Shown here: positions 1 to 43,779 of the stretch, one piece after another
Numbering within the stretch: the stretch's first letter is position 1
How the letters are laid out: every line of letters starts with the position of its first letter
DNA from: Lachnospiraceae bacterium
GTDB lineage: Bacteria > Bacillota > Clostridia > Lachnospirales > Lachnospiraceae
Length of the DNA stretch: 43,779 bases
Direction: 5' to 3'
NCBI GenBank assembly: GCA_016283275.1
Contig: JAEEMP010000100.1
Location: forward strand, 1 to 43,779
Position numbers and translations under genes: made by a program
Notes under the pieces: generated by a model
Seen by the model: only the letters and a program-made list of their open reading frames with translations
Told to the model about the DNA's origin: nothing
The model's database searches: none

Positions 1-1
1 A

Positions 2-1255
2 CTCTTGGTCCTTATATATACAAACAACATACATGAGTGGGCATTAAGGGTAAGACCGTTAAGCACCGCACCTGAGCACGGCCCGGTTTATTATATGACC
101 GTAATCTATATATTGGTATTGACATTCTTTTCTCTTCTGAACATTTATAAGGCTTATGATGAAAGAAAGATCAGAAGAAAAATGTTTTGGCCTTTATTTG
201 TGCTGTTTTTGGGGATGGTCTACCTTGTTTTCTATTATTTGAACATCCGTTTTTTTGAAACCTTTGAATTTACGATCACTACAATAGCACTCACCGTTGT
301 CGTATTTGAAAGCCTTATACAGACCGGGCTTATACCGTCAAACAGCGAATATGAATGGTGTCTTGAAAACTCCACTTTGAAAGTCCAGATTTTGGATACG
401 GATATTAACGTCCATCTTAAGTCTAAAAATGTCCATAAGCCGGACAAAGAACTCTTTGCGCGTTTGAAAGCCCATAATCCCGTTAAGGCGGACGATGATA
501 CGGAAATGTTCATAGCAGATATCCCGGGCGGATATGTGACCTGGGAACGTGATATAAGCGAGGAAAATGAAATATTGGATGCGCTTAATGACACACGTGA
601 GGGAATAGAGGCTGCCAATAAGGTCTTAAGGGACAATATCCGTGCCGAAGGTATGAAGTATGAGCTTTCGGAGAGAAACCGGCTTTACGATCTTATCATC
701 AACCGTATCGATTATAAGATCGAGGAGCTTAAGGAAAGCCTTGAAAGACTTAAGAGTGCCGATAAAACAGATGCGATGCGTCTTATCGGCGATATCAATG
801 TAAAGGGCGTTTATATCAAACGAAAAAGCAATCTTATCCTTGTGGAGGAGATGAAAACGGGAGATCTCGGAAGAGAACTTAAACTTTGCTTTAAGGAGAC
901 CTTCGATAATCTTAAAAAGTGCGGACTTAAAGCGGACTTTATGTTTCGGGAGATACCTGTGATAGGTATTGATATCGCACTTATCATCTACGATCTTCTC
1001 GAAACATTTATAGAGCGGAGGACAGATGAGACAAAGGGAATAATCGCCATTGTCGCCGATTCGGGAAATGAGATTACCTTAACCGTCAATATGACATTTT
1101 TAAGGACTCCGGTCGATATAAGCGTGTTTGAAGCCGCTTTTGATAAGTGGAACGAACTTGTATCCGACAATTACGGCGGTTTAATTACCGCGGAAGCGGA
1201 CGGGATGGAAAGAAGCATCTTTGTGACCCTTAAGAAGGGAGGTGCTCTGACATGA
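2..1255 (+). CDS. 7TM histidine-kinase-type membrane sensor, 5' end cut by window
   Basis: The reading frame is open to the window edge, so the TTG at 5 is not a credible start and the N-terminus is missing. The visible part begins inside a membrane region (hydrophobic stretches near residues 29-48 and 60-80, plus 88-105), resembling the end of the N-terminal 7TM module of Lachnospiraceae sensor kinases. A cytoplasmic region follows, with a helical stretch near residues 190-265. I see no HDELG-type phospho-acceptor motif and no clear N, G1 or G2 boxes; residues around 320-400 could be a degenerate ATPase fold. The stop overlaps the next gene by ATGA, so it is translationally coupled to the histidine kinase and response regulator. 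It may act as a sensing partner of that pair. Role inferred from position. Confidence 0.7.
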   Translation, partial: LLVLIYTNNIHEWALRVRPLSTAPEHGPVYYMTVIYILVLTFFSLLNIYKAYDERKIRRKMFWPLFVLFLGMVYLVFYYLNIRFFETFEFTITTIALTVVVFESLIQTGLIPSNSEYEWCLENSTLKVQILDTDINVHLKSKNVHKPDKELFARLKAHNPVKADDDTEMFIADIPGGYVTWERDISEENEILDALNDTREGIEAANKVLRDNIRAEGMKYELSERNRLYDLIINRIDYKIEELKESLERLKSADKTDAMRLIGDINVKGVYIKRKSNLILVEEMKTGDLGRELKLCFKETFDNLKKCGLKADFMFREIPVIGIDIALIIYDLLETFIERRTDETKGIIAIVADSGNEITLTVNMTFLRTPVDISVFEAAFDKWNELVSDNYGGLITAEADGMERSIFVTLKKGGALT

Positions 1256-2520
1256 GTTTTGCGGCGGTGATACTTGTGTTTGCTTATGCGGGCATGATAA
1301 CAACGGATCTGTGCGGTGCCGTTAAAGTATACAGACTCAGAAATATCATACATGCTTTTCCGGAAATGATCATGCACATGATCCTTTTCTTTGAAACTTT
1401 TGTGGCAGAAAAGGCCTGCAAAGAAGGCTCTTTGTTCGGACTTCCCGTAGGCCGCGATTTTAATGAGGATTTTAGCAGGTTTTTTATCTTTATCCTTATA
1501 GCTTCTTTGATTGCGGTTTACGACATCATCACTTTAAATCTTGAGTATGTAAAGAGGATAACTTCGATAAATCCTTCATCTTTCGGCATTGCCGCTGAAA
1601 GGATCGACTGCGGGCTTCTTTTTGCCGAGACCGACGGTACTCCGGTTTTGGTAAATGCAAGAATGCGGGATATTTCAAGGCAGATTATAAAAAAGGACAG
1701 GACCTATGCCGCAAATTTCTGGGACAGGATCTTAAGCTGTGAAGATCCCGATATCATAAAGACGGAATTTGCGGGTAATCCGACGTTTATAATGCGGGAT
1801 GGCAATGTTATAAGCTTCTCGCGTACGAAATTATCGGATGGGCGCAAAGAGTATTATGAGATCCTTGCACAGGATGTAACGGAACTATACAAACATACCG
1901 AAGAGTTAAAAGAACAAAATGCGGAGCTTGAAAAGGTTGAAGAAAGGCTTGCGGGCACGTATTCAAATGTTGCGGATTTAAGGCAGGAAAGGGAACTTCT
2001 TTCATATAAGCTCCATATTCATGACGAACTGGGCAATTCCGTCTTGATGGGTGCAAGGCTTTTGGACGGAAGAGATATTGAGCATACCGATATCGATAAG
2101 TTGTGCGAAAACTGGACGGGTACGCTTAACAACTTAATGAGCAACGCTCATCAGGGCGAAAAGACCGGTGAAAATATATATATGGATGTGATCAATACGG
2201 CCAAAACCCTCGGCGTGAGACTTATACTTAAAGGCGACCGTCCGCTAAGAAGCGATATTCTTTCTTTTGCATTAAGGGAAGCGGTATATAATTCGGTCAA
2301 ACATGCCGGGGCGGATATAGTCATATGCGAAGGGAAACTTTCGGATAATGTCTATGAGTTTAAGATAAGCGACAATTCAAGAAAGGCTTTTTCGGATATA
2401 AAAGAAGGCGGAGGTCTTTCGAATATAAGAAGGCTTGTGGAAGCTCAGGGCGGAAGTTTCGGTATATCTTTGGAAAGAGGGGTTGTGCTCAATATCACAT
2501 TACCCGGGGAGGCAAAATGA
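1252..2520 (+). CDS. Sensor histidine kinase (NarX/LytS-like, HisKA_3 type)
   Basis: Membrane sensor kinase of 422 residues. Hydrophobic segments near residues 1-22, 38-52 and 76-98 form a short membrane part; a PAS-like region (about 110-212) and a coiled coil (about 212-250) follow. The likely phospho-acceptor is H257 in HIHDELGNSV, as in HisKA_3 kinases. The ATPase domain shows an N-box-like EAVYN, a G1-like ISDNS and a glycine-rich G2-like EGGGLSNIRRL. The start overlaps the previous stop (ATGA) with GGGAGG upstream, and the stop overlaps the response regulator start in the same way. Autophosphorylation on H257 and transfer to the regulator is the expected chemistry; the signal is unknown. 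Confidence 0.88.
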   Translation: MSFAAVILVFAYAGMITTDLCGAVKVYRLRNIIHAFPEMIMHMILFFETFVAEKACKEGSLFGLPVGRDFNEDFSRFFIFILIASLIAVYDIITLNLEYVKRITSINPSSFGIAAERIDCGLLFAETDGTPVLVNARMRDISRQIIKKDRTYAANFWDRILSCEDPDIIKTEFAGNPTFIMRDGNVISFSRTKLSDGRKEYYEILAQDVTELYKHTEELKEQNAELEKVEERLAGTYSNVADLRQERELLSYKLHIHDELGNSVLMGARLLDGRDIEHTDIDKLCENWTGTLNNLMSNAHQGEKTGENIYMDVINTAKTLGVRLILKGDRPLRSDILSFALREAVYNSVKHAGADIVICEGKLSDNVYEFKISDNSRKAFSDIKEGGGLSNIRRLVEAQGGSFGISLERGVVLNITLPGEAK

Positions 2521-3140
2521 CAAGAGTACTTATAGTCGACGATTCCATAACGGTAAGGGCGCTTTTTGAAAGCATAATAAATGAAAGCCCGGATTATGAA
2601 CTTGCGGGAAGTCTTGAAAATGCCAAAGCTGCGCCTTTATTCTGCTTAAGCAACAAGGTAGACCTTATCATAATGGATGTATATACCAAAAATCGTGAAA
2701 ACGGACTTGAGGCTGCGGATGAGATCAAGAAAAAGTTCCCGGACATCAAGATCATCATAGCTACGTCGCTTCCGGAGGCTTCTTTTCAGGAAAAGGCCAG
2801 AAAAGCCGGTTGTGAGAGCTTCTGGTACAAGGAACTCGGAGATATGGATCTTAATTCCATTATGGACCGCACCGTTAACGGAGAGTCGGTGTATCCCGAA
2901 GGCACGCCGGCGGTAGATATCGGTATAGCCAAAAGTGTTGATTTTACGCCCACCGAGATGGAAGTTTTAAGGAAACTCTGTGACGGAAAGATCAATAAGG
3001 TCATAGCCGAGGAACTGTTCATGTCCGAGAATACCGTTAAGTTTCACATAAACAATATGCTTGCAAAAGCAGGATATTCAAACAAATATCAGCTTGCGAT
3101 AGATGCTGTCGAACAAAAACTCATCGTCCCGGGGTTTTGA
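2517..3140 (+). CDS. NarL/LuxR-family response regulator
   Basis: DNA-binding response regulator of 207 residues. The receiver domain (about 3-120) has the acidic pair D8/D9, phospho-acceptor D54 in LIIMDVYT, T83 and K105 at the usual switch positions. A LuxR-type helix-turn-helix (about 140-200) contains FTPTEMEVLRKL and the recognition-helix motif MSENTVKFHINNML. It overlaps the upstream kinase by 4 nt and is almost certainly its partner. Targets cannot be read from the sequence; the SPFH operon that follows is a reasonable candidate but this is inference only. Confidence 0.93.
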   Translation: MTRVLIVDDSITVRALFESIINESPDYELAGSLENAKAAPLFCLSNKVDLIIMDVYTKNRENGLEAADEIKKKFPDIKIIIATSLPEASFQEKARKAGCESFWYKELGDMDLNSIMDRTVNGESVYPEGTPAVDIGIAKSVDFTPTEMEVLRKLCDGKINKVIAEELFMSENTVKFHINNMLAKAGYSNKYQLAIDAVEQKLIVPGF

Positions 3141-3147
3141 GCAAATA

Positions 3148-3174
3148 CTACCCAAACAGGTAGGGCTATTTTTT
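3148..3174 (+). terminator. Weak terminator after the two-component operon
   Basis: CTACC (3148-3152) pairs with GGTAG (3159-3163), followed after GGCTA by six T. The stem is only 5 bp, so termination may be partial. Confidence 0.35.
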
Positions 3175-3242
3175 GTTAATTATTGTATAATTAGGAAAGC
3201 AGGGGAAAAATAGAGAATGTCTTATGACAAGACGGTTCATTT

Positions 3243-3329
3243 CATCCCGCCTCGGTATTCCGGGCGGGATGATGTTCCGTATAGGCGACAGGATCGTTTA
3301 ACGGTTAATAAGGGGGAGTCTGCCCCCTT
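3243..3329 (+). promoter_or_regulatory. Structured 5' leader of the SPFH gene (two hairpins)
   Basis: CATCCCGCC (3243-3251) pairs with GGCGGGATG (3263-3271), with an inner CGG/CCG pairing. AAGGGGG (3310-3316) pairs with CCCCCTT (3323-3329). The second stem lies just upstream of the RBS AAAGGAG and could be an attenuator or a stability element. A TATAAT at 3186-3191 could be the -10 of the transcript; its -35 is poor. I recognise no known riboswitch. Confidence 0.45.
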
Positions 3330-3351
3330 TATATAGAAAGGAGTATTTACT

Positions 3352-4635
3352 ATGGGACTTATCAAAGCTATTGCCGGAGCAGCCGGCGGTGTTCTTGCCG
3401 ATCAGTGGAAAGAGTTCTTTTACTGTGAAGCTATGGACAAGAATGTAATGGTTACAAAGGGTGTTAAGCGTATTACCGATCGTTCTTCAAACACCAAGGG
3501 AAATGACAACATTATTTCCAACGGTTCGGGAATCGCAGTTGCCGACGGACAGTGTATGATCATCGTTGAACAGGGTAAGATCGTTGAGGTCTGTGCGGAA
3601 CCCGGACAGTTCACCTATGATACTTCAACAGAACCCAGCATCTTTGCCGGAAGTCTCGGCAACAGTATCTTAGAGACTTTCAAGACTATCGGAAAGCGTT
3701 TTGCTTACGGCGGCGATACCGGTAAGGATCAGAGAGTTTACTATTTCAACACCAAGGAACTTATCGACAACAAATTCGGTACACCAAACCCGATCCCCTT
3801 CAGAGTTGTTGACTCCAAGATCGGTCTTGATATCGATGTATCTATCCGTTGTTCGGGTGTTTATTCCTATAAGATCGCAGATCCGCTCCTTTTCTATACC
3901 AATGTCTGCGGTAACGTTGAAAGAGAATATACACGTGATGAACTTGACAACACGTTAAAGACGGAATTCATCTCCGCTCTTCAGCCTGCATTTGCAAAAT
4001 TATCCGATCTTGAGCTTCGTCCCAATCAGATAGTTTCACACAATACTCAGCTTGAAGCGGCAATGAACGAATCTCTTTCCGCTAAGTGGGGCGAGTTAAG
4101 AGGACTTAAGGTTGTAAGCGTTGCCCTCGGTTCGGTTACACTTCCCGAGGAAGATGCGGAACTCATCAAGCAGGCACAGCGTGCAGCTATGATGAAGGAT
4201 CCCAACATGGCAGCAGCTACTCTCGTAGGAGCACAGGCAGATGCCATGAAGGCAGCAGCTTCCAATTCTTCAGGCGCTATGCAGGGATTCATGGGCATGG
4301 GTATGGCCATGAACGCAGGCGGCAATCAGGCAGCCAATTTATTTGCTATGGGTCAGCAGCCTCAGGCAGCACCTCAGTATCAGGCAGCTCCCGCACCTGC
4401 TCCGGCTCCCGCTTCCGCAGCAGTAGGCGGTATGGTGGAAGTTGCAGGTTGGACATGCTCATGCGGTGCTGTAAACCAGGGTAAGTTCTGCAGCAACTGC
4501 GGCGCAAAGAAACCCGCAGGCGCACCTTTATACAGATGCGACAAGTGCGGATGGACTCCCGAGGATCCTTCAAATCCTCCCAAGTTCTGTCCTGAATGCG
4601 GCGATCCTTTTGATGACAGCGATATTCAGCAGTAA
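3352..4635 (+). CDS. SPFH/Band-7 protein with double zinc ribbon (YdjI-like)
   Basis: Protein of 427 residues resembling Bacillus subtilis YdjI, the 'virion core protein-like' SPFH group. An SPFH domain spans about residues 45-290. It is followed by a Met/Ala/Gln and Ala/Pro-rich linker (about 295-362) and two C-terminal zinc ribbons: CSCGAVNQGKFCSNCG and CDKCGWTP with FCPECGD. There is no clear N-terminal membrane segment, so membrane contact would come through the SPFH domain or partners. Start supported by AAAGGAG 8 nt upstream. The next gene encodes a YdjG-like zinc-ribbon membrane protein, as in the pspA-ydjGHI operon, which is linked to membrane stress. No pspA is visible here. A membrane-scaffold role is inferred from the family. 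Confidence 0.85.
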   Translation: MGLIKAIAGAAGGVLADQWKEFFYCEAMDKNVMVTKGVKRITDRSSNTKGNDNIISNGSGIAVADGQCMIIVEQGKIVEVCAEPGQFTYDTSTEPSIFAGSLGNSILETFKTIGKRFAYGGDTGKDQRVYYFNTKELIDNKFGTPNPIPFRVVDSKIGLDIDVSIRCSGVYSYKIADPLLFYTNVCGNVEREYTRDELDNTLKTEFISALQPAFAKLSDLELRPNQIVSHNTQLEAAMNESLSAKWGELRGLKVVSVALGSVTLPEEDAELIKQAQRAAMMKDPNMAAATLVGAQADAMKAAASNSSGAMQGFMGMGMAMNAGGNQAANLFAMGQQPQAAPQYQAAPAPAPAPASAAVGGMVEVAGWTCSCGAVNQGKFCSNCGAKKPAGAPLYRCDKCGWTPEDPSNPPKFCPECGDPFDDSDIQQ

Positions 4636-4645
4636 TTAAAACCTT

Positions 4646-4673
4646 GGGCCGGCTTTTATGGGCCGGCCCTTTT
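4646..4673 (+). terminator. Intrinsic terminator/attenuator after the SPFH gene
   Basis: GGGCCGGC (4646-4653) pairs with GCCGGCCC (4662-4669), loop TTTTATGG, followed by TTTT. The downstream gene looks functionally linked, so partial termination that adjusts the ratio of the two products is possible. Confidence 0.7.
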
Positions 4674-4684
4674 GGATAATAAGA

Positions 4685-4720
4685 CCGGCATAAGCCGGAT
4701 TGTAAGACTTGAAAAGTCTT
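4685..4720 (+). promoter_or_regulatory. Two small hairpins ahead of the zinc-ribbon gene
   Basis: CCGGC/GCCGG (4685-4689 with 4694-4698) and AAGACTT/AAGTCTT (4704-4710 with 4714-4720) sit between the terminator and the RBS AAGGAG. They may shield the 5' end of a processed message. No promoter is obvious between them. Confidence 0.4.
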
Positions 4721-4740
4721 TATAAAATAAGGAGTTTAAT

Positions 4741-5829
4741 ATGGCAGCTTTACAGGAATACAAATGCCCGTGCTGCGGCGGAGCCCTTGAATTCAATTCG
4801 GGTGTTCAGAAGATGAAATGTCCGTTCTGTGACTCCGAGTTTGAAATGGATGCCCTGCAGGCATATGATGAGACGCTTCAGAACGAAGGCACGGATGATT
4901 ATACATGGGATACGACTCCGGGTTCCGAGTGGGATGCCGGGGAAGCGGAGTCAATGCGTTCTTACGTATGCAAGTCCTGCGGCGGTGAGATCATAGGTGA
5001 TGCCAACACGGCGGCAACATCCTGTCCTTACTGCGGCAATCCCATTGTCATGATGGGACAGTTCTCGGGGACATTAAAGCCCGATTATGTCATTCCTTTC
5101 AAACTTGACAAGGAAGCGGCAAAAAAGAAATTCGCCGCACATTTAAAGGGCAAAAAACTTCTTCCGAAGGCATTTACCCAGGGCAATCATATAGACGAGA
5201 TAAAAGGTATCTATGTGCCTTACTGGCTTTTCGATACGGACGTGGATGCCAACATAAGATATAAATGCACAAAGGATCAGGTTTGGGAAGACTCAAGATT
5301 CCGATATAAGAGGACCGATTTCTTCAGTGTAAGCCGAGCAGGCAATATAGGTTTTGACAAGGTTCCGGTGGACGGTTCTTCCAAGATGGACGATACTTTG
5401 ATGGAATCGCTCGAACCTTATAACTTTAAAGATGCGGTTGCTTTCCAGACGGCATTCCTTGCAGGTTATGTGGCTGATAAATACGATGTCGATGCAGAAG
5501 CAAGCATCGGTCGTGCCAATGAAAGGGTTAAGCGTGCTACAGAAGACGCTTTCAGAAAGACCGTTCAGGGATACAACGGCGTCAACGTGGAAAATTCCGC
5601 GATCAGATTGTCAAACGGTGTTGCAAAGTATGCTCTCTATCCGGTCTGGTTACTCAATACGACATGGAACGGGCAGAAGTTTGTGTTTGCAATGAACGGA
5701 CAGACAGGAAAATTTGTGGGCAACCTTCCTATGGACAAGGGACTTTACAAGCAGTACTTATTTAAGGCTGCGGGTATTGCCGCACTTGTCGCATTCGCGG
5801 TTGAAGCACTTGTTTACTTTATCATGTAA
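4741..5829 (+). CDS. Zinc-ribbon membrane protein (YdjG-like)
   Basis: 362 residues. Two N-terminal zinc-ribbon pairs are visible: CPCCGG with CPFCDSEF (about 9-31) and CKSCGG with CPYCGNP (about 78-103). A long uncharacterised domain follows (about 115-325), then one C-terminal membrane segment (about 342-361), giving a tail-anchored layout with the ribbons in the cytosol. This matches the YdjG-type partner of YdjI in Firmicutes. The start has AAGGAG upstream. The next gene begins 11 nt after the stop with its own AAGGAGG, so co-expression is likely. Biochemical role unknown. Confidence 0.8.
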   Translation: MAALQEYKCPCCGGALEFNSGVQKMKCPFCDSEFEMDALQAYDETLQNEGTDDYTWDTTPGSEWDAGEAESMRSYVCKSCGGEIIGDANTAATSCPYCGNPIVMMGQFSGTLKPDYVIPFKLDKEAAKKKFAAHLKGKKLLPKAFTQGNHIDEIKGIYVPYWLFDTDVDANIRYKCTKDQVWEDSRFRYKRTDFFSVSRAGNIGFDKVPVDGSSKMDDTLMESLEPYNFKDAVAFQTAFLAGYVADKYDVDAEASIGRANERVKRATEDAFRKTVQGYNGVNVENSAIRLSNGVAKYALYPVWLLNTTWNGQKFVFAMNGQTGKFVGNLPMDKGLYKQYLFKAAGIAALVAFAVEALVYFIM

Positions 5830-5840
5830 GGAGGCAGAAG

Positions 5841-6200
5841 ATGAATTTATTATCGATCATGTATTTATACATAACCAATCTGGCTGCTTCCGCGACAGGC
5901 ACAGTGCTTGCGTTTACCGCAAACACCGAATATGTTGATCCCGGATTTCAGCCTGTCAAAAAGATCATCATAGCTTTGGTGATAGGGCTCTTGGTCGGCC
6001 TTATATATGCGTTAAGTCTTAAAAGTCAGCTTACGAGCGTATATAAAAATGAGTCGGCCGCCGATTATACGAGAAACAACAGTTTCAAGCTGACCGACAA
6101 GAAGGACCTTTTCCTTTACTCAAAGACCGAGAGGACCGCAAAGCCTCAGAATGCACCTCCGGCACAACAGCCTGCACCGCCTTCCAACAATAAAAGGTAG
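5841..6200 (+). CDS. Small membrane protein resembling the C-terminal half of TPM-domain (YdjH-like) proteins
   Basis: 119 residues. A weakly hydrophobic N-terminus (1-26) precedes a clear membrane helix (about 41-60), then a charged region and a Pro/Gln-rich tail. The stretch NNSFKLTDKKDLFLYSKTER (79-98) resembles, from memory, the conserved segment after the membrane helix in TPM-domain proteins such as YdjH. The TPM domain itself is absent. Position directly after the YdjI- and YdjG-like genes supports the link. The start has AAGGAGG 8 nt upstream. The protein is short but in frame, so I treat it as a domain-reduced protein rather than a pseudogene. Confidence 0.65.
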   Translation: MNLLSIMYLYITNLAASATGTVLAFTANTEYVDPGFQPVKKIIIALVIGLLVGLIYALSLKSQLTSVYKNESAADYTRNNSFKLTDKKDLFLYSKTERTAKPQNAPPAQQPAPPSNNKR

Positions 6201-6229
6201 GCGTGGATAAAAGTAAGAAAGGGGATATA

Positions 6230-6727
6230 ATGGCCAAAAAGACATTTACATTCGATGCGGTTCCCGCAAATGTGGAAGAATTAAAAGCTATTCCCGAAGC
6301 ATCGCTTACCGATAATTATGCAACGGTGGCTCTTACAATGCTCGTGCTTTTAAACTATGAGAACAGTGTAGATGAGACTCATAAGATGCTCGATTATTTA
6401 AAAGGACCCGAACCGCTTTCCGTATACGAAAAGCAGTTCTTAAAGGACAGGCTTAACGGGAAAGCCTATGTAGTGCGTTCTTTCTTTGAAGGAACCTCAC
6501 CTTCCAACGATTATACGCCTTCAAAACCTTATAAGATCGAAGTGTTTGACAATCCTTATTCATTTCAGGATCAAGGATATGCACAGCTTTACATGCAGTC
6601 ATCGGGCGCTGATTCGCCCCGTTTCATAAAGGTAAGGTTAAAGCCAAGCGAAGGCAAGTGGTATATGGTTGAGAACTTCGCATTAAGCGATATCAGGATA
6701 CCGGTATCACAGGATAAATGGGCATAA
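6230..6727 (+). CDS. Hypothetical protein (possibly DUF6935)
   Basis: 165 residues from the ATG at 6230, chosen because AAAGGGG lies 5 nt upstream; an earlier in-frame GTG at 6203 has no good RBS. There is no membrane segment or signal peptide. It is a soluble alpha/beta protein with a helical N-terminal half and strand-rich C-terminal half (IKVRLKPSEGKWYMVEN). It resembles a short uncharacterised family of Lachnospiraceae, which I believe is DUF6935. It is last in the SPFH/zinc-ribbon operon and followed by a strong terminator, so a shared role with those proteins is inferred from position only. Confidence 0.7.
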   Translation: MAKKTFTFDAVPANVEELKAIPEASLTDNYATVALTMLVLLNYENSVDETHKMLDYLKGPEPLSVYEKQFLKDRLNGKAYVVRSFFEGTSPSNDYTPSKPYKIEVFDNPYSFQDQGYAQLYMQSSGADSPRFIKVRLKPSEGKWYMVENFALSDIRIPVSQDKWA

Positions 6728-6739
6728 GAAAAAGAACAA

Positions 6740-6768
6740 GGCGCCGGTTTTAAGCCGGCGCCGTTTCT
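6740..6768 (+). terminator. Intrinsic terminator of the SPFH operon
   Basis: GGCGCCGG (6740-6747) pairs with CCGGCGCC (6755-6762), loop TTTTAAG, followed by GTTTCTG. The stem is strong and the T-run imperfect. Confidence 0.75.
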
Positions 6769-6813
6769 GTGTTCGGACACGTATAATGATGATTCCCGAC
6801 TGAGTCGGAATAC

Positions 6814-7434
6814 TTACTTAAATCTTACATTCATGTAGGAGATGATCTCCTCGACACATCTTTCAAAACCTAATTTTGAACTGTTTAAGCACAGATCGTA
6901 GTTTCTTGCATCGGTCCATTCACGGCCCGTATGGAGCTTATAATATTCGGCCCTTTCTTTATCGATCTTTGCGATATATTTCTCGAGTTCTTTTTCACTC
7001 ATGGAATGCTTTTTTGCCGCCTGCTCCATGAGGAATTCATGAGGCGCATGCACAAAAACACTCAATACATCATCTCTGTCCCTTAATATGTAATCGGCTG
7101 CGCGGCCGATGATTATACAGGATTCCTTGTCGGCAAGCTCTCTTATTATTTTTGCCTGATAGTTAAAAAGGTTCTCTTCGGATGTGAAGTTTGAATCGGA
7201 CGGATCCAATACTTCTCCGCCGTAATTTTTCTTTTTAAGCTTATGGAATAAGCCTTTTGACTTTTCGTCGGCATTGGCAAACAACGATACGTTGATGCCG
7301 CTTTCTTCGGAAGCCTTTAAGATGAGGTCTTTGTTGTAATATTCAACCCCCAACTCCTTTGAAAGCATTTCACCGATCGTCTTTCCTCCGCTTCCGTACT
7401 GACGAGCAATGGTAATCACAAATTTCTTGTCCAT
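6814..7434 (-). CDS. Cytidylate kinase-like nucleotide kinase family protein
   Basis: 206 residues with an N-terminal P-loop RQYGSGGKTIG (about 11-21), and SCIIIGRAADYIL and REWTDARNYDLCLNSSKLG segments typical of the 'cytidylate kinase-like' group. This group is widespread in Clostridia and distinct from the housekeeping Cmk. It probably phosphorylates a nucleotide or a related small molecule, but its substrate is not established. The start lies 11 nt downstream of livF on the same strand, so it is probably cotranscribed with the branched-chain amino acid transporter. I see no strong terminator after it on the minus strand. Confidence 0.8.
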   Translation of the reverse strand: MDKKFVITIARQYGSGGKTIGEMLSKELGVEYYNKDLILKASEESGINVSLFANADEKSKGLFHKLKKKNYGGEVLDPSDSNFTSEENLFNYQAKIIRELADKESCIIIGRAADYILRDRDDVLSVFVHAPHEFLMEQAAKKHSMSEKELEKYIAKIDKERAEYYKLHTGREWTDARNYDLCLNSSKLGFERCVEEIISYMNVRFK

Positions 7435-7445
7435 GTTAACGCCCC

Positions 7446-8156
7446 CTATTCACCGAGATAAGCCTTTTTGATGGCTTCGTTGTTGAGAAGATCCGATGCT
7501 TTTCCTTCAAGCACGATCTTTCCGGTTTCAAGAACATAAGCCCTGTCTGCAATGGAAAGAGCTTTCTTTGCGTTCTGTTCAACAAGTAATACGGTCGTAC
7601 CGCCTTTACTTACCTCTTTTATTATATCAAATATTTCGTTGACGAAAATAGGAGAGAGACCCATGGAAGGTTCATCCATAAGAAGGATCGAAGGATGGCT
7701 CATCAAGGCTCTGCCCATGGCAAGCATCTGCTGCTCACCGCCGGATAACGTACCCGCTATCTGATTCTTACGCTCCGCAAGTCTCGGGAAACGTTTATAG
7801 ACGTTTTCAAGCGTGGCTTCTGTCTCTTTTTTGTCTTTTCTGGTGAATGCACCCATCTTAAGGTTCTGGAGTACCGTAAGCTCCTGGAATATCCTTCGTC
7901 CTTCGGGAACGTGTGCCATACCCATGGATACGATCTTGTGCCCGGGTATCTTTGTAAGGTCGTGGCCTTCGAAGGTTATATTGCCTTCGGAAGGAGTGAT
8001 AAGACCGCTTACGGTATGGAGTATCGTGGTCTTACCTGCGCCGTTTGCACCGATAAGTGCGATAACTTCTCCCTTATTGACTTCAAAATCTATTCCTTTT
8101 ATAGCTTCGATCACACCGTAATGTACGTGTAAGTTTTTTACTTCAAGCATTGCCAT
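7446..8156 (-). CDS. livF: Branched-chain amino acid ABC transporter ATPase LivF
   Basis: 236-residue ABC ATPase of the LivF type. Walker A is GANGAGKTT (about 34-42), the signature is LSGGEQQ, Walker B is ILLMDEPSMGLSP and the switch His is replaced by Gln in LLVEQNAKKAL, which is typical of LivF. It works at the inner face of the membrane with LivG on the LivHM channel. Start is supported by AGGAG 9 nt upstream. It follows livG with a 4-nt gap. Confidence 0.95.
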   Translation of the reverse strand: MAMLEVKNLHVHYGVIEAIKGIDFEVNKGEVIALIGANGAGKTTILHTVSGLITPSEGNITFEGHDLTKIPGHKIVSMGMAHVPEGRRIFQELTVLQNLKMGAFTRKDKKETEATLENVYKRFPRLAERKNQIAGTLSGGEQQMLAMGRALMSHPSILLMDEPSMGLSPIFVNEIFDIIKEVSKGGTTVLLVEQNAKKALSIADRAYVLETGKIVLEGKASDLLNNEAIKKAYLGE

Positions 8157-8160
8157 GGTC

Positions 8161-8931
8161 TTATTCTCCTAAATACGCGGTGATTACTTCGGGGTTGTTT
8201 AAAACCTCGGCTGTGTTTCCTTCAGCCAGTATACGGCCGAAGTTAAGTACCGTAAGGCGCTCGCAGATACCGGATACAAGTTTCATGTCATGCTCTATCA
8301 AAAGAATGGTCATATCGAATTCTTTTCTGATAAACGATATCGTATCCATGAGCTCTTTGGTCTCGTTGGGGTTCATGCCTGCAGCGGGCTCATCAAGGAG
8401 CAGAAGCTTGGGATTGGTGGCCAGAGCTCTTGCGATCTCAAGTTTTCGCTGCTTGCCGTACGGAAGCTGCGAAGCTTTAAGCTTTGCAGAACTATCAAGA
8501 TCAAAAACCTTTAAAAGCGAATATGCTTTTTCATCCATTTCCTTTTCGACCCTGTAATATTTGGGAAGTCTGAAAACAGATGCTATCGTTGAATATTCAT
8601 AGAGGTTGTGAAGACCGACCTTTACGTTATCGAGTACCGAAAGATCCTTAAAAAGTCTTATATTCTGGAAGGTTCTTGCGATACCTGCCTTGTTGATCTC
8701 TATCGTGCTCTTGCCGGTGATGTCTTTACCGTCAAGCTTTATGATACCTTCATCGGGTTTGTAAACTCCGGTAAGCAGATTAAACGCCGTGGTCTTGCCT
8801 GCGCCGTTTGGACCGATAAGACCGTAGAGTTCGCCTTTATCGATGGTAACGTTAAAATCGTCGACGGCTCTTAAGCCGCCAAAGGAGATGGATAAGTTGT
8901 TGACTTCAAGTACATGATTGTTATCTTTCAT
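8161..8931 (-). CDS. livG: Branched-chain amino acid ABC transporter ATPase LivG
   Basis: 256 residues from the ATG at 8931, chosen because AAGGAGG lies 8 nt upstream; GTG codons at 8940 and 8934 are in frame but closer to the RBS. Walker A GPNGAGKTT, Walker B LLLLDEPAAGMNP and LLIEHDMKLV are the LivG-type hallmarks. The signature region reads LPYGKQRKLE, the usual LivG variant of LSGGQ. The gene overlaps the 3' end of livM by 11 nt, so translation is likely coupled. Confidence 0.94.
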   Translation of the reverse strand: MKDNNHVLEVNNLSISFGGLRAVDDFNVTIDKGELYGLIGPNGAGKTTAFNLLTGVYKPDEGIIKLDGKDITGKSTIEINKAGIARTFQNIRLFKDLSVLDNVKVGLHNLYEYSTIASVFRLPKYYRVEKEMDEKAYSLLKVFDLDSSAKLKASQLPYGKQRKLEIARALATNPKLLLLDEPAAGMNPNETKELMDTISFIRKEFDMTILLIEHDMKLVSGICERLTVLNFGRILAEGNTAEVLNNPEVITAYLGE

Positions 8932-10018
8932 CACTTGCACCTCCTTCTTTTTCCGTTACGGTCACTTTCTTTTTCTTCCAAAACATCAGTTTGTCAAGAA
9001 GCCTGTCTCTGAATGCCTGCGCTTTGGGAGCCCAGTTAAATAACATCATTGCGATGAGCACTATGGCATATATGAGCATACGGTAGTTTGAAAGGCCTCT
9101 TAAAAGTTCGGGAAGCAGTGTAAGTATCACTGCGGAAATAATGGAACCTCTTATATTTCCTATACCGCCGAGTACCACGAATACCAGTATCATGATGGAC
9201 ATGTTGTATCCGAAGTTTTTGGGTGTGGCCATAAGCGAACTTAAGTTGTGGGAGTAGAGCACTCCGGCAACGCCTGCCAATGCTGCTGAAAGCGCAAAGG
9301 CGAGGAGTTTGTATTTTGTGATATTGATACCTACGGACTCTGCGGCGATAACGTTATCACGGATAGACATGATAGCACGTCCGTCACGGCTCTTTATAAG
9401 ATTTAATACTATAAAGAGAGTGATAAGGATAAGGATCACACCGATGGTAAATGTGGAATTTTTGGGAGTACCCGTTATACCCTGAGCACCGTTTATTATA
9501 ACGTCACCTTCAGGCTCAAGATTTAAGGCTACGGCATCCTTCATCGAGAAGTGGAGTCCCTTTGAATCTTTTCCTATATAGAGAACGTTTATCACGTTTT
9601 TGATGATCTCGCCGAAAGCAAGCGTAACTATCGCAAGATAATCGCCCTTTAAGCGAAGAACGGGCATGCCGATCAAAAATCCTATGAGACCTGCGGCTAT
9701 AAAGCCTATGACGATCGCAAGTGTAAATCGGATCCAGGTCACGGTTATAACGTTCATGGTGATCTTTGAAAAGAACGCCGATGTAAATGCTCCAACGCAC
9801 ATAAAGCCTGCGTGGCCAAGGCTCAATTCGCCGAGTATTCCGACTGTTAAGTTAAGAGATACGGCTAAGATCACGTAAGCGCATAAGGGTACCAAAAGTC
9901 CCTGCATAAGGCTTGAAATAAGGCCTGCCTTTATGAGTATCTCCATTACCGCATAAGCAACGACCACGATACCGTAGGTTATGAGGTTGTCTTTGTTCTT
10001 ACTTACAAATGTTTTCAT
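8921..10018 (-). CDS. livM: Branched-chain amino acid ABC transporter permease LivM
   Basis: 365-residue integral membrane protein with about eight to ten hydrophobic segments. Family motifs include LTVGILGELSLGHAGFMCVG in the N-terminal third and RDNVIAAESVGINITKYKL, the EAA-type cytoplasmic loop that docks the ATPases. The C-terminus is a short Lys-rich cytosolic tail. Start has AAGGAGG 5 nt upstream. It lies 11 nt after livH and overlaps livG. Confidence 0.94.
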   Translation of the reverse strand: MKTFVSKNKDNLITYGIVVVAYAVMEILIKAGLISSLMQGLLVPLCAYVILAVSLNLTVGILGELSLGHAGFMCVGAFTSAFFSKITMNVITVTWIRFTLAIVIGFIAAGLIGFLIGMPVLRLKGDYLAIVTLAFGEIIKNVINVLYIGKDSKGLHFSMKDAVALNLEPEGDVIINGAQGITGTPKNSTFTIGVILILITLFIVLNLIKSRDGRAIMSIRDNVIAAESVGINITKYKLLAFALSAALAGVAGVLYSHNLSSLMATPKNFGYNMSIMILVFVVLGGIGNIRGSIISAVILTLLPELLRGLSNYRMLIYAIVLIAMMLFNWAPKAQAFRDRLLDKLMFWKKKKVTVTEKEGGASDER

Positions 10019-10029
10019 CCGACACCTCC

Positions 10030-10914
10030 TTAAACCTTTTCCTGTATCTTCTTACCGAGTATTCCCGTGGGCTTGACCAGAAGAACGATGATAAGCACTA
10101 AGAACACAATGGCATCCGATAACTGCGATGATATGTATGCTTTAGAGAATATTTCTATAATGCCTAAGATAATGCCGCCTATAAAAGCTCCGGGAATGGA
10201 ACCGATGCCACCGAATACCGCAGCCACGAAAGCTTTGATACCGGGCATAGAACCCGTATAAGGAGTAAGAGCGGGATAAGCCGAGCAAAGAAGCATACCG
10301 GCAACTGCAGCAAGTGCCGAGCCGATGGCAAACGTAAGAGATATCGTACCGTTTACGTTTATTCCCATAAGCTGTGCCGCGCCCTTATCTTCCGATACCG
10401 CAAGCATTGCCTGACCGGCCTTTGTCTTGTTAACAAAAAGCGTAAGGACGATCATTATGACTATACAGCATGATATTGTGACTATGGTCTCGCCCGTGAT
10501 CGTAAGACCGCCGTCTGCAAGCTTTAAGGGAGCCATGCTTACAACCGATGAAAACGATTTTGTGTTGGCGCCGAAGATCAAAAGAGCCACATTCTGTAAA
10601 AGGTAACTTACACCGATCGCGGTGATGAGGACCGCGAGCGATGAAGAGGCCTGTCTTAAGGGTCTGTATGCAACAGCCTCTATCGTGATACCGAGTACCG
10701 TACAAAGTATTATCGATACAAGCATTCCGAGCCACGTGGGAAGACTTAAGGTACTTACTATCGTAAATACCGCATAGCTTCCGAACATTATTACATCGCC
10801 GTGGGCAAAGTTGAGCATTTTGGCAATTCCGTAGACCATCGTATAGCCCAAAGCGATTATGGCGTATACGGAGCCTAAGCTTATGCCGTTGATGAGATAA
10901 GAAATAAAACTCAT
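10030..10914 (-). CDS. livH: Branched-chain amino acid ABC transporter permease LivH
   Basis: 294-residue membrane permease. The N-terminal GSVYAIIALGYTMVYGIAKM followed by NFAHGDVIMFGSY is the LivH signature, and AAQLMGINVNGTISLTFAIG is the ATPase-contact loop. It pairs with LivM to form the channel. It is the first gene of the livHMGF block and has its own putative extended -10 upstream, as well as possible readthrough from livJ. Confidence 0.95.
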   Translation of the reverse strand: MSFISYLINGISLGSVYAIIALGYTMVYGIAKMLNFAHGDVIMFGSYAVFTIVSTLSLPTWLGMLVSIILCTVLGITIEAVAYRPLRQASSSLAVLITAIGVSYLLQNVALLIFGANTKSFSSVVSMAPLKLADGGLTITGETIVTISCCIVIMIVLTLFVNKTKAGQAMLAVSEDKGAAQLMGINVNGTISLTFAIGSALAAVAGMLLCSAYPALTPYTGSMPGIKAFVAAVFGGIGSIPGAFIGGIILGIIEIFSKAYISSQLSDAIVFLVLIIVLLVKPTGILGKKIQEKV

Positions 10915-10959
10915 AAGGGATTCCTTCTTTTACTGATTATCATATAAAACAACTTAGAT

Positions 10960-10968
10960 ATTATAGCA
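10960..10968 (-). promoter_or_regulatory. Putative extended -10 promoter for livHMGF
   Basis: On the minus strand TGCTATAAT lies 46 nt ahead of the livH start, an extended -10. No good -35 is visible. It would let the membrane and ATPase subunits be expressed separately from the abundant binding protein. Confidence 0.45.
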
Positions 10969-11000
10969 TATAAAATCCGATCATGGGGCATATCTTGTTT

Positions 11001-11033
11001 AAAACAAAACGGGGACGCGTATTTCGCGTCCCC
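11001..11033 (-). terminator. Terminator between livJ and livH
   Basis: GGGGACGCG/CGCGTCCCC (11011-11019 with 11025-11033), loop of 5, followed on the minus strand by GTTTTGTTTT. It would end most livJ transcripts, a common way to make more binding protein than permease. Confidence 0.85.
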
Positions 11034-11050
11034 GAAATATATGCGGAAGA

Positions 11051-12208
11051 TTAATCCTGGATAAGAGCGTAATTGCCGTCCTTGATCTCCATAGCCTTGG
11101 GAGCCTTGTTGACTGCACCGTCAGCGGTCCATGTCATTGCGGCACCGGTAAGACCGTCAACCGAAAGCTGGGTCATAGCACCCTTAAGTGCATCACCGAG
11201 TTCGGAAACGCTCATCGAAGGCTTTGCGCCTGATTTTTCGATAGCAGCCTTGATGATGTATACGGCATCGTAAGCATCTGCTGCAAACTGGTTCGGGGTA
11301 TCGCCGTATGCTGCCTGATAATCCGCAACAAACTTCTGGGTCTTTTCGTCTTTTGCATCTGCTGCGAAAGGAGTAAGAAGCATAACGCCTTCGGCAAGAG
11401 ATGTATCGAAGTTCTCAACGCCAAGTATACCGTCAAGACCGTCGCATCCGAAGAACTTGAAGTTATAACCTGCGGAAGCGGCCTGTGTAAGTATGAGAGA
11501 AGCTTCTGTGTAGTAAATGGGAAGGAACACAAGCTCTGCACCGTTGTCGGCTGCCTTCTGAAGCTGTACGGAGAAGTCTGTCTTTGAATCGGCCGTGAAA
11601 GCTTCTGCGGATACGATATCGAAAGGCTGATTTGCTGCTTCCTGAGCGAACTTTGTGTAAATACCCGAAGAGTACACATCGGAACTGTCATAGATAACTG
11701 CTACCTTGCTTGCAACATTGTTCTGGCCGATGTAAGCTGCGGCACCGATACCCTGGTTGGGGTCTGTAAAGCAAACCTGGAATACGTTATCGTTTGCGAT
11801 ACAGTCAACCGATGAACCCGAAGGTGTGATCTGGAACATGTTGTCGTTAACGGATTCAGCGGCAACGGCAACACAGCATCCGGAAGTGGTGGGGCCCACA
11901 AGAATGTTCATACCCCAGTCCTTTAATGCGTTGTATGCGTTGACTGACTTTTCGTTGTCAAGCTCATCGTCCTGGAAATTGTACTCGATCTGTACGCCGT
12001 TGATACCGCCTGCAGCGTTGATCTCTTTAATAGCGAGATCGGCACCGTTCTTAACTGCGGTTCCGTAAATTGCAGCACCGCCCGTGGTGGGTCCGATACC
12101 GCCGATCTTAAATGTGTTTGCTCCGGCTGCCGCGCCGCAGCCGGTAAAGGATGCAACTACCATGGCGAGCGAAAGAGCAAGCGCTGTTAACTTTGTAAAC
12201 TTTTTCAT
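11051..12208 (-). CDS. livJ: Branched-chain amino acid ABC transporter substrate-binding lipoprotein
   Basis: 385 residues from the ATG at 12208, 7 nt after AGGAGG; an adjacent ATG at 12211 has only 4 nt spacing. The frame stays open further upstream but that part overlaps the promoter. An N-terminal lipoprotein signal ends in the lipobox FTGC, followed by a flexible Ala/Gly stretch. The mature part is a type I periplasmic-binding fold: KIGGIGPTTGGAAIYG, a VGPTTSGCCVAVA ligand-loop region and QFAADAYDAVYII. It captures branched-chain or related amino acids outside the membrane for LivHMGF. True specificity cannot be read from sequence. Confidence 0.94.
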   Translation of the reverse strand: MKKFTKLTALALSLAMVVASFTGCGAAAGANTFKIGGIGPTTGGAAIYGTAVKNGADLAIKEINAAGGINGVQIEYNFQDDELDNEKSVNAYNALKDWGMNILVGPTTSGCCVAVAAESVNDNMFQITPSGSSVDCIANDNVFQVCFTDPNQGIGAAAYIGQNNVASKVAVIYDSSDVYSSGIYTKFAQEAANQPFDIVSAEAFTADSKTDFSVQLQKAADNGAELVFLPIYYTEASLILTQAASAGYNFKFFGCDGLDGILGVENFDTSLAEGVMLLTPFAADAKDEKTQKFVADYQAAYGDTPNQFAADAYDAVYIIKAAIEKSGAKPSMSVSELGDALKGAMTQLSVDGLTGAAMTWTADGAVNKAPKAMEIKDGNYALIQD

Positions 12209-12242
12209 CATATTTCCTCCTGTAAATCTTTTATAGTTTGAA

Positions 12243-12271
12243 ATATTAAGTCTGCAGGCCTTTATTGTCAA
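12243..12271 (-). promoter_or_regulatory. Sigma-A promoter of livJ
   Basis: On the minus strand: TTGACA (12271-12266), 17-nt spacer, TAATAT (12248-12243). Near-consensus, with the start codon 35 nt downstream of the -10. It also rules out the upstream-extended livJ frame. Confidence 0.85.
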
Positions 12272-12395
12272 TGCAAATACTTACCACTTTAATTCGATAA
12301 AGTTTTAAGTTTCTTGGCATATTGCACAAAAATTCGCGGACATATGTACGCATAGCACGGACACATACCGTATTCGGCTGTTTCAAACATTAAGT

Positions 12396-12424
12396 TTGAC
12401 CAATCAAAGCCTTTTCTTTATAAT
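12396..12424 (+). promoter_or_regulatory. Sigma-A promoter of the NYN/OST-HTH gene
   Basis: TTGACC (12396-12401), exactly 17 nt, TATAAT (12419-12424); GGAGG at 12441-12445 and ATG at 12451. The rest of the 240-nt divergent spacer between the livJ and NYN starts shows nothing else that I recognise. Confidence 0.85.
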
Positions 12425-12450
12425 CAAGTCAGTAATATTCGGAGGTACAT

Positions 12451-13410
12451 ATGGATAAGGATAACGGCAGGGTGTTTGCCCTTTTGATCGATGCGGATAA
12501 CGTATCGCCCAAGTATTTGAGCGCTATTATAGAAGAAATGACCACAAAGTACGGCAGCCTTTCATACAGAAGGATCTACGGAGATTTTACCGAGACCCGT
12601 AAGAAAGCGTGGAAAGAGGTGTTAAGGGACAATTCCCTGACTCCGGTCCAGCAGTATGAAAATACCGTCGGCAAGAATTCATCGGATTCCGCTCTCATAA
12701 TAGATGCAATGGATATCCTGTATACGGGAAAGGTCGACGGATTTTGCATAGTATCGAGCGACGGAGATTTTACCCGTCTTGCAAGCCGACTTCGCGAATC
12801 ACAGATGTATGTGGTCGTGATGGGCGAGGAGAAGACGCCGAGATCCATAAGAATGGCATGCGATAAGTTCATAACGCTTGAGAACCTTATAGAGAGCGAC
12901 GACGATGAGCCCAAGAAAGGTTCTTCAGGTAAAAAGGATTCAAGAAAACGCCAGCAGGTACTTGACCGTAAGTTTGTGATAAGTCTCATGACCGATATCA
13001 TCAACGACAATGACAATAACGGCCGTGCCACGCACTTAGGCGAGCTGGGCAGCAAGATCGATGCAAGATATCCCGACTTTGATACGCGAGATTACGGATA
13101 CAGCACACTTTCAAAGATGGTCGAGGAGACCGAAGGTTTTGAACTTTCCAAAAAGGGAACGGCCTATTACGTTGCACTCGCCACTACCCACAGGAAGGGC
13201 GATGTATATGCATTTGCAAGGGATATCATACTTAAGAACGGCGCAAACGGTATGAACATAAGTGAGTTGAGCAACCGTATCCATGCCAATTATCCGGCAT
13301 TCTCACCCAAGGCTTACGGATATTCCCAGTTTCATAAGTTTGTAAGTTCCATACCCGGAGCTCATTTATATTCTGAAGAAAACGGAAAACGTGTTGTTAT
13401 CGAGGAGTAG
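12451..13410 (+). CDS. NYN-domain protein with two OST-HTH/LOTUS domains
   Basis: 319 residues. The N-terminal NYN (PIN-like) nuclease domain spans about 8-150 and keeps acidic residues at D14/D16 (LIDADN), D79, D85 and D104/D106 (SSDGDF), consistent with metal-dependent RNase activity as in the LabA/MARF1 group. A charged Lys/Ser linker (about 153-167) leads to two OST-HTH/LOTUS-like modules (about 168-240 and 247-319). Each contains a YPxF...YGYS motif: ARYPDFDTRDYGYSTL and ANYPAFSPKAYGYSQF. LOTUS domains bind RNA, so an RNA-decay role is inferred. It has its own strong promoter, and YhhN follows after 6 nt. Confidence 0.9.
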   Translation: MDKDNGRVFALLIDADNVSPKYLSAIIEEMTTKYGSLSYRRIYGDFTETRKKAWKEVLRDNSLTPVQQYENTVGKNSSDSALIIDAMDILYTGKVDGFCIVSSDGDFTRLASRLRESQMYVVVMGEEKTPRSIRMACDKFITLENLIESDDDEPKKGSSGKKDSRKRQQVLDRKFVISLMTDIINDNDNNGRATHLGELGSKIDARYPDFDTRDYGYSTLSKMVEETEGFELSKKGTAYYVALATTHRKGDVYAFARDIILKNGANGMNISELSNRIHANYPAFSPKAYGYSQFHKFVSSIPGAHLYSEENGKRVVIEE

Positions 13411-13416
13411 AAGAAA

Positions 13417-14085
13417 ATGTCTCTTACGGTTAAGATCGTTATCTTAATACTTTATGCGGTATGTATTCTTTTTTGTACTCCGATGTACACAAAAAAGAAA
13501 TACGATCATTCCGCAAGAACGAACAAGCTCATATGGAAGGGCATCACGATATCGATACCCACACTTACGCTCATTGTAACGTCTTTGGTACATGCGATAA
13601 AAGGTACGGCGACCCCTTTTCTTATCATAATGACGTTCGGGATGATCCTTTGTGCATTCGCAGACATTATATTGGAGATAAAGTTTTTAAGAGGCGGCGT
13701 TCTTTTCCTTTTGGGACATCTTGTGTATGTGATGGGAATGTTAAATTATCTTAAGAAGATAACATCGGTCACGATAATAGTGTATCTTTTGCTTGCCGTA
13801 CTCGGTACGATAATGACTGTCGATTCTTTGGGCAAAAAATACAGATACCCTCTTATTGCATATAATATAGTAATAAGCGGAACGTTTGCCATGGGTGTTA
13901 CGCTTATAACAACAAACAGCATAAATAATATCCTTCCCGGAATGGGGGTATGTTTTCTGGTTATTTCCGACTGGCTTCTTGCGAGAAACAAGATAGCCGG
14001 AAGTAATTTTATCCGTTCCCTTATTTCGCTCTTATTTTATTTCGGCGGTCAGGTTCTGGTATCGTCTCTTGTGTTTTTTATATAA
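13417..14085 (+). CDS. YhhN/TMEM86-family membrane protein (lysoplasmalogenase-like)
   Basis: 222 residues with about seven to eight membrane helices. The YhhN signature is visible in the ILCAFADIILEIKFLRGG segment and the following LFLLGHLVYVMG, with the conserved acidic and His positions (D in ADI, H in GHL). Family members cleave the vinyl-ether bond of lysoplasmalogens. Plasmalogens occur in anaerobic Clostridia, so the activity is plausible, but many bacterial members are uncharacterised. The gene starts 6 nt after the NYN gene, with GAGGAG 9 nt upstream. Confidence 0.82.
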   Translation: MSLTVKIVILILYAVCILFCTPMYTKKKYDHSARTNKLIWKGITISIPTLTLIVTSLVHAIKGTATPFLIIMTFGMILCAFADIILEIKFLRGGVLFLLGHLVYVMGMLNYLKKITSVTIIVYLLLAVLGTIMTVDSLGKKYRYPLIAYNIVISGTFAMGVTLITTNSINNILPGMGVCFLVISDWLLARNKIAGSNFIRSLISLLFYFGGQVLVSSLVFFI

Positions 14086-14127
14086 AAGCATCCCGTATAT
14101 ACGCCATAAATATAGTCAAATTTCTTG

Positions 14128-14156
14128 TTGCGTAAGATAAAAACCCGTGCTACAAT
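14128..14156 (+). promoter_or_regulatory. Promoter of the ACT-hom-lysC cluster
   Basis: TTGCGT (14128-14133), 17 nt, TACAAT (14151-14156) with an extended -10 TG at 14148-14149. I find no T-box or riboswitch in the roughly 50-nt leader. Confidence 0.7.
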
Positions 14157-14209
14157 TCTTTGGACAACGGACAAGTGTACGCGTGCAAAACACACGGAAA
14201 GGAGACTGT

Positions 14210-14650
14210 ATGGTGGAGACAGAATATTATGTGGTCAAGAAAAAAGCTTTGCCTGAAGTCTTGCTCAATGTGGTAGAGGCAAAGCGTCTTCTGGAGACCA
14301 GAAAAGCCGCAACCATTCAGGATGCGGTGGATGCTGTGGGGATAAGCCGTTCTTCATTTTATAAATACAAGGATGACATCACACAGTTTCATGACAATTC
14401 CCAGGGCACGACAATTACGATCACGTTTCAAATGGATGACGAACCGGGGCTTCTTTCGGATGTTCTTAAGATCATAGCCGAGCACGGTGCCAACATCCTT
14501 ACTATCCATCAGTCGATCCCGATCAACGGGACGGCTTCTTTGTCGTTGAGTATCCAGATACTTGAGACCACTCAGGATGTCGATCTTATGGTCCGCATGA
14601 TGGAAAAGCAGCGCGGCGTTCACGACGTACAGCTTATCGCAAAAGAATAA
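14210..14650 (+). CDS. UPF0735 ACT-domain protein (PheB-like)
   Basis: 146 residues from the ATG at 14210 (AAAGGAG 5 nt upstream); an upstream in-frame start at 14147 would overlap the promoter. An N-terminal helix-turn-helix-like segment (about 22-55, DAVDAVGISRSSFYKYKDDI) precedes a C-terminal ACT domain (about 68-143, TITFQMDDEPGLLSDVLKII). ACT domains bind amino acids. It sits directly ahead of homoserine dehydrogenase, whose C-terminal ACT region looks short, so it may sense threonine or a related amino acid for this branch. That is inference. Confidence 0.88.
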   Translation: MVETEYYVVKKKALPEVLLNVVEAKRLLETRKAATIQDAVDAVGISRSSFYKYKDDITQFHDNSQGTTITITFQMDDEPGLLSDVLKIIAEHGANILTIHQSIPINGTASLSLSIQILETTQDVDLMVRMMEKQRGVHDVQLIAKE

Positions 14651-14684
14651 GCCGGGTCCGTTACCATATTTTAAGGAGAGAGAA

Positions 14685-15890
14685 ATGATAGAAGCAGCAG
14701 TGTTCGGCTACGGAACGGTCGGTTCCGGTACCGTAGAAGTTATTATGGACAATAATGACGTTATATCGAAGCGCATCGGCGATAAGATCAACGTTAAGGC
14801 AATCCTGGATCTTCGTGATTTTCCCGGAGATAAGTACGAATCCAGAGTGGTTCACGATGTAAATGTAATAATAGACGATCCCGAAATATCGATCATATGC
14901 GAGACCATGGGCGGCGTCGGTGCGGCATACAAATTTACAAAGATGGCACTTGAAGCAGGCAAAAGCGTATGTACTTCCAATAAGGAGCTTGTGGCGCTTC
15001 ACGGCCCCGAACTCATCGAGCTTGCAAAAGAACACAACTGCAGTTATAAATTCGAAGCAAGCGTCGGCGGCGGCATCCCGATCATAAGGCCTTTAGAGAA
15101 TGCACTCACGGCCGATGTGATCCTTTCGGTATGCGGTATAGTAAACGGTACCACGAACTATATGCTCACCAAAATGGAAAAAGAGGGTGCGGAGTTTGAC
15201 GATGTATTAAAAGAAGCTCAGGCAAACGGTTATGCCGAGGCCGATCCCACTGCGGACATCGAGGGACATGATGCGAGAAGAAAGATCGCGATCCTTGCTT
15301 CTTTAGTATTCGGGAAGACGATTGAGTCCGAAGATATCCCGACGGAAGGCATTACAAAGATTTCCGCGAGAGATATGAAATATGCAAAGCAGCTTTCAAG
15401 AAAGATAAAGCTTTTGGCCAGATATGAAAGCTCAAATAACAAACGTTATGCAATGGTAGCTCCGTTCCTTCTTACAAATGAAGATCCGCTTTATAATGTT
15501 GATGATGTGTTCAATGCCATAAAGGTCACCGGCAATATGCTAGGAGAGGCCATGTTCTACGGACGCGGCGCAGGAAAGCTTGCCACCGCAAGCGCTGTCG
15601 TGGGCGATGTGGTGGAATGTGCGAAGAACCTTGGAAAACATATACCCTGCGACTGGTCTTCGGAAGTCGTAACACTTACCGATATGGAAAACTCAGAGCG
15701 TAAGTTCTTTGTGCGTGTCGGTGCGGAAACAGCTTCCGAGGCAAAAGAACTTTTCCCCGTGGAGGAAGAGGTCAAAGTCGGATTTTACGATGAGTTTTCT
15801 TTTGTCACAAAGGTTATGACCGAAAAAGCATTTAAGGAAGCAAAAGAAAAGATGGGTGCGGGTCTGATCAACTATATCCGCATGGAGTAA
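14685..15890 (+). CDS. hom: Homoserine dehydrogenase
   Basis: 401 residues. Catalyses NAD(P)H-dependent reduction of aspartate semialdehyde to homoserine, the branch point to threonine and methionine. The Rossmann motif is FGYGTVGSGTVEVI (about 6-19), the substrate-site motif GIVNGTTNYMLTKM (about 153-166) and the catalytic segment ADPTADIEGHDARRKIAILA. The C-terminal part after residue 335 is short for an ACT domain (families with a full one run near 430 residues). The RBS is AAGGAG. It lies 34 nt after the ACT protein and 43 nt before aspartate kinase. Confidence 0.95.
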   Translation: MIEAAVFGYGTVGSGTVEVIMDNNDVISKRIGDKINVKAILDLRDFPGDKYESRVVHDVNVIIDDPEISIICETMGGVGAAYKFTKMALEAGKSVCTSNKELVALHGPELIELAKEHNCSYKFEASVGGGIPIIRPLENALTADVILSVCGIVNGTTNYMLTKMEKEGAEFDDVLKEAQANGYAEADPTADIEGHDARRKIAILASLVFGKTIESEDIPTEGITKISARDMKYAKQLSRKIKLLARYESSNNKRYAMVAPFLLTNEDPLYNVDDVFNAIKVTGNMLGEAMFYGRGAGKLATASAVVGDVVECAKNLGKHIPCDWSSEVVTLTDMENSERKFFVRVGAETASEAKELFPVEEEVKVGFYDEFSFVTKVMTEKAFKEAKEKMGAGLINYIRME

Positions 15891-15933
15891 AAAAGAAATA
15901 TCAAAAGTATTAAACAGACAGGTGGTTAAATAA

Positions 15934-17262
15934 ATGAGTAAAGTTGTGAAATTCGGCGGAAGTTCTCTTGCCAGCGCCGAGCAGTTTAAAAAGGTCGGAG
16001 ACATCATAAAGGCAGACCGAGAAAGAAGATATGTGGTGCCTTCGGCTCCGGGAAAGAGATTTTCGAAGGATACAAAAGTAACGGATATGTTATATTCCTG
16101 TTACGCTACCGCTACCGGAAAGAACGGTCCCGAAAAGATGGTAGGCGAGCTTAACGATATAAAGGCCAGATATACCGAGATCATCACAGGCCTTAAACTC
16201 AAGCTTTCCCTTGATGAAGAGTTTACAAAGATCGCAGAGGATTTCCTTAATAAGGCAGGCCGCGATTATGCCGCATCACGAGGCGAATACTTAAACGGTA
16301 AGGTAATGGCCGCATTTTTGGGCTGGGACTTCATTGATTCAGCCGAAGTCATAAAGTTTAAGGAAAACGGTGAATTTGATTCGGAGAAGACCAACGAGAT
16401 CCTTTCAAAACGATTAAAGGAATCCGTGCATGCGGTCATTCCCGGATTTTACGGTTCACTTCCCGACGGTACGATAAAGACATTTTCAAGAGGCGGTTCC
16501 GATATAACCGGTTCGATCGTCGCAAGAGCCTGCAAGGCAGATGTATACGAAAACTGGACTGATGTTTCGGGTTTTCTGATTGCGGATCCGAGGATCATCG
16601 ATAAACCCGAAGTCATAGAGACGATCACATATAAAGAACTTCGCGAGCTTTCATACATGGGAGCCGGCGTTCTTCATGAAGATTCGATATTCCCGGTAAG
16701 GAGCGAGGGCATTCCGATCAACATAAGAAATACCAATTCCCCCGAAGACGGCGGTACATGGATCGTGGAATCCACCTGTCAGAAGTCGAAATATACCATT
16801 ACCGGTATTGCGGGAAAGAAGGGCTTCTGCGCGATCAATATTGAAAAAGACATGATGAACTCCGAGATCGGTTTCGGTCGTAAAGTCCTTCAGGCATTTG
16901 AAGACAACGGAATATCGTTCGAGCATATGCCTTCGGGAATCGATACAATGACGATCTTTGTGCATCAGGATGAGTTCATGAATAAGGAGCAGCAGGTCGT
17001 TGCTGCGATCCACAGGCTTGCCGATCCCGATACCATAGATATTGAGGCGGATCTTGCGCTCATAGCGGTCGTAGGCCGCGGCATGAAATCCACGCGTGGT
17101 ACCGCAGGCCGTATCTTCTCTGCTCTTGCGCATGCCAATGTAAACGTCAAGATGATCGATCAGGGTTCAAGCGAGTTGAACATCATCATCGGTGTTGCAA
17201 ATGAAGATTTTGAAACAGCCATCAAGGCAATATACAATATATTTGTAATTGCAAGACTTTAA
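15934..17262 (+). CDS. lysC: Aspartate kinase
   Basis: 442 residues. Phosphorylates aspartate, the first step to lysine, threonine and methionine. The N-terminal nucleotide-binding motif is VVKFGGSSLAS, and the kinase domain includes FSRGGSDITGSIVARA and YENWTDVSGFLIADPRI. A C-terminal tandem ACT region (about 295-442), with MNSEIGFGRKVLQAFEDNGI and GMKSTRGTAGRIFSALAHAN, binds feedback effectors. It is single-function, not fused to Hom, but linked to it in one operon. The stop is followed at once by repeat element copy A, whose first hairpin serves as its terminator. Confidence 0.94.
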   Translation: MSKVVKFGGSSLASAEQFKKVGDIIKADRERRYVVPSAPGKRFSKDTKVTDMLYSCYATATGKNGPEKMVGELNDIKARYTEIITGLKLKLSLDEEFTKIAEDFLNKAGRDYAASRGEYLNGKVMAAFLGWDFIDSAEVIKFKENGEFDSEKTNEILSKRLKESVHAVIPGFYGSLPDGTIKTFSRGGSDITGSIVARACKADVYENWTDVSGFLIADPRIIDKPEVIETITYKELRELSYMGAGVLHEDSIFPVRSEGIPINIRNTNSPEDGGTWIVESTCQKSKYTITGIAGKKGFCAINIEKDMMNSEIGFGRKVLQAFEDNGISFEHMPSGIDTMTIFVHQDEFMNKEQQVVAAIHRLADPDTIDIEADLALIAVVGRGMKSTRGTAGRIFSALAHANVNVKMIDQGSSELNIIIGVANEDFETAIKAIYNIFVIARL

Positions 17263-17444
17263 TATTTTGGGCTACATTATATAGCCGGTCGGATTATCCG
17301 ACCGGCTTTTTGCTTTATAGGAAATTTCTTCGAAATTTCCTATAAAGCAAAAAATGCTCCGCAGGGTGCGCACAAGCGCGAAATGTAGCAATTGCTTACG
17401 CAACCGCGCTTGGCGCGAGCGTATCGCAACCGATACGCTTTTTT
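17263..17444 (+). repeat. Composite intergenic hairpin element, copy A
   Basis: Fills most of the 277-nt gap after lysC. Order: TATTTTGG box; terminator stem AGCCGGTCGG/CCGACCGGCT (17283-17292 with 17298-17307) plus T-run; a perfect 22-bp hairpin with 3-nt loop (17307-17328 with 17332-17353) whose base reuses the T-run; a 63-nt core (17356-17418) with TGCGCACAAGCGCGA and CTTGGCGCGA; a second terminator stem AGCGTATCG/CGATACGCT (17418-17426 with 17431-17439), loop CAAC, then six T. A second copy lies at 28141-28312. The remaining roughly 95 nt to the next start is AT-rich with no clear promoter. Confidence 0.9.
17283..17311 (+). terminator. Intrinsic terminator of lysC (part of repeat copy A)
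   Basis: A 10-bp GC-rich stem with ATTAT loop followed by five T. Confidence 0.88.
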
Positions 17445-17539
17445 AATATAGCAAAAAACACAACTTATAGTAGCAATAGCGCGTATTATGATGTAAAATA
17501 TACTATGTATGGGGTTGTTTAGGTTAAGTTAGGAAAGTT

Positions 17540-18967
17540 ATGGAAGAGAATAAATATATAAAATACATAAACAATGATCCGGACGATGAAGCCAGAAAAA
17601 AGGCAAGAAGGCACAGACGTACTGTTGCGAGATTATGGGCATTTATCGCGGTGTTTGCCGTGATCGGTTTTGCGGGTTTCGGAGCGTTTATGCTCATAAA
17701 CGCGTATAATTCGGGAAAGATCGATCTAAAACTTCCAAACGACGGCGGCAAAACAAGCACCGTTTCGGTAGATGACAATACGAATGTACAGAATACCTTG
17801 GATGATCTTATCGGAGAGGAAGAGGATGTGGTAGTGGTAACGCCCACCAATCCGGAGCCGGAACCGACGCCCGAAGATCTTTTTGATGAAAAACTTGCCG
17901 AAATGATCGCGTCAATGCCGCTCGAAGAAAAAGTCATGGGACTGTTTATAGTCAGTCCCGAGCAGATAACGGGCGTCGAAACTGTCGTGCAGGCGGGAGA
18001 CGGTACAAAAGAAGCTTTGGCTAAGTATCCCGTCGGAGGTATCGTGTACGGTGATAAAAATATTACCGATGAAGAAAAGTTCTCCCAAATGCTCAAAAGC
18101 ACCCGCGAATATTCCAAATATCCGATATTTCTGATCCTTTCGGATAAAGACGGAAATAAGGAACTGGCTTCAAAACTGGGCAGCGACATATACTTTGATC
18201 AGGGCGCGATCGGAGAATCAAAGGACCCTTATACAGCATACACAAAGGGCCTTGATAACGCGAGGACGCTAAAAAATTGCGGACTTGACTTTGCGATCGC
18301 TCCCGTGGCCGATGTGCTCGGAAACGACGAAAGCCTTGCCGAAACATATTATATGAAGGATCGAAGTTTCGGAACGGATCCGTCGCTCGTATCGAGAATG
18401 GTCCTTGAAAGTGTCAACGCTTATAAGGAAAACGGGATCACTCCGGCACTTTGCTATTTTCCGGGACAGGGTACGCTTACGCAAAGCCCCACGGACTATG
18501 TTACAACGACTCTTATCACTCCCGAAGAAGTGAAAGCATATTATTACGATACATATAAGACCGCGATCGATAACGGTGCCGGGGCAATAGTGGTAAGCCA
18601 CGAATATGCGGACAACTTAACGACCGACAATATGCCGTGTTCTTTATCCAAAGACATATATACGGGGATGCTTCGCGAACAGTTTGCTTTTTACGATACG
18701 GTCCTTATAACCGATCGCCTCGATGCAACGGTGATAAGCGAATACTACACATCTTCGGAAGCCTGCGTCAAAGCCATAAAGGCGGGCGCCGACATGGTCA
18801 TGTGCCCGGAAGATTTCGAAGAGGGATATACCGCAGTGATCGAGGCGGTAAGATCAAACGTGATATCCGAAGAGCGTATCAACGATTCACTTAAGAGAGT
18901 ATATAAGATCAAATATACGGATATGCTGAAAGAGTTCTCATCTGCTGAGTTGTCAGCCGGAGATTGA
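17540..18967 (+). CDS. Membrane-anchored GH3-like protein lacking the usual acid/base motif
   Basis: 475 residues. One membrane helix near residues 33-55 is followed by an acidic, Pro-rich linker (about 85-115) and an extracellular glycoside hydrolase family 3 N-terminal barrel (about 118-465). The usual NagZ-type loop KHFPGHGDT...DSH appears as CYFPGQGTLTQSPTD near residue 305, so the Asp-x-His dyad seems replaced by Gln and Pro. The nucleophile position is kept as D392 in ITDRLDATVI. Either catalysis differs or the protein only binds its sugar. It is first in a five-gene run with gaps of 0-19 nt. Upstream AGGAAAG is close to the ATG, so the start is less certain than the frame. Confidence 0.8.
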   Translation: MEENKYIKYINNDPDDEARKKARRHRRTVARLWAFIAVFAVIGFAGFGAFMLINAYNSGKIDLKLPNDGGKTSTVSVDDNTNVQNTLDDLIGEEEDVVVVTPTNPEPEPTPEDLFDEKLAEMIASMPLEEKVMGLFIVSPEQITGVETVVQAGDGTKEALAKYPVGGIVYGDKNITDEEKFSQMLKSTREYSKYPIFLILSDKDGNKELASKLGSDIYFDQGAIGESKDPYTAYTKGLDNARTLKNCGLDFAIAPVADVLGNDESLAETYYMKDRSFGTDPSLVSRMVLESVNAYKENGITPALCYFPGQGTLTQSPTDYVTTTLITPEEVKAYYYDTYKTAIDNGAGAIVVSHEYADNLTTDNMPCSLSKDIYTGMLREQFAFYDTVLITDRLDATVISEYYTSSEACVKAIKAGADMVMCPEDFEEGYTAVIEAVRSNVISEERINDSLKRVYKIKYTDMLKEFSSAELSAGD

Positions 18968-18986
18968 GTACAGGAAAGGATGGCCG

Positions 18987-20399
18987 ATGGATAAGGTTGA
19001 TAAGAAATTATTACAGCTCAAATATTCAAGGATCACGACCAATATAATCATGGTCATATGCTGGGGTATTTCCGTAGGCCTTACGATCGCGTGCCTTAAG
19101 GGTACGCTTCAAAATCCCGTTGTCACTCTTGCAGCCTGGCTTATAGTGAGCATGACGATAAATCTCTGTACGGGTTTTTATACGGCAGTATCCGGTATTG
19201 AATACCAGGAAGCCGCCACAAAGATCGCAGAGGAAAAAGAACGCGATAACCTGGACAACATGGAGATAATAGAGGCACTGTGCATTAATTTCAATGCCGT
19301 ATATTATGTGGATTTCCTAAAAGACGAGATAAGATTTCTGCAGATCGGAAACCGTATCCGGCAATACATGGGTGCGGAATACAGTGAAAAGCATGCTTAC
19401 GAATGGTATGTAAGGGCTTATGCAAGGAAGCTTGTATATGAAGAATACCGAGAAGAATTTATCCGTGAGTTAAGCCCCGAGAACCTGCGAGAGAAGTTAA
19501 AGGACAGGGATTATTATACTTACAATTACGAAGGCGATAAGGACGGTCAGAGAAATGTTTTCCGGATGCGTGCCGCCAAGATAAACGGTTCGGAAAATCA
19601 TCTTGTTCTCGGCTTTGCTGATGTAGATGAGGAAGTAAGGGCGGATCTTGAGAAGTCGGAACTCACAAAAGCTGCTCTTATGCAGGCACAGGAAGCCAAT
19701 TCCACAAAGGATATCATTTTGGACAATATCGCTTCCGAAATAATCGAGCCGGTCAATTCGATAGTTGAAATCGCAAGGATGCTTTCGGCCAACGAAGCCA
19801 ATCCGCCTTCCGTAAGATCGAGCGGAAATCATATCCTTCTTGAGACCGAAAATGTCGGCATCATCTTAACCGATATCATGGAGATGAACCGTATCCGGAA
19901 CAGACAGTTCTTCTTAAAGGCCGATAAGACCGACTTAAACGCGCTTTTGGACGTGGTCGAGAATTCGGTAAAAGAACGCGCAAAAGAAAAGAAGATAAAT
20001 GTTACGCTTAACAGGGAGATCGTGCATACCGTGGTCATGTGCGATAAAAAGCGTATGGACTCTATCCTTCAGCATATATACAACAATGCGATCGATTTTT
20101 CGTATGTGGGAGGAGAGATCACTTCTTCGATCACGGAAATTCAGGTCTTGAATCATAAGGCATATTACGATATTGTTATCGGGGATAACGGCGCGGGGAT
20201 CGACGAGTCGGTCATCGATTCACTGTTTGAACCCGATTCGTTTGACAGAGTCTGCTCGGACAAGACGTCTAACAGGGTGATCGGACTTTCGGTCACAAAG
20301 TCTGTTATAGAGCTTATGGGCGGCAAATTTGAGATAACCAGCAAGAAACACGAAGGAACAAGAATAACCGTACATCTTTGCTATGAAATTGCGGAGTGA
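18987..20399 (+). CDS. Histidine-kinase-like membrane protein without phospho-acceptor His
   Basis: 470 residues. Two membrane helices (about 18-38 and 46-68), a PAS-like region (about 95-215), a dimerisation-helix region and a C-terminal HATPase domain. The HATPase boxes look intact: QHIYNNAIDFS (N), IGDNGAGID (G1) and VIGLSVTKSVIELMGG (G2). At the dimerisation helix the usual SHEIRTPLN reads ASEIIEPVN, so S250 replaces the His. No other His stands at that position. It may bind ATP and signal by another route, or modulate a partner kinase. No response regulator gene is adjacent. Confidence 0.82.
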   Translation: MDKVDKKLLQLKYSRITTNIIMVICWGISVGLTIACLKGTLQNPVVTLAAWLIVSMTINLCTGFYTAVSGIEYQEAATKIAEEKERDNLDNMEIIEALCINFNAVYYVDFLKDEIRFLQIGNRIRQYMGAEYSEKHAYEWYVRAYARKLVYEEYREEFIRELSPENLREKLKDRDYYTYNYEGDKDGQRNVFRMRAAKINGSENHLVLGFADVDEEVRADLEKSELTKAALMQAQEANSTKDIILDNIASEIIEPVNSIVEIARMLSANEANPPSVRSSGNHILLETENVGIILTDIMEMNRIRNRQFFLKADKTDLNALLDVVENSVKERAKEKKINVTLNREIVHTVVMCDKKRMDSILQHIYNNAIDFSYVGGEITSSITEIQVLNHKAYYDIVIGDNGAGIDESVIDSLFEPDSFDRVCSDKTSNRVIGLSVTKSVIELMGGKFEITSKKHEGTRITVHLCYEIAE

Positions 20400-20401
20400 C
20401 A

Positions 20402-21046
20402 ATGGCTGTTAAATCACTTAAAAGAAGTTTTCCCATAGTGAAAGACGATGAGCGTTCTTTTTACGGCGGCACTCAGGAGTGGAGCCTTAAAAAGTATGTC
20501 AGAGGTTACGGGTGCGGTACGGTTGCATGTGCAAACGTGCTTAAACATACGGTCGACAGGAAAGGCCCTGAGGTATCAAAGGGCGATTATATCGATTATA
20601 CAAAGCATTTAAGACATTTTTATCTTCCGATAATACCGAAATTCGGCATGAACGGTCTTTTTATGGCGCTGGGCATGAATGCGTATTTTCTTAAAAAGAG
20701 GCTTCCGTTCCGTGCGAGATGGGGCTGCCTTTCCAAAAACATCTTTAAGCATATAGAAGAAATGCTCGATGCCGATATACCGGTAGTGCTTTCGGCCGGA
20801 CCGAACTGGCCGAATCTGTTTGGCAAACACAGGCTTAACATGTACGAGTACTTGGGCGGAAAGTATGTTGTGACCGCTTCGATGAGAGCCCATTATGTAA
20901 CCGTTACCGCTATGGACGACGAGTATATGACAATTTCTTCCTGGGGGAAGAAGTTTTATATAAAGCGAGATGAATTTATGGAATATGCCAAAAAATACAG
21001 CAATTTCCTGTTCAGCTCAATACTTGTGATAAAGGCTGGAAAGTAA
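20402..21046 (+). CDS. Papain-fold (C39-like) protein, possibly inactive
   Basis: 214 residues from the ATG at 20402, with GGAG 5 nt upstream; a GTG at 20396 lacks an RBS. GYGCGTVACANVL puts Cys at residue 38 in a C39/papain-like nucleophile position, AHYVTVTAMDD puts His at 164, and ISSWGKKFYI ends in a papain-like SWG where the catalytic Asn/Asp would be expected (Ser180 here). No signal peptide or membrane helix is visible. It sits between the kinase-like gene (2-nt gap) and the Na/Pi transporter (1-nt gap). Family placement is by motif only and enzymatic activity is doubtful. Confidence 0.6.
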   Translation: MAVKSLKRSFPIVKDDERSFYGGTQEWSLKKYVRGYGCGTVACANVLKHTVDRKGPEVSKGDYIDYTKHLRHFYLPIIPKFGMNGLFMALGMNAYFLKKRLPFRARWGCLSKNIFKHIEEMLDADIPVVLSAGPNWPNLFGKHRLNMYEYLGGKYVVTASMRAHYVTVTAMDDEYMTISSWGKKFYIKRDEFMEYAKKYSNFLFSSILVIKAGK

Positions 21047-21047
21047 A

Positions 21048-22859
21048 ATGTACGTTTTTAACATGATTTCCTTATTGGGCGGTCTGGCAATGTTCCTTTA
21101 CGGAATGAGGACCATGAGCGCAAGCTTAAAGGAAGGCTCTTCGGGAGCATTAAAGGTTGCAATGGAACGGGTTACCAACAATCCGGTAAAAGCATTCTTT
21201 CTGGGGCTTGCGGTAACAGCGATCATTCAGTCATCGACGGCTACGATCGTTATTACGTCGGGCCTTGTGGCTGCGGGAGTTATATCGCTTCATCAGTCAC
21301 TCGGTATCATTATCGGTGCCAATGTCGGTACGACCGTAACAGGCCAGATAATAAGATTATTGGATGTCAATTCGGACGGCGTGGCATGGCTTGAGGTATT
21401 CAAACCTTCGACACTTGCACCTGTCGCTCTTATCATAGGTATTATTCTTATAATGTTCTGTAAGTTCAAGAATCACGAGAATATCGGTACCATCGCGATC
21501 GGGTTCGGTGTTCTTTTCTCGGGACTTTTAAATATGACGGCAGCCGTATCCGTTTTTTCGGAAAACGGTATGCTCAGTTCGTTATTTACCAATTTGGGAA
21601 ACAACAGGATACTCGGATATCTGATCGGTGCAGGTGTTGCATTTGTGCTTCAAAGTTCATCTGCGACGATAGGTATCTTACAGGCATTTTCTTTGTCGGG
21701 CGGCCTTACGTTTAAAGCCGTGTATGTGGTGATCGTAGGCGTATACTTAGGCGACTGCGTTACAACCGCGATAGTATGTTCAATAGGTGCAAAGCCCGAT
21801 TCGAAGAGAGTCGGCATTGTAAATATACTGTACAACTTAAGCAAGACTTTAGTGGTGCTTGTGGTCGTGGGAATACTTCACGGCTTCGGAGTTTTAGACG
21901 GTTTATGGGACAAAACGATCACTTCGGGCGGCATAGCCGATACCAATACCGCTTTCAATCTTGGCTGTGCGATCCTTTTAATGCCTTTAGTGGGTATATT
22001 TGAGAATATGTCCAGAAAGATAGTACACGATGAAGAGGTAAAGCCTTCAAAGTATTCGGAACTTATCGACGGACTTAACCCGGTATTCTTCAGTACCCCG
22101 GCGCTTGCATTCAGAAGTTGTTACAATGCGTTAAATACCATGCTCGATCTTTCCATTCAGGGTATCAACAAAGCTATCGATCTCTTTACGGGATACGATA
22201 CCGGGGTCATCGATGAGATAAATGAAGAGGAAGATAATATCGATATGCTTACGGACGGAGTGGACACTTATCTTGTAAAGCTTTCTTCGCATGTAAGCTC
22301 AGAACTCCACACAAGCATATTGGATCATTATCATAAGGTTGTTACCGAGTTTGAACGTCTCGGAGACAGGGCTGTATATATAGCCGAGAATGCGACAGCC
22401 CTTCAAAAGGAAGGATTAAAGTTTTCGGAGGAAGCTCTGAATGAGCTTGGCGTTGTGAGGGAACTAATGAATGAAATGCTTGCGCTTTCGAAGCAGTCTT
22501 TCGTGAGCCGTGATGTTGATGCTGCCAGAAAGATAGAGCCGATGGAAGAAGTGATGTCTTCGATGCTGAATACTCTTCACGACAATCATCTCGACAGACT
22601 TCACGAAGGCAAATGTACGATCCACGGCGGTGTTATTTTCTTAGACCTCATTTCAAACCTTGAGAGGATCGCGGATATCTGTTCAAATATCGGCGTTGCG
22701 ACGATTACAAGAGCGAACCCCGGTATCGGTAATGTTGCGCATTCATATATCACATCGCTTCATGAAGGCGTGGATGAGCAATACAATGAAGTTTATACAT
22801 CCGTTCACGATAAATATTTTGCAAAACTTGAAGAAGTTGAAAAGGGAGAAAAAGCATAA
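21048..22859 (+). CDS. Na+/phosphate cotransporter with PhoU-like C-terminal domain
   Basis: 603 residues. The NptA-type membrane domain (about 1-310) carries the two inverted QSS motifs, QSSTATIVITSGLVAAGVI and QSSSATIGILQAFSLSGGL, that bind Na+ and phosphate. A long helical PhoU-like domain (about 345-590) follows, with NMLDL/GINKAIDL and EFERLGDRAVYIAENA-type segments. It likely imports phosphate, or exchanges another anion, using Na+, with the PhoU part as regulator. It starts 1 nt after the previous stop and ends directly at the PrsW start, so translational coupling is likely. Confidence 0.92.
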   Translation: MYVFNMISLLGGLAMFLYGMRTMSASLKEGSSGALKVAMERVTNNPVKAFFLGLAVTAIIQSSTATIVITSGLVAAGVISLHQSLGIIIGANVGTTVTGQIIRLLDVNSDGVAWLEVFKPSTLAPVALIIGIILIMFCKFKNHENIGTIAIGFGVLFSGLLNMTAAVSVFSENGMLSSLFTNLGNNRILGYLIGAGVAFVLQSSSATIGILQAFSLSGGLTFKAVYVVIVGVYLGDCVTTAIVCSIGAKPDSKRVGIVNILYNLSKTLVVLVVVGILHGFGVLDGLWDKTITSGGIADTNTAFNLGCAILLMPLVGIFENMSRKIVHDEEVKPSKYSELIDGLNPVFFSTPALAFRSCYNALNTMLDLSIQGINKAIDLFTGYDTGVIDEINEEEDNIDMLTDGVDTYLVKLSSHVSSELHTSILDHYHKVVTEFERLGDRAVYIAENATALQKEGLKFSEEALNELGVVRELMNEMLALSKQSFVSRDVDAARKIEPMEEVMSSMLNTLHDNHLDRLHEGKCTIHGGVIFLDLISNLERIADICSNIGVATITRANPGIGNVAHSYITSLHEGVDEQYNEVYTSVHDKYFAKLEEVEKGEKA

Positions 22860-23810
22860 ATGAGGACTCTTCTGGTGGCGCTTGCCGCATTGCCCGCATT
22901 GGTACTTATATTCTTTGTATATAAGCAGGACAAGAAAGAAAAAGAACCCAAAGGTTTGTTGTTTAAGCTTGTTATGTTCGGCTTTATATCGATAATACCT
23001 GCGATCATAATCGAACTTTTATTCAGTGCGATACTTTATTTTATCGTGCCGCCGGACAGTATTGCCTTTGCTTTTATCGAATGCTTTGTGATCGTGGCCG
23101 GAGCGGAAGAGGGCAGCAAGTTTTTGATGCTTAAGCTGGGCTCATGGAAGAACAGAGAATTTAATTATTCCTTTGACGGGATAGTATATGCGGTCTGTAC
23201 GGGACTTGGCTTTGCTATCTTAGAGAATATCCTGTATGTGCTTCAATCGGGAGTAGGGCTTGCGATAACCAGAGCCTTCACGGCTATTATGGCGCACGCG
23301 GTCTTCGGCGTTGTAATGGGTGTGTTCTACGGAAGGGCCAGACAGTTTGAGTCGCTCGGAAATAAAAAGATGATGAACAAAAATCTTGCGCGTGGTCTTA
23401 TTTATTCGATGCTTCTGCACGGTCTTTACGACTTTTTGTTAAGCATTGAATCGGTCATAGCGCTTATAGTTTTTGTGGTTCTTCTTATCGGTATATATGT
23501 GCTCATGTTTGTGGTGGTGATAAATGCTTCCAAGCACGATGTCCCGGCAGTTCCCATGTATTATGCGGGGAACGGCCCCATAATGCCGCCGCAGGGTCCA
23601 CAGTTTAACTATACGCCGCAGTATCAGGCACCGCAGTATAATCAGCCCGTGCAGCCTCAGTATCAAGCCCCGCAGCATGCTCAGCCGGCGCAGCAGTTTC
23701 CGCAACAGCAGCAGTTTCCGCCAAGGCAAAATGTAAATCCGTATTCGAATACCACTGCAAATGTCATAAACAATACTCAGAGCCAAAGTTATGGTTCAGA
23801 CCGGAATTAA
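22860..23810 (+). CDS. PrsW-family intramembrane protease
   Basis: 316 residues with about seven membrane helices. The catalytic motifs of the glutamic-type PrsW family are visible: the EEGSKFLML pair, FDGIVYAVCTGLGFAILEN, HAVFGVVMGVFYGRAR and LLHGLYDF. The C-terminal 85 residues are a cytosolic Gln/Pro/Tyr-rich tail of imperfect YQAPQ-type repeats. In Bacillus, PrsW cleaves an anti-sigma factor; no anti-sigma or sigma gene is visible here, so the substrate is open. It is the last gene of the GH3-HK-C39-NptA run, and its 3' end overlaps the convergent radical SAM gene by 15 nt. Confidence 0.9.
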   Translation: MRTLLVALAALPALVLIFFVYKQDKKEKEPKGLLFKLVMFGFISIIPAIIIELLFSAILYFIVPPDSIAFAFIECFVIVAGAEEGSKFLMLKLGSWKNREFNYSFDGIVYAVCTGLGFAILENILYVLQSGVGLAITRAFTAIMAHAVFGVVMGVFYGRARQFESLGNKKMMNKNLARGLIYSMLLHGLYDFLLSIESVIALIVFVVLLIGIYVLMFVVVINASKHDVPAVPMYYAGNGPIMPPQGPQFNYTPQYQAPQYNQPVQPQYQAPQHAQPAQQFPQQQQFPPRQNVNPYSNTTANVINNTQSQSYGSDRN

Positions 23811-24692
23811 GTATTTGGATAATTCGTTTAGAACATGCTTCTTGTTTGCACTCCACATGGGTGCAACAAGAAGTTTTTTGTCGCCGTCGCCAGTAAGGCG
23901 ATGGATGATCATATCTTTGGGAAGCAGTGAGAGTGCCTTGCGTACGATGTCAATATATTCCTGCTCGGACAATGTTTTAAATTTCCCGGCAATATAATCT
24001 TTTTCAAGATCGGTTCCCTTAAGTACATGGAGAAGCTGAAGCTTTATGCCGTCGGAACCCGATCTTCCCACATGATCGACCGTCTTTAGCATATCGTCTT
24101 TCGATTCACCGGGAAGACCTAAAATAACGTGCGTTATCACTTTTGCGCCGATCTTTTTAAGATCCGAAACGGCTTTATCATATATGGGGAGGTCATAGCC
24201 CCGCCTTATGTATTCGGCAGTCTTTTTGTGTATCGTCTGAAGCCCGAGCTCCACCCACACAGGCTTTATATGATTTAGCTCATTAAGAAGATCCAAAACA
24301 TCATCCGGCAGGCAATCGGGCCTTGTGGCTATGGAAATCGCGCAGACATCGGGATGATCCATTGCTTCGTAAAATTTCTCTTTTAATGTTTCATAGGGTG
24401 CATATGTGTTTGTAAAAGCCTGAAAATAGGCTATATATTTGTGGGGGCTGTCTTTGGGAAGCTTTTTTTCCACCAAGGCCTTCCCTTTTTCTATCTGCTT
24501 GGTAACGGACAGATCCCTGTTTTGGGCAAATTCTCCGGAACCTCCGGCAGAGCAGAATATGCAGCCTCTTGTATCGATCTTTCCGTCTCTTACGGGGCAG
24601 GTAAAACCTGCGTCGATCGCAATCTTATAGACCTTGACACCAAAGGTATCTTTAAGGTATTTATTAAGGGAGTGATAAGTGATCTTTTCCAT
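23796..24692 (-). CDS. TIGR01212-family radical SAM protein (YtqA-like)
   Basis: 298 residues. Near the N-terminus, GFTCPVRDGKIDTRGC followed by IFCSAGGSGEF gives the C-x9-C-x2-C spacing typical of the YtqA/TIGR01212 group, which binds the 4Fe-4S cluster used to cleave S-adenosylmethionine. ATRPDCLPDD, WVELGLQT and HVILGLPGE are Elp3-like radical SAM core motifs. The substrate is not assignable from sequence. It is transcribed against the PrsW operon, overlaps it by 15 nt and hosts that operon's terminator in its last codons. Confidence 0.92.
   Translation of the reverse strand: MEKITYHSLNKYLKDTFGVKVYKIAIDAGFTCPVRDGKIDTRGCIFCSAGGSGEFAQNRDLSVTKQIEKGKALVEKKLPKDSPHKYIAYFQAFTNTYAPYETLKEKFYEAMDHPDVCAISIATRPDCLPDDVLDLLNELNHIKPVWVELGLQTIHKKTAEYIRRGYDLPIYDKAVSDLKKIGAKVITHVILGLPGESKDDMLKTVDHVGRSGSDGIKLQLLHVLKGTDLEKDYIAGKFKTLSEQEYIDIVRKALSLLPKDMIIHRLTGDGDKKLLVAPMWSANKKHVLNELSKYLIPV
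23838..23879 (+). terminator. Terminator of the PrsW operon, inside the convergent radical SAM gene
   Basis: CTTCTTGTT (23838-23846) pairs with AACAAGAAG (23865-23873), with GCAC/GTGC (23848-23851 with 23861-23864) inside, followed by TTTTTT (23874-23879). The whole structure lies in coding sequence of the minus-strand gene. Confidence 0.8.
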
Positions 24693-24785
24693 GGGATAAT
24701 ATTACCATATTTGATCTTTTCGGAGAAGAAAACGGATCAAAAAGCAATAAAAATTATATCCTGATTTAATTAAGGAGCTATGATT

Positions 24786-25817
24786 ATGAGAGAGACAGTT
24801 ACACTTGGCATGACGGGGATCACCGTCAACAAAAACGGTTTCGGTGCTTTGCCCATTCAGCGCATTTCGGATGAAGATGCGGTTTTTCTTTTACGAAAAG
24901 CTTACAATGCGGGCATCACTTATTTTGATACGGCGAGAGCATATTCGGACAGTGAGCATAAATGCGGGCTTGCATTTGAAGGAATAAGAGACAGGGTCTA
25001 TATTGCCACAAAGTCGGGTGCAAAAACCGGTGAGGCAATGCGAAAGGATCTTCTTACAAGCCTTGAGATGCTTAAGACCGATTATATAGATGTATATCAG
25101 TTTCATAATCCTCCTTTTGTGCCAAAGCCCGGCGGAGATGACGGACTTTACGATGCGGCGCTTGAAGCCAAAAAGGAAGGAAAGATCAAACATATAGCCA
25201 TTACAAATCATAGGCTCGCTGTAGCCAAAGAAGCGATAGAAAGCGGTCTTTACGAATTGCTTCAGTTTCCGTTCTGCTATCTTGCGACCGAAAAAGATAT
25301 AGAGATCGTTAAGATGTGCGAAGAAAAGAATATGGGCTTTGTGGCAATGAAATCTTTATCGGGCGGTCTTATCACCAATTCTAAGGCTGCATATGCATTT
25401 TCTTCTTTATATAAAAATGTTCTTCCTATCTGGGGAGTGCAAAGAGAAAAAGAACTCGATGAGTTTATTTCATATATTGATGATCCGCCGAAGATGGACG
25501 CGGAGATCGAAGCTGTCATAAAGCACGATCTTGACGAACTTGCGGGTGATTTCTGCAGAGGCTGCGGTTATTGCATGCCGTGTCCCGTCGGGATCGAGAT
25601 AAACAATGCCGCAAGGATGTCATTACTGCTTCGCCGTTCACCTTCAAAAGGGCATCTTTCAGAGGCCGGCCGGGCTATGATGAAGAAGATCGAAGATTGT
25701 CTGCACTGCGGGCATTGCAAGAGCATGTGTCCTTACGGACTTGATACACCCACACTTCTTGAAAAAAATTACGAAGATTATAAAAGAGTATTGGTCGGAG
25801 AGATATCCGTGGGCTGA
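24786..25817 (+). CDS. Aldo/keto reductase with two 4Fe-4S motifs
   Basis: 343 residues from the ATG at 24786 (AAGGAG 8 nt upstream; the ATG at 24780 is only 2 nt away). The N-terminal aldo/keto reductase barrel has FDTARAYSDSEHKCG with D and Y of the catalytic tetrad, K in IATKSGAKTG and H in VYQFHNPP. The C-terminal part holds two ferredoxin-type Cys clusters, CRGCGYCMPCPVGI (from residue 257) and CLHCGHCKSMCPYGLDTP (from residue 305). Such fusions in anaerobes probably couple carbonyl or alcohol redox chemistry to electron carriers. Substrate unknown. A single-gene unit with a hairpin after it. Confidence 0.92.
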   Translation: MRETVTLGMTGITVNKNGFGALPIQRISDEDAVFLLRKAYNAGITYFDTARAYSDSEHKCGLAFEGIRDRVYIATKSGAKTGEAMRKDLLTSLEMLKTDYIDVYQFHNPPFVPKPGGDDGLYDAALEAKKEGKIKHIAITNHRLAVAKEAIESGLYELLQFPFCYLATEKDIEIVKMCEEKNMGFVAMKSLSGGLITNSKAAYAFSSLYKNVLPIWGVQREKELDEFISYIDDPPKMDAEIEAVIKHDLDELAGDFCRGCGYCMPCPVGIEINNAARMSLLLRRSPSKGHLSEAGRAMMKKIEDCLHCGHCKSMCPYGLDTPTLLEKNYEDYKRVLVGEISVG

Positions 25818-25828
25818 TCGTAAAACAA

Positions 25829-25861
25829 AACCTCCATTCGGGAACGACCCGAATGGAGGTT
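25829..25861. terminator. Shared hairpin between convergent genes
   Basis: A 14-bp perfect stem with 5-nt loop (25829-25842 with 25848-25861). On the minus strand it is followed by TTGTTTTA, a fair T-run for the HTH gene; on the plus strand the T-run is only TTTA, so it is better as a minus-strand terminator. Confidence 0.75.
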
Positions 25862-25877
25862 TATGATATCTTAAGCG

Positions 25878-26360
25878 TTATTCCGTAAATTTACCCGTTA
25901 AGATCGCATTGTCTATCCACATTTTAAGAGCGCTTACGGAAAGCGAGATCGAATCAAGTTCTTCTTTTATCTTGTTGAAATCTTCCTGTTCGTCTTTTGT
26001 AATGGCTCCGTCGACGGTTATCTCTATAAGACGGTTCTTTTCTTTTTCCATATTGTTAAGAGAAGCAAGCATCTCAAGCGTGATCTGGGAAAGATCCTTA
26101 AGCTTTACTTCGGGCACGTATTTCCGGCCGATCGGGCACTCATGCGAACAGTAATAATTACAAAGTTCCGGGTCTTTATAGCATTCGGACATTGTGATTA
26201 TCTCTTCGGGACGGGCTTCCAGAATGCCGCGCTCTATCTTATCGATACGGTCGTCCGAGATATATTCCATAAGCTCAGAGGCTTTTTCGCGGGTAAGCCC
26301 CGCTTCCTCACGGCTTAACTGAAGTCTTGATTTGTTTTCCCTGGTTGATCTTTTACCCAT
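25878..26360 (-). CDS. XRE-type HTH protein with Cys cluster
   Basis: 160 residues. An N-terminal helix-turn-helix (about 10-58) contains LSREEAGLTREKASELM and ISDDRIDKIERG. A Cys-rich segment follows, with C60, C67, C71 and C75 (CNYYCSHECPIG), which could bind metal or an Fe-S cluster. The C-terminal half is a helical region likely to pair. The arrangement recurs, as I recall, in Lachnospiraceae hypotheticals. It is divergent from the flotillin gene. The upstream minus-strand sequence has TTGAAA and TTATAG 18 nt apart as a possible promoter. Confidence 0.8.
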   Translation of the reverse strand: MGKRSTRENKSRLQLSREEAGLTREKASELMEYISDDRIDKIERGILEARPEEIITMSECYKDPELCNYYCSHECPIGRKYVPEVKLKDLSQITLEMLASLNNMEKEKNRLIEITVDGAITKDEQEDFNKIKEELDSISLSVSALKMWIDNAILTGKFTE

Positions 26361-26450
26361 AATTTCCTCACTTGGTTTTCTATAATGTTGAATTTTAGTA
26401 TATTTTCAATATTTATAAAATATATTGGTTTTTGATGTCGCAATTAACGG

Positions 26451-26472
26451 CGAATTATATTATAATTTTCGC
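26451..26472. promoter_or_regulatory. Imperfect palindrome over a putative -10 of the flotillin gene
   Basis: GCGAATTATA and TATAATTTTCGC form arms that match apart from a 2-nt insertion, around a TATAAT at 26461-26466. A -35 is not convincing. A second inverted pair, TTACTGT (26478-26484) and ACAGTAA (26519-26525), lies downstream in the leader. Confidence 0.4.
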
Positions 26473-26560
26473 ATAACTTACTGTTTTTGGAAAGGAGTTC
26501 TTTTACTATACTTAGCTTACAGTAAAACAAACTTATCCAAAACACAAAGAGGAGGGTACT

Positions 26561-28135
26561 ATGGATAAATTATTATCTACTATGGCTATAGCAGCCGTGG
26601 GACTCAACTCGGTGATCACCATCGTGGTTGTAGTCGCAATAGCACTTTTGATTCTCATAATCGCAACGGGTTACGTAAAGGCTCCCCCGGATAAAGCATT
26701 TATCATTTCCGGTCTTAAGAAGGATTCAAAGATCTTAATTGGTAGAGCCGGTATCAAGCTTCCTTTCTTTGAAAGAAAAGATACGCTGGTACTTAAACAG
26801 ATAAGTATCGATATCAAGACAAACGGTTATGTGCCCACACTTGATTTCATCGGTGTAGACATTGACGCCGTAGCAAAGGTCAGAGTTAAGACCGATCCGG
26901 ACGGCATCAAGATCGCGATGAAGAACTTCCTTAACATGGATGAAGCAAGGATAATCGCAGCCCTTACCGATTCATTACAGGGTAACATGCGTGAGATCAT
27001 CGGTACCGTTAAATTAAAGGAATTAAACACGGACCGTAAGAAATTCGGTGATGAGGTTCAGGAAAAAGCACAAAAGGATATGAATGCCTTAGGTATCGAG
27101 ATCATATCCTGTAACATCCAGAAGATCGAAGACGAAAAAGGCTTGATCATTGCATTAGGTCAGGACAATATGTCGCAGATCCAGAAGGATGCTTCGATAG
27201 CAAAAGCTCAGGCCGATAAGGACGTGGCAATTGCAGAGGCAGAAGCCAGAAGACTTGCCAATGAGGCTCAGGTTAAGGCAGAGACCGAAATTGCATCCAA
27301 GCAGAACGAATTAAGGATCAAACAGGCAGAACTTAAGCGCGAATCCGATATCAAGCAGGCTGAAGCCGATGCCGCATACGAGATCCAGCAGCAGGAACAG
27401 CGTAAGACGATCGAGATCACGACAGCTAATGCCAACATTGCGCGTCAGGAACGTGAGATCGAGTTAAAGAAAAAGGATGTTGAGGTTACCGAGCAGACAC
27501 TCGAAGCCGACATCAAGAAACGTGCGGAGGCTGAAAAGTTCGCACGTCAGCAGAAGGCTGAAGCAGAGCTCTTTGAGCGTCAGCGTAAGGCAGAAGCCGA
27601 GAAGTTCGAAAAAGAAAAGTCAGCAGAAGCAGCCAAGATCAAGGCAGCCGCAGACCTCTTCGCAAAACAGCAGGAAGCCGAAGGTATCCGTGCCGTGGGT
27701 GAAGCCGAAGCAAAGGCGATCGAAGCCAAAGGTTTAGCAGAAGCCGAAGCACTTGAAAAGAAGGCGGAAGCCATGAAGAAATACGGACAGGCAGCCATGA
27801 TCGAAATGATCGTAAAGGCTCTTCCCGATATGGCGAGCGCTATCGCAAAGCCTCTTGAAAATATCGATAAGGTTACCATCATTGACAGCGGAAACGGTGA
27901 AGGCGGCGTAGGAAGTATGGGAGCGTATGTGCCCAATGTTCTCGCCAAGACCATGGAAACGGTGAAAGAAGTGACCGGACTTGATATCGTAGACATCATG
28001 AAGGCTCAGACCTATGATGCAAAAGTCAACAGAAATGTAAACATTACAGGTCTTGAAGGCAATGAGGATGTTAAAAAGGCCGTTGCAACGCAGGCAGTTT
28101 TAAAAGCTGCGGACGATAAGCCTGAAAGCAAGTAA
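26561..28135 (+). CDS. floT: Flotillin-family SPFH membrane protein
   Basis: 524 residues. One N-terminal membrane helix (about 18-40), an SPFH/PHB domain (about 42-205), then a long Ala/Glu/Lys-rich coiled coil (about 205-405) with EAEA-type repeats, and a C-terminal oligomerisation tail. Length and order match the FloT/YuaG type (about 510 residues) rather than the short FloA type. Flotillins organise membrane microdomains. No NfeD-type partner lies next to it. The RBS is GAGGAGGG. The stop is followed by repeat element copy B, which supplies the terminator. A second SPFH protein lies at 3352-4635. Confidence 0.92.
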   Translation: MDKLLSTMAIAAVGLNSVITIVVVVAIALLILIIATGYVKAPPDKAFIISGLKKDSKILIGRAGIKLPFFERKDTLVLKQISIDIKTNGYVPTLDFIGVDIDAVAKVRVKTDPDGIKIAMKNFLNMDEARIIAALTDSLQGNMREIIGTVKLKELNTDRKKFGDEVQEKAQKDMNALGIEIISCNIQKIEDEKGLIIALGQDNMSQIQKDASIAKAQADKDVAIAEAEARRLANEAQVKAETEIASKQNELRIKQAELKRESDIKQAEADAAYEIQQQEQRKTIEITTANANIARQEREIELKKKDVEVTEQTLEADIKKRAEAEKFARQQKAEAELFERQRKAEAEKFEKEKSAEAAKIKAAADLFAKQQEAEGIRAVGEAEAKAIEAKGLAEAEALEKKAEAMKKYGQAAMIEMIVKALPDMASAIAKPLENIDKVTIIDSGNGEGGVGSMGAYVPNVLAKTMETVKEVTGLDIVDIMKAQTYDAKVNRNVNITGLEGNEDVKKAVATQAVLKAADDKPESK

Positions 28136-28140
28136 AATAA

Positions 28141-28312
28141 ATATTTTGGCCGTCGGGTACAAACCCGGCGGTCTTTTTGATTTACAGGTAATTTCTCCGA
28201 AATTGCCTGTAAATCAAAAAGCGCTCCGCGAGGATGCGCACAAGCGCGAGATGAAGATGTTGCTGCCGCAACCGCACTTGGCGCGAGCGTATCGCAAGCG
28301 ATACGCCTTTTT
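28141..28312 (+). repeat. Composite intergenic hairpin element, copy B
   Basis: Same order as copy A: ATATTTTGG box (28141-28149); terminator stem GGCCGTCGGGT/ACCCGGCGGTC (28148-28158 with 28163-28173) plus five T; a 22-bp hairpin with 3-nt loop (28174-28195 with 28199-28220); core (28223-28286); stem GCGTATCG/CGATACGC (28287-28294 with 28299-28306), loop CAAG, then T-run. By eye about 54 of 64 core positions match copy A with one indel. All three positions that differ in the long stem keep pairing. Confidence 0.9.
28148..28178 (+). terminator. Intrinsic terminator of the flotillin gene (part of repeat copy B)
   Basis: An 11-bp stem with two G-U pairs, loop ACAA, followed by five T. Confidence 0.85.
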
Positions 28313-28373
28313 ATATCAGTTTCCTATTGCTCTACAATAACTTGTATATGTTATTTAATTTATAATCAATATA

Positions 28374-28382
28374 TGCTATAAT
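28374..28382 (+). promoter_or_regulatory. Extended -10 promoter of the ATP synthase operon
   Basis: TGCTATAAT 56 nt ahead of atpB, with no strong -35. An additional TATAAT at 28361-28366 lies just upstream. Confidence 0.55.
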
Positions 28383-28437
28383 TCAAAACAAATATTTATT
28401 TTCAGTTTCTTTATTATCTTTTAAGGAAGGCATCAAG

Positions 28438-29304
28438 ATGAGTAAAAAGAAAAAGACGGTAAGTCTTATTGTTTTTGCCGTAATCCTTATAGCGTTGCTT
28501 GCAGGCATTGTGCTTACGGGCCACGCAGGTGAAGAAGAGCCCATCAAGGAAGTTATGCGTGATGCGGTCTTGCATGAGAAGGTCAAGGTAAGTCTTTTCG
28601 GACTTTTTGATGTTAATCCGGGCCTTATAAGTGCTTATATCGTGACCGGTATCTTCTTTATATTCTCCCTTATAACAAGAATATTCTTTATCCCAAGATT
28701 TAAGATCGTACCCGGCAAGTTCCAGGCGCTTATTGAAAAGGCGGTCGGTCTGTTTGACGATCTTGCATCATCGAACAGTCCCCACAGGAACGGATTCCTC
28801 GGAGCGTACATTTTTACCGCAGGTGCATATATCTTTGTGGGTACGATATTCGAACTCTTCGGGGTGCAGGTGCCCACGACTTCGGGAGGCACGATATCAT
28901 TGCCCGCACCGCTTGCCGATATTAACGGGGCGATCGGTATGGGTGTAATGTCATATCTTGTTATCCTGTCCGGAGGTATCGTGGGAAATAAGGTTAAAGG
29001 CGTTCTTAATACCCTCAAGGATTTCTCGCTTCCGATATCAATGAGTTTCCGTCTTTTCGGTGCACTGTTGAGCGGTGCTCTCGTTACGGAACTGGTATAT
29101 TATTACATGGCCGTAAGTTTCGTGATCCCTGTATTTGTGGGTGTAATGTTTACGCTTTTGCATGCACTTATTCAGGCATACGTTCTTACAATGCTTACTT
29201 CGTTGTTTTACGGTGAGGTTACCGAACCTTCACCTAAAAAAATAAAAAAGAACAAACATCATAATACTAATCACGAGGTGGAAAGGTATGAAAATCAATA
29301 TTAA
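28438..29304 (+). CDS. atpB: F1Fo ATP synthase subunit a
   Basis: 288-residue membrane subunit forming the half-channels next to the c ring. The essential Arg lies in SMSFRLFGALLSGALVTEL (about residues 201-219), and the family's C-terminal helices follow (LLHALIQAYVLTMLTSLFY). An N-terminal helix (about 8-28) and a Lys/His-rich C-terminal tail are present. RBS AAGGAAGG. The 3' end overlaps atpE by 17 nt. No atpI precedes it. Confidence 0.94.
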   Translation: MSKKKKTVSLIVFAVILIALLAGIVLTGHAGEEEPIKEVMRDAVLHEKVKVSLFGLFDVNPGLISAYIVTGIFFIFSLITRIFFIPRFKIVPGKFQALIEKAVGLFDDLASSNSPHRNGFLGAYIFTAGAYIFVGTIFELFGVQVPTTSGGTISLPAPLADINGAIGMGVMSYLVILSGGIVGNKVKGVLNTLKDFSLPISMSFRLFGALLSGALVTELVYYYMAVSFVIPVFVGVMFTLLHALIQAYVLTMLTSLFYGEVTEPSPKKIKKNKHHNTNHEVERYENQY

Positions 29305-29641
29305 ATCTGTTTTGACGGTTTTACTTGTGGTATTTGCCGTAGGAATGCTTCTTAAGCCCGTTAAGGCTTATGCAGGAGAACTCGACGGGGCGCAGGTTGA
29401 AGCATCGGTCGACGATCCCACATCCGCAAAGGCAATGAGTGCAGCGATCATGATCGCCGTTGCATCGGGTCTTGGCGCATTATCAATGGGATTCGTTATC
29501 GCAAAGACCATAGACGGTATTGCAAGACAGCCTGAAGCTGAAGGCAAGATGAGAACAGGCATGATGCTCGGTCTTGTGTTTATTGAGACCGCCATCATCT
29601 ATGCTCTTATCGTTGCGATCCTGATCATATTCGTATTGTAA
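29288..29641 (+). CDS. atpE: F1Fo ATP synthase subunit c with signal-peptide-like N-terminal extension
   Basis: 117 residues, longer than the usual 70-90. Residues 1-30 look like a cleavable signal peptide (Lys start, hydrophobic core VLTVLLVVFAVGMLL, then AYA before GE), and about 20 acidic linker residues precede the two-helix hairpin (about 49-117). The polar loop is ARQPEAEGKM and the ion-binding Glu is in FIETAIIYALI. The Gln typical of Na+ rings aligns with Met (SMGF), and the Thr after Glu-Ser/Thr is Ala, so a complete Na+ site is not evident and H+ coupling is more likely. Overlaps atpB by 17 nt. Confidence 0.93.
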   Translation: MKINIKSVLTVLLVVFAVGMLLKPVKAYAGELDGAQVEASVDDPTSAKAMSAAIMIAVASGLGALSMGFVIAKTIDGIARQPEAEGKMRTGMMLGLVFIETAIIYALIVAILIIFVL

Positions 29642-29654
29642 TCGAGGTGACATT

Positions 29655-30134
29655 ATGCCGTTAAATATAAACATTCAGCAGGTTTTGCTGCATATGTTTA
29701 ACTTCGTATTGCTCTTCGGGATCTCATATTTTCTTTTGTACGGTCCGGTCAAGAAATTCATGGACAGCAGAAAGAAATATTATGAGGATATGGATGAGGC
29801 TGCAAGGGAAAATCTCGAAATGTCCGAAAAGATGAGAGCGGACTATGAGACGAAGCTTTCAAATGTCGGCGAGGAGATCGATACACTTAAGTCGGAGGCG
29901 GTAAAAGAAGCATCCGAAAGACGTGAAGAGATCGTAAAAAACGCGCGTGAAGAAGCCAAAGCCATTGTGGAAGAAGCCAGAAAGCAGTCGGAGCTTGAAC
30001 ATGAAAGAAGTGTTACAAGTGCCAAGCAGGAGATCGAAGCATATGTTTCGAAAGCCGCTGAGGAGATCGTCAAAGAAAAAGACCCTTATGCTTCTTTCTT
30101 AGATGCCGCAAAGAAGGATTCGAATAATGAATAA
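29655..30134 (+). CDS. atpF: F1Fo ATP synthase subunit b
   Basis: 159 residues. One N-terminal membrane helix (about 8-28), then a long charged coiled coil that forms the peripheral stalk. Length is normal and it is not fused to delta as in mycobacteria. RBS GAGGTG. Its last 8 nt overlap the start of the delta-alpha fusion gene, leaving no room for a separate atpH. Confidence 0.93.
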   Translation: MPLNINIQQVLLHMFNFVLLFGISYFLLYGPVKKFMDSRKKYYEDMDEAARENLEMSEKMRADYETKLSNVGEEIDTLKSEAVKEASERREEIVKNAREEAKAIVEEARKQSELEHERSVTSAKQEIEAYVSKAAEEIVKEKDPYASFLDAAKKDSNNE

Positions 30135-31869
30135 TAACGAGACAAAGAAGTACGCTTATCTTTATTCGGAAACCGAAGCAGGTGAAGCCGGTCTTTCGGG
30201 GCTTAAGAAGTTCATAAAAGAAACCTACGGAGAAGAGCTTGAGATCAAATGGGTCAAAAGCGACAGGTTCAAAGGCGGATTCGGTCTTGAGGTCGGTGAC
30301 GATCTTTATGACTGGAGTATTAAAGGACGCTTAAAACAGCTTAAGAATTCCGTTAAAGGCGTATCTTCCGAAGATAATATAGTTCCTCTGATAAAAGACA
30401 GACTTACCGACTGGACACCGAAGGCGCTGGCTGAAGAAGTCGGAACCGTATTGACGGTCGGAGACGGTATTGTAACGGTAAGCGGTTTAAGAGGCGTTAC
30501 GTACGGTGAGATATTGATCTTCGAAGACGGCACAAGAGGGATGGCTTTGGATCTTCGTCCCGATGAGATAGGATGTATTCTTTTTAATGAAGATGACTCC
30601 GTATGTGAAGGAAGCCGCGTAAGCAGAACGGGTAAGACCGCAGGCATACCCGTCGGCGATGCATTTTTGGGCAGAGTCATAAATGCTCTCGGTGCACCGA
30701 TCGATGAACTCGGGGATATCCCGGCTGTGGGTTATCGCCCTATCGAGAGTCCCGCACCGGGTATCGTGGACAGACAGCCTGTAAATAAGCCATTAGAGAC
30801 CGGGATACTTGCGATCGATTCGATGTTTCCCATAGGACGCGGGCAGCGAGAACTTATAATCGGTGACCGGCAGACGGGAAAGACTTCCATTGCAGCGGAT
30901 ACGATCCTTAATCAAAAGGGAAAGAACATAATCTGTATATATGTGGCAATAGGACAAAAAACAAGTCTTGTGGCCCGTTTATATGACATGCTTTCAAGAG
31001 CCGGAGCAATGGAATATACGATAATATTGAACGCTTCAGCTGCGGATTCGGCATCGCTTCAGTACATAGCTCCTTATGCGGGCTGCGCTCTCGGCGAGTA
31101 TTTCATGAACCGCGGACAGGATGTGCTCATAATATATGACGATCTTTCAAAGCATGCGGTGGCTTATCGTTCCATAAGCCTTCTTTTGGAGAGAAGCCCC
31201 GGACGTGAAGCTTATCCGGGTGATGTTTTTTATCTGCATTCAAGACTTTTGGAAAGAGCCGCACATTTATCGGATGAAGCAGGCGGCGGTTCCATGACGG
31301 CGCTTCCCATTGTTGAGACGCTTGAGGGTGATGTATCCGCATACATTCCCACAAATATCATATCGATAACCGACGGACAGCTTTTCCTTGAGACGGATCT
31401 TTTCTTCTCAGGCCAAAGGCCTGCCGTAAATGTCGGATTATCGGTATCCCGTGTCGGCGGTGATGCTCAGACAAAAGCCATGAAGAAGGCTGCCGGTTCC
31501 ATACGTATCGATCTTGCGCAATTCCGTGAGATGGAAGTGTTCACCCAGTTTTCTTCGGATATGGATGAAGCCACAAAGGATCAGATCAATTACGGAAACG
31601 GCATCATGGAGATGCTTAAGCAGCCCAGAAACTGTCCGTACGATCAGATCGATGAGGTTTTGATGCTCGTGGCCGCACAGTATACAAGATTTAAAGATAT
31701 AAAGACCGCTAAAGTCAGAGATTATATGAAAGGTCTTCTTAAAGAATTCAAACTTTCGCATAAAGATGTGGTAAGCAGGATCGAATCTTCGGGAAAGCTT
31801 GAAGATGAAGACAAAAAGATAATAACCGATTTTACCGATGATTATACGGCAAAGTTTATAGGGGCTTAG
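30127..31869 (+). CDS. atpA: F1Fo ATP synthase subunit alpha with fused delta C-terminal domain
   Basis: 580 residues from the ATG at 30127 (AAGGA 8 nt upstream), about 75 more than usual. Residues about 8-78 match the C-terminal domain of delta: LKKFIKETYGEELEIKW then FKGGFGLEVGDDLYDWSIKG and RLKQLKNSV, like the delta consensus GGxxxxxGDxxxDxSxxGRLxxL. The normal alpha chain follows, including its N-terminal helix, P-loop GDRQTGKTSIA (about 246-256), and GQKTSLVARL. No separate delta and no delta N-terminal domain is present in the operon. Overlaps atpF by 8 nt. Confidence 0.93.
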   Translation: MNNNETKKYAYLYSETEAGEAGLSGLKKFIKETYGEELEIKWVKSDRFKGGFGLEVGDDLYDWSIKGRLKQLKNSVKGVSSEDNIVPLIKDRLTDWTPKALAEEVGTVLTVGDGIVTVSGLRGVTYGEILIFEDGTRGMALDLRPDEIGCILFNEDDSVCEGSRVSRTGKTAGIPVGDAFLGRVINALGAPIDELGDIPAVGYRPIESPAPGIVDRQPVNKPLETGILAIDSMFPIGRGQRELIIGDRQTGKTSIAADTILNQKGKNIICIYVAIGQKTSLVARLYDMLSRAGAMEYTIILNASAADSASLQYIAPYAGCALGEYFMNRGQDVLIIYDDLSKHAVAYRSISLLLERSPGREAYPGDVFYLHSRLLERAAHLSDEAGGGSMTALPIVETLEGDVSAYIPTNIISITDGQLFLETDLFFSGQRPAVNVGLSVSRVGGDAQTKAMKKAAGSIRIDLAQFREMEVFTQFSSDMDEATKDQINYGNGIMEMLKQPRNCPYDQIDEVLMLVAAQYTRFKDIKTAKVRDYMKGLLKEFKLSHKDVVSRIESSGKLEDEDKKIITDFTDDYTAKFIGA

Positions 31870-31870
31870 G

Positions 31871-32761
31871 ATGTCCGATATAAGGGAAATCAGAATGCAC
31901 ATGGAAAGTGTGCGTGACACGAAAAAAGTTACAAGTGCGATGCATATGATCGCGGCTACCAAGATGCGTAAAGCCAAAGCGGATCTTGATTCCACGAGGC
32001 CTTATTTTGATGCCGTACGTGCCGAGATAAAGCGTGTTTTTCGTGTTGATACGACTGTTGAAAGCCCTTATCTCTACCCCGCGGGCGAACATGACCTTCC
32101 GGGCGATTATGCATATCTTGTGATTACGGCCGATAAGGGTCTTGCCGGTGCCTATAACAGTTCGGTCATAAAAGAAGCCGAGCGACTTTCAAAAGAACAC
32201 GCTTCACGTTTTTTTGTAATAGGAGAGTTCGGAAGGCGTTATTTTACCGGTCACGGAATACCGTTTGAAAAGGATTTTCTTTTTACGGCTCAGAACCCCA
32301 CTCTTCAAAGAGCAAGGGTTATAGCAACAAGACTTTTGGGCTTATATCAGAGAGGCGAAGTATCAAAGATATTTGTGGTATATACGGATTTAAAGACGGG
32401 GGTCTATCAGGAAGCACATGTGGGAAGGATACTTCCGTTCCACAGAGGTGACTTTGTGATCCCCAAGGAAGAGAAGAAGATCACAAAACCGTTTTATTTT
32501 TATCCGAGCGTTTCCGAAGTTTTGGACAACATGGTTGAAAGTTATGTCGCGGGATATATATACAGTGCCATGGTAGACAGTTTCTGCTGTGAGCAGAATT
32601 CACGTATGAATGCGATGGATGAGGCCAATTCGAACGCCGATGAGCTTCTTGCGGAGCTTAAGACCGCATATAACCATGAAAGACAAGGGAAGATAACAAA
32701 GGAAATAACGGAAGTATCCTCGGGTGCCAAGGCACTTGCGAGGAAGAAGCACAAAAAATGA
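31871..32761 (+). CDS. atpG: F1Fo ATP synthase subunit gamma
   Basis: 296-residue central-stalk subunit. The N-terminal helix REIRMHMESVRDTKKVTSAM and the C-terminal helix with MNAMDEANSNADELLAEL, NHERQGKITKEITEVSSGA, form the coiled rotor shaft; DKGLAGAYNSSVI is the conserved Rossmann-like core motif. It starts 1 nt after the alpha stop. Confidence 0.94.
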   Translation: MSDIREIRMHMESVRDTKKVTSAMHMIAATKMRKAKADLDSTRPYFDAVRAEIKRVFRVDTTVESPYLYPAGEHDLPGDYAYLVITADKGLAGAYNSSVIKEAERLSKEHASRFFVIGEFGRRYFTGHGIPFEKDFLFTAQNPTLQRARVIATRLLGLYQRGEVSKIFVVYTDLKTGVYQEAHVGRILPFHRGDFVIPKEEKKITKPFYFYPSVSEVLDNMVESYVAGYIYSAMVDSFCCEQNSRMNAMDEANSNADELLAELKTAYNHERQGKITKEITEVSSGAKALARKKHKK

Positions 32762-32776
32762 AAGGAGTGCCCGTAG

Positions 32777-34572
<1,796 letters not shown>

Positions 34573-34618
34573 TCTTCAAAAGTTAAATCAAGAGATTAGC
34601 AATAATACCATGCGTTAT

Positions 34619-35095
34619 TTATATTATATCCGCAGTCTTGTACGGAATGACCTTTTTAAGGTCCGAAAGGGAGACTTCGACCTGATAACCTACTTTGCCC
34701 GCACTGAAGATTATGGTATCAAAGTTTAGGGCAGTTTCATCTATGACTGTTTCAAAAAGCTTTTTCATCCCGATCGGGGAGCAGCCTCCGTGGATATATC
34801 CGGTCGTGGGCAATAAGTCTTTTTGTTTTATCATTTCTATACTTTTTTCTAAGACCGCTTTGGCCGCCTTTTTTAGATCGAGTTCTGCTTCCACGGGGAT
34901 TACGAATACAAAGTTTTTGCCTGTTTTGCCGCCTGTAGTGACAAGCGTCTTAAATACCTGCTTGGGATTTTGCCCGAGTACTCTTGCAACATCGACTCCG
35001 CCGACCGCATCCGTATCGGCATAGCAATATGATCTGTATGCGACTTTCTTTTGTTCAAGAATGCGCATTACGTTAGTTTTTTCTTCTTTTTTCAT
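34619..35095 (-). CDS. ybaK: Cys-tRNA(Pro) deacylase YbaK
   Basis: 158 residues, normal length. The YbaK/ProX fold shows KQVFKTLVTTG (K for catalysis), FVFVIPVEAELDLKKAAKA and GYIHGGCSPIGMKK, the family's GxxSPxG-type loop. It hydrolyses Cys-tRNA(Pro) mischarged by prolyl-tRNA synthetase. It lies 8 nt after the glycosyltransferase gene on the same strand, probably a chance operon. Confidence 0.92.
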   Translation of the reverse strand: MKKEEKTNVMRILEQKKVAYRSYCYADTDAVGGVDVARVLGQNPKQVFKTLVTTGGKTGKNFVFVIPVEAELDLKKAAKAVLEKSIEMIKQKDLLPTTGYIHGGCSPIGMKKLFETVIDETALNFDTIIFSAGKVGYQVEVSLSDLKKVIPYKTADII

Positions 35096-35103
35096 ATATG
35101 TTT

Positions 35104-36084
35104 TTATCTTTTATTTTTGATGCTTTGGTATATCCTATAGAATCGATCATAAGCCGGTCTTATGATCAGCCAATATTCAAACCTTATTTTAGCGGTCGCG
35201 ATTTTCTTTTTCCTGATTTCGGGCCATAAATCTATGAGAAAAGCCCGCATTTCTTTCATCCGGCTTGTGTCTTCGTCTGTTTTTACTTTTTTTCTTAAAT
35301 ACATATTGTATCCTAAGGGTACAAATATGGATATGAAATAAAGCATGGAATTTCTGTATTTTTCATTGCGATGACCGAAATATGCAAGTCTCTCTCTGTA
35401 TGCACAGAAACGGTCCCACTCAAGTCTGCAGTTTCTGGTCCTTATGATACTGTCCGGTCTTTGCACATAATAGTATAAGGGCGTATCACATGTTACTATC
35501 TTCTCTGCATTATCGAATAAAAGATAAGTGGTGGCCACATCTTCGAGGTTTCGTCCGACCGGGAATCGCACATCTTTCCAGAAATCATGCTTAAACAGTT
35601 TATTCCAGACATGGCTGTGCATATCCTTATCTTCAAGAAGATGGAGCAGGGCTTCATCCCTGTCCAGAAGCCGGACACCCTGAACACTTTGTTTTTCCTT
35701 TATGCACCGCCCGTCTTCGTATAGTCTGTAGAATCCGCAGATTGAGATATCTGCATCATACTGCTTAAGATTGTTAAGGAGAATTTCAAACATATCCGGG
35801 GCAATTTTATCGTCACTGTCCACAAAACCTATATAGTCCCCGGTCGCGATATCAAGTCCTCTGTTTCTTGCACTTGATAATCCTTTGTTTTCCTGATGGA
35901 TCACAATGATCCTGTTATCGGTTTTGGCATATTCCTCGCATATTTCCCCGCACTTATCGGGCGAACCGTCATCGACAAGGATGATCTCGAGGTTGGTATA
36001 TGTTTGATTTAAGATACTTTCTATGCACTCTCTGAGATATTTTTCAACCTCAAATACAGGCACGATCACACTTATAAGTTCCAT
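35104..36084 (-). CDS. Family 2 glycosyltransferase
   Basis: 326 residues. A GT-A fold of family GT2: SVIVPVFEVEKYLRECIESI, VDDGSPDKCGEIC, NKGLSSARNRGLD and the metal-binding VDSDD (about residue 91). The C-terminal 120 residues are helical and basic. There are no membrane helices, so it probably acts at the inner membrane face on a capsule, teichoic acid or exopolysaccharide. Donor and acceptor unknown. Downstream of the YdcF-like gene by about 70 nt. Confidence 0.88.
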   Translation of the reverse strand: MELISVIVPVFEVEKYLRECIESILNQTYTNLEIILVDDGSPDKCGEICEEYAKTDNRIIVIHQENKGLSSARNRGLDIATGDYIGFVDSDDKIAPDMFEILLNNLKQYDADISICGFYRLYEDGRCIKEKQSVQGVRLLDRDEALLHLLEDKDMHSHVWNKLFKHDFWKDVRFPVGRNLEDVATTYLLFDNAEKIVTCDTPLYYYVQRPDSIIRTRNCRLEWDRFCAYRERLAYFGHRNEKYRNSMLYFISIFVPLGYNMYLRKKVKTDEDTSRMKEMRAFLIDLWPEIRKKKIATAKIRFEYWLIIRPAYDRFYRIYQSIKNKR

Positions 36085-36153
36085 ATTATGCCACCCGGTA
36101 AAAAGAATAAACCACTTTAGCTATTATAACATTGATTTATTATCAAAGCACTA

Positions 36154-36909
36154 TCAATAAAATATCCACTGCTGAAGTATCGCATACAATTCCCTTATAT
36201 AATATGTGGGCAAAAGAACAAGGACCGATCTTGCGGGTATGGTGGCATAATCGATGCCGGCAGATCTGGCGATAAGGCCCGCACGGTATAAGTGAAATTC
36301 GTTGGAGATGAGAATGACTTTCTCGTTAAAGTTATTGGCTTTGATGATCTCCATGCTGTATTTTAAGTTTTCGCGGGTATTGGTGGAATTCGGCTCAAGA
36401 TAGAGACGGTTTTCGTCGATGCCTTTTTTGACAAGGTAGTCCGCCATTCCTTCGGCTTCGCTCCACACTTCATCCGTGCCCTTGCCGCCCGAAAGTATGC
36501 ATACGGCATCGGGGTGTGCGGTCATGTAGTCGTATGCCGCGTCAAGGCGTCTAGCTGTCATTAAACTGGGGCCGGTCGGATTTACTTTGCTTCCGAGCAC
36601 TATTATGGTTTCATCGCCGTTCGGTGTTTTTGCGGTCGCGGATATCATAAGAACGGTCTCGACAACGGTTAGTATCAATATGAGCAAAAGAAAGCAGGTG
36701 CATACGCGCACAAGGATCCTGCCCGCTTTCTTTTGCTTTAGCTTATTGATAAAAGCTTTGTACTTTTTCCAAAAGATACCGACCAGGATGAACGCGGTAA
36801 ATACCACGAGCCCTGTGCCGTTTCCTATATTGAAGATCCTGTAAGTAAAGATCGGCAGGATGCACCAGATATCTCCGATGATCCCTATGATTAAAAAGAA
36901 CAGATTCAT
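36154..36909 (-). CDS. YdcF/SanA-family (DUF218) membrane protein
   Basis: 251 residues. Three N-terminal hydrophobic segments (about 1-18, 20-48 and 65-92), then a DUF218 domain with ETIIVLGSKVNPTGPSLMTA, ILSGGKG, EAEGMADYLVKKGI, EPNSTNTRENLKYS and ISNEFHLYRA. Relatives (ElyC, SanA) act in envelope biogenesis. The neighbouring glycosyltransferase fits an envelope theme. The exact reaction is not established for this group. Confidence 0.88.
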   Translation of the reverse strand: MNLFFLIIGIIGDIWCILPIFTYRIFNIGNGTGLVVFTAFILVGIFWKKYKAFINKLKQKKAGRILVRVCTCFLLLILILTVVETVLMISATAKTPNGDETIIVLGSKVNPTGPSLMTARRLDAAYDYMTAHPDAVCILSGGKGTDEVWSEAEGMADYLVKKGIDENRLYLEPNSTNTRENLKYSMEIIKANNFNEKVILISNEFHLYRAGLIARSAGIDYATIPARSVLVLLPTYYIRELYAILQQWIFY

Positions 36910-37012
36910 AAATTGCCTCCGTACGTAAATTCAACATATCCAATATAACATTTAAAAGCATGGAAATTAATACCTTAAGCCGTAAGATTATATTAATTTT
37001 GTGATCGCTTTG

Positions 37013-37021
37013 TGGTAAACT
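37013..37021 (+). promoter_or_regulatory. Possible extended -10 for the MoxR-VWA operon
   Basis: TGGTAAACT about 78 nt ahead of the likely start at 37099. No good -35 is visible. The rest of the roughly 190-nt divergent gap shows no other feature. Confidence 0.3.
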
Positions 37022-37098
37022 TAATTCAAATGACGGAAAATTTCATACGGCACAGATCCGCATGGAAAGATGAAAGTCCAAGTGCTTGGAGAATGAAC

Positions 37099-37338
37099 AT
37101 GGCTGGAAAAGAAAAGAAAGAAAATGCCGAGAATATTGACGATATAGTGAGCATGCTCGATAATTTCGCAATGTCCGAAGAAGGAAGACTTAAGGTCAAA
37201 GTTTCGGACGAGTTAAAAGAAGGCGAAGTGAAACGCGAATACCATCATGGCCGATGCGATATAGGCAGTGCTTTTGCATGCGGTATACCTTTTGACGTGA
37301 TCGAAGAAGTGGTAAATAAAGATGGCAAAAGAGACTGA
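37099..37338 (+). CDS. Small acidic protein at the head of the MoxR-VWA operon
   Basis: 79 residues from the ATG at 37099, with GGAG 7 nt upstream; the frame remains open to 37012 but earlier starts have no RBS and would sit on the putative promoter. There is no membrane segment. It is rich in Lys/Glu with a conserved-looking tail, YHHGRCDIGSAFACGIPFDV, carrying two Cys and two adjacent His. I do not recognise the family. The 17-nt overlap with the VWA gene indicates coupling, so it is probably an accessory factor of the complex. Confidence 0.6.
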   Translation: MAGKEKKENAENIDDIVSMLDNFAMSEEGRLKVKVSDELKEGEVKREYHHGRCDIGSAFACGIPFDVIEEVVNKDGKRD

Positions 37339-38593
37339 AGAATACGCTCTTAAAGTCCTTGAACTTGCCAAGGATACCATAACCGTGCGCTTCCGTTTTT
37401 TTGACAGAGTGCTTTCGAGATTAAAGCCGGTTTCTTCGCCGGGGCTTGGAATTTTCAGCTCGGACGGGGAGCATCTTTATTACGATCCGGAAAGATTGCT
37501 CATTAATTATCTTGAGGAGCCTGCTTTTGCGGTCAGGCTTTATCTGCATGTAATGTTTCATTATATCTTTATGCATCCATTAAGATTCGACAAGCCGGAC
37601 GAGAATATCTGGAATATGGCTACCGATATTGCGGTCGAGAACGTGATCCTTGAGATGGAGATCCCGGGGACAGAGATGTCGACCGACGATGAAAAAAGAT
37701 TAAGGATCTCAAAGATAAGAAAATGGGTGCCCAATATCACGGCCGAAAAGCTGTATCGAGAGTTTGCGGCACAGGGAATATCGAAAGAAGCCGAAGCGGA
37801 CTATAAGCGTCTGTTTACAATGGACCGTCACAGGGACCGTGCCGTATACAAAGACGATCCGCTTACGAAGCTTACAGAAGAGGATTTTAAGAAGATATCC
37901 GAAAGGGTTAAGGCCGAACTAAAATCTTTTTCAAAGGATCAAAAGGGTGCGGACGAGATAATATCGAATATCAGGGAAGGGACCCGAAAACAGTATGACT
38001 ATGAGGCATTGCTCAAACGTTTTGCCGTAATGAGCGAGACCATCAAGGTCAATCCCGATGAGTTTGATTATATTTACTATACTTACGGGCTTAATACCTA
38101 TAAAAACCTTCCGCTTATAGAACCGCTTGAATATACCGAGGACAACAGGGTAAAAGAATTTGTCATCGCCATCGATACTTCGGCATCTGTCAGGGGCGAT
38201 CTCGTCAAAGGCTTTTTAAGAAGGACGGTTTCCATACTTAAGACTTCGGACGCATTTTCAAGGCAGGTAAATATCAAGATCATAATGTGTGACAGCGCGG
38301 TGACCGATGTAGTGACGATAAACGATATCGACGACATCACAGCGGTGACCGATAACTTAAAGCTTTCCGGATTCGGAGCAACGGATTTTCGACCTGTATT
38401 TGCCTATGTGGACGAGGCGATCTTAAAAAAAGAATTTACAAATTTAAAAGGGATCATATATTTTACCGACGGGTACGGGATATACCCGAGTAAAGCACCG
38501 GATTACGACACGGTCTTTGTGTTTGCGAATTACGACGAACACAGGCCAAAACTCCCCGCCTGGGCGGTAAGATGTATCATAGAGGATGAATAG
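37322..38593 (+). CDS. DUF2201-type putative metallopeptidase plus VWA-like domain
   Basis: 423 residues. The N-terminal DUF2201-type domain has HVMFHYIFMH (H76, H80, H85), the place where relatives have HExxHxxxxH; the Glu is Val here, so peptidase activity is doubtful. A helical middle (about 120-260) precedes a C-terminal VWA-like domain with an intact MIDAS: DTSAS (D285), GFGATDF and FTDGYG. In related pairs the VWA protein works with a MoxR AAA+ ATPase as a chaperone or metal-insertion machine. The MoxR gene follows with 0 nt gap. Confidence 0.88.
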   Translation: MAKETEEYALKVLELAKDTITVRFRFFDRVLSRLKPVSSPGLGIFSSDGEHLYYDPERLLINYLEEPAFAVRLYLHVMFHYIFMHPLRFDKPDENIWNMATDIAVENVILEMEIPGTEMSTDDEKRLRISKIRKWVPNITAEKLYREFAAQGISKEAEADYKRLFTMDRHRDRAVYKDDPLTKLTEEDFKKISERVKAELKSFSKDQKGADEIISNIREGTRKQYDYEALLKRFAVMSETIKVNPDEFDYIYYTYGLNTYKNLPLIEPLEYTEDNRVKEFVIAIDTSASVRGDLVKGFLRRTVSILKTSDAFSRQVNIKIIMCDSAVTDVVTINDIDDITAVTDNLKLSGFGATDFRPVFAYVDEAILKKEFTNLKGIIYFTDGYGIYPSKAPDYDTVFVFANYDEHRPKLPAWAVRCIIEDE

Positions 38594-40081
38594 ATGAATA
38601 TTAAAGAAGCAAAAGAATACATTAAGGACACCGTTAAGCTTTATCTTAAAAAGGATGAATACGGAGATTACAGGATACCGGTCGTAAGACAGCGCCCGAT
38701 CTTTTTGCTCGGAGCACCGGGCATAGGAAAGACGGCCATCATGGAACAGATAGCATCGGAACTTGATATTGCGCTCGTGAGTTATTCGATGACGCATCAT
38801 ACAAGGCAGTCTGCGCTCGGTCTTCCTTTTATCACGCAAAAAGAATACGGCGAAAATACTTACAGTGTCTCCGAATATACCATGAGCGAGATAATCGCTT
38901 CGGTATATGACACCATGAAAGAAAGCGGTATTAACGAAGGCATTCTTTTCCTTGACGAGATAAACTGCGTTTCCGAGACACTGTATCCTTCAATGCTTCA
39001 GTTCTTACAGTATAAAACCTTCGGCCGTCATGCGGTTCCCGAGGGGTGGGTCATTGTGACCGCGGGTAATCCCCAGGAGTTTAACCGCGCGGTAAGAGAG
39101 TTTGATGTTGTAACTCTTGACCGTCTTAAAGTGCTTGATGTGGAAGCGGATTACAAGGCATGGAAAGAATATGCCGTCGCACGTAATCTCCATGGTGCGA
39201 TCATCAATTTCCTGGATGCGAACAGGGATTATTTTTACAAGATAGAGACTACGGTGGAAGGCCGGTCTTATGTGACGGCCAGAGGCTGGGAAGATCTCTC
39301 CGAGATACTGTATCTTTATGAAGAAGAAGGTATCGCTCCGGGCGAGCACCTTATGAGCCAGTATTTAAAGAACGATGAAGTGGTGCGCGAATTTGCAGCC
39401 TACTACGATCTTTACAATAAGTACAAAGAAACCTATAAAGCCGATGCGCTTCTTGAGGGTAATTACTCGGATGAAACGATCCTTAAGGCAAAGAACGCTA
39501 AAAGCGATGAACGTCTTGCACTTGAAGGCCTGCTCCTTGACCGGATAGAAGGCGAACTTTCCTCGGTTACCGATCTTTCTTGGCTTTTAAGGAATATAAG
39601 ACCTGCACTTACGGCGGCAAAAGAAGGAAAAGAGGAAGATATCGCGGCTGTTATAAAAGAAAAACTCGACGATACGGCCAATATCATAAAGACACGTTCA
39701 CGTGCGGGATCGCTTTCTTATGCCGACAAGAAAAAACTTAAGGCGGAGGCGTCTCTCTTAAAAGAACTGTTTGACGGCGTTTCAAAGTCTTCAAAGCCGT
39801 CCGCCGCTTTGTCGGAAATATACAATTCAAAGGTAACCCTGTTAAAAGAAAAAGCGGGGAAGGCCGGAGAACATTTAAAGAATCTTTTTTCTTTTACAAG
39901 TGAAGCTTTCGGAGAAGAATCGAACGAAATGCTGGTTGCGGTCACCGAACTTACGGTCAATGAAAAGACTGCCGAGTTTTTGTCGTCGTTCGGTTCCGGG
40001 GAATACGAGCATTACAATAAGATACTCATGGTAAATGACAGGGAAAAACTTTTAAGAAAAGAAATAGCGGGAATAATCTAA
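38594..40081 (+). CDS. MoxR-family AAA+ ATPase
   Basis: 495 residues. AAA+ core (about 30-250): Walker A GAPGIGKT (40-47), Walker B ILFLDE (117-122), sensor-1 region IVTAGNPQEFNRAVREF and a TLDRLKVLDV box-VII-like segment. A long helical C-terminal region (about 280-495) is not recognised and probably contacts the VWA partner. The genes touch: the VWA stop is followed directly by this ATG, and this stop by the LRR gene. Expected to use ATP to remodel a client. Confidence 0.92.
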   Translation: MNIKEAKEYIKDTVKLYLKKDEYGDYRIPVVRQRPIFLLGAPGIGKTAIMEQIASELDIALVSYSMTHHTRQSALGLPFITQKEYGENTYSVSEYTMSEIIASVYDTMKESGINEGILFLDEINCVSETLYPSMLQFLQYKTFGRHAVPEGWVIVTAGNPQEFNRAVREFDVVTLDRLKVLDVEADYKAWKEYAVARNLHGAIINFLDANRDYFYKIETTVEGRSYVTARGWEDLSEILYLYEEEGIAPGEHLMSQYLKNDEVVREFAAYYDLYNKYKETYKADALLEGNYSDETILKAKNAKSDERLALEGLLLDRIEGELSSVTDLSWLLRNIRPALTAAKEGKEEDIAAVIKEKLDDTANIIKTRSRAGSLSYADKKKLKAEASLLKELFDGVSKSSKPSAALSEIYNSKVTLLKEKAGKAGEHLKNLFSFTSEAFGEESNEMLVAVTELTVNEKTAEFLSSFGSGEYEHYNKILMVNDREKLLRKEIAGII

Positions 40082-41014
40082 ATGGGAGTTTTAAGTACGG
40101 ACAACTGGCAACTTAATACAAGAGAAGATGACGGTAAGATCTACGTGACCGGCGTATTAAAGGACGGCGGGTCCGTGCTCAACATACCCGGAAGATTCGA
40201 TGATAAGCCGATAGCCGGAATAGACAAAAAAGCGTTTTTTGCCTCAAATATGCTTAAAGAAGTGAATCTTCACAAAAACATAAAAGAAATAGGCGATTGG
40301 GCGTTTTCGCGCTGCCCGCTTTTAAAAACCTTTTCGATCGATACTGACGACGAAAGCTTAAATGTGGAAATGGGAAGAGGTATTTTTGAAGGCTCGACAA
40401 GGCTTGAGAGTATAAAGCTTATCGGCGGTGCCGATAATAATCTTATGCCTCTTGCAGCAGCATGTGCGGTAAGACTTCCCGCCGCATATCTGTTAAGAGA
40501 CAGGGATTTCGGGTCAAGAGCATGGTATGCGCGTTTTGACATGGCACTGTTAAACTTTCTTGCCCAGGACGATCATGAAGGTTCTTCAAACAGTATCCTG
40601 TGCGGCGAAGAAGATATATCTTATGACGGAATAGGGTCGGTTGACGGCGAACTTCTCGGAGAGACCGCTGCATTTGTAAGGGAAGTGGGGAAGAATAAAT
40701 GCTATCTTGCGCTGATAAGATTGCTAAATCCGGGAGAATTGGCTGACAATACTCGAAATGAACTCGTCGATTACCTCAGGGAGAGACAGATCGGAACAGC
40801 ATTAAGTTCAGCCTGGAATTGTATAAAAGAAGACTTTGACGATAATTGTGACATTTTCACATTCTATTTAGATATTACAAAACCCGGTCCCGAGGAATTG
40901 GACTTAATGCTCAGTGATCTGAAGGGTGAACACGCTCAGTCCCGGGTCGTAATAATCAACTACAAATCAAATATCACAGAAAAAGCAACCTTATTTGATG
41001 GACTTTTTCTCTGA
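40082..41014 (+). CDS. BspA-type leucine-rich repeat protein
   Basis: 310 residues. The N-terminal part (about 15-150) carries LRR_5/BspA-like repeats ([46 protein letters not shown]). The C-terminal 160 residues are helical with no recognised domain. No signal peptide or anchor is visible, so unlike most BspA proteins it appears cytosolic. It follows the MoxR gene with no gap, and could serve as the client-recognition part of the MoxR-VWA machine. Confidence 0.8.
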
Positions 41015-41058
41015 TAATCTATTTTATCGAAAAAATCCGACAATTTTTCTGTATTGTA

Positions 41059-41087
41059 TGTACAATAACCCTCAAAAGAGCTATAAT
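41059..41087 (+). promoter_or_regulatory. Putative promoter of the chemoreceptor gene
   Basis: TGTACA (41059-41064), 17 nt, TATAAT (41082-41087), with an AT-rich upstream region. I see no sigma-28-type flagellar promoter. Confidence 0.55.
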
Positions 41088-41142
41088 ATCTATTAAGTTA
41101 TGTTCTTTTATAACTATATCTATCGACAGGAGGAGATTGTCT

Positions 41143-43611
41143 GTGGAAAAACGGGAAGATAATGTAAAGGCAGTTAAGAGATCCGACAGTGTTAGCTTTT
41201 TTTCAAGGATGAGTACAAAGGTTACACTGATGGTGATCGTAATTGTGTTTGTGGCAGTGTTTACGCAGGTATTAAGCGGCGTGAGCAAAGCATCGAAGTC
41301 AATGGAGACTACGTATCTTAATTATGCGCAGAATCTGGCAGAAGAGGCAGCGATCGGCGTCGATTTTGCAACACAGTTCGGTGAGACCGCATACGGCGGA
41401 TATGCAATGAATCTTGCTGAGGAAGCAGCAGTATCCATTAACTTCTCCAGAGAATTCGGTGAGAGCGTTTACAAGAATTATGCGCTTGATCTGGCACAGG
41501 ACACGGCACTTGCTCTCAATCAGGTTCTTGCGGACGGGGAGTCGCTCACGATCGGTCGTATGAATGAGATACTGGGTAATGTCAAAATCTCGGGGGTTGA
41601 CGGGTCGTATTGTTATATGGTAAGTCCGGACGGCACAATGTTATGGCATCCTACGACCGACAAGATCGGAAACTCGGTGGAAAATGCAGCCGTTAAGGGA
41701 ATAGTGGCAGATCTTCAGGCAGGAAAGACCGTTGAAGACGGTTCCATATTCTATGAGTACAAAGGTGCCACAAAACTTGCGGGTTATGCATTCACATCAG
41801 ATGGGAATATCCTTATAGTGACCGCAGATTACGATCAGTTCATGAAGATCGACTATGATTCGCTGCTCGGTAACATTGAGATCGCCGGTGTTGAAGGCTC
41901 TTACGCATACATGGTAAGTCCCGACGGTACGATGCTCTGGCATCCCAATGCGGAGAAGATAGGGCAGCCTGTTGAGAATGCGGCAGTTAAGGGTATAGTT
42001 GCAGATCTTGCCGCAGGCAAGACCGTTTCGGATGATTATGTGGTTTATGATTATAAAGGTGCTTTCAAACTTGCAGGTTATTCTTTTACAGATACCGGTA
42101 ATATCGTACTTGTAACCGCAGACTATGATAAGCTTATAAAGATCGATTATGATAAGCTGATCGGTCAGATCGAGATTTCGGGCGTTGCCGGCTCTTACGC
42201 ATACATGGTAAGTCCCGACGGTACAATGCTTTATCACACAAATCCCGATAAGATCGGACAGCCCGTTGAGAATGCGGCAGTTAAGGGTATAGTTGCGGAT
42301 CTTGCCGCAGGTAAGACCGTTCCGAACGGTTCCGTTGCATATGAATATAAGGGAGCCATGAAGGTAGCCGGTTATGCATTTACTGAAGCAGGTAATATAG
42401 TGATCGTTACAGCAGATAAAGATGAAATGATGAAAGATGTTTCCGCAATGAAGACTTCAATGATCATTGCAGGTATCATATGTATGGTACTCGCCATTGC
42501 GGTTGCTGCTGTGATCACAACATGGATGCTTAAGGGTCTTGAAAAGCTTGTTCCGGTCATCGGGAAGGCTTCGGATCTTGACTTCACAAGCGATGAAGAG
42601 TCAGAGAAACTTGAAAAACGTGCCGATGAGATCGGTGTTATAGCCAAGGAAGTCAGCAAGATGCGCGAAAGTCTCCGTGATATCGTCGGTTCCATCGATG
42701 AAGCCGGCGTCAGCATCGACTATAATGTAGATGAACTTCAGGGTACACTTGAAAATGTCGGTAATATCTGCCAGGACAATTCGGCTACCACACAGGAGCT
42801 TGCGGCAGGTATGCAGGAGACCGCAGCAACGACCACAAGCATTACGGCAAATGTTGCAAGCGTTCAGGAAAATGCAAAGGGTATCGGAAAGCTTGCCGAC
42901 GACGGAACAGATCTTTCACGCGAAGTTTCGGATCGTGCAAAAGAACTTGCGACAACGACCGAAAAGGCGTCAAAGAAGACCATCGATATCTACGAGTCGG
43001 TTAAGGTTAAGTCCGCTGAAGCTATCGAAGCTTCGCAGGCAGTTGATAAGATCAATGAACTGACCGGAACGATCATGGCGATATCTTCACAGACGAGCTT
43101 ACTTGCACTCAACGCTTCCATCGAAGCTGCAAGAGCAGGTGAAGCAGGCCGCGGATTTGCCGTTGTTGCGACCGAGATCAGTAATCTTGCAACCCAGACT
43201 TCGGATGCGGTCCGCGATATCAGCGCAATAGTTGAAGAAGTTGTCAAGGCTGTAGGTCAGATGTCGGATTGCCTGACCGAGACCACGGGATTCCTTGAGA
43301 CCAACGTATTAAATGACTATCGTGAATTCGGTAAAGTCAGTGAGCAGTACCGTGATGATGCCGATACATTCGGTGCAAGTATGGGCAACATCCGTACAAG
43401 TATCAACGAACTCAATGATGCTATCGAGACGATCGTTGAAGCCATCAACGGTATCGATACCACGATCAACGAGTCCACTACGGGAGTTACCGATATCGCA
43501 GGCAAGACCACCGATATGGTGGGCGAGACCGCAGACAGTATCGACAAGGTTAACGAATGTAAGGCTGCAGTTGACGAACTTCGCAACATCATCAAGAAGT
43601 TCAACCTTTAA
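41143..43611 (+). CDS. Methyl-accepting chemotaxis protein with triplicated sensor
   Basis: 822 residues from GTG 41143, 9 nt after AGGAGG; an in-frame TTG at 41137 is only 3 nt from it. Order: membrane helix (about 26-46); three tandem 26-residue units (55-132); three tandem 98-residue Cache/PAS-like units (about 144-432); membrane helix (about 440-465); HAMP-like segment; cytoplasmic signalling domain with the hairpin tip [20 protein letters not shown]. The receptor senses an extracellular ligand and controls CheA. The first visible unit of the sensor is [14 protein letters not shown]. No che or flagellar gene is nearby. Confidence 0.93.
41305..41538 (+). repeat. Three tandem 26-residue repeats in the chemoreceptor
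   Basis: Residues 55-80, 81-106 and 107-132 align without gaps: [48 protein letters not shown]. Likely an extended periplasmic-side helix. Confidence 0.85.
41572..42440 (+). repeat. Three tandem 98-residue Cache-like repeats in the chemoreceptor
   Basis: The ATG of the shared YMVSPDGTM motif recurs at 41617, 41911 and 42205, exactly 294 nt apart each time. Units 2 and 3 are close at DNA level too, for example both contain GCGGCAGTTAAGGGTATAGT, pointing to a recent duplication or ongoing conversion. Confidence 0.93.
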
Positions 43612-43638
43612 AAGGCATTATAAAGGAGGCGCTCAGGC

Positions 43639-43779
43639 TGTACCGACCCCAAAAAGTTAGACCAAAAATCTAACATTTGGAGGTCGGTATTTTTATGTCT
43701 AAGTATTCTTTTGAATTCAAAAAGAAAGTTGTCAAAGCCTATTTAAACGGTGAAGGTGGTTATGGATATCTTTCTAAAA
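43639..43779 (+). mobile_element. Left end of an IS3-family (IS150-like) insertion sequence, cut by window
   Basis: The end TGTACCGACCCCAAAAAGTT is typical of IS150-group inverted repeats, and an OrfA-like frame follows 56 nt later. The right end lies outside the window, so target duplication cannot be checked. Confidence 0.85.
43695..43779 (+). CDS. IS3-family transposase OrfA, 3' end cut
   Basis: The first 28 residues are visible, MSKYSFEFKKKVVKAYLNGE then GGYGYLSK, which matches the start of IS150-type OrfA proteins with an N-terminal helix-turn-helix. GGAGG lies 11 nt before the ATG and is buried in a predicted hairpin of the IS end. The catalytic OrfB would be downstream, outside the window. 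Confidence 0.85.
   Translation, partial: MSKYSFEFKKKVVKAYLNGEGGYGYLSK

Follow-up and report, generated by a model that had tools for sequence, protein, structure and literature searches.

What is the composite repeat that follows the aspartokinase gene lysC in this Lachnospiraceae DNA, and why does a second copy of it follow a flotillin-like gene? In the window, by which we mean the whole analysed stretch of 43,779 nt, the first-pass annotation had described two copies, A (17263-17444) and B (28136-28312), sharing the order stop codon, terminator, long hairpin, core and last stem, and this order was confirmed. That the long hairpin is built on the terminator's own T-run can be seen at base level in both copies, and each ends with a last stem of GCGTATCG/CGATACGC followed by a T-run. 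The first terminator stems are, as had been stated, unrelated between the copies, while the two have the tip of the hairpin, the core and the last stem in common. The ATATTTTGG box, counted earlier as a part of the repeat, was found in only 2 of 177 copies, A and B themselves, and is thus no part of the element. The features are as follows.

15934..17262, + strand: aspartokinase (lysC) gene with AA_kinase and ACT domains, upstream of copy A
17284..17311, + strand: host terminator of lysC (stem 17284-17306, T-run 17307-17311), the landing site, outside the element
17307..17353, + strand: left-end (LE) hairpin of copy A, with its left arm (17307-17328) on the T-run of the terminator, a loop (17329-17331) and a right arm with A-run foot (17332-17353)
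17356..17417, + strand: conserved core of copy A (GCTCCGC...GGCGCG; R1 match 17356-17445, 95.4 bits)
17418..17444, + strand: right-end (RE) hairpin and T-run of copy A (stem 17418-17426/17431-17439)
26561..28135, + strand: flotillin-like gene with Band_7 and Flot domains, upstream of copy B
28149..28178, + strand: terminator of the flotillin gene, belonging to the host and serving copy B as its landing site
28174..28220, + strand: LE hairpin of copy B (arms 28174-28195 and 28199-28220)
28223..28285, + strand: conserved core of copy B (R1 match 28223-28313, 96 bits)
28286..28312, + strand: RE hairpin with T-run of copy B

The whole element has a length of about 130-140 nt and consists of an A/T LE hairpin on a T-run, a conserved core and a covarying RE hairpin. 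The LE hairpin comprises about 22 bp, its left arm beginning on the terminator T-run and its right arm ending in an A-run. Copies A and B are 84% identical over 149 nt (E 1.3e-39), and their LE hairpins have folding energies of -25.8 and -25.9 kcal/mol, respectively, with 0 of 200 shuffles as good. The core plus last stem of copy A also folds better than all shuffles (0/200 as good), whereas that of copy B is matched by 13 of 200 shuffles and shows no clear excess. Since its stem differs between the copies, and since 13 relatives have no element at lysC, the first terminator is regarded as the landing site and not as a part of the element.

The first-pass annotation allowed for a single chance duplication should only two copies exist. 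The search of the full genome and of related genomes that it proposed gave further copies in both: the window's genome (2.46 Mb in 130 contigs, 85.78% complete) holds six full copies and several hairpin-only and last-stem-only remnants, and a DNA match was obtained in 16 of the 60 genomes searched, own genome included. The covariance model, also proposed there, was built from 29 cores and finds the core across the family, in 112 of 397 family genomes and 100 of 334 genera (E<=1e-4). In an order-wide sample 16 of 295 genomes matched the model at E<=1e-6, and matches outside Lachnospiraceae were confined to four genomes from one genus of one other family. Strict filters were applied in these surveys and at most 10 or 14 candidates were scored per genome, so that copy numbers are lower bounds. 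Six copies in the own genome and matches throughout the family, in many genera, exclude a chance duplication.

Among the loci fetched, genomes G690 and G567 have 33 and 32 distinct pattern-matched places, and near-identical copies in unrelated flanks occur in G433, G213, G144, G336, G567 and G690. A scan of named sequences gave at least 120 matching stretches, which among the titles listed are mostly Lachnospiraceae or unclassified clostridial MAGs; carriers among the matches listed include [Eubacterium] cellulosolvens, Butyrivibrio, Clostridium fessum, Mediterraneibacter and a Roseburia MAG. Pattern matches in unrelated genomes, for example at loci L187, L199, L202, L209, L217 and L245, do not represent a full element and were excluded from the copy collection as stray. 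Locus L204, on a contig titled Anaerolineaceae bacterium MAG4, holds a clear copy, which may reflect bin contamination or transfer. The plasmids searched gave no match and the viral contigs searched 0 exact matches; three partial matches covering 39-46% of the query were obtained in phages, in records of uncultured human faecal phages, one of them being MT835512.1 24864-24924.

With Rfam 15 at gathering threshold, 0 families were found in the window and only tRNA and RNase P RNA in 15 element loci, and the matches at permissive threshold were weak and all below gathering scores. The element is thus absent from Rfam at gathering threshold, and also from the literature found in our search, which was limited to open-licence PMC papers, so that a description of such a repeat may exist elsewhere in print.

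Copies of the element come and go at orthologous sites. The lysC site was matched in 16 genomes, of which two have the element and 13 have none, the contig ending before the site in one. At the flotillin site, where 7 of 9 matching genomes were examined, G000 has the copy, five have none in the stretch inspected and G005 has an unrelated copy with other hairpins. The rplL site is filled in G008 and has a short stretch instead in G000, between flanks that are 95% and 89% identical; this empty site is nearly clean but not letter-clean at the junction, which makes the exact cut points uncertain. The prfB site has the element in G567, and it is absent in 28 of 28 other species whose locus was fetched. 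Similarly, the element at the mgsA site of G690 has no counterpart in the inspected stretch of the relatives G608 and G490. The element is in this sense a marker of recent genome change. Behind lysC in G009 (L303) there is no element; a different long inverted repeat with ends near GCGCCATGTGT/ACACATGGCGC, possibly another insertion, was observed there.

The target of the element is, by preference, the position directly behind the T-run of intrinsic terminators. The collection comprised 213 copies distinct by flank, from which 177 were kept (LE stem >=12 bp, <=3 mismatches) and 36 dropped for having no clear LE stem; 4 of 218 copies were left out because the upstream flank was too short. The left boundary is constant, with a T-run of at least 4 in 0.86 of copies (n=177) compared to 0.06 of random positions (n=450). 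The upstream 45 nt reached a folding energy of <=-12 kcal/mol in 0.81 of copies (n=176), compared to 0.14 for the remaining T-runs within these loci (n=824) and 0.12 at random positions (n=450). An upstream ORF is nearby in 137 of the 158 copies with enough flank, and the element lies behind the 3' end of this ORF in 112 of the 137, at a median distance of 65 nt from the stop and mostly in the orientation of the upstream gene. Predicted ORFs of >=80 aa, which may not be genes, overlap the element in 42 of the 158 copies, and L070, L074, L130 and L424 are exceptions found at coding ends or imperfect T-runs. In the complete genome G448 the GC skew of 20 sampled stretches places the origin between 1.9 and 2.05 Mb, and 10 of the 11 clearly placed copies among the matches listed run with replication, while three further copies at 1.97-2.01 Mb fall in the sampling gap around the origin. 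This orientation is compatible with insertion into the lagging strand, and also with gene orientation alone.

The reading that we favour, at a probability of roughly 0.77, is that of a non-autonomous miniature mobile element of Lachnospiraceae, which depends on functions supplied in trans. Insertion would take place directly behind the T-run of an intrinsic terminator, mostly along the direction of the upstream gene, and would be carried out by an enzyme encoded elsewhere. This enzyme would recognise the two folded ends, most simply as single-stranded DNA in the manner of HUH/Y1-like enzymes, and the A-run foot of the LE hairpin may pair with the terminator T-run at insertion. A short-range template switch at the palindrome, after or during insertion, would often rewrite the foot so that it matches the host sequence around it. 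We propose that a site behind a terminator disturbs little, and that copies are tolerated by the host for this reason.

The foot of the LE hairpin matches the landing site, as seen in young copies with a common tip (21 in G567 and 30 in G690). The host side is unable to pair with the master foot in five G567 and eight G690 copies, and the copy's own right arm pairs with its host side in 3/5 and 6/8 of these, respectively (9/13 in total), a degree of matching reached by 0 of 2000 shuffles in each genome. In the other 4 of the 13 deviating copies the foot does not match, and in L424, which deviates further out and lies outside the 13-copy count, it does. What this demonstrates is a joint difference of the two arms, the innermost foot positions being assignable to either host or element. 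The foot is also more variable than the core: 4 of 147 foot sites and 15 of 1848 core sites are changed in G567 (Fisher p 0.046, about 3.4x), and 7 of 126 and 23 of 1584 in G690 (Fisher p 0.005, about 3.8x), where 18 of the 30 copies were near consensus and 12, with a core too far from it, were left out. When the nine changed feet are compared with their own flanks, six pair at 7/7 positions, two at 6/7 and one at 5/7.

Guide-target pairing is established for IS200/IS605, and the A-rich foot could likewise be a guide that chooses the target, with mutated guides picking the sites that match them. The foot/site match in 9 of the 13 deviating young copies is what such a guide would give, and an AAAAG foot common to L512, L521, L530 and L532 is compatible with its inheritance. 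However, this foot pairs incompletely with its own site in L521 (5/7) and L532 (6/7), and a guide that acts first predicts matching, not the 3.4- to 3.8-fold excess of foot over core changes, which is predicted by host-templated correction. On balance we consider such a guide unlikely.

Correction from the host also has a known mechanism at hand, since template switching that maintains hairpins by rewriting one arm from the other, known as quasipalindrome correction (PMC8794818, PMC8604942), is sufficient for the rewriting of the foot. The element differs in that one of its arms borders or includes the host target, so that the palindrome absorbs its landing site. Shared sites with hairpins that differ in sequence and are still paired, in G004, G014 and G000 and also in G004 and G010, point the same way. 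That insertion invariably copies the right arm from the host is ruled out by young copies in G433, G213 and G144 and one in G020 (L378), which keep a fixed foot at non-matching sites. Guiding and rewriting could also be combined in one cycle, in which the foot picks a T-run and is then rewritten from the landing sequence by fold-back copying, a self-updating landing guide that we regard as rather unlikely. If true, the guide that a copy takes along would have the last site of that copy as its template, and terminators would be docking structures for a structure-guided mode of transposition. In any case the host-matching feet offer natural replicates for the origin and upkeep of palindromes, be it by template switching, selection or guided targeting, and the question is testable because copies occur in isolates.

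In the stretches examined, neither a transposase nor any other gene lies between the ends or next to them, and an LE and RE set far apart, as in an autonomous partner, was found in none of the at least 120 stretches listed. Y1_Tnp genes are present in 9 of the 12 genomes checked, with no element ends beside them at the 14 loci scanned of 23 listed, and three element-bearing genomes of genus g1, all incomplete MAGs, gave no Y1 transposase gene. A parent IS sharing the ends of the element was seen neither at the 14 Y1 loci nor in the stretches listed. In the G567 subfamily, 12 young copies have no excess of words shared between left and right flanks that would indicate target duplication, and the best terminal inverted repeat reached 10/16 compared to a shuffled mean of 8.2 and maximum of 12; the terminal inverted repeats and target-site duplication of DDE-type MITEs are thus lacking in this subfamily. 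From the missing inverted repeats and duplication, together with the absence of REP tags, Rfam family, gene and Y1 flank, the repeat is classed as a miniature non-autonomous element with no enzyme assigned here. Apparent direct repeats around G020 copies were rejected as target-site duplications, as they look like older LE remnants or tandem arrays. An LE-like motif lies behind 11 of 177 copies and in 33 of 3166 random windows. Tandem arrays are present at L088 and L089 in G020, and LE-like pieces directly behind newer copies were seen in the right flanks of L425, L157 and L164, as if the T-run had been reused.

The first-pass annotation had suggested a dispersed REP-like element downstream of genes, and this stands as far as copy number, presence/absence and position (112/137 behind a 3' end) are concerned. 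REP/REPIN sequences, mobilised by RAYT (TnpA-REP), are short, dispersed, intergenic, palindromic and non-autonomous (PMC8266576; PMC3116915). The present element is likewise short, dispersed, intergenic, palindromic and non-autonomous, and its movement, too, presumably occurs in trans with single strands in folded form. It differs in that the two hairpins flanking its conserved core, which has about 60 nt, are unlike each other, and in landing behind terminators. A REP in the strict sense is not indicated: the GTAG/CGTC tag, counted in G567 only, was found 0 times on either strand of the young master, and no RAYT gene flanked by the repeats was found, 0 of 14 Y1 loci scanned bearing element ends. 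CGTC is present in the LE loop, not in the foot, of G433 and G213 copies.

In anatomy the element resembles the MITEs derived from IS200/IS605, also called PATEs: there is a hairpin near each end and a T-rich site at the left end, and no terminal inverted repeat or target duplication was seen in the G567 subfamily. However, the foot that pairs is located on the 3' side of the LE hairpin, as an extension of it, and the guide of IS608 on the 5' side of its hairpin. In target choice it resembles the group IIC introns, and membership in neither group is established. The insertion sites of bacterial group IIC introns are immediately downstream of rho-independent terminators (PMC8919778), and the element, too, inserts directly behind a terminator. 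They differ from the element, which at about 135 nt has no room for an intron-encoded reverse transcriptase and gave no group II match in Rfam at gathering threshold. BOX, RUP and other repeats of Gram-positive bacteria (PMC3049150) are likewise small and interspersed. The element described here was detected in 112 of the 397 genomes sampled from a family that is a major one in gut and rumen, with more than 30 copies in some, and as the safe harbour described for group IIC introns is likewise the terminator, it would be a second case of terminator-homing.

The target shared with these introns also raises the prospect of a retroposon, in which a reverse transcriptase like that of group IIC introns places an RNA copy behind terminators. 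The element RNA would end in a U-run, and the A-run foot would pair with the T-run loosely in the manner of an EBS-IBS contact, and both, like the insertion of group IIC introns immediately after rho-independent terminators, would fit this. Against it, group II introns gave no Rfam match at gathering threshold in the window or the 15 element loci, and about 135 nt leave no room for a group II ribozyme. We consider a retroposon improbable.

Both ends of the element covary. In the RE stem of the 29 cores 7 of 9 pairs are changed on both sides; the number of such pairs was reached by 40 of 500 shuffles, while both-side-changed cells and the covariation score exceed all 500. In the LE arms of G020 (28 of 30 copies used) pairing within the copy amounts to 21-26 of 28 per position compared to 10-24 with arms swapped, with an excess at 12 of 13 positions and none at the outermost. 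The LE arms of genus g1 (13 of 15 copies used) have 155 of 163 positions paired within the copy, where 101 are expected by swapping. Little or no covariation of the arms beyond expectation was found in G433 and G213, nearly all copies being alike in arms and foot, and in G213 the base next to the T-run is unpaired in 6 of 8. For the core, local hairpins have 94.2% of cells paired and a long-range fold 90.7%, and since core pairs hardly vary these alternatives are inseparable.

Such folds could also suggest a structured small RNA or 3'-UTR regulatory RNA, produced by readthrough of the first terminator and consisting of LE hairpin, core and a second terminator. The strong LE fold, the conserved core letters with the covarying RE stem, the resemblance of the last hairpin to an intrinsic terminator and the orientation, mostly that of the upstream gene, are in line with this. 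However, covarying hairpins are also expected of folded DNA ends, and the patchy presence at orthologous sites, the dozens of near-identical copies in some genomes, the absence of an Rfam family at gathering threshold in the window and 15 element loci, and the core fold of copy B, matched by 13 of 200 shuffles, all argue against an RNA function as the explanation, which we find quite improbable. A mobile element may still be transcribed, and the mobile and RNA readings are not exclusive. Ordinary paired terminators would account for two terminator-like ends behind genes, but not, as the first-pass annotation had already held of simple terminators, for the conserved core, copy number and presence/absence, and together with a single chance duplication, which the copy number has already refuted, they are hardly credible.

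Some variation in the make-up of the mobile element was also observed. At a site shared by G004:C54 and G010:C62 the LE sequences differ and both are well paired, though G010 is without core, and the LE hairpin sequence likewise differs between G008:C188 and G000:C101 at a site common to relatives. Several copies (L205, L244, L271, L282 and L195) have a different RE-like hairpin immediately in front of them, GTCCGC-TTGC-GGAC plus TTTGTTC or close to it, which suggests a composite of two subfamilies moving as one unit; these five loci come from [Eubacterium] cellulosolvens LD2006, from Eubacterium sp. RUI459 and from untitled records. L512-L515 in G690 and L069 and L071 in G004 have a core enlarged by about 50 nt, resembling an added outer stem, with the extra segment placed in the loop between GCGCAC (or GTGC) and CGCGCG. 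A second subclass in G690 (the second copy of L486, L537, L538, L539 and L541) has nearly the same LE and another core and RE (GAGTCGCGAGCGACTC). At L486 in G690 an RNase P RNA gene (1576-2056) is situated between element copies at 1370-1506 and 2087-2219.
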